A stretch of 29,105 bases of DNA. Source: a virus. Shown piece by piece: positions 1 through 29,105 of this stretch (position 1 is the first letter of the stretch; each line of letters opens with the position of its first letter). A model generated the notes under the pieces. The model did not search any database. It saw only the letters and a program-made list of their open reading frames with translations, and had not been told where the DNA came from. The stretch spans positions 1 to 29,105 of the IMG/VR virus record IMGVR_UViG_3300028027_000176; one strand, given 5' to 3'. A program made the translations under genes and the position numbers.

Positions 1-2
1 GG

Positions 3-53
3 GCGAAAAGGCACGAAGAAAAGCAGAAGCAAGAAGCAAAGAAAAACGCCTAA
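3..53 (+). CDS. 3' end of upstream gene (possibly portal), partial
   Basis: The window opens inside a gene. Reading frame 3 runs from the edge to a TAA at 51-53 and encodes a short Lys/Glu/Gln-rich tail ending KKNA. Frame 2 is also open, to a TAA at 86-88, and is likewise charged, so the true frame cannot be settled from this fragment. The following genes are scaffold and coat, and in short-tailed phages the gene before these is normally the portal. That assignment rests on position only. Confidence 0.35.
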   Translation, partial: AKRHEEKQKQEAKKNA

Positions 54-119
54 GACACCTCGAAAGAGCCTTAGATTACAAATCCTAAAATCACTTGATT
101 CGGTGACAGGAGACTTTAA

Positions 120-947
120 ATGGCAGCAAACTTTATTCAAGAAGAAGAACTGTTTAACGGCAGTGAGCAAGAAGAAGTACAAGACGTTACAACCCCAGTA
201 CCTGATTCTACATCGGCAGATACTACTGAAGTGGTTGCAGTCAATGAACCCGTAGAAGAATTACCAGAGAAGTATCGTGGTAAGTCTGCTATTGAGATTG
301 CGAAGATGCACCAAGAGGCTGAAAAGCTAATTGGACGACAAGCAAATGAGGTTCATGAAGTACGATCACTTGCAGACCAACTGTTAAGACAACAACTCGA
401 CTCTAAGGCTAAGGAAGCGAAGCCGCTTGAAGAATCGCTCGAAGACGACTTTTTTGCAGACCCGGCTAGTGCGGTCAACAGACAAGTAGAGAAGCATCCT
501 GCAGTTCTTGAAGCAAGACAAGCAGCGTTAGAAATGAAGCGCATGAAGACAGCCCAACAGTTGTCCTCTAAGCACCCAGACTTTGCCACTATCGCATCCG
601 ATAGCGGATTTCAAGATTGGGTTAAATCTTCAGCTATTCGCTTAAACTTGTTTGCTAGAGCAGACGCTGAATTTGACTTTGAATCCGCTGATGAATTGTT
701 AAGCACCTACAAAGAGCTTAAACAAATCAAACAGCAGAACCAAGCGCAACAATCAGCTAATGTGGAAAGCAGAGCACAAGAACAAGCAATGAAGGCAGCT
801 ACAGTCGATGTTGGTGGTGCTGGTGAAACCAGTAGAAAAGTATATCGTAGAGCAGACCTTATTAAACTGAGAATGACTGACCCTGATCGATATATGCAAC
901 TGTCCGATGAAATCATGGACGCATATGCAACAGGGAGGGTCAAGTAA
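120..947 (+). CDS. Capsid assembly scaffolding protein (putative)
   Basis: This 275-aa protein very probably acts as the internal scaffold around which procapsid shells assemble. What is seen: an acidic, low-complexity N-terminus (residues 1-48), then the segment PEKYRGKSAIEIAKMHQEAE (49-68), a long predicted helical and charged middle with many Gln/Glu/Lys, and a basic C-terminal part. The LPEKYRGKS-type segment followed by helix is common in scaffold-like proteins encoded just before the coat gene of marine and freshwater podoviruses. An AGGAG ribosome site lies about 7 bases before the ATG. The coat gene follows after 31 bases. No catalytic motif is visible. Function is inferred from composition and position. 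Confidence 0.75.
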   Translation: MAANFIQEEELFNGSEQEEVQDVTTPVPDSTSADTTEVVAVNEPVEELPEKYRGKSAIEIAKMHQEAEKLIGRQANEVHEVRSLADQLLRQQLDSKAKEAKPLEESLEDDFFADPASAVNRQVEKHPAVLEARQAALEMKRMKTAQQLSSKHPDFATIASDSGFQDWVKSSAIRLNLFARADAEFDFESADELLSTYKELKQIKQQNQAQQSANVESRAQEQAMKAATVDVGGAGETSRKVYRRADLIKLRMTDPDRYMQLSDEIMDAYATGRVK

Positions 948-978
948 TTTTAGACTTTCTAATTAAAGGAAATACATC

Positions 979-1935
979 ATGGCAAAAGTAGCATACCCCG
1001 GCGGTAGTTCATCTATCGTAAACACAACTAATGCAGCAACATTCATTCCAGAAATTTGGAGTGATGAGGTCATCGCTGCGTACAAGAAAAATCTAGTATT
1101 GGCAAACCTTGTTCGCAAAATGTCTTTCAAAGGCAAAAAAGGCGATACATTGCACATTCCTAAGCCAACTCGTGGTACTGCAACCCTCAAGGCTGCAAAC
1201 ACCGCAGTAACGATTCAGGCAGACGTTGAGAGCGAAGTACAAGTTCTGATTAACCGTCATTTTGAGTACTCACGTTTCATCGAGGACATCACCGAAGTTC
1301 AGGCTTTGGCATCGCTGCGTTCGTTCTACACAGAAGACGCTGGTTACGCTTTGGCTAAACAAGTGGACGACGACCTGATTTCTTTGGGTAAGTCTTTCGG
1401 CGACGGCGACGCATCTGATTGGGTACACAGCAATGCGTACTTCATCGACGCTACCACAGGTTTGACAGCTTACGCTCTCGACACTGTAACCACATCTGAC
1501 TTGTTTACTGACGCTGGTTTCCGTAAGCTGATCCAGTTAATGGACGACGCTGATGTACCAATGGATGGTCGTAAGTTTGCGATTCCTCCTTCACTGCGTA
1601 ACGCAATCATGGGTATTGATCGTTATAACAGCTCTGACTTCGTTGATGGTCGTGGCGTAAACAATGGTCAAATCGGCAAACTCTATGGCATCGACATTTA
1701 TGTGTCAAGCAATATGCCTGTAATCGAGACTGCTGGCGACAACACTGCTGGTGATGGCGTTAAAGCTGCACTCTTGTTCCATACCGACACAATGGTATTG
1801 GCAGAGCAGTTAGGTGTTCGTTCACAGACTCAGTACAAGCAAGATTACTTGTCTACACTTTACACTGCTGACACATTGTTCGGCACAAAAGTTGTACGTC
1901 CAGAAGCTGGCTTCGTATTGGCTGTAAACGCCTAA
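979..1935 (+). CDS. Major capsid (coat) protein
   Basis: This 318-aa protein is the probable shell subunit. The N-terminus (IPEIWSDEVIAAYKKNLVLANLVRK, about residues 27-51, shown here as a region) is followed by GDTLHIPKPTRGTATL, a hydrophilic loop and an HFEYSRFIEDI stretch. This order is typical of podovirus coat proteins of the P22-gp5/HK97-fold supergroup. It starts at an ATG 13 bases after AAAGGAAA and directly follows the scaffold gene. A strong hairpin terminator sits immediately downstream, as expected for the most highly expressed structural gene. The HK97 fold itself is inferred, not seen. Length fits coats of this group. Confidence 0.87.
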   Translation: MAKVAYPGGSSSIVNTTNAATFIPEIWSDEVIAAYKKNLVLANLVRKMSFKGKKGDTLHIPKPTRGTATLKAANTAVTIQADVESEVQVLINRHFEYSRFIEDITEVQALASLRSFYTEDAGYALAKQVDDDLISLGKSFGDGDASDWVHSNAYFIDATTGLTAYALDTVTTSDLFTDAGFRKLIQLMDDADVPMDGRKFAIPPSLRNAIMGIDRYNSSDFVDGRGVNNGQIGKLYGIDIYVSSNMPVIETAGDNTAGDGVKAALLFHTDTMVLAEQLGVRSQTQYKQDYLSTLYTADTLFGTKVVRPEAGFVLAVNA

Positions 1936-1947
1936 ATAGTAACAACT

Positions 1948-1981
1948 CAAGCTCCTTAGCTACGGCTAGGGAGTTTGTTTT
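1948..1981 (+). terminator. Rho-independent terminator after the coat gene
   Basis: Arms at 1948-1960 and 1965-1977 form a 13-bp stem with two G-U pairs and a UACG tetraloop, followed by TTTT at 1978-1981. The UNCG-type loop makes the hairpin unusually stable. It lies 13 bases after the coat stop codon and 46 bases before the tail-fibre start. It probably lets capsid mRNA accumulate above tail mRNA, or protects the 3' end after processing. Confidence 0.85.
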
Positions 1982-2026
1982 AGTGTATTCAAAGAGTGCA
2001 TTAAAACAAGTCAAGGAGAGCAAAAC

Positions 2027-3556
2027 ATGGGAATATACCGGGGTCCGGGCGGGTCAACAGACGCTACAAGAGACGCATCAAGCGAAGCAGCAATCACCGT
2101 TGAAGCAAAAGATACTGCTGTAGCCGCTGCCGCTACTGCCCAATCTGCAGCTTCTGTTGCAACTTCACAAGCTGCTAATGCAGCCACCTCAGCCACCGCT
2201 GCTGCAGGTTCTTTAGCTTCTATTGGTACTTCATTGGCAGACGCTGTAGCTGCTAAAAATGCTGCTGAGACAGCAGAGACTAATGCAGAGACTGCTGAAA
2301 CTAACGCAGAGACAGCTCAGGCTGCTGCAGCTACATCAGCAACCAATGCTGCATCGTCAGCATCTGCTGCATCTACTTCAGCATCTGCAGCGTCTACTTC
2401 AGCCACTAACGCTGCTACCTCAGCAACTAACGCATCGAACAGTGCTTCTGCAGCATCTACATCAGCTACTAACGCAAGTAACTCAGCCACTGCTGCAGCT
2501 TCTTCAGCCACCAGTGCTGCTGCTTCTTACGATGCTTTTGATGACCGTTACTTAGGTTCTAAATCTTCTGCTCCAACAGTAGATAACGACGGTAATGCTC
2601 TGCTTGTAGGTGCTCTGTATTACAGAACATCAGGAACTCCTCAGCTCTTTGTCTGGAACGGTACAGCGTGGGATGCAGCTGCATTTAGTTCTTCAGGTGC
2701 TGTTACTTCGTTTAACGGACGTGAAGGTGCTGTAACATTATCATCAAGCGATGTTACTACAGCGTTAACATACACTCCTTATAATGCTACAAATCCGAAC
2801 GGATATACATCTAATACAGGTACAGTTACTTCTGTAGGTGGTATTGCAGGTACTGGTATCTCTATTACAGGTAGTCCTATTACAAATAGTGGTTCATTAA
2901 CAATCACTAACACTGCTCCAGATCAAACTGTTGTTCTAACAGCAGGTACTGGAATCTCTACAAGCGGTACATATCCTAACTTCACAGTTACCAACAGTGC
3001 TCCAGATCAAACAGTAGCAATTACTGCTGGTACAGGTATTAGCACATCAGGAACATACCCTAACTTTACAGTAACTAACTCAGCTCCAATGACTTATGCT
3101 GGTTCTGGTATCGCTGTATCTACTGGATCTGCTTGGGGAACATCTCTTACTGCTCCATCAGGAACTATTGTTGGTACTACTGATACTCAAACACTTACCA
3201 ATAAGACTCTAACTGATCCCGCTATTGTCGGAACAATCCTAGAGGACATCTTTACGATTACTGATGGCGCAGCGTTTGAGATTGATCCAAGCAACGGCTC
3301 TATTCAGTTAATTACCCTAGGCGCAAGCCGTACACCTAAAGCCACTAACTTTGCTAATGGTGAAGCTGTAACGCTGATGATTGATGACGGATCTGCTTAC
3401 ACTCTGACTTGGACTGACTCTACATTTGGCGGTAGCGGAGTAGTTTGGAAAACTAATGCTGGTGCAGCACCTACATTAAACACTACAGGCTATACAGTAA
3501 TCGTACTGTGGGAAGTAGCTGGACAAGTATACGGTGCGAGGGTTGGCGATGCTTAA
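2027..3556 (+). CDS. Tail fibre / adhesin, Ala-Ser-Thr-rich
   Basis: This 509-aa protein is probably a virion fibre. Residues about 20-170 are almost entirely Ala, Ser, Thr, Asn and Glu in short repeats (TNAETAE, SASAAST, SATNA), a composition seen in trimeric coiled-coil stalks of phage fibres. Next comes YDAFDDRYLGSKSSAPT and a YYRT...VWNGTAW block (about 172-223) common in phage fibre heads, then SFNGREGAVTL. Two tandem 28-residue repeats (APDQTV...FTVTNS) follow, encoded by 2915-3082. The C-terminus is beta-rich with an NKTLTDP motif. A strong AAGGAG precedes the ATG. The last 8 bases overlap the next gene. Receptor specificity cannot be inferred. Confidence 0.75.
   Translation: MGIYRGPGGSTDATRDASSEAAITVEAKDTAVAAAATAQSAASVATSQAANAATSATAAAGSLASIGTSLADAVAAKNAAETAETNAETAETNAETAQAAAATSATNAASSASAASTSASAASTSATNAATSATNASNSASAASTSATNASNSATAAASSATSAAASYDAFDDRYLGSKSSAPTVDNDGNALLVGALYYRTSGTPQLFVWNGTAWDAAAFSSSGAVTSFNGREGAVTLSSSDVTTALTYTPYNATNPNGYTSNTGTVTSVGGIAGTGISITGSPITNSGSLTITNTAPDQTVVLTAGTGISTSGTYPNFTVTNSAPDQTVAITAGTGISTSGTYPNFTVTNSAPMTYAGSGIAVSTGSAWGTSLTAPSGTIVGTTDTQTLTNKTLTDPAIVGTILEDIFTITDGAAFEIDPSNGSIQLITLGASRTPKATNFANGEAVTLMIDDGSAYTLTWTDSTFGGSGVVWKTNAGAAPTLNTTGYTVIVLWEVAGQVYGARVGDA
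2915..3082 (+). repeat. Two tandem 84-bp coding repeats in the fibre gene
   Basis: Units 2915-2998 and 2999-3082 encode two 28-residue copies beginning APDQTV and ending FTVTNS that differ at only a few residues, while many codons differ synonymously. The repeat therefore looks maintained at protein level and is not a fresh slippage product. It probably forms repeated beta-turns in the fibre shaft. Confidence 0.85.
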
Positions 3557-5492
3557 TAAAAAAGCACTAGCTGGTTCTGTTTCAGCACCGCCAGCCATTT
3601 ATCCTGAGGATGTGTTCTCTACCTACCTATACACAGGTACAGGCGCAACACAGACCATTAATAATGGTATAGACCTGTCTGGTAAAGGTGGAATGGTTTG
3701 GCTTAAACGCAGAGAACTTACCTCTGATTCACAAGTGTTTGATACATTGCGTGGAACAGGTAATTTACTAGCTACAAATCAAACAAGCGGACAATCAACT
3801 GGTAATACAGATACATTGCAACAATTTAACTCAAATGGCTTTAATGTTGGAGCAAATTATGGCGCAGGAGCATCAGGTGGAAGTTACTGTTCTTGGACAT
3901 TCCGTGAACAGCCTAAGTTTTTTGATGTAGTTACTTATACTGGTGATGGTACTACTGATAGAAATGTGCCTCATAACCTAGGCTCACAACCTGGCATGGT
4001 TATTATTAAAGCTACCAGTGCATCATCAGATTGGAATGTTCGTCATGTTGCATTAGGAAGTAGCACAATTAAATTAAATACAACTGCTGCTGCTCAAAAC
4101 ATATTTAATCCGTATAACACGGATATGACAAGCACTACATTCTACGCAACAACAATATCAAACCCAACATATAGTTCTTATGCTACTAATAACTCAGGCG
4201 TTACCTATGTAGCCTACCTATTCGCCCATAACGCCGGTGGATTTGGTACAGCAGGAACAGATAATGTAATCAGTTGTGGTAGCTTTGTTACTGGGTCAAC
4301 AGGAGTGGAAACAATTACTCTTGGGTATGAGCCACAATATGTTATGTTTAAAAGGGCTGACTCAACAAGTGGCTGGATAATATTAGATACAATGCGTGGC
4401 TTTCCAAACGGTTCAGTTGATGCGTATTTAGAAGCTAATACAAGTGCAGCAGAAACTACTGCTGGATATGGACATCCTACTGCTACTGGATTTGTAATTA
4501 ATGCTGGATTTGGCTCAGGTCAAACCTACATCTACATGGCAATCCGTAGACCAATGAAAGTGCCTACTACTGGTACTAGTGTGTTTAGTCCTAACACAGA
4601 AACAAGTTCAACAAGCCCCCAAACAGTAACTACAGGGTTTCCTGTTGATTTATGTATTAATACTATAAGAAACGGTGGTTTTGGTAGTACACCAGTAATG
4701 GATAGATTACGGGGTGGAACAACAACTTCATATAATTTTTTAACTACGACTACAACAGCAGCAGAATCAACAGGAGGCGGTGCTGGACTTGGTTTTGATA
4801 ACAATATTGGTCTTATTGACAATGGATGGTTAACTAATACAAACGCTATATTGTGGAACTTCCGCAGAGCACCAGGATTCTTTGAGCAAATTTGTTATGT
4901 AGGATCAGGAAGTGGTGGCTATTTTAATCACAACTTAACTGTTATTCCAGAGTTAGTAATAATTAAGCGTAGAAACGGATCAGGAAACTGGGTTGTTAGT
5001 AGTCGAGCATTACAAATAGCCAACTCTGCTGCTACTCAGCTAAATCTGAACTCTACAGCAGCAGGAGCTACTGGTCCAGGCGCAGATTTACCAAGTGCAA
5101 CAAATACGCAGTTTTGGTTAAATAGTGACGCTGCGGATATAAATGCAAGTGGTTGGAACTATGTAATGTATTTATTTGCGACAGTTGCTGGAGTATCTAA
5201 AGTTGGCTCTTACACAGGAAACGGATCAAGCCAAACAATTAATTGTGGCTTTACTGCTGGTGCTAGATTTGTTCTTATAAAGCGTACAGACTCTACTGGA
5301 GATTGGTGTGTATTTGATACCGCTAGAGGAATAGTAAGCGGAAATGATCCGTTCTTGCAACTTAACTCTACTGCTGTTGAAGTAACTGGAGAAGATGCTG
5401 TAGACCCAGCTAATAGCGGATTTATTATTAATGAAACTACAGAAGCACTAAACACTAATGCTGCAACTTACATATTCTTAGCAATAGCTTAA
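3549..5492 (+). CDS. Large repeat-domain tail protein (putative tail fibre/spike)
   Basis: I choose the ATG at 3549 (647 aa), 6 bases after GAGGG. A GTG at 3534 would add 5 residues. The protein reads as about six degenerate copies of one roughly 95-110-residue unit: a Y/S-x-G-x-G turn, then VxxKRxxS-xxW-xxxDTxRG, a Thr/Asn-rich loop, a GFxIN strand, and a closing hydrophobic strand such as YIYMAIR, YVAYLFA or YIFLAIA. Units begin near residues 25, 125, 235, 350, 445 and 545. Such repeats occur in unassigned phage virion proteins lying beside fibres. No enzymatic residues were recognised. The gene overlaps the preceding fibre gene by 8 bases, so the two are probably made and assembled together. 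Confidence 0.7.
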   Translation: MLNKKALAGSVSAPPAIYPEDVFSTYLYTGTGATQTINNGIDLSGKGGMVWLKRRELTSDSQVFDTLRGTGNLLATNQTSGQSTGNTDTLQQFNSNGFNVGANYGAGASGGSYCSWTFREQPKFFDVVTYTGDGTTDRNVPHNLGSQPGMVIIKATSASSDWNVRHVALGSSTIKLNTTAAAQNIFNPYNTDMTSTTFYATTISNPTYSSYATNNSGVTYVAYLFAHNAGGFGTAGTDNVISCGSFVTGSTGVETITLGYEPQYVMFKRADSTSGWIILDTMRGFPNGSVDAYLEANTSAAETTAGYGHPTATGFVINAGFGSGQTYIYMAIRRPMKVPTTGTSVFSPNTETSSTSPQTVTTGFPVDLCINTIRNGGFGSTPVMDRLRGGTTTSYNFLTTTTTAAESTGGGAGLGFDNNIGLIDNGWLTNTNAILWNFRRAPGFFEQICYVGSGSGGYFNHNLTVIPELVIIKRRNGSGNWVVSSRALQIANSAATQLNLNSTAAGATGPGADLPSATNTQFWLNSDAADINASGWNYVMYLFATVAGVSKVGSYTGNGSSQTINCGFTAGARFVLIKRTDSTGDWCVFDTARGIVSGNDPFLQLNSTAVEVTGEDAVDPANSGFIINETTEALNTNAATYIFLAIA

Positions 5493-5502
5493 AGGAAAAA
5501 TC

Positions 5503-5958
5503 ATGTTAATTCGTATTCGTTCAACTGGTCAAACAATGTATGAGTCAGAGTTTAGAAGCATAAATTCTAATACATCTTTTCCGCCACAAATCTCTGTAGA
5601 AATCTTAAACGAGTTTGGCGCTGATCCTGTTCTTAATGGCGCACAGCCAAGTCCTACTTTCTATCAAGTTGTAGCACAAGACGGGGTAGAGCAAATAGAC
5701 GGTCAATGGTTTACTAAATTTATCTGCGTAGATATGAGTCAAGAAGCTAAAGATGCTAAAGATGCAGAGTGCAAAGCTGCTAACAAAGCTACAGCAGAAG
5801 GCAAGTTAGCTGCTACCGACTGGACTCAAGTAGCCGATGTTCCTTTGCTAAACAAGCAAGAATTCGTAGACTACCGTACTGCGGTTCGTGCTATTGCTTT
5901 AAATCCACCAGTACAAGCTACTTTCCCTGAGATCCCTACAGAGCAATGGAGTGAATAA
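5503..5958 (+). CDS. Putative tail fibre assembly / chaperone protein
   Basis: This 151-aa protein has a beta-rich N-terminal half, an Ala/Lys-rich helix (about 78-105, QEAKDAKDAECKAANKATAE) and a C-terminal block with ADVPLLNKQEFVDYRTAVRA and PTEQW. The LAATDWTQ...FVDYRTAVRAIA arrangement resembles C-terminal segments of phage fibre-assembly proteins, which are encoded directly after the fibre they fold. That is its position here. It starts 10 bases after the previous stop with AAAGGAAA. Its stop overlaps the next start by one base (TAATG). It could instead be a minor virion component. Confidence 0.6.
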   Translation: MLIRIRSTGQTMYESEFRSINSNTSFPPQISVEILNEFGADPVLNGAQPSPTFYQVVAQDGVEQIDGQWFTKFICVDMSQEAKDAKDAECKAANKATAEGKLAATDWTQVADVPLLNKQEFVDYRTAVRAIALNPPVQATFPEIPTEQWSE

Positions 5959-6164
5959 TGCTGGATCAGTTAGAGCGTATTGCCATCATTGAGACTAAAG
6001 TGGAGACTTTAGAAGCCAACCACAAAGAGATGCTAAGACTGATGCACGAGATCAAAGATGAGATGACTCGGTATAAAGGCTTCTTAGGCGGTATTGCGTT
6101 TCTAGCTTCAGGAGTGGTGATATTCATCACACTGGCTAAAGAATGGATTATTAAACACTTATGA
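5958..6164 (+). CDS. Small coiled-coil, tail-anchored membrane protein (XhlA-like layout)
   Basis: This 68-aa protein has a charged amphipathic helix (residues 1-40, spaced Leu/Ile/Met in heptads) followed by one membrane segment (about 42-60, FLGGIAFLASGVVIFITLA) and a short basic end. An N-terminal coiled coil with a C-terminal anchor resembles the XhlA type of phage lysis accessory protein. However, the gene lies in the fibre cluster, far from the lysis cassette. Start and stop are both shared with neighbours (TAATG and ATGA), so translation is probably coupled. It may be an extra holin-like protein. No function is proven. Confidence 0.6.
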   Translation: MLDQLERIAIIETKVETLEANHKEMLRLMHEIKDEMTRYKGFLGGIAFLASGVVIFITLAKEWIIKHL

Positions 6165-6493
6165 AAAGATCAATCTCAGTAGGTAAGAACCTAACTGCAG
6201 GTGTAGAGACAATGATCTACAGAGTTCCTGTAGGCTATACAGCAGAGTGGGTGTTACTGTACTTTCATAACACAACAGCTAGTGCTAAAGACATTACAGT
6301 ACAGTGGCATGATGACACTGAGAACATAAACGTAGCTATCTTAAATGAGTACCCATCACCAGCTAAAGAATACTTTAAGTTTAATGGTGAAGCTAAAGTA
6401 GTAATGGACGAGAATGACGAAGTAAGAATCACCACTGAAGCAACATCTAGTTTTTCAGTAATTTGTACATTTAACCTTGAGAGGAAAGCATAA
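6161..6493 (+). CDS. Hypothetical protein, probably virion-associated
   Basis: This 110-aa protein is predicted to be mostly beta strands: alternating hydrophobic residues throughout, GYTAEWVLLYFHNTT, a DITVQWHDD strand and a closing FSVICTFNLERKA. No signal peptide, membrane segment or catalytic motif is visible. It starts within the stop of the membrane-protein gene (ATGA at 6161-6164). Similar small beta proteins sit among tail genes in podoviruses, so a minor structural role is plausible. I do not recognise a named family. Confidence 0.55.
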   Translation: MKRSISVGKNLTAGVETMIYRVPVGYTAEWVLLYFHNTTASAKDITVQWHDDTENINVAILNEYPSPAKEYFKFNGEAKVVMDENDEVRITTEATSSFSVICTFNLERKA

Positions 6494-6494
6494 T

Positions 6495-6638
6495 ATGCCA
6501 ATGGTAAAAGACAAGAAGTTCCCTTACACAGCTAAGGGTAAGAAAGAAGCTAAGTCGTATGCTCAGAAAACAGGCGCAAAGATGACAACTCCTAAAGCTA
6601 AACCAGCTAAGAAGATGAGCACAATGCGGGGTTATTAA
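6495..6638 (+). CDS. Tiny lysine-rich protein 1
   Basis: This 47-residue protein contains 13 Lys and only two acidic residues. It starts [17 protein letters not shown] and ends with a Met-rich tail (KKMSTMRGY). The ATG comes 1 base after the preceding stop and just downstream of GAGGAAAG. The stop is followed after 1 base by the next start. Codons match neighbouring genes and the frame is closed tightly by genes on both sides, which supports real expression. Strong positive charge suggests nucleic-acid or membrane contact; this is an inference. Confidence 0.65.
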
Positions 6639-6639
6639 G

Positions 6640-6780
6640 ATGCCACTAGCTAAAGGAAAGTCTGATAAGACTATCAGTAAGAACATCTCTAAAATGGTTA
6701 AAGAGGGCAAGCCTCAGAAGCAAGCTGTGGCTATTGCACTGCAAACAGCAGGTAAAGCTAAGAAAAGGAAGACAAAATGA
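6640..6780 (+). CDS. Tiny lysine-rich protein 2
   Basis: This 46-residue protein carries 13 Lys. Its centre, [20 protein letters not shown], is a motif I have seen in very small proteins of many environmental phages ([15 protein letters not shown]). It is probably helical. It begins 1 base after the previous stop and ends within the start of the next gene (ATGA at 6777-6780). A role as DNA- or RNA-binding or virion-packaged peptide is a guess from charge and location. Confidence 0.7.
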
Positions 6781-6923
6781 AACAAGGTCTCTATTCTAAT
6801 ATTGCTGCAAAGAAGAAACGTATCGCTGAAGGATCTGGCGAGAAGATGCGGAAGGTAGGATCTAAAGGTGCTCCTTCTGCTAAAGACTTTAAAGACGCTG
6901 CTAAAACAGCTAAGAAGAAATAA
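6777..6923 (+). CDS. Tiny lysine-rich protein 3
   Basis: This 48-residue protein again has 13 Lys. The block [20 protein letters not shown] (residues 21-40) is a recognisable pattern of small phage proteins with no known activity. Start overlaps the previous stop by four bases and stop overlaps the next start by one (TAATG), so the three tiny genes and the following 81-aa gene form one coupled block. AGGAAG lies upstream of the ATG. Confidence 0.7.
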
Positions 6924-7168
6924 TGCCTAAGAAAGCCTACCAGAACCCTGAAGGTGGTCTCAATCAGAAAGGTCGAGACTATTATAACAAGACCACAGGC
7001 TCTAAGCTAAAGCCGCCTGTGTCTGCTAAAGAGGCTGCAAAGTCGCCTAAAGCGGCTGCACGGCGTAAGAGCTTCTGCGCTAGGATGGGTGGTGTTGCTG
7101 GTCCAATGAAAGACGAAAAGGGCAGACCTACTCGCAAAGCATTGACATTAAAAAAGTGGGATTGTTGA
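6923..7168 (+). CDS. DUF6321-like basic protein
   Basis: This 81-aa basic protein has an N-terminal Asn/Gly/Lys segment, an Ala-Lys linker, and a C-terminal signature: RRKSFCARMGGVAG, then KGRPTRKALTLKKWDC. The pattern KSFCARM...KGxPTRK...LxxWxC is conserved in a small phage/bacterial family that I recall as DUF6321. Two Cys (in FCAR and the final residue) might pair or bind metal. It completes the row of lysine-rich genes and is followed by a 47-bp gap before the adaptor gene. Function is unknown. Confidence 0.7.
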   Translation: MPKKAYQNPEGGLNQKGRDYYNKTTGSKLKPPVSAKEAAKSPKAAARRKSFCARMGGVAGPMKDEKGRPTRKALTLKKWDC

Positions 7169-7215
7169 AAAATAACTTGCTTTTTTTGTAAAAGTATGAT
7201 AGACTAAGGACTAAT

Positions 7216-7872
7216 ATGGCAGCTTACACTTATTTACAACTAGTAAACTCTGTGCTCCGCAGATTGCGTGAGCCGGAAGCGTCGTCTATTAACGACAGTG
7301 ACTATGTTCGCCTAATTGCGACCTATGTTAACGACTCTAAAAGACAGGTAGAAGATTCTTATAATTGGAATTCATTGTCAGAGACATTGTCTGCCACTAC
7401 TATTCCTGATTTGTTAAGTTATGTATTAGTGGATTCAGGTCAACGCTTTCGTGTTATCGATGTAATTAACGATACTTCTAACATCATCATGGTTAATCAA
7501 ACCACACGGTGGATGAATGACCATTATTTAAACGCTAATCCACCCAAAGGTGCTCCACAGTACTATAACTTTAATGGTACAGACGTAAATGGAGATACGA
7601 TTGCCGATGTGTATCCTATTCCAAACGGAACTTACAATCTTCGTTTTAACGTCATTCTGCCACAAGCTGAGTTAGCTGCAAACTCGGATGTGTTGTATGT
7701 CCCACACGAGCCTGTTATTTACGGTGCTTATGCAAGGGCTATCGCAGAACGTGGTGAAGATCAAGGGATTACAGGTAACGAAGCCTATGCTTTGTATTTA
7801 CAGAGCCTAGCAGACGCTATTGCGCTTGAATCAGGACGCTACATTGAAGAAAGCGAGTGGGTCAGTATATGA
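7216..7872 (+). CDS. Head-tail adaptor protein (T7 gp11 / SU10-type)
   Basis: This 218-aa protein is the likely ring joining portal to tail. It starts TYLQLVNSVLRRLREPEASS, a typical opening of the podovirus adaptor family (Leu-rich helix, RLRE), followed by helices (YVNDSKRQVEDSYNWNSL), a beta domain in the middle and a C-terminal helix with VPHEPVIYGAYARAIAERGE. Length matches family members of about 200 aa. AAGGAC precedes the ATG. The stop overlaps the start of the nozzle-like gene (ATGA at 7869-7872), consistent with these two tail-tube parts being made together. Confidence 0.78.
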   Translation: MAAYTYLQLVNSVLRRLREPEASSINDSDYVRLIATYVNDSKRQVEDSYNWNSLSETLSATTIPDLLSYVLVDSGQRFRVIDVINDTSNIIMVNQTTRWMNDHYLNANPPKGAPQYYNFNGTDVNGDTIADVYPIPNGTYNLRFNVILPQAELAANSDVLYVPHEPVIYGAYARAIAERGEDQGITGNEAYALYLQSLADAIALESGRYIEESEWVSI

Positions 7873-9407
7873 AGGAATTAAAGGCTTCCTCTATTGCTGC
7901 ACCGGGTTTCTTTGGATTAAACAGTCAAGACTCTGGTGTTACTCTTGCTTCAGGATTTGCCCTTCGTGCTGAGAATTGTGTTATTGATAAATATGGTCGT
8001 ATTGGTGCTCGCAAAGGCTGGACTAAAGCTAGTGCTGTAAATAGCACGGTAGGAACTAATAACATTAACGCTATTGGAGAAGTGGTTGACAATGGTGGTG
8101 GAACTACGATTGTTTTTGCTGCAAACAATAAGCTCTTTAAACTAGTAGGCACGACAGTAACAGAACTTACTTATGGTGGCGGCGGAACAGCTCCTACCAT
8201 CACAGCATCAAACTGGACTATGTCTGTACTTAACGGTGCATTGTTCTTGTTTCAGTCCAATCATACTCCTCTTTACTTTGATCCATCAGTCAGCTCTACT
8301 ACTTACAAGCGGATCTCAGAAAATGCGTTTTATACAGGCACAGTAGCTAGTGCAGACATTAGTATCTCAGCTTATGGTCGTATCTGGGTAGCTAACACAA
8401 CCACAGACAAGCACACTTTACAGTGGTCTGACATTAAGAGTGGTTACAGATATACAGGTGGTACTTCAGGAACTTTAGACTTACATAATGTATGGACTAA
8501 CGGCTCTGATGAGATTACAGGTTTAGCTGCTTTTAACGGTAACTTAGTTATCTTTGGTCGTAGACAGATCCTAGTGTATGGTGGTGCTATTGATCCTACG
8601 ACAATGTCTTTAACAGAAGGTATTAATAACATTGGCTGTTTAGCTCGTGATTCTATCCAAGCTGTTAATAACGATGTGTTCTTCTTGTCGATTACAGGTG
8701 TTCGCTCGTTAGCTCGTACAGTACAAGAAAAGAGTATGCCTTTAAACGACATTAGTAAGAATGTTCGTGATGAGTTAGCTCAAGCAGCAGCAGGTGAAGA
8801 TGCTTCATTAATTAAGTCGGTATACTCTCCTAAAGATGCGATCTATCTATTATCGTTACCTGCTAGTAACACTATCTATTGTTTTGATACTCGTGCTGCC
8901 TTAGAAGGCGGTGTAGCTCGTGTTACTACTTGGAATGGACTGCAGCCTAAGTCGTTCTTCTTTACTAAAGACCGTAGACTGTTAATAGGTAAAGCAGGGT
9001 ATGTCGGAGAATACTCTGGACATTTAGATGATACGGCTACATATCGTATGATCTATTATACAAACTACTTTGATTTAGGTGCTCCTACTAATCTGAAGTT
9101 CTTAAAGAAAGTATCTTTAACAGCGATTGGTGGTTCAGGACAGAATCTCTCAGTTAAGTGGGCTTTTGATTACTCTGAATTGTATCGCTCAGGAACACTC
9201 TTATTACCAGTACAGGCATCTAGCTTTTATAACATTGATAAATACAATGAAGGCAAGTACAGTGATGGTATCGACTTAGTAAATACAAGAATACACACTA
9301 GCGGTGCTGGTAAAGTAATTCAGATTGGTTTTGAAGCAGATATTAATGGAAACCCACTCTCAATCCAAAAGATTGATATATTTGTGGCAACAGGTAAACT
9401 AGGTTAA
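7869..9407 (+). CDS. Tail nozzle / stabilisation-like protein
   Basis: I place the start at the ATG overlapping the adaptor stop, giving 512 aa. An in-frame GTG at 7857 is less likely. The N-terminus has PGFFGLNSQDSGVTLASGFA and NCVIDKYGRIGARKGW (residues 12-51), the opening of podovirus proteins that sit below the adaptor. The rest is beta-rich with repeated blades of the type ISAYGRIWVANTTTDKHTLQWSD and FNGNLVIFGRRQILVYG, suggesting a propeller-like core. This fits tail tubular protein B or P22 gp10-type roles, keeping DNA in and opening on infection. The gene order adaptor-nozzle supports it. The exact fold is inferred. Confidence 0.72.
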   Translation: MKELKASSIAAPGFFGLNSQDSGVTLASGFALRAENCVIDKYGRIGARKGWTKASAVNSTVGTNNINAIGEVVDNGGGTTIVFAANNKLFKLVGTTVTELTYGGGGTAPTITASNWTMSVLNGALFLFQSNHTPLYFDPSVSSTTYKRISENAFYTGTVASADISISAYGRIWVANTTTDKHTLQWSDIKSGYRYTGGTSGTLDLHNVWTNGSDEITGLAAFNGNLVIFGRRQILVYGGAIDPTTMSLTEGINNIGCLARDSIQAVNNDVFFLSITGVRSLARTVQEKSMPLNDISKNVRDELAQAAAGEDASLIKSVYSPKDAIYLLSLPASNTIYCFDTRAALEGGVARVTTWNGLQPKSFFFTKDRRLLIGKAGYVGEYSGHLDDTATYRMIYYTNYFDLGAPTNLKFLKKVSLTAIGGSGQNLSVKWAFDYSELYRSGTLLLPVQASSFYNIDKYNEGKYSDGIDLVNTRIHTSGAGKVIQIGFEADINGNPLSIQKIDIFVATGKLG

Positions 9408-9421
9408 ACAAGGAATAAATC

Positions 9422-10618
9422 GTGGCTAATTATGTAAAAGCAACTAACTTTGCAGTTAAAGATTCTTTAGGTACAAGTGATCCAGCAAAGATCATCAAAG
9501 GCACTGAGATTGACAATGAATATAATGCTGTTGCTAGTGCTGTGTCTAGTAAAGCAGATTCTAACAGTCCTACATTAACAGGTACTCCTTTAGCTCCTAC
9601 AGCAGCTCCGGGTACAAACACAACACAGATAGCCACTACAGCGTTCGTTACTGCAGCGGCTGGTAACGCTACTAATATTGCTGGTGGTGCTGCTAATCGT
9701 GTTGTCTATCAAACAGCAACCGATACGACAGGCTTTGCTGTTGCCCCTACTGTAGCAGGTACTTACTTAGGCTGGACAGGTTCTGCCTTTGCTTGGTCTA
9801 CTGTGTCTGCATCTACATCTGCAGCATTGACAATGAACAACAGTGGTTCAGGAGATGCTTCTGGTGCTACATTTAACGGCAGTATTGCTAAGACTATTTC
9901 CTATAATACTATCGGTGCTCCTTCTGTAACAGGTACAGGTGCTTCAGGTACTTGGGGTATCAATGTCACTGGTTCTTCTGGTAGCACTTCTTTTGCTACA
10001 AACGCAGGTGGATTAACAGGTAGTCCATCAATTACTGTTGGAACTATAGCTTCAACAGGTATAACTACAACAGGAACTGTAGTGGTTGGCACTTCAGGAT
10101 CGGGCGCTTACTCAGCTTTTGCTGGCTCGTCAGTACAGTTAGCAAACACTACCACTTCAATGTCTAATAACGGAACTACGTTTACGTGGGCGCAAACTGG
10201 AACCAATATTTTAGCTGTGTCTGCTGCTCAGTTAGTACCTCTTCCTGATAATACTTTAACACTAGGGTCTGCTGGACTACGCTGGACTACTGTATACGCT
10301 ACCACAGGAACTATTAATACTTCTGACCAAAACGATAAGCAACAGATTGCAGACTTAACAACAGCAGAGAAAGCAGTTGGTCAAGCTCTTAAAGGAATGA
10401 TGAAGACCTTTAAGTTTAATGACGCTGTCACAGCTAAAGGATCTGCTGCTCGTGTTCACTTTGGTACTATTGCTCAAGACGTTAAAGCTGCCTTTGAAGC
10501 ACAAGGGTTAGATGCTAATAAATACGGTGTGTTCTGTTCAGATACTTTACCTAACGGAGATGTTCGTTTAGGTGTTCGCTACGAAGAACTGTTTGCTTTG
10601 ATTATTGGTTCTCTATAA
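9422..10618 (+). CDS. Tail fibre with C-terminal S74 intramolecular chaperone
   Basis: This 398-aa protein begins at GTG 9 bases after AAGGAA. Residues 1-70 carry a fibre attachment-like region with the block LTGTPLAPTAAPGTNTTQIA; the middle is Gly/Thr/Ser-rich beta repeats. The last about 98 residues match the peptidase S74 (endosialidase-type) chaperone: SDQNDKQQI with candidate Ser301/Lys306 dyad, then AARVHFGTIAQDVKAAFEAQG and YEELFALII. In this family the chaperone trimerises the fibre and then cuts itself off just before the Ser, so mature fibre would end near residue 300. It is the third adhesin-like gene in the window. Confidence 0.85.
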   Translation: MANYVKATNFAVKDSLGTSDPAKIIKGTEIDNEYNAVASAVSSKADSNSPTLTGTPLAPTAAPGTNTTQIATTAFVTAAAGNATNIAGGAANRVVYQTATDTTGFAVAPTVAGTYLGWTGSAFAWSTVSASTSAALTMNNSGSGDASGATFNGSIAKTISYNTIGAPSVTGTGASGTWGINVTGSSGSTSFATNAGGLTGSPSITVGTIASTGITTTGTVVVGTSGSGAYSAFAGSSVQLANTTTSMSNNGTTFTWAQTGTNILAVSAAQLVPLPDNTLTLGSAGLRWTTVYATTGTINTSDQNDKQQIADLTTAEKAVGQALKGMMKTFKFNDAVTAKGSAARVHFGTIAQDVKAAFEAQGLDANKYGVFCSDTLPNGDVRLGVRYEELFALIIGSL

Positions 10619-10623
10619 TAGTC

Positions 10624-11091
10624 ATGGGGAATATAACTATTCGACCAGCAGTTGAAGGTGATTTAACGGCTTATAACGAGTTGTTAAAAGACTTTCACAA
10701 AGCATCTCCTATGGACGGTGTTGTCGAGTTTAGTCCGGCAGGGTGTTTACAGTTTTTAAACACTTCTGTTACAAATGAAAGTGTGTTACTGCTTGTAGCT
10801 GAGATAGATAATGAAATTGTCGGTGTTACTGCCGCTGTTTTATATCCTATGTATTTTAATCCTAATGCACTTGTGGCACAGGAGTTGTGGTGGTGGTTAA
10901 CACCAACTGCAAGAGGAAGCGGTGCTGGTAATCTAATGTTTAAAGAACTAGAACAGTGGTCTAAAAATAAAGGAGCTTCAGTGCTGTTTATGATTGCACT
11001 AGAGGATGAAAGAGCAAACGCAATGGAAAAAGTATACGCAAGAGCAGGTTTTAAACCTATGGAACGAACATTTAGCAAGGAGTTAAGATAA
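10624..11091 (+). CDS. GNAT-family N-acetyltransferase
   Basis: This 155-aa protein has the order of a GNAT domain: ITIRPAVEGDLTAYNEL (beta1-alpha1), LLLVAEIDNEIVGVTAA (beta2-3), QELWWWLTPTARGSGAG with the acetyl-CoA pyrophosphate loop R97-G-S-G-A-G102, the following helix LMFKELEQWSKNKGAS, and ARAGFKPMERTFSKEL at the end. Family members move an acetyl group from acetyl-CoA to an amine; the substrate here is unknown. It begins 5 bases after the fibre stop and its TAA overlaps the next start (TAATG). Lying between a fibre and an internal virion protein gene, it might modify a virion or host protein. That is inference. Confidence 0.85.
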   Translation: MGNITIRPAVEGDLTAYNELLKDFHKASPMDGVVEFSPAGCLQFLNTSVTNESVLLLVAEIDNEIVGVTAAVLYPMYFNPNALVAQELWWWLTPTARGSGAGNLMFKELEQWSKNKGASVLFMIALEDERANAMEKVYARAGFKPMERTFSKELR

Positions 11092-12464
11092 TGGCTATTA
11101 GTACAGGCGCAGCTATTCTAGGAGGGGCTGCACTCGGTTTAGGAGGCAGTTATTTATCAGGACAGGCAAATAAATCAGCCGCAAGCACATCAGCAGACGC
11201 ACAAAGATACGCTGCCGACCAAGCTGCACAAGCTGCGACCTTTAGACCTGTAGGAGTTACTACTGGGTTTGGTCAGTCTAACTTTACAATGGATGGTAAT
11301 ACGCTTACAGGTGCTGGATATACGCTAAATCCGCAACTACAAGCAATCAGAGACAGGCTTATAACCCAAGCTGGAGCACAGACTCCAGAGCAGATGGCTG
11401 CAGCTACTCAAGGACTCTTTGGTACAGCAGGAGGAATGTTTAATCTTGCTGGTCAGTTAATGCCTACTAGCGCACAAAGAAACATCTCTCCAGAAGCTCA
11501 GGCACTGGCACAGCGTTATAGCGGTGTGTCTTCTTCGTTAATGCCGTCTACATTCCAGACAGGGGCTTCTCCTGCTGCTCAAGCCTATGCTGAGAATCTT
11601 CGTCAAACAGCATTGCAGTTAGCTCCTAAGACCTTTGATACTCGTCAAGCTGCTCAGACATACATGACAGAGCAAGAAGCTGTCCTAGAAGCTGGTCGTA
11701 ATCAACAACTAGCAGCTATTCGTAACCAGTTAGCACAATCTGGTCGTGGTGGTTTAGCTGTAGGTGGTGACGGTAATATGCAAGCCGCTAATCCAGAACT
11801 TGCTGCTTACTACAACTCTTTAGCACAACAGCGTCTAGGTTTAGCTGCTCAGTCTACTGATGTAGCTCGTCAGCGTCTATTCCAAGACGTAGAAGCAAGT
11901 ACTGGTCTACAAGGTCAAGCTCTTACTTCCGAACAACAAGCAGAAGCTATTGCTCGTCAGAATATGTTACAGAATACAGCTCTCAGCCTTGGATACGGTA
12001 CTGAAGGCTATCAAACTCAAGTGGCTGGAGAAGACCTTGCACGGCAAAGATTTGCACAAGACTTAGGACTTTCTCAAGGATTGTATCAAAGTGGAACTGG
12101 TCTGCTAAGTCAAATACCACAACTACAGTCAGGTGCGTATGGTCCGTTACAAACACAGCTTGGTCTAGCTTCGTCTGTCGAAAGTCTTGGTCAGGGCGCA
12201 CTCGATATTAGCTCTGCTTTAGCTGGTCGACAGTCTAGCGCAGGTGCTAATGTTGGTCAATCATTGTTGACTGGTGGCAGAGGCGCTGCTCTAACTCAAC
12301 AACAAGCAAATCAGTATAGCCCGTTTGGTGCTACTTTGATGGGTTTAGGTCAGCAAGTCGGATCTTCAGGTGGTGGTTCTACTCAACTAGGAAGCTGGTT
12401 TAATAACTACATTACTCGACAAAGCAATCAAGCAAACCCTGAGTTTGTTGGTCCGTTATATTAA
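11091..12464 (+). CDS. Putative internal virion / DNA ejection protein 1
   Basis: This 457-aa protein has an N-terminal Gly/Ala/Leu-rich segment (AAILGGAALGLGGSYLSG, residues 7-24) able to insert in a membrane, followed by a long Ala/Gln/Ser-rich helical body with repeated Q-rich helices (for example QAEAIARQNMLQNTALSLGYG) and a Ser/Gly-rich C-terminus. A short hydrophobic N-terminus with an Ala/Gln helical body is usual for podovirus internal core or P22 gp7/gp16/gp20-like ejection proteins. These are encoded after the tail genes, as here. It overlaps the GNAT stop by one base. No sequence-specific family was recognised. Confidence 0.6.
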   Translation: MAISTGAAILGGAALGLGGSYLSGQANKSAASTSADAQRYAADQAAQAATFRPVGVTTGFGQSNFTMDGNTLTGAGYTLNPQLQAIRDRLITQAGAQTPEQMAAATQGLFGTAGGMFNLAGQLMPTSAQRNISPEAQALAQRYSGVSSSLMPSTFQTGASPAAQAYAENLRQTALQLAPKTFDTRQAAQTYMTEQEAVLEAGRNQQLAAIRNQLAQSGRGGLAVGGDGNMQAANPELAAYYNSLAQQRLGLAAQSTDVARQRLFQDVEASTGLQGQALTSEQQAEAIARQNMLQNTALSLGYGTEGYQTQVAGEDLARQRFAQDLGLSQGLYQSGTGLLSQIPQLQSGAYGPLQTQLGLASSVESLGQGALDISSALAGRQSSAGANVGQSLLTGGRGAALTQQQANQYSPFGATLMGLGQQVGSSGGGSTQLGSWFNNYITRQSNQANPEFVGPLY

Positions 12465-12476
12465 TAAGGAATAATC

Positions 12477-13676
12477 ATGGCAGAGAATATTGTAGGCGGT
12501 TTATTCGGTGTTGATCCAGCACAGTTGATGAGACAAAGACAGGCAACAGACACAAACAATGCGTTTAAGTTTGCTAACTTGTCGGCAGGAGAGCAATCGC
12601 AGTACGGTGCTTTCATGGGTGGTCAACAGTTAGGTCGTGCAGCCAGTAATTTAATGGGCGGTGGAGACCCTGAATTACAAAAAGTATCTCAGATTCAGCA
12701 AATAGCAGGTCAATTTGATTTAACAACCGCTGCAGGGATGCGTGATTTTGCTCGTTCTTTGCAGCCTATCGCTCCTAACGAAGCAATAATGGCTGGAAAA
12801 CGTGCTGATGAGATGGAAACATCTAGTCTTGGTCGTCAGAAGACTACAGCCGATATTCAAAAAGCAGAAGGGGTTGCCGCTAAAGCGGAGTTATCAGCAG
12901 CTCAAGAAGAAAAACTAAGAGCAGAATTGTCGGCGCTTGGTCCAAACGCAACAGAACAACAGATTATTAGTGTTGTGACTAGGTACGGATCACCTGATAA
13001 GATTTTACAAGTATTAACACAATCCCAAGATCGACGAGCTAAAATTACTGCCGCTGCTGTTAGTAAAGCGGAAAAAGTTGCTGACAAAGACCTACCAGCT
13101 GGCACAGTAAAAGAAATAGCTACAGCTGAAAGAATAAACAATACTTTAAATCGTACAAACACTACTCTTGATAAATATATTTCAGAAGTTGATGAGAACA
13201 AGATTGAGTTTAATTTAGGTAAAAACATCGCTGGGTGGGTTCAACGTGGCACTGGAAAACAAGATGAAAACACTTTAAAACAAGTAAGCCTTAAAAAGTT
13301 TTTAGAGAATGAGCGAAACAATATCTTGTTAGCAGCAAAAGGAACACAGACAGAAGGTGACGCAAATCGTGCAATGAGTCAAATATTTGATAGAACGGAT
13401 TGGACCAGCAACGTCGCTGTTTCACAGGCGTTAAGTGATTTAAAAGAATATAAGAACTCGCAGATTGATTCTAACAATGTGTTTGTGTCGTCACTTAGAG
13501 GTGGTGGATTACCAGTAGCTCCAGCCGCCGCAGCGCCAAGAACACCGCCAACTACTCCGACAACTACTCCACAAGGTCGAGATTATTCTGCTGATTATCA
13601 GAAGTATAAAGCTAGGCATAAAGATAAGGCTGTTTCTTATGAGGTTTACGTTGCAACTAGAACAGGTACAAAATAA
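12477..13676 (+). CDS. Putative internal virion / DNA ejection protein 2
   Basis: This 399-aa protein opens with AENIVGGLFGVDPAQL and a Gln/Ala-rich segment, then long charged helices (about 110-340), and ends with an Ala/Pro/Thr-rich linker (PAAAAPRTPPTTPTTTP) and a short basic domain (YSADYQKYKARHKDKAVSYE). Composition and length fit the second of three core proteins in short-tailed phages. AAGGAATAATC precedes the ATG, and its last base overlaps the next start (TAATG). No lytic transglycosylase motif was found in it. Confidence 0.6.
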   Translation: MAENIVGGLFGVDPAQLMRQRQATDTNNAFKFANLSAGEQSQYGAFMGGQQLGRAASNLMGGGDPELQKVSQIQQIAGQFDLTTAAGMRDFARSLQPIAPNEAIMAGKRADEMETSSLGRQKTTADIQKAEGVAAKAELSAAQEEKLRAELSALGPNATEQQIISVVTRYGSPDKILQVLTQSQDRRAKITAAAVSKAEKVADKDLPAGTVKEIATAERINNTLNRTNTTLDKYISEVDENKIEFNLGKNIAGWVQRGTGKQDENTLKQVSLKKFLENERNNILLAAKGTQTEGDANRAMSQIFDRTDWTSNVAVSQALSDLKEYKNSQIDSNNVFVSSLRGGGLPVAPAAAAPRTPPTTPTTTPQGRDYSADYQKYKARHKDKAVSYEVYVATRTGTK

Positions 13677-15844
13677 TGGCACGTTACAAAACATCTGAAG
13701 AAGCAGTTTTAGCACTGTCGAAAGAGCTTACTGCAAAACAGGCTCGCCTAGCACAGTTAGAGCAAACAACAGACGCAGCCTTAAAGAAACAAGCCGAGAC
13801 AGTAAGAAATGAGATTAAAGTTTTAGAGCGTAAAATCTCTATTGAAGCTATGTCTATGGATGGTTTATTTGGAAAAGCTAAAGTAGCAGGAATTGGTTTT
13901 TTAGTTGGTGTTCCAAAAGGTGTAACCAGTTTAATTGATTTAGCTGCACAAGGCGGCGCTGCGTTAGACAAACTGTTGCCGGACTTACCCGGTAAGTTAA
14001 CACCAAGACCAGACTATCTATTGACTCCTAAGATACTTCCGGGTGTTGAGGCTAGTTCTTCAGAATCAGCACCTGCTTTTGGTTTAGGAGAAGGCGCAGG
14101 TATGTCTGCCATTGGTGGACCAAAACAAATGCTTTTAGGAGGTACTACAAGAGCTGCTGACGAAACATTATTTGAAGGCACTCCTGTTATTCAATTAACA
14201 ACTGCAGCCTACATGGTATCTAAAGCAGTAGCAAGTGGTGTTAAGAATTGGCAAGAGAATCGTGGTGTCCGTAAGATGTTAGATCAATTAGGACCAGACG
14301 GTGAGAATAAACTACGAAAATTCATGATTCGTGGTCAAGACAGTACCGACCCGTTAATTGCTGGTGTTGTCAATCGTCTACGTCAAAATCCGTCGTATGC
14401 TGACTTGTTTAATGTTCTTGAAAAACAAGCTACAAAAGAAGCAACCAAAGGAGCACGAGCTGCAGTTAAACCCGGCTACCCTGTAGAAGAAACAGGTAAA
14501 GGTATTTATCAAGCTGTCGAAGGTCGTCTTGCTCAGTTAAAAGAAAATATTAAGGTACTTCCTAGCGGTAAATTTGAAGCGGCTAAGAAGATGGGCGGCA
14601 ATAACGATATTCTGTTTACAGATAACACAGTTAAACAAATTGACAGTCTAATTGATTCTTTTTCAAAAGGAAAAACAGACGACAGCGCAGCAGCTTTAAA
14701 GTTTTTAAATAGATTTAAAACAGACTTAGCCGGGAAGAAAATATCCGTTGAACAAATGCAAGCGTCGTTAAGCGAGTTCGGAGCACAAGCTAAAAAAGGT
14801 GAGGCGTTAATTACAGACTTGTCATTAGGCTCTCAAGAAAAGATTGCTACTTCTATTTTTGGTGGTCTTAAAGATGATTTAGTAGCTACTGGACAACAAT
14901 CTACTGTTCCTCGTATTCGTGAAATTTCTCGCTTATTAGACGAAGCTAGAAAAGACGTTAAAAACGGGTATGACGCATATAACAACTTTATTGCTCAAGG
15001 TCTTCCAGCAAAATTAAAAAATACTCAAATTAACGCTATTGACACTGACGAACTTTTACAAACTGTAAAAAGTCTAAGTAATAATCAGCGTGATAGAATG
15101 GCTGCTGTTCTTCAAAACACTGCCCCGGAAGATTTAAAGCGTGTTCGCCAAGTGATGTATGATGACTTTGTACAATCGGCACGGACTGTTCTTCCTGATG
15201 GTTCTACTGGTGTAGATTTAAAACTACTGTCAAATAAATTTAATACTTTGCCAGAGAATGAGCGTAAAGCAGTTGCGTTTGCGGTTGACACAAGTATTGA
15301 TGATTTCTCTAATCGTATGAAAGACGCAGAAAACTTCTTTAAATACCAACAGAAATTTGGTGGTGAAGCTGCAAGTGGTGGATTCACAGCATCAGAATTA
15401 GCTGAAATGTCTTCTGCTGGATACTTAGCTGGTGGATACGGTGCTGGAAAAACAACAGGACTTGTTGGTAGGATTTACAACAGTATCAAAGGCGGATTAA
15501 CCGATGAAAACACTTTAAATTTCTTAATGTCTCCTGAGACAAAAGGTATCCTAAGAGAAGCCGTTACAAGTCCAAACAGTGCTAAGACAGTTGAACGGAT
15601 TAGTCGTGTGCTTGGCGGTGCTGAAGTCGCTAGACCAGCGATGCTTGGTGCAAGTTACGTACAACGTGATATGGAGAGTATGCAAGCACCTGAGCCAACT
15701 CCTGTGGAATCTTGGGATATTGGTCCAGCAACGGGAGGCGCTAGTGTTACCGTTCAAGGCGCTCCTGCGGAGTTCAATAATGCCCCACCACAGCCTATTC
15801 CTGCTCCTGTATTGGAAGAATGGGACATCGGTCCTGCACGATAG
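13676..15844 (+). CDS. Putative internal virion / DNA ejection protein 3 (largest)
   Basis: This 722-aa protein begins with a coiled coil (residues 3-60, Leu/Lys/Glu heptads), then a Gly/Val-rich hydrophobic patch (AGIGFLVGVPKGVTSLIDLAA, split here by no obvious signal), a loop-rich segment and a long helical body to about residue 620. Near the end are SAGYLAGGYGAGKTTG, which resembles a P-loop but lacks the usual context, and two copies of WDIGPA close to the C-terminus. Large helical proteins of this size just before the holin are normally ejection or core proteins. It overlaps the previous gene by one base. No enzyme domain was recognised. Confidence 0.6.
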   Translation: MARYKTSEEAVLALSKELTAKQARLAQLEQTTDAALKKQAETVRNEIKVLERKISIEAMSMDGLFGKAKVAGIGFLVGVPKGVTSLIDLAAQGGAALDKLLPDLPGKLTPRPDYLLTPKILPGVEASSSESAPAFGLGEGAGMSAIGGPKQMLLGGTTRAADETLFEGTPVIQLTTAAYMVSKAVASGVKNWQENRGVRKMLDQLGPDGENKLRKFMIRGQDSTDPLIAGVVNRLRQNPSYADLFNVLEKQATKEATKGARAAVKPGYPVEETGKGIYQAVEGRLAQLKENIKVLPSGKFEAAKKMGGNNDILFTDNTVKQIDSLIDSFSKGKTDDSAAALKFLNRFKTDLAGKKISVEQMQASLSEFGAQAKKGEALITDLSLGSQEKIATSIFGGLKDDLVATGQQSTVPRIREISRLLDEARKDVKNGYDAYNNFIAQGLPAKLKNTQINAIDTDELLQTVKSLSNNQRDRMAAVLQNTAPEDLKRVRQVMYDDFVQSARTVLPDGSTGVDLKLLSNKFNTLPENERKAVAFAVDTSIDDFSNRMKDAENFFKYQQKFGGEAASGGFTASELAEMSSAGYLAGGYGAGKTTGLVGRIYNSIKGGLTDENTLNFLMSPETKGILREAVTSPNSAKTVERISRVLGGAEVARPAMLGASYVQRDMESMQAPEPTPVESWDIGPATGGASVTVQGAPAEFNNAPPQPIPAPVLEEWDIGPAR

Positions 15845-15848
15845 GTAA

Positions 15849-16052
15849 ATGAAACTATACGATAACTGGAAAGAGATTCTAACCAAGGCATGGTCTATTA
15901 GATTCATGCTTATGGCTGGAGTCTTGTCTGGTGTTGAGATTGTTTTACCGCTATTCGCTGACCAGTTTCCTCGCAGTGTGTTTGCGGCATTGTCTTTTGT
16001 ATTTGTTGGTGCTGCTTTTGTGTCTAGACTGGTGGCTCAACGCAATGTTTGA
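15849..16052 (+). CDS. Holin (two membrane segments, DUF7940-like)
   Basis: This 67-aa protein opens MKLYDNWKEILTKAWSIR, an amphipathic start, followed by two membrane segments (about 19-38, FMLMAGVLSGVEIVLPLF; and 44-63, VFAALSFVFVGAAFVSRLVA). The NWKEILTKAWSIR plus two-helix pattern belongs to a phage holin family that I recall as DUF7940. It forms the inner-membrane lesion that triggers lysis. It lies 4 bases after the last virion gene and overlaps the endolysin start by 8 bases, the classic order of a lysis cassette. Confidence 0.8.
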   Translation: MKLYDNWKEILTKAWSIRFMLMAGVLSGVEIVLPLFADQFPRSVFAALSFVFVGAAFVSRLVAQRNV

Positions 16053-16503
16053 ACGTAAACACATCGCTACTATCAGCTTATCCGCCACTGCTCTAGTGGC
16101 TTTACTTTTACACGAAGGATACAGAGAAAATGCTTATACTCCCGTGGCTGGAGATGTCCCTACGATTGGCTTTGGAACTACATCTGGAGTTAAGTTGGGA
16201 GACCGCACGAACCCAGAAAAAGCTCTCAATGTGGCGCTACGGGATGTCCAAGGCTTTGAAGGAGCAATTAAATCCTGCGTAACCGTGCCGCTACATCAAC
16301 ACGAATATGACGCTTACACTAGCCTAGCCTACAACATTGGCGGAACTGCTTTCTGTAGGTCTACTTTGGTAAGACAACTGAATACTGGTGATTATGCCGG
16401 TGCTTGTAATCAAATACTACGATGGGATCAGTTTAAGGGGAAACCCCTAGCTGGACTAACTAAACGTCGACAAGAGGAACATAAGAAATGTTTGGGCTTA
16501 TAA
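16045..16503 (+). CDS. SAR-type endolysin (phage lysozyme family)
   Basis: I choose the ATG at 16045, inside the holin gene, giving 152 aa. Residues 6-22 (HIATISLSATALVALLL) form a weakly hydrophobic, Ala/Ser/Thr-rich segment just before the catalytic region, as in signal-arrest-release endolysins exported by Sec and later freed from the membrane. The catalytic Glu is probably E24 in HEGYRENAY, with D37 and T40 in AGDVPTIGFGTT as likely partners. This spacing differs from the T4 E-8-D-5-T rule. The domain continues with YDAYTSLAYNIGG and LTKRRQEEHKKC. It hydrolyses cell-wall glycan in the periplasm. The stop overlaps the i-spanin start by 16 bases. Confidence 0.85.
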   Translation: MFERKHIATISLSATALVALLLHEGYRENAYTPVAGDVPTIGFGTTSGVKLGDRTNPEKALNVALRDVQGFEGAIKSCVTVPLHQHEYDAYTSLAYNIGGTAFCRSTLVRQLNTGDYAGACNQILRWDQFKGKPLAGLTKRRQEEHKKCLGL

Positions 16504-16898
16504 ATCCGCTATACAAGATTCTAGGCTTTGTAGGGGTTGTGGTTGCGTTAGTTGGTTTTGGGTACTACAACGGGTACTCTGCTGAGAAGAAGCGTTTTGA
16601 TGCGTTTAAAGCCCAAATAGAGGCAGCTACGATAGCACAAGACAAAGTCAACCAACAAATCATTAAGCGTCAGGATTTAGTTACCAAAGGAATAACCAAT
16701 GAATACAAAGCTAAAATTGCTCGTCTTGAGTCTGTTTATAACGGGGTGCAGTACAGTAATTCCGCAACAGTGTCCTCCTCCTCCAGCACCACCTCCGGAG
16801 CTGATGAAAAAACCAAGAACCTTGTACTTGATTGTGCAATCACAACCCAACAACTCTTGTCCTTACAGGATTGGATAGAAGAACAGCGTAAGCAATAA
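16488..16898 (+). CDS. Rz: i-spanin (Rz-like)
   Basis: This 136-aa protein has one N-terminal membrane segment (about 10-28, ILGFVGVVVALVGFGYYNG) and a periplasmic helical region (30-85, AEKKRFDAFKAQIEAATIAQDKVN) followed by a Ser/Thr-rich stretch and a final helix. This is the layout of inner-membrane spanins, which link to an outer-membrane lipoprotein and fuse the membranes in the last step of Gram-negative lysis. A separate o-spanin gene lies wholly inside it in another frame, which confirms the call. Its TAA is part of the A-run of the convergent terminator. Confidence 0.83.
   Translation: MFGLINPLYKILGFVGVVVALVGFGYYNGYSAEKKRFDAFKAQIEAATIAQDKVNQQIIKRQDLVTKGITNEYKAKIARLESVYNGVQYSNSATVSSSSSTTSGADEKTKNLVLDCAITTQQLLSLQDWIEEQRKQ
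16699..16878 (+). CDS. Rz1: o-spanin lipoprotein embedded in the i-spanin gene (Rz1-like)
   Basis: This 59-aa reading frame is nested in a different frame inside the i-spanin gene. It starts at an ATG 7 bases after AAAGGA. The N-terminus MNTKLKLLVLSLFITGC is a lipoprotein signal with lipobox ITG-C17. The +2 residue is Ser, which sends the protein to the outer membrane. The mature part is Pro-rich (CPPPPAPPPELMKKP), as in lambda Rz1. The mature length of 43 residues fits the family. It pairs with the i-spanin across the periplasm. Confidence 0.85.
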   Translation: MNTKLKLLVLSLFITGCSTVIPQQCPPPPAPPPELMKKPRTLYLIVQSQPNNSCPYRIG

Positions 16899-16919
16899 AA
16901 AAACCTCCCCGAAGGGAGG
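16897..16919 (-). terminator. Rho-independent terminator for the leftward replication operon
   Basis: Read on the - strand, arms 16919-16914 and 16909-16904 form a 6-bp all-strong stem (GC-rich, CCTCCC/GGGAGG) with a UUCG tetraloop, followed by seven T (complement of 16897-16903). On the + strand the hairpin is followed by CTAT, so it is probably a weaker stop for the lysis genes. It lies 28 bases beyond the reductase stop and separates the two convergent operons. Confidence 0.9.
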
Positions 16920-16946
16920 CTATAAAGTACTACCACACACAAGGAA

Positions 16947-18854
16947 TTAGATACTACAACCTCCAGCAGTGCAGCTCAACATTTGAGCGCCTTCGACATT
17001 ATCGTCATACTCTTTGAAGTTCTCCCAATCAACAGTATCAGGAACTAACGACTTTAACTTGTTGTAAGTCTCCTCGTCACACTCCTCATAAGGTGCTTGC
17101 TTGTAAGTTCCGCCATCCATCGGTAGGAACGACACACCTGTAACCTCGTCGAAGTGCTTAAACGTCCATGCTCCGACATCCATCCATTCTTTCTCAAGTA
17201 CAGAGATCGTTACTGATGGCTTGTGCTCACAGTAGTGACGCTGGAAGATCAACCACAAGCGTAGATGCTCAATAGCTGTCAAGTCTTCACGCAATAGAGC
17301 ACCATCAGCCACAGCAACAGGAAAGCTAAATACTGTTGTTGACTCAGGCTTCATAACACAAGGCTCTGCTACGAAACCAGCTTGGATCATAAACTGTGTT
17401 AATGGGTCTTTGTTATCAGCCCGGACACGACGAATATAATGCTTGCTATGTTGAGGATGAATACCACTAGCTGTAGAGCATAGTTGTGACACAGTTCCCT
17501 CTGGTTTGACAGCGGTAACTGCCACTGATTGATTAATACCAATAGCAGCAGCGAATTCAGCGTTAGTATTAACAGCAAGATCACGGAGAGCCTCCAATCG
17601 AGCAGGTAATGACTCGTCATCAGGGTTGTTGAGCAATGTATTGTCGCAGATACCAGTCATCGACACACCTAATAACGCTTCTTCTTCGGTGTTCTTTTGC
17701 CAAATCTTACGCAAGTAAGGGAAGTCTGTTAACGACGCTTGGAATGTCCCAAGAATGGTTGCAAAACGAATCTTACGGCTAATATCATCGATAGTATCGG
17801 TACTGCGAATAATACAAGAAGACAGATTACAAAATTGATAAGGGCGTAAGATAATCTCACTGCAAGGATTTGTACCAAAAGCATAAGAATCATCACGTCG
17901 TCCATTCTTAGCTGCTTGATGTTGGCTTGCTTCTCTGTTGAAGATTCCACGCTCTCCGCTGTGTGATTCATAAATCGAACTCCATTCCCGCATGAATTGA
18001 CCGATAGACGGTGTCTCTATGTATGTTGCTGAATTGTTAGCTAAGGCTCGTTGTCCTTGACCGTCCCACCAGTTACCTGCTTTAGCGTGTGCCATCTTGT
18101 CGTCTGAAAGGTCAGACAAGCTAATCATTGCGGATCGACGGACTCCGCCCACAACAACAACTTCCCCGATTTTGCAGAGAATATCATGGCATTCGAGCGA
18201 TGACAAACGGCGACCAACTGCCCCTTTGAACTTGGCGACACAAAACTTATAAAGTTCTTCCAAAGGTCCGGGTCCAGAAGCTCGTCCACCGAATGTTTTA
18301 AGTCTTGCTCCAGCGGGTCTAACTCGGGATACGTCGAACCTTGGAATTTCACCAGAATACAAAAGAGCAAGGAGCTGTCTAAGCGATTTAGCCCATCCTT
18401 CTTTAGAATCCGAAACAACAACAGTAGTTTTACTATCAAACAACTGAGAAGGGACTTCGGGTAATTTAGAGACATATTGTTGCTCCACGGAGAAACCGAC
18501 ACCAGTGCCGCAGAGAAGGATGTACATTGCTTCGTCAAAGGCTTTTGGATCGTCGATTGGTAAATAAGAACAGTTAAATGCAGCTACGTTCTGACGCTCT
18601 AGCGCAGGTCCTGCTGTCATTACAGCTCGCATTGAAGGTACGACATCAAGTGCTGTTACTGCTGTTTGTAGCTCGTTACGCAACTCTTTTGTAAGAGTGT
18701 AATTCTGTTTAGTTTCTAAGTGCTTTTCCATAAAGTCAAAGTACCGTGCTACTGTCTCATCCCAGTGTTCACGACGACCTTTATCATCTAAGTAACGGCT
18801 GTATCGGCTCTTAGCAATAAAAGTGTTGTACGGTGTCATTGTGTATGCTGTCAT
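16947..18854 (-). CDS. nrdJ: Class II (adenosylcobalamin-dependent) ribonucleotide reductase, monomeric
   Basis: This 635-aa enzyme reduces ribonucleotides to deoxyribonucleotides for phage DNA synthesis, using vitamin B12 coenzyme. It matches the monomeric Lactobacillus-type reductase. C95 (AAFNCSYL) and C342 (QFCNLSS) form the likely active-site disulfide pair. C331 and E333 in NPCSEI give the thiyl-radical Cys and its Glu, and the 11-residue gap from C331 to C342 equals that in the Lactobacillus enzyme. The C-terminal pair C628/C633 (CTAGGC) matches its redox-relay CxxxxC. It is the last gene of the leftward operon. The start ATG lies 2 bases past the upstream stop; an in-frame ATG five codons later is possible. 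Activity depends on host cobalamin. Confidence 0.92.
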   Translation of the reverse strand: MTAYTMTPYNTFIAKSRYSRYLDDKGRREHWDETVARYFDFMEKHLETKQNYTLTKELRNELQTAVTALDVVPSMRAVMTAGPALERQNVAAFNCSYLPIDDPKAFDEAMYILLCGTGVGFSVEQQYVSKLPEVPSQLFDSKTTVVVSDSKEGWAKSLRQLLALLYSGEIPRFDVSRVRPAGARLKTFGGRASGPGPLEELYKFCVAKFKGAVGRRLSSLECHDILCKIGEVVVVGGVRRSAMISLSDLSDDKMAHAKAGNWWDGQGQRALANNSATYIETPSIGQFMREWSSIYESHSGERGIFNREASQHQAAKNGRRDDSYAFGTNPCSEIILRPYQFCNLSSCIIRSTDTIDDISRKIRFATILGTFQASLTDFPYLRKIWQKNTEEEALLGVSMTGICDNTLLNNPDDESLPARLEALRDLAVNTNAEFAAAIGINQSVAVTAVKPEGTVSQLCSTASGIHPQHSKHYIRRVRADNKDPLTQFMIQAGFVAEPCVMKPESTTVFSFPVAVADGALLREDLTAIEHLRLWLIFQRHYCEHKPSVTISVLEKEWMDVGAWTFKHFDEVTGVSFLPMDGGTYKQAPYEECDEETYNKLKSLVPDTVDWENFKEYDDNVEGAQMLSCTAGGCSI

Positions 18855-18856
18855 TT

Positions 18857-19012
18857 TTATTTCACTTCTTTCTCAAGGTTGTCGGCATTGTCCTCAATAC
18901 GATCTGAGAACATTTCTACTATGTCTTCACTGCTTATATTGAGCAATTCTAACAAGGTTACTTCATCAAGTGCGGTTAACCGTTCTTTTATCTCGTGGAG
19001 TAGCAAAGGCAT
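18857..19012 (-). CDS. Small acidic helical protein, hypothetical
   Basis: This 51-residue frame starts MPLLLHEIKERLTALDEVTLLELLNISSEDIVEMF (given here only as a region, residues 1-35) and ends with charged KEVK. It is predicted almost fully helical. Small proteins with the pattern E-I-K-E-R-L...L-D-E-V-T-L-L-E-L-L are frequent in phages next to DUF3310 genes, as here. It sits 9 bases after the DUF3310 stop, with AGAGAAAC before the ATG, and 2 bases before the reductase start, filling the gap exactly. Function is unknown. Confidence 0.8.
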   Translation of the reverse strand: MPLLLHEIKERLTALDEVTLLELLNISSEDIVEMFSDRIEDNADNLEKEVK

Positions 19013-19021
19013 AGTTTCTCT

Positions 19022-19345
19022 CTATTTGTAATACTTGTTGTTTACTTCGTCATAATTCTCTATCAAAAACTCTAAATAATGCTGAATCTTCTTTAGATCT
19101 TCTTTTCCGTTCTTATAAGGAAAACGGAGGATGTATTTTATCACATTATGGCTCCACGGGTCAAGTCCCCAATCAAGGGCTATTGTCCAAGGCTGTACAC
19201 CTTTTTTGTAGTGTGTACCACCAACTTGACGTGCTAAAGTGTCACCACAATCTTCCATTCCTGCTTTATACCCTTGAATCAAGTCATTTAAGGTTTCTTC
19301 ACGAATATAGCCAAAAGGTGTTGGCATTGCTATTGGATTTGTCAT
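19022..19345 (-). CDS. DUF3310 (SaV-like) protein
   Basis: This 107-aa protein carries the DUF3310 signature in its second half: QVGGTHYKKGVQPWTIALDW, then LDPWSHNVIKYILRFPYKNG and EDLKKIQHYLEFLIENYDE. The family is common in phages, often labelled as nucleotide kinase without proof. It lacks a P-loop. Its start overlaps the exonuclease stop (ATGA at 19342-19345). The N-terminal 35 residues are variable in the family. Role is unknown; one family member (SaV) has been linked to phage sensitivity to abortive systems. Confidence 0.85.
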   Translation of the reverse strand: MTNPIAMPTPFGYIREETLNDLIQGYKAGMEDCGDTLARQVGGTHYKKGVQPWTIALDWGLDPWSHNVIKYILRFPYKNGKEDLKKIQHYLEFLIENYDEVNNKYYK

Positions 19346-20079
19346 GCTATTCCTTTCACTTCTACACGACCACGGGTTGATTTAGTTCCTTGACTCCATG
19401 TACCACAGTCACGACACTGATAGCGTTGGTAAACACCAGCAACAGACATCGCTGTTCCACGCTTTTGTAAATGCGTAGACGAGCAGTTAGGACATACAGC
19501 GCCTTCGGAAAAGATGTTGTGATTCGGATGATTCTTGATCCACGGACGAAGTGTATCATACAAAGACTCTAACAATACTACGTCTTGAATGTTATAAGAC
19601 TCCATGCGCTTCCATGCGTCCTTATCACCTTTCATGCACTTTGTCCAGAGTTCCATACCTTCGTGCTCTTGCTTCTTGCCAAGCCCAAGACGTTGTGCTA
19701 CAAAGTCCAGCTTGTTACTAGGAAACCGAAAGTTGCTACGAACAACACGAAGTAGATCAATCTGTTTATAGGGACTAGGAGGACTAAAATCATTGATGAT
19801 GAATTCCTTATTAATAGTAGGAATATCAAACTTATTACCATTATAGTGAACCACAGCGTCTGCATCGGAGAGAAGTCCATGAAGTCCTTTCAACATCTTC
19901 TTACGGTTGGATTTATGAACAGAATCAAATACTACGTCATCATCTCCGTGCCACTTAGCAGCGTAACACAGCATATTAGATGAATCAATGATGTGGTTAG
20001 GTGAGATGTTCTGATCCCACAATCCCCACACCAAAGCAGTCATCGGAGCTGTTTCGATGTCGAGAAGAAGAATCTTCAT
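19342..20079 (-). CDS. DnaQ-like (DEDDy) exonuclease with C-terminal zinc ribbon
   Basis: This 245-aa protein has an RNase H-fold 3'-5' exonuclease domain of the RNase_H_2/DEDDy type: motif I LLLDIETAP (D6, E8), motif II HYNGNKFDIP (D near 80), and motif III YNIQDVVLLESLY (Tyr/Asp, Y-x3-D). After residue 190 it has a zinc ribbon CPNC...CRDC. The DNA polymerase in this window has its own exonuclease domain, so this is a second, separate nuclease, perhaps for DNA ends, recombination or host DNA breakdown. Start and stop are both in four-base overlaps with neighbours (ATGA). Confidence 0.82.
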   Translation of the reverse strand: MKILLLDIETAPMTALVWGLWDQNISPNHIIDSSNMLCYAAKWHGDDDVVFDSVHKSNRKKMLKGLHGLLSDADAVVHYNGNKFDIPTINKEFIINDFSPPSPYKQIDLLRVVRSNFRFPSNKLDFVAQRLGLGKKQEHEGMELWTKCMKGDKDAWKRMESYNIQDVVLLESLYDTLRPWIKNHPNHNIFSEGAVCPNCSSTHLQKRGTAMSVAGVYQRYQCRDCGTWSQGTKSTRGRVEVKGIA

Positions 20080-20384
20080 TCGTCTTCCTCCTCATCATCC
20101 CACTCGCTGAATAGGTCAGTGCCTTCACGGTGTTTGAGAATCATCTCGTATTCAGCAGAAGTAATATATTGCTCATGTTTGGACAACTTCCACAAAGGAG
20201 TAAAGTTAGAGATAAATACAATTCGATCTTTAAAAGAATAACCATACTGAGCAGACAAGAAGTCTGCAACGAATACCATAACATCCGTCCACGGTGTGGC
20301 ATCTTCAACGGTAATTTCTTTTGTTGTTAGTCCATCAAAATCTTCAATCTCAAACCGTAAACGCATTGAGTCATAATCAACCAT
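20076..20384 (-). CDS. Hypothetical protein, acidic C-terminus
   Basis: This 102-aa protein has a beta-rich start (MRLRFEIEDFDGLTTKEITVED), a helix (TPWTDVMVFVADFLSAQYGYSF) and a strongly acidic end (SEWDDEEEDE). The acidic tail could contact basic partners or, as in SSB tails, other replication proteins. AGGAG is positioned before the ATG, and the stop overlaps the exonuclease start (ATGA). It lies between two nuclease genes. No family recognised. Confidence 0.7.
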   Translation of the reverse strand: MVDYDSMRLRFEIEDFDGLTTKEITVEDATPWTDVMVFVADFLSAQYGYSFKDRIVFISNFTPLWKLSKHEQYITSAEYEMILKHREGTDLFSEWDDEEEDE

Positions 20385-20394
20385 GTTGTTTCTC

Positions 20395-20727
20395 CTATTG
20401 TGCCATCAAGTCAAATAAAAGTTCTGCGTCAATTACAGCTAATGGAGCGCAGTTGTTCTGTTTAATAATTACAATCGGCTCGCCATCGCCGTGCTTCTTG
20501 CACTGTTCATAATAGTTATAAACAGCAATCTTTGCTAGAGACTTACATTCAAAAGTTGCTGGAAGTTCCTCTTTAGCAAACTGCGACATCACTACATCTT
20601 CACCGTGGGAACCCATTGGACAACTGCGTAGATCCTTGTCCGTCAACTGCGGATACCTCGCTAACAACTGCTTTACTGTCCACTGCTGAAGTAGTCTTCC
20701 TTTTTGTTTTGCGGAGCTTGTTTTCAA
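20395..20727 (-). CDS. PD-(D/E)XK nuclease (putative Holliday-junction resolvase-like)
   Basis: The protein is 110 aa if read from a TTG at 20727 that follows AAAGGA by about 8 bases. The text KQKGRLLQQW (start), GSHGEDVVMSQFAKEELPATFECK (catalytic region) and IAVYNYYEQCKK fits a small phage PD-(D/E)XK nuclease: E43/D44 and the E-C-K triad member near 59-61. Such proteins are often labelled restriction-like or resolvase-like. It would cut recombination or replication intermediates. The first 42 codons overlap the end of the upstream gene in another frame. The TTG start and long overlap are unusual and the start is the least certain part. Confidence 0.72.
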   Translation of the reverse strand: MKTSSAKQKGRLLQQWTVKQLLARYPQLTDKDLRSCPMGSHGEDVVMSQFAKEELPATFECKSLAKIAVYNYYEQCKKHGDGEPIVIIKQNNCAPLAVIDAELLFDLMAQ

Positions 20728-21061
20728 GTTTAATTTCCTTTACCTTTGTTAGCATCTTCTTAGGAATAGTGATACTGTTGTTACACATTCCTGCAGTGAT
20801 GGTTCCTGCTAACTCAATCTGTTCATCATCTTCAAACACTACAAAACCTACTGTCTTACACTTTAAATCTTCCCGCTTACCCTCATGCCATTCACCTTGT
20901 GCTAAAGCGTCTAGCCACTCCACTAGGATGAGCTTGGCGGTGTCCAAGTCTGATTTGGACTTCTTTGTAGCCACAGCAGTTGTGCGTTCTCCTGTACTCG
21001 CTGCAGGTCGCCCTCGTAGGCTTTGAGGACTGCTTCGTATAGTTCGTTTTCGTTTGTACAT
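20600..21061 (-). CDS. Hypothetical protein overlapping both neighbouring genes
   Basis: This frame codes 153 aa. The central part is convincing protein: LDTAKLILVEWLDALAQGEWHEGKR and TVGFVVFEDDEQIELAGTI, followed by MCNNSITIPKKMLTKVKEIKL, a pattern I associate with conserved phage proteins of unknown function. The first about 45 residues overlap the exonuclease gene by 139 bp and the last about 42 overlap the nuclease gene by 128 bp, each in a different frame. The ATG at 21061 has AAGGA 10 bases upstream. Later starts (GTG in AVATKK, TTG in KSDLDT) would shorten the overlap. The basic Ser/Arg-rich N-terminus looks like a shadow of the other frame. Confidence 0.62.
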   Translation of the reverse strand: MYKRKRTIRSSPQSLRGRPAASTGERTTAVATKKSKSDLDTAKLILVEWLDALAQGEWHEGKREDLKCKTVGFVVFEDDEQIELAGTITAGMCNNSITIPKKMLTKVKEIKLENKLRKTKRKTTSAVDSKAVVSEVSAVDGQGSTQLSNGFPR

Positions 21062-21606
21062 TCTTCTAATATCCTTTTAGCTTTAACTGGTCCAATTCCT
21101 TTTAAACCGACGATATTGTCAATTCTATCGCCTGTTAATATCTGAGTGTAAAAAGAATGTAAACCTTCAAACTCAGAGACGTAATACTTTTCTTTCTTGC
21201 GGTAGTTGTAATGCCATCCTCGGAACTGGTTAAGATCCTTGTCGATGTGCACCATAATAGATTCATCTTCAGCGACAGCGTAGGCAGCGATACCGACTGC
21301 GTCGTCTGCTTCAATGCCGTTGACTACTTCAAAGCCCCAAGAACTTACTAAGTGGTCTCTAAGCGCCTGTAAATGTACTGGCTTCTCAGATATTCTCTGA
21401 CCCTTGTATGGAACTGTAACTGCTATCGATTCACGAAAGTTGCCTTTGCCCGTTAGGAAGCCCTTGTAATCTTCACAGTCTAAGTCCATACAAAGTTCAG
21501 TCATTGTTTGCTCAAGTCTCGCTATTGCAATCTTTTCCTCAGCATCGTTGCTTGAGAATCCGACTGCATAGCAGAGACTATCTGCATCAATGAGAGCAGT
21601 TATCAC
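20923..21606 (-). CDS. 5'-3' exonuclease (FEN/T7 gp6-type)
   Basis: This 227-aa protein is a flap/5'-exonuclease: LIDADSLCYAVG at the start (first metal-binding Asp), IEADDAVGIAAYAV (about 101-114), VHIDKDLNQFRGW (D-x-D type), TGDRIDNIVGLKGIGPVKAKRIL, a helix-hairpin-helix with GDxxDN and GIGPVKA (about 158-178). In T7 it removes RNA primers and degrades host DNA. It begins with GTG in a four-base overlap with the SSB stop (GTGA at 21603-21606). The last residues (SPNQTWTPPSSS) are low complexity and overlap the next gene. Confidence 0.88.
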   Translation of the reverse strand: MITALIDADSLCYAVGFSSNDAEEKIAIARLEQTMTELCMDLDCEDYKGFLTGKGNFRESIAVTVPYKGQRISEKPVHLQALRDHLVSSWGFEVVNGIEADDAVGIAAYAVAEDESIMVHIDKDLNQFRGWHYNYRKKEKYYVSEFEGLHSFYTQILTGDRIDNIVGLKGIGPVKAKRILEECTNENELYEAVLKAYEGDLQRVQENAQLLWLQRSPNQTWTPPSSS

Positions 21607-22019
21607 AGGATGTCGTCGTCCAAATCGCTAGACTTAGAATCACCGTTAGCGTCATACTTGATTAAATCAGTAATGACAATCTTAGCCAAAGATGCACTGA
21701 CACCGTTCTTGTTCTTCCAAGTCCAGCTATAAGGTTTAATCAATGCTACGGCTTTAGAACCGTTGCCTACGGTGTCCTTAATCTCATTACCTTCTTTGTC
21801 GTAAGGCTGGATAGCATAGTTTGACTTCACTGTCAAGAACCAGCCCTTCTCAGGCTTGTCTTCACGCTTGCGTGGCTCAAGACCAATGGCTTCGAGTGCT
21901 TGTACAGCCTTGTCAGACAGGTTAGCTAAGTCACATTGGAACTTGCCACTCATGTCGTTGACACGGTCAAAGAAAGCCCATTGAATTTCTGCTTCGATTT
22001 TTACTGGTTTAATTTCCAT
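21603..22019 (-). CDS. Single-stranded DNA-binding protein (T7 gp2.5-like)
   Basis: This 138-aa protein has a beta-rich body (IEAEIQWAFFDRVNDMSGKFQCDLANLSD, GWFLTVKSNYAIQPYDKEG and ALIKPYSWTWKNKNGVSASLAKIVITD) and an acidic tail (SSDLDDDIL). The acidic tail is the region that, in gp2.5-type proteins, contacts DNA polymerase and helicase. The body resembles OB-fold SSBs of phage replication modules. AAGGAG lies 8 bases before the ATG. The stop overlaps the exonuclease GTG. It is encoded next to the polymerase, as expected. Confidence 0.85.
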   Translation of the reverse strand: MEIKPVKIEAEIQWAFFDRVNDMSGKFQCDLANLSDKAVQALEAIGLEPRKREDKPEKGWFLTVKSNYAIQPYDKEGNEIKDTVGNGSKAVALIKPYSWTWKNKNGVSASLAKIVITDLIKYDANGDSKSSDLDDDIL

Positions 22020-22076
22020 TTTAAAACTCCTTATCTACTACGGTTTATGAATACTGCAAACAACATTGTACCACAA

Positions 22077-22265
22077 CTACTGTAGTGTTTGGGTATAGGG
22101 ATTAAGACTTTCTTCCAGTGTCCCATCTTCTATATCCAACACTGCATCCTTCAAAAGCTCATATGTTTCCTGTAGATCAAATGATGAGCTTAACGAGTAA
22201 GTTCCATCTTTGTACGCAGACACAGCTACCATGCCTAACAGGTTTTCATCTTTTTCTTCGGTCAT
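22077..22265 (-). CDS. Small acidic hypothetical protein
   Basis: I choose the ATG at 22265, which overlaps the polymerase stop by one base (TAATG), giving 62 aa. An ATG six codons earlier (22283) is inside the polymerase gene. The text includes MVAVSAYKDGTYSLSSSFDLQETYELLKDAVLDIED (seen as a beta hairpin then a helix) and an acidic content typical of small phage replication-region proteins. A 57-bp gap follows, before the SSB gene. No family recognised. Confidence 0.65.
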   Translation of the reverse strand: MTEEKDENLLGMVAVSAYKDGTYSLSSSFDLQETYELLKDAVLDIEDGTLEESLNPYTQTLQ

Positions 22266-23992
22266 TAGTGTGTCTCTTTCCATGAGTTACCTACCTTGTG
22301 TTCTCCGTCCAAAGGACAGCGCATATTTAGCACTATACCAGCTTCTTTAATTGCTTCCCGACCCATTATACCCACTTCTTCAGCATGGGTTTCTGCAACT
22401 TCAATCTGCCACTCATCGTGGACATTGGCAACCATCTTGAAATCTATTTTGGCTTTGCGTAACTTAGTGTGCAAAATAACAACAGCCTGTTTCATAACGA
22501 TTGCACCAGCGCCTTGCAGTAGCGTGTTGAGCGCCGAGTGCTCTGCACGAACGAGTAGCTTGCGTCCGTCAAGACCCGGTAGCCATCCTTTTTGAGCGTA
22601 GATACGAGCCACTTTCTCTCTGAGAGCTTTAAGTTTCGGCGTGTTGCGTAGAAAAGAATCAATGAGTTTTTGTCCTTCTTTCGCACTGCCTCCAACAACC
22701 GACCCGATTTTGGCACTTCCTGCGCCATAAAGGAAGGCATAGATAAACGTCTTAGCTTGATTCCTCGTTTGCAACCCAGCAGCGGTTTGATTCGCTGTGT
22801 GTATATCGCCTGATACAACCTCATTCGTATAAGCATTATCGTTCATATAGTGAGCCAACATACGCAATTCTAATCCGCTTGCGTCGATGCCGACTAACTT
22901 ATATCCTTTCTCGACTGTCCATAAATCCCTACACTCGTGTCCGTAGGGGCTGCCACTGTTAGGCACTTGCGCCATGTTAGGACTCATGTGTGTCATACGA
23001 CCTGTGACAGCGCCATTAGTAATGACACGACCATGAACCCTTCCGTCTTTACCGACTGCGTCTAGCCACGATGTAATCTGTGCTATCCGCTTTTGCAGCA
23101 TCATGTACTCTGCGAGGGTTTTCGCTTCGGGGTAGTCGAGACTGGCGAGGACTTCTTCGTCGACGATGACGCTACCTTTTTCGGTACGCTTTTTGGGTTT
23201 CCAACCCTTTTCTTGAAGTCTTTTAGCAATTTGCTGTCTGCTACCGGGGTTGAACGGCGTGACGATGTCGTTGAGCGGCTTCCCACTTGTGCCATGTGTT
23301 CTGCCACTGATGACGACTGGCGGAAAGAGGGTTTCCATTTCAACTTGAATAATATCCAGCTTAGTTTTAAGTTCAGCCAAGAGAGATAAAGCTGATGCCT
23401 GATTGAGTTTAAAGCCGTTTCGCTCTTGCTCGGCGATGATGATTGCGACTTGGTGTTCGAGGTCGATGCTTTCTTTTGAGAAGTCATTTTGCATTTCCTT
23501 AGTTAAGTGTTTATAAAGTTCTGCTGTTACTTTTGTGTCTTGAACACAGTACCACAATAGCGCTGACATAACAGGTTCATCAAACGCTAAGTTACTTTGG
23601 TCTTTTTTCTTACCTTTTTCGTCTTCAACAATTAAAGGTTTTTCAGTAAGCCAAGACCATATTTTTTTATACGGTGCTTTGTAGTGTCCTAAACGCTCGC
23701 CCCAAGCCTCTAGCGAGTGTCCATCTTCTATGCTAGGGTTATACAAACGAGATAACACCAGCGTATCTATTATCTGTGACTTCTTTACCGTGATTCCCCA
23801 AACCTTCTTTAATACATGGAAATCAAAGAAGATACCGTTATGCGTAACAATGCTTTCGCAGTTGTTAATAAAGTCTTGCAGTGTGGCTGGTTGCACAAAC
23901 GTAGAGACAACGTCTTTGTCAATGTCACGACACACAACACACCAAATCTTATCGTGGGTGCTATTGGTCTCTATGTCGAGTACTATACGCAT
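22265..23992 (-). CDS. DNA polymerase, family A (T7-like) with 3'-5' exonuclease
   Basis: This 575-aa enzyme replicates the phage genome. The exonuclease domain shows MRIVLDIETN (D6, E8), THNGIFFDFHVL (N52, D57) and WYCVQDTKVTAELY. Polymerase motif A is KLVGIDASGLELRMLAHYM, motif B RNQAKTFIYAFLYGAGSAK, and motif C NVHDEWQIEV with the catalytic HDE. Length is shorter than T7 gp5 (704 aa) but typical of compact environmental podovirus enzymes. It needs a processivity partner, probably host thioredoxin; none is encoded in the window. Start overlaps the upstream membrane-protein gene by 10 bases. Confidence 0.95.
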   Translation of the reverse strand: MRIVLDIETNSTHDKIWCVVCRDIDKDVVSTFVQPATLQDFINNCESIVTHNGIFFDFHVLKKVWGITVKKSQIIDTLVLSRLYNPSIEDGHSLEAWGERLGHYKAPYKKIWSWLTEKPLIVEDEKGKKKDQSNLAFDEPVMSALLWYCVQDTKVTAELYKHLTKEMQNDFSKESIDLEHQVAIIIAEQERNGFKLNQASALSLLAELKTKLDIIQVEMETLFPPVVISGRTHGTSGKPLNDIVTPFNPGSRQQIAKRLQEKGWKPKKRTEKGSVIVDEEVLASLDYPEAKTLAEYMMLQKRIAQITSWLDAVGKDGRVHGRVITNGAVTGRMTHMSPNMAQVPNSGSPYGHECRDLWTVEKGYKLVGIDASGLELRMLAHYMNDNAYTNEVVSGDIHTANQTAAGLQTRNQAKTFIYAFLYGAGSAKIGSVVGGSAKEGQKLIDSFLRNTPKLKALREKVARIYAQKGWLPGLDGRKLLVRAEHSALNTLLQGAGAIVMKQAVVILHTKLRKAKIDFKMVANVHDEWQIEVAETHAEEVGIMGREAIKEAGIVLNMRCPLDGEHKVGNSWKETH

Positions 23993-24186
23993 AATTTAAT
24001 CAAGCCCCCTAAGTACATCGCTACTGCAACTGCTTCTACTGTGAACAAAGCATAATCCTTCTGTTGTATTCCTGACCAAGCCCATAAGCCACTACCAATA
24101 AACCCGAACCACAAGTTTAATGGAAAGATGTTTAAGCTAGTCAAGCCAATACCAATCAGACAGAGGATAGTGCCGCTCCATTTCAT
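23983..24186 (-). CDS. Small membrane protein, hypothetical
   Basis: This 67-aa protein is hydrophobic, with two or three membrane segments: TILCLIGIGLTSLNIFPLNL, WFGFIGSGLWAWSGIQ and LFTVEAVAVAMYLGGLI. The pattern FPLNLWFGFIGSGLWAWSG is found in small phage and bacterial membrane proteins I cannot name with confidence. It starts within the stop of the upstream gene (TAATG at 24184-24188) and overlaps the polymerase start by 10 bases, so it is coupled to polymerase translation. Confidence 0.68.
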   Translation of the reverse strand: MKWSGTILCLIGIGLTSLNIFPLNLWFGFIGSGLWAWSGIQQKDYALFTVEAVAVAMYLGGLIKLCV

Positions 24187-24404
24187 TACTTCTTAGTCAC
24201 TTTCTTTTTAGGTTCTTGCTTAGCTGTAACGGGCTCAGGTGCAGCCCTTGCAGTTTCAAACATAGCTTCAAACAGTTCCTGCAGTTCCGGCTCAAGTGCA
24301 ACCCATGTTGTCCCGTCATTGAAGTGAACGGTACGGTCAATAATGTAGGTAACATTGTTTAGATTAACTATTCTGTTTCCAATTCGTGCCATAGGTTTAG
24401 TCAT
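24186..24404 (-). CDS. Hypothetical protein with Lys-rich tail
   Basis: The start is set at the ATG at 24404, which has AAAGGA 8 bases upstream; a TTG at 24413 would add three residues. The 72-aa product has a beta start (MARIGNRIVNLNNVTYIID, residues about 5-23), HFNDGTTWVALEP, a helix ELQELFEAMFETARA, and a Pro/Lys-rich tail ending KKKVTKK. It overlaps the upstream gene by 8 bases and the downstream gene by one. Function not recognised. Confidence 0.68.
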   Translation of the reverse strand: MTKPMARIGNRIVNLNNVTYIIDRTVHFNDGTTWVALEPELQELFEAMFETARAAPEPVTAKQEPKKKVTKK

Positions 24405-24669
24405 TTTTTTCAATCCTTTTCAGTTCGTGTTGAATCATATACTGTGCATTTTGCAGAGCTTTTACAAGTTGCTCACAGTCTTCGACATGATAATGCGCTA
24501 TAACGTCTGTGCCAAGGACCTTGTACGCTTCAAGTGTATCCCTGATAAGTTTCTTGAGCGTAGTAGTGAACTGCACAGGTTCATCGGCATCACCAAAGAA
24601 GAATCCGTAATCCACTGCGCCATTCTCCGCAATCCACACAAATCCATCAACTTTCACATTCTTGCTCAT
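24397..24669 (-). CDS. Hypothetical protein
   Basis: This 90-aa protein has a beta-sheet first half (KVDGFVWIAENGAVDYGFFFG) followed by helices (TTLKKLIRDTLEAYKVLG and EQLVKALQNAQYMIQHELKRI). No cysteine cluster, membrane segment or catalytic motif is seen. The ATG overlaps the stop of the 40-aa gene upstream (ATGA at 24666-24669). It sits in a run of five coupled small genes between polymerase and the helicase region. Confidence 0.65.
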   Translation of the reverse strand: MSKNVKVDGFVWIAENGAVDYGFFFGDADEPVQFTTTLKKLIRDTLEAYKVLGTDVIAHYHVEDCEQLVKALQNAQYMIQHELKRIEKND

Positions 24670-24788
24670 GATTCATTCCTATGATATACATTGTTAGGGT
24701 TTTTTAACATTGATTTAATAAGTTCATCCATATTAAAGAACCATTGAATAAACATTGTGCCACTGGGTTCATAGATTGTAAAACTCAT
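24666..24788 (-). CDS. Micro-protein, 40 aa, hypothetical
   Basis: The frame starts MSFTIYEPSGTMFIQWFFNM and ends NVYHRNES. Both ends are shared with neighbours in four-base ATGA overlaps (start with the HTH gene stop, 24785-24788; stop with the next start, 24666-24669). Such exact packing on both sides is hard to get by chance and supports a real coding gene. It is Phe/Met-rich; function unknown. Confidence 0.65.
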   Translation of the reverse strand: MSFTIYEPSGTMFIQWFFNMDELIKSMLKNPNNVYHRNES

Positions 24789-24967
24789 TGACTTAAGTTC
24801 TCCACAAGATCAGTAAACGTAATACCACGCTCTTGACAGCGTTTACGCAACTTAATGATGGCTCTTTGTTGTATCGACTCAATCGTACAAACAGACACAC
24901 CCATTTTGTCAGCAATCTCTTGACAAGTCATCTCATAGTCTTCTGCGCTTAAAGGGTATTTAGTCAT
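24785..24967 (-). CDS. Sigma-70 region 4-like helix-turn-helix protein
   Basis: This 60-aa protein is almost a single helix-turn-helix of sigma region 4 type: SAEDYEMTCQEIADKMGVSV (residues 7-26), followed by CTIESIQQRAIIKLRKRC (recognition helix) and a short C-terminal helix. The order M/T-x-x-E-I-A-x-x-M-G-V-S-x-x-T-I-x-x-I is that of region 4, which contacts the -35 box. It lacks other sigma regions, so it may act as a regulator or anti-host-sigma factor. It starts inside the previous stop (ATGA at 24964-24967). Confidence 0.75.
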   Translation of the reverse strand: MTKYPLSAEDYEMTCQEIADKMGVSVCTIESIQQRAIIKLRKRCQERGITFTDLVENLSQ

Positions 24968-25290
24968 TTTCCCTCCGCAATAAACTTGTCCACAGCAGCA
25001 TCAATTTCCTCACCAATCATCCAACGCCATTCCGACATATCACCATTACAAGCAATCACCGATGGTGCAACAATCTTAGGATCGACATCCCATGATGCGC
25101 TCTTGAGCCAGCGATAACGCTCTGCATCAGCATAGACATCACGGTTATCTTGAATACGACCAAAGACATCCCGATTAAGGGTACGCAATCGGTCAATCTC
25201 CAAGCACAAGGCATTTATGTAGTTACGAGTAACAGAGTATTCGTCTGTCTTGGCATACTGCCGTGCTTTTTCTACTAAGTCGTTGTTCAT
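24964..25290 (-). CDS. Hypothetical protein with DAERYRWLK motif
   Basis: This 108-aa protein begins with a helical region (residues 1-45, VEKARQYAKTDEYSVTRN) and carries ADAERYRWLKSASWDVDPK (about 54-72), a pattern frequent in phage small proteins (DAERYRWLR), then ends MIGEEIDAAVDKFIAE. It starts at an ATG whose ATGA contains the stop of the helicase 3'-end remnant, suggesting that in the ancestral phage this gene directly followed the helicase. Function unknown. Confidence 0.72.
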   Translation of the reverse strand: MNNDLVEKARQYAKTDEYSVTRNYINALCLEIDRLRTLNRDVFGRIQDNRDVYADAERYRWLKSASWDVDPKIVAPSVIACNGDMSEWRWMIGEEIDAAVDKFIAEGK

Positions 25291-25361
25291 AGTGTGTCCT
25301 TTATTTCTAACATTCGTCCAGTTTTGCCATTATACAACAATGCACCACAGTTTCCAGTCAT
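25287..25361 (-). pseudogene. Orphaned second copy of the primase-helicase C-terminus
   Basis: Between the HNH gene and the next gene lies a 25-codon frame encoding a near copy of the helicase end: shared LYNGKTGRMLEI and DTL. From the ACT codon at 25358 the two ends align over exactly 23 codons without gaps, 18 residues identical. Thirteen of those 18 codons differ synonymously and the stops differ (TGA here, TAA in the helicase). An ATG overlaps the HNH stop, so a 24-aa peptide might be made. It is best read as the original helicase 3' end, cut off by the insertion. Confidence 0.82.
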
Positions 25362-25864
25362 TTACATTCTCCAGTGATGTACTTAATAAGATTGGTAGCA
25401 AGTTTTAACAATTCTTGTGGCGTGGCATTGCTTTTCATTGTGTTCGCTTTATTTGAAATTACCAAGATGTTTCCTTTCACATATCCTTTTGTTGGGTCTA
25501 TTCGGTCTAAACTAGCAGAATTGTCTTTAACAGTTTTTCTTCCTTCGGCAATATACAACTCAATACCAAGCAAGGGACAATGAGTCGGTATAACAATATC
25601 TGATTCCTCAATATTGAAATCCCATCCATACTTTTTCGCCCTTGCTCTTGCTCTGTTTAACATCCTGTTTACTGGCTTTCTGCGGTAATACTCTCGTCCT
25701 TTTTCTTGAATCAGCTCTCTGTTTTTATCTCGATACGCACGAACATTAGTTAAAACCTTATCCTTGTTTTCGTGATAGTACTCTGTTGCTTGTTGTTTGA
25801 CTTTTTCTTTGTTTTTAGCATAATAAGCCTGATTGTAAGCGTGTCTTTGTTCTTTAGAAACCAT
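25358..25864 (-). CDS. HNH-type homing endonuclease
   Basis: This 168-aa protein has a basic, Tyr/Lys-rich N-terminal half with repeated YY-x-x-NK-x-KV elements (residues about 10-60), probably DNA binding, then RARAKKYGWDFNI and a nuclease block: THCPLLGIEL, SLDRIDPTKGYVKGNILVIS and NKANTMKSNATPQELLKL. The SLDRID..KGY..GN signature marks a phage HNH endonuclease group found as free-standing or intron homing enzymes. It has its own promoter and a strong AAGGAGG site 4 bases before the ATG. It lies between two copies of the helicase 3' end. It probably cuts a helicase allele that lacks the insert. Confidence 0.85.
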   Translation of the reverse strand: MVSKEQRHAYNQAYYAKNKEKVKQQATEYYHENKDKVLTNVRAYRDKNRELIQEKGREYYRRKPVNRMLNRARARAKKYGWDFNIEESDIVIPTHCPLLGIELYIAEGRKTVKDNSASLDRIDPTKGYVKGNILVISNKANTMKSNATPQELLKLATNLIKYITGECK

Positions 25865-25992
25865 AAATCCTCCTTAAAACACCATTATATACTAAAAAAC
25901 ACGCCATGTCAAGAACTATTTTAAAGAGTATCCACAATCTCAAGCATCCTGCCTGTTTTGCCGTTGTAAAGAATATTGCCAGCAGGTCCAGT
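25359..25992 (-). mobile_element. Putative homing-endonuclease cassette with replacement helicase C-terminus
   Basis: The unit holds, in - strand order, the present last 23 helicase codons, a stop, a consensus promoter, an HNH endonuclease gene and its stop. ACTGGA occurs at both junctions (25987-25992 and 25353-25358). Deleting these 634 bases joins helicase codon ACT in frame to the remnant and restores a complete helicase whose TGA overlaps the next ATG. No group I intron core has room in the 56-bp non-coding part. Boundaries are inferred from alignment of the two C-termini. Confidence 0.6.
25884..25912 (-). promoter_or_regulatory. Perfect-consensus sigma70 promoter for the HNH gene
   Basis: On the - strand, TTGACA (25912-25907), a 17-bp spacer and TATAAT (25889-25884) match the bacterial housekeeping consensus at all 12 positions. 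Transcription would begin near 25877 and reach the HNH start at 25864 after a strong ribosome site. It lies wholly in the 56-bp gap created by the insertion, giving the endonuclease host-polymerase expression independent of the phage operon. Confidence 0.88.
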
Positions 25993-27516
25993 AAAGCCCG
26001 AATGTCGGTTCTTGAGAACCCGTACAGATGTGGTATTGCGCTCAATCATATCTTCTGCTTGACCGTTACGCTCGAGTCCAATCACCATATCGGATAACTG
26101 GGCAATCGCACCGGAACCCCTAAGCTGTGATAGCGATGTTGCTGCCCCTTCTTCGTGTCCACGGCTTTCAGGTCTTTTCAGATGACTGACACAGATCAGG
26201 CTAATTCCTGTTTCCTGCACCAGCATACGCAACTTAGTCATGATGGAATCGATAGCCTTGCGTTCATCACCAGCATCACCGCCACTAACGATAATGCTAA
26301 TGTGGTCAAGGAAAATGTAACCACAATTAAGAGCTTTCGCCATATACCGCACTCGATTGATAATATTTTCCAAAGAAGTGCTACCAAAATGGTCAAACAG
26401 GTAAACACGGTCACTTCCCAAAGTTCGATCAAAAGCATCTTTTAGTTCCTCCGCCGTTACTTCTACATCAGGTAAATGGATTGGTTTGTTTACTGCTAAG
26501 GACATCAACGAACGAGCTGTTTTTCGTACACCTTCTTCAAGAAACATAAGTCCGATGTTGTCATTGGTTTTACATAAGATGTGCCATACAATTTCTCTAA
26601 GAAACTGAGATTTACCGAGTCCGCTTCCGGCTGTGACCATGACCAGCTCACCCTTCCTGATTCCGTAGGTGAGTTTATTGAGTGCTTCGTATGGATAATC
26701 ACAATCAGCTTTCTCGATAGGAGCTGACACCATATCCCAGAGGGTATTACCTTGAATAATTCCATCAGGGACATAAGCCTCAGCACCCCACCAACAATCA
26801 ATAAATTCTTTACCTGCACCATGTGCCAAATAATCACACGCATCTTTATATCCTTTCCTATGCTTCATTACCTTCACTTTACCGCCAAAGAGTTCAGCAA
26901 CAGCTTGTGAAGCCTTTTGACCTGCTTCATCGGCATCAAACGCTAAGACAATATTCTCGAATGAGTCAATCCATTCATACTGTGCCTTACAGTCCTTTAA
27001 AGCGGCTGCTGCGCCGTTTCTAACACTAACGCAAGGGTACTTGCTACCTTGCATCTGATAAGCCGCTAGAGCATCTAGTTCGCCTTCACAGATAGTAAGG
27101 TAGCGACCTGCTTTAGCAAACAGTTGCTGTCCGAACAGAGTAGCGTGGTTAAAGTCACCCGCAATGGTAAATTGCTTGTTTGCTACATCTCTAGTTTTGA
27201 TCGCAGATAGAGTGCCGTCAGCATCATAAAACGGGTAGTAATGCTTTCCAGTAACTTGCTTAACCCCGTAACTTAGGCAAGTAGCCTGAGTAATACTACG
27301 GTCAGCGATATTAGTAATAATAGCAGTGTCATAAAATTGTATATCCTTGTTCATTGGTTTAACTGCCTTCATTGTTGTTGTTTGCCCATCGCCTGATTCG
27401 TGTGTGTGGCACACATGACAATAGGTATGCCCATCATCATAGAGCGAGTTCCCATCGCTACTGCCACACGCATCGCACGGAATGTGCTTAACGAATTTGC
27501 TGTTAGAAACTGGCAT
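25921..27516 (-). CDS. Primase-helicase (T7 gp4-like)
   Basis: This 531-aa bifunctional enzyme (from the ATG at 27516; a TTG two codons earlier also fits) makes primers and unwinds the fork. It has a zinc-binding motif C14-x2-C17...C33-x2-C36, a TOPRIM primase domain with CEGELDA (E144) and AFDADEAG (D193, D195), then a RecA-like helicase: Walker A TAGSGLGKS (about 295-303), a catalytic Glu in LMFLEEGV, Walker B YIFLDHISI, and SHLKRP and QLRGSGAIAQLSD. Length is close to T7 gp4. The C-terminal 23 residues appear to have come with the downstream HNH cassette. It overlaps the upstream small gene by 14 bases. Confidence 0.93.
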   Translation of the reverse strand: MPVSNSKFVKHIPCDACGSSDGNSLYDDGHTYCHVCHTHESGDGQTTTMKAVKPMNKDIQFYDTAIITNIADRSITQATCLSYGVKQVTGKHYYPFYDADGTLSAIKTRDVANKQFTIAGDFNHATLFGQQLFAKAGRYLTICEGELDALAAYQMQGSKYPCVSVRNGAAAALKDCKAQYEWIDSFENIVLAFDADEAGQKASQAVAELFGGKVKVMKHRKGYKDACDYLAHGAGKEFIDCWWGAEAYVPDGIIQGNTLWDMVSAPIEKADCDYPYEALNKLTYGIRKGELVMVTAGSGLGKSQFLREIVWHILCKTNDNIGLMFLEEGVRKTARSLMSLAVNKPIHLPDVEVTAEELKDAFDRTLGSDRVYLFDHFGSTSLENIINRVRYMAKALNCGYIFLDHISIIVSGGDAGDERKAIDSIMTKLRMLVQETGISLICVSHLKRPESRGHEEGAATSLSQLRGSGAIAQLSDMVIGLERNGQAEDMIERNTTSVRVLKNRHSGFTGPAGNILYNGKTGRMLEIVDTL

Positions 27517-27694
27517 ATTCAAATCCAGTAGAAAGCTCTACCTCCATATCTCCAAAATCTTCCTCTTTGATGTCGGTAGGCGATAAGTTCTCAGCCATAA
27601 TAAAGCAATCTTCTTCGGTGTCACCGTAGCAACTCACATAGTAAGTCTTAGTAACTTTAAAAACTGCTGTCAATCCTTTTGGTGCTGTTCTCAT
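27503..27694 (-). CDS. Small hypothetical protein
   Basis: The start is placed at the ATG at 27694, which has GGAG 6 bases before it; an earlier ATG (27706) lies inside the upstream gene. The 63-aa protein reads TAVFKVTKTYYVSCYGDTEEDC, a beta/alpha pattern, and ends in an acidic segment with FEYASF. It overlaps the helicase start. A two-strand-one-helix fold with unknown role is likely; no family recognised. Confidence 0.65.
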   Translation of the reverse strand: MRTAPKGLTAVFKVTKTYYVSCYGDTEEDCFIMAENLSPTDIKEEDFGDMEVELSTGFEYASF

Positions 27695-27695
27695 A

Positions 27696-27989
27696 TCATT
27701 CTCCATTCACTAAAATAACCCCATGACGAACCCGCCAAGGATATGCTGATTCTACATAAAAACACCGTGATACGCCATCTTTTACACTTAACCAACCGTG
27801 CCAGTAAGAGTGACCCTTCTGATACCCACCGCAAACAGTATGCTCTAGTTCCCATTTAGCGGCTCTGTAGCCACCGTAAGCAGAGATGAGGGCTACCCCT
27901 AGCACGACTAAAACAAACAGTTCCCAAGGCGTTTTAGGGCATTTGTGAACCCGTCTAACTTTTTTGGCTTTGGTAGTACTTTGATCCAT
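27696..27989 (-). CDS. Hypothetical membrane-anchored protein
   Basis: This 97-aa protein has a basic N-terminus (KAKKVRRVHKCPK), one membrane segment (about 23-41, LFVLVVLGVALISAYGGY), and a Trp/Tyr/His-rich outer part with Cys residues (VCGGYQKGHSYWHGWL, SRCFYVE) that could form a disulfide outside the cytoplasm. Its start lies 82 bases inside the upstream gene in another frame and has only a weak ribosome site, so the start is uncertain. The end is packed against the next gene. Confidence 0.6.
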   Translation of the reverse strand: MDQSTTKAKKVRRVHKCPKTPWELFVLVVLGVALISAYGGYRAAKWELEHTVCGGYQKGHSYWHGWLSVKDGVSRCFYVESAYPWRVRHGVILVNGE

Positions 27990-28093
27990 AGTGATTTATC
28001 CATTTCAATGTATGTTTCTGCTTCATCACGGGTAAAAAACCGCCTTACAATCCCGCCCCACTCATCTCTCACTTCGTACCGAAGATTAGACAT
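27908..28093 (-). CDS. Small hypothetical protein
   Basis: This 61-aa protein starts SNLRYEVRDEWGGIVRRFFT, a beta hairpin, then RDEAETYIEMDKSLWIKVLPKPKK. The pattern xYEVRDxxGxxxRxFxxxxEAxxYI is frequent in short phage proteins that resemble a small two-strand plus helix domain. Its ATG overlaps the preceding stop by 8 bases. Its last 27 residues overlap the membrane-protein gene in another frame. Function unknown. Confidence 0.65.
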   Translation of the reverse strand: MSNLRYEVRDEWGGIVRRFFTRDEAETYIEMDKSLWIKVLPKPKKLDGFTNALKRLGNCLF

Positions 28094-28238
28094 TAGTCAC
28101 CTCATAAAGCATCGCATTGGCTTTAGCGGCAATCATCTCATCTAGGTCGTTTATTACATTGGCATATCCATATTCATCAACCAAATCCGCCATATCCGAC
28201 AAAATAAAGTGATACCTTGCTTCATCAATAGAATTCAT
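28086..28238 (-). CDS. Small acidic protein, hypothetical
   Basis: I set the start at the ATG at 28238, 5 bases after a strong GGAGG, giving 50 aa (MNSIDEARYHFILSDMADLV...). A longer frame to 28325 reads hydrophobic residues from the upstream regulatory DNA and is rejected. The protein is acidic and helical. It is the first gene after the 188-bp regulatory gap, so any leftward promoter there would feed it. No family recognised. Confidence 0.68.
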   Translation of the reverse strand: MNSIDEARYHFILSDMADLVDEYGYANVINDLDEMIAAKANAMLYEVTNV

Positions 28239-28426
28239 AAAAACCTCCGTTAGGTTAAGACTAAGTATAGACATATCAAAAGTCAATACATAGACACAAA
28301 AATAAAACACTTGACACAATTTCAAAAATTGATATAATGCCTTAACAACATAGACTATGTAAATTGTTTCTTTATGTTATTTAAAAACAATTAAAACCTT
28401 AACGATAGAGTCTATATAGGTCTATA
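28239..28426. promoter_or_regulatory. Regulatory gap with palindromes and repeated YATAGAC motif
   Basis: This AT-rich 188-bp gap has no convincing gene. It holds (T/C)ATAGAC at 28266-28272, 28289-28295 and 28349-28355 (+) and at 28410-28416 and 28420-28426 (-). It also holds two perfect palindromes, ACATAG-A-CTATGT (28348-28360) and ATAGA-G-TCTAT (28405-28415), and a looser inverted repeat AATTGTTT/AAACAATT (28362-28369, 28385-28392). A rightward consensus promoter lies within. The repeats look like binding sites of one regulator, maybe controlling the leftward genes; that is inference. Confidence 0.6.
28311..28338 (+). promoter_or_regulatory. Consensus sigma70 promoter, rightward (opposite to nearby genes)
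   Basis: TTGACA (28311-28316), a 16-bp spacer and TATAAT (28333-28338) are exact hexamers. The start site would be near 28345, and the palindrome ACATAG-A-CTATGT lies at about +4 to +16, a usual operator position. All surrounding genes run leftward, so the transcript would be antisense to the genes beyond 28427. Confidence 0.72.
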
Positions 28427-28678
28427 TTAGCGTTCATTCCAGTATTCATCTAAATCCTCATCACAATCATCATTGTCGAAATCGTCAATATTGTCTATTA
28501 ACGATTCAAGATTACCTGTATCTGAATCACTCAATAGGTCATTCCTAACCTGAACTGGTATATAGGCATCGACAGTCCGTATACAGGTACTACACATCTC
28601 CAAAAATTGCTTAGTGATAGCGTGGCGCATAGTCGATTCAAAGTCATTTAATGACGCATTGCAACATTGGCATCTCAT
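28427..28678 (-). CDS. Zinc-ribbon-like small protein with acidic tail
   Basis: The ATG at 28678 has GGAGGG 8 bases upstream, giving 83 aa; a longer frame upstream is rejected because it covers the tiny gene at 28680-28769. The protein starts MRCQCCNASLNDFESTMRHA, with CQCC and later MCSTCIRTVDAYIP, so four cysteines could bind zinc. The second half is very acidic (DDFDNDDCDEDLDEYW). This layout is common in small phage proteins. Possibly a host-transcription or translation modifier; no evidence. Confidence 0.72.
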   Translation of the reverse strand: MRCQCCNASLNDFESTMRHAITKQFLEMCSTCIRTVDAYIPVQVRNDLLSDSDTGNLESLIDNIDDFDNDDCDEDLDEYWNER

Positions 28679-28679
28679 T

Positions 28680-28769
28680 TTAAAGCCCTCCAAGGTAATC
28701 AAATAACCACAATAGGGACTGCACATATACAACCACAACCGTAAGCACTAATAGAGTTTTCAATAGCAT
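28680..28769 (-). CDS. Micro membrane peptide, 29 aa
   Basis: This very short frame begins MLLKTLLVLTVVVVYVQSLL and ends DYLGGL, so it is nearly one membrane helix. It has GGAAGG 8 bases before its ATG, overlaps the upstream gene by 10 bases, and ends 1 base before the next start. The tight fit and good ribosome site favour a real gene, but it is too short to be sure. Confidence 0.5.
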   Translation of the reverse strand: MLLKTLLVLTVVVVYVQSLLWLFDYLGGL

Positions 28770-28915
28770 ACAATTAGCCTTCCATCGTTGCATATCCGAC
28801 AAATCGTTACAGACCCATCAGGATTCACAATAGTAGTGGGTGTGCAACTAGCGTATGCAGTTTCCAGCATTGCCAACAGTCCAATTACAATAAAACCTTT
28901 AATATAGCTGGTCAT
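28760..28915 (-). CDS. Small exported Cys-rich protein
   Basis: This 51-aa frame has an N-terminal signal peptide (IKGFIVIGLLAMLETAYA, residues 5-22) with likely cleavage near AYA-S, and a short mature part CTPTTIVNPDGSVTICRICN plus a final Cys. The mature pattern C-x-P-T-T-x-x-x-P-D-G-x-x-x-x-C-x-x-C recurs in small exported phage proteins, perhaps made in the periplasm with disulfides. GGAG lies about 10 bases before the ATG. Function unknown. Confidence 0.65.
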   Translation of the reverse strand: MTSYIKGFIVIGLLAMLETAYASCTPTTIVNPDGSVTICRICNDGRLIVCY

Positions 28916-29069
28916 AAGGTATTTTCTCCGTCATTGTTAGATTTACAAGTTCTTTCCATAGGGTATAGATTCCTTCATCGCTCATGGTGTCAAATACCTC
29001 TAGTCTATCCGGATGCCAAGACCCCATTGCTACTATGTCTTGAATCATAAATAATCTACTTTGGTTCAT
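28899..29069 (-). CDS. Small hypothetical protein, 56 aa
   Basis: The frame starts MNQSRLFMIQDIVAMGSWHP and continues DRLEVFDTMSDEGIYTLWKELVN. GAGG lies 7 bases before the ATG, and the end overlaps the exported-protein start by 17 bases. Helical, mixed charge; no membrane part or motif. No family recognised. Confidence 0.6.
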   Translation of the reverse strand: MNQSRLFMIQDIVAMGSWHPDRLEVFDTMSDEGIYTLWKELVNLTMTEKIPYDQLY

Positions 29070-29078
29070 TTGTTTGCC

Positions 29079-29105
29079 TCATTTGAATAGGTAGGATTGC
29101 ATTGT
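29079..29105 (-). CDS. 3' end of a further leftward gene, partial
   Basis: A frame open to the window edge ends with residues MQSYLFK and a TGA at 29081-29079, just inside the ribosome site of the next gene. This matches the packing of the other genes, but only about eight codons are visible, so it may be chance. Confidence 0.35.
   Translation of the reverse strand, partial: TMQSYLFK

Follow-up and report, generated by a model that had tools for sequence, protein, structure and literature searches.

The window analyzed here, a 29,105-nucleotide stretch of viral DNA (IMG/VR record IMGVR_UViG_3300028027_000176, positions 1 to 29,105), encodes on its minus strand a primase-helicase (27522-25921) whose last 23 codons are present twice, one copy on each side of an HNH-type nuclease gene. 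The helicase body (26005-27522; Zn ribbon, Toprim and DnaB_C) matches Pfam DnaB_C (1.6e-24) and Toprim_2 (1.1e-11) as well as PHROG 239, primase/helicase (7e-184). It continues in frame into a 3' end (25921-26004, minus strand; HSGFTGPAGNILYNGKTGRMLEIVDTL, stop codon TAA) that nucleotide identity and clustering with other nuclease-linked ends mark as rewritten; the attached C-terminus reads TGPAGNILYNGKTGRMLEIVDTL. On the same strand, the space between the helicase stop and the nuclease holds a predicted consensus sigma-70-type promoter (TTGACA-17-TATAAT, 25884-25912) and a predicted AGGAGG ribosome-binding site (25869-25874), followed by the nuclease ORF itself (25864-25358, 168 aa; PHROG 3322, endonuclease, 4.5e-37). 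The cassette closes with the displaced native helicase 3' end (25361-25287, minus strand), an ATG followed by TGNCGALLYNGKTGRMLEIKDTL and a stop codon. This remnant shares an ATGA with the nuclease gene, its ATG overlapping the stop codon there, and its TGA in turn overlaps the start of the following gene (24964-25290, minus strand). Where the helicase is uninterrupted, that gene lies directly 3' of it, and in most of the closest relatives an 88-97% identical protein overlaps the helicase stop.

The two helicase ends align without gaps and share 18 of 23 residues, 13 of which are specified by different codons, and their stop codons differ (TAA in the attached end, TGA in the remnant). When the two flanking sequences of each of 169 nuclease loci were translated and compared, the window pair scored 91; among 400 mismatched flank pairs, the highest score was 78 and the 99th percentile lay at 66. 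The duplicated C-terminus that the first-pass annotation described around the HNH gene is thus borne out, and the same arrangement is found on an independent contig (L002). This contig is 100% identical to the window over more than 3 kb around the cassette and approximately 82% identical upstream, beyond a breakpoint within the helicase; such a pattern would fit transfer, and an assembly chimera could be an alternative.

Phage HNH and EndoVII-like nucleases are often intron-encoded (PMC6083498), which raises the question of whether splicing, by a group I intron or another element, joins the helicase body to the downstream copy in the mRNA, with the attached end as a fallback. Apart from the nuclease ORF, however, the insert consists only of a spacer of ~57 nt, leaving no room for an intron core, and the ORF passes directly into the remnant. 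The window has no Rfam match, and the attached end keeps the reading frame and is conserved. We consider splicing extremely improbable.

A structural model of the window nuclease was obtained with a pLDDT of 93. Its nearest solved fold is the PacI HNH endonuclease (probability 1.00, E 4e-3), followed by other HNH nucleases, and it has PHROG endonuclease/HNH matches; Pfam yielded no match, nor did a PDB sequence search with the nuclease profile. The motif comprises D120-R121 with N132/N141 and lacks a D-H pair. Because the canonical HNH histidine after the conserved D120 is replaced by arginine, nuclease activity is uncertain. Residues 4-79 are modeled as five successive helices of 14-16 residues each, and this N-terminal half is possibly a modular DNA-binding repeat. 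Among HNH family members, nine loci (L087, L090, L092, L096, L098, L120, L136, L137 and L143) share a near-identical C-terminus (FAYWVILTYGHLIDKEIS-like) and differ in their N-terminal parts; the common terminus may have been captured site-specifically or may reflect an overlap shared downstream. The promoter preceding the window nuclease matches the consensus at 12 of 12 positions, which none of 500 resampled sequences equaled or bettered. Perfect TTGACA-17-TATAAT elements precede the nuclease in four cassettes (the window, L038, L049 and L101), with 11/12 matches in L015 and L086; by the same consensus-match measure, we found no promoter in L083, L112, L173, L182, L121, L153 or MW202701.

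To establish which helicase end is native, we turned to the 80 relatives returned by a search of viral contigs. In 63 of these, the helicase 3' site is uninterrupted, as predicted for the locus after removal of the cassette. The helicases of the closest uninterrupted relatives terminate in TGNCGALLYNGKTGRMLEIKDTL, as the 25287-25358 copy does, and lead straight into the 25290 gene, mostly by a TGA/ATG overlap; no relative without the HNH gene combines the present helicase end with a 25287-25361 copy. At the DNA level, the window remnant is 0.89-0.97 identical to the helicase ends of uninterrupted relatives. For the attached end (last 29 codons), identity to intact relatives drops to 0.54-0.62, against 0.82-0.87 for the helicase bodies. 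Since it is the remnant and not the attached end that matches uninterrupted relatives, the native copy is the one downstream, and the attached one was brought in by the cassette.

The boundary of the rewritten tract is less sharp than initially proposed. The hexamer ACTGGA, proposed to mark both junctions, is not a clean mark: native genes read ACTGGC or ACTGGT at this position, another ACTGGA is found close to the HNH ORF's 3' end, and rewriting begins at least four codons upstream (native FSGY versus HSGF). In addition, the last ~420 nt of the window helicase are more diverged than the preceding sequence (best relative 0.78-0.90 per 60 nt, versus 0.93-1.00 before).

Separate trees of helicase ends and bodies are in strong conflict. 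For 49 helicases, a tree of the terminal 96 nt places all eight nuclease-linked ends in a single clade (support 97/89), which nests inside the helicase family rather than outside it. In the helicase-body tree, nuclease linkage requires eight changes, and a single clade is rejected (p-AU 8e-40). By these trees, helicase ends travel with nucleases, across two unrelated nuclease families, although the tail tree comprises 96 columns and parallel avoidance of native codons could contribute to the clustering. Together with the native ends of relatives, the conflict supports the proposal that the cassette carries a replacement gene end. It disfavors a tandem duplication in place upon nuclease insertion, in which the attached copy would have drifted without any foreign end being introduced. 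Such an origin would be consistent with the 78% identity that the two ends retain at the protein level and with the nesting of nuclease-linked ends within the helicase family, but ends from diverged helicases form one clade where their bodies do not, and relatives match the remnant instead of the attached end. Including the gene 62 data described below, we regard tandem duplication as quite unlikely.

The second nuclease family at this site is EndoVII-like (CxxC ... HVDHDH ... VRGLLCxxCN, with DHCH in L081). Such a gene occupies the same helicase position in six relatives (L015, L020, L027, L036, L038 and L081), all of which have a rewritten helicase end with a TAA stop. In the first four, the last codons of the nuclease (KDTL followed by the stop) coincide with the final ~14 nt of the native helicase gene, and the next ATG is still overlapped. 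More distant helicases also carry HNH or EndoVII-like genes here (L083, 60% amino acid identity; L086 and L112, ~44%; the deposited genome MW202701, 47%). The closest relatives of the window HNH protein (63%; L082-L084) follow helicases only 60% identical to that of the window, and their last codons (GDVL followed by the stop) agree with those that end the attached helicase copy. In L086, the HNH protein carries an in-frame fusion to a helicase-like end, NTGRMVEVTMEEL, while in MW202701 an EndoVII-like gene is followed by the helicase end GPACALLYNKDTGRMFETEDV, the two ends aligning weakly (score 48). As with free-standing homing endonucleases, a nuclease gene is therefore present at the same site in otherwise diverged genomes.

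Inserts without a nuclease provide a point of comparison. In five relatives (L003, L019, L022, L023 and L034), non-nuclease genes are found at the helicase stop, and the native end is kept. A small gene of ~60 aa (MSMKLTDILI...IPVYN) lies at the junction in L003 and L038; because it is inserted with or without a nuclease, the helicase junction appears to be an insertion hot spot. In L019, L022 and L023, the unchanged native end is directly followed by a gene of ~730 bp whose start is PAPS-reductase-like (VISWFSCGAASA). Two further relatives (L017 and L025) have chimeric ends, with a first half rewritten in the EndoVII-linked manner and a second half native, next to small ORFs and no nuclease. 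Adding these to the tail tree yields a nuclease-linked clade with 100/100 support, and they are possible products of partial conversion or nuclease loss.

Related arrangements are found in other genes. Four T4-like contigs (L121, L130, L152 and L153) carry an HNH gene of the same family in gene 62 (clamp loader), identified by sequence and by a gene order of sliding clamp-like gene, clamp loader, gene 62 and regA. Here a full gene 62 is followed by the HNH gene, a native remnant of ~60 codons and then regA; the other gene 62 relatives that we retrieved have no insert. Comparison of L121 with L130 reveals one cassette in two diverged backgrounds: the attached ends are 97.2% identical and the promoter region with the HNH gene 98.5%, as opposed to 75% for upstream sequence, 87% for the 5' part of gene 62 and 89% for the remnants. 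Attached ends 97% alike beside differing native remnants are difficult to reconcile with tandem duplication in place. Uninterrupted ends match the L121 remnant at up to 99% identity. In this contig, synonymous changes affect every one of the seven codons beside the insertion point, and the 15 codons that follow are unchanged.

This last pattern also bears on a reading in which only general recombination has acted, the nuclease lying at a mosaic boundary and the changed end being a footprint that serves neither immunity nor rescue. Nuclease genes are known at boundaries of phage genetic exchange (PMC10448857), and the ~420 nt of raised divergence upstream in the window would be in keeping with this. 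Against it, the changed end invariably codes in frame and stops right at the nuclease, it remains nuclease-linked across lineages and is not linked to the five other inserts, and in L121 seven synonymously altered codons at the insertion point precede 15 identical ones. General recombination by itself is in our estimation an unlikely account.

A similar but more diverged pattern is present at the end of an ATP-grasp-like gene with an HNH nuclease (L101); its score of 62 is below the null 99th percentile, making this case weaker. Gene starts can show the mirror image, with EndoVII-like nucleases and scores of 80-96. In L049 (3469-4054), where the affected start is that of a helicase of this family, a remnant (MTDSKYLKHIPCESCGSS) is followed by a perfect promoter, the nuclease and a full helicase with a different start (MSENRFLKHIPCQSCGSS). 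The others affect the start of a terminase-like gene (L173, 2690-3358; MADLNFSLLPWQQ) and of an ASCH-like gene (L182, 2644-3362; MRALTLTQPWAG). The supporting loci are mostly metagenome contigs. By the flank test, we detected no clear duplicated gene ends at 20 nuclease loci from isolated phages and one fosmid genome (L320-L340 without L330; T7-like and other phages with EndoVII or HNH neighbors), and the pattern therefore characterizes a subset of phage nucleases, not all. Within this set, the score of 66 for L336 reflects low-complexity sequence and no gene end. High scores in the GC-rich loci L206, L209 and L213-L225 likewise represent low-complexity matches, and eight loci in which the helicase is far from the nuclease (L094, L097, L105, L107, L115, L157, L236 and L237) were not counted as cases. 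Roseobacter phage CRP-7 (L340, 109-2727) has two ORFs, each annotated as adenosylcobalamin-dependent ribonucleotide reductase, with an HNH gene between them; this pair is a split or intron-bearing gene.

We consider it very likely that the locus is a homing-endonuclease cassette, one that inserts into the final codons of the primase-helicase gene and supplies a functional replacement for them. The nuclease would cut or nick the native end in a co-infecting phage lacking the cassette, and the cassette-bearing genome would serve as the repair template. Homology for this repair would come from the helicase body on one flank, and on the opposite flank from the native remnant together with the gene downstream. 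As a recoded end arrives with the cassette, the recipient's helicase reading frame would stay intact. The target site is probably lost in the carrier, through recoding on one flank and interruption on the other, which would render the carrier immune. The remnant preserves the ATGA in which its stop codon overlaps the start codon of the following gene, and with it a putative translational coupling. The rewritten end would probably keep the essential gene working while resisting the nuclease; it may have been borrowed from another phage or recoded under selection in the cassette lineage.

Beyond this helicase, the terminus-replacing architecture recurs at further phage genes, associated with nucleases of two unrelated families. 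We lean toward the view that phages harbor a general class of terminus-replacing homing cassettes, with at least two nuclease families at the 3' or 5' ends of essential genes. Recoding in this class would be an evolved self-immunity that allows conserved coding sites to be used without an intron or intein, and different nucleases could take over one recoded end. A cassette of this kind would explain mosaic gene ends adjoining phage nucleases, and it offers a directly testable model of self-immunity by recoding in which comparison of the recoded tail with the native remnant makes nuclease target sites readable from sequence. For annotators, short helicase or clamp-loader fragments after nucleases can be recognized as displaced native ends.

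Homing nucleases in essential genes normally survive by splicing, as in introns and inteins, or by lying between genes. Carrying along a recoded gene end represents a third way, known from fungal mitochondria; we found no phage precedent in PMC full text. In T4 gene 60, mobA and a bypass sequence form a nuclease-linked insertion in an essential gene that is rescued by ribosomal bypassing. The cassettes described here are alike in pairing a nuclease-linked insertion with a device that rescues the gene product, and differ in that the device is a replacement coding end.

T4 SegF, SegG and MobE are free-standing homing endonucleases that mediate intronless homing (PMC2988022). They resemble our cassettes in that the nuclease gene adjoins an essential gene whose site is intact in relatives, and differ in lying between genes or splitting them; the keyword-matched passages of this review contain no description of a rewritten terminus with a displaced remnant. 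According to PMC12724721, donor resistance of such endonucleases is ascribed to sequence difference near the cut. Nor do the keyword-matched passages of the phage reviews and surveys PMC2988022, PMC10448857, PMC12724721 and PMC2993671 describe such cassettes. In the collaborative homing of F-CphI at psbA of cyanophage S-PM2, a nuclease with an EndoVII motif (DHHRN) likewise lies next to a resistant gene, but resistance there is conferred by a group I intron and here apparently by recoding (PMC6083498).

The closest counterparts are the mORF gene hybrids of fungal mitochondria, reported for atp6 of Allomyces macrogynus, atp6, atp9, cox2 and nad3 of Glomus sp., atp9 of Rhizopus and cox2 of Mortierella (PMC3630166), making the Allomyces analogy drawn in the first-pass annotation an apt one. 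In these hybrids, an endonuclease ORF in the 3' part of a conserved gene comes with an in-phase replacement C-terminus and the native end is left behind; the native end is near that of relatives, and the attached end has diverged mainly at synonymous sites (PMC3630166). The window likewise has an endonuclease ORF inside the end of a conserved gene whose native form exists in relatives, and it shares the in-frame replacement terminus and a displaced end closer than the attached one to uninterrupted relatives; gene 62 agrees with it in the interrupted gene end and in the closer match of the displaced end. The fungal nucleases, however, are LAGLIDADG or GIY-YIG enzymes of organelles, whereas those described here are HNH-type and EndoVII-like, reside on phage contigs and in several cases have their own promoters. 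Phage cassettes also occur at gene starts, whereas PMC3630166 reports C-terminal duplications and makes no mention of N-terminal ones. Because the nuclease families differ, we view the phage cassettes as a counterpart that works alike rather than as members of the mORF group.
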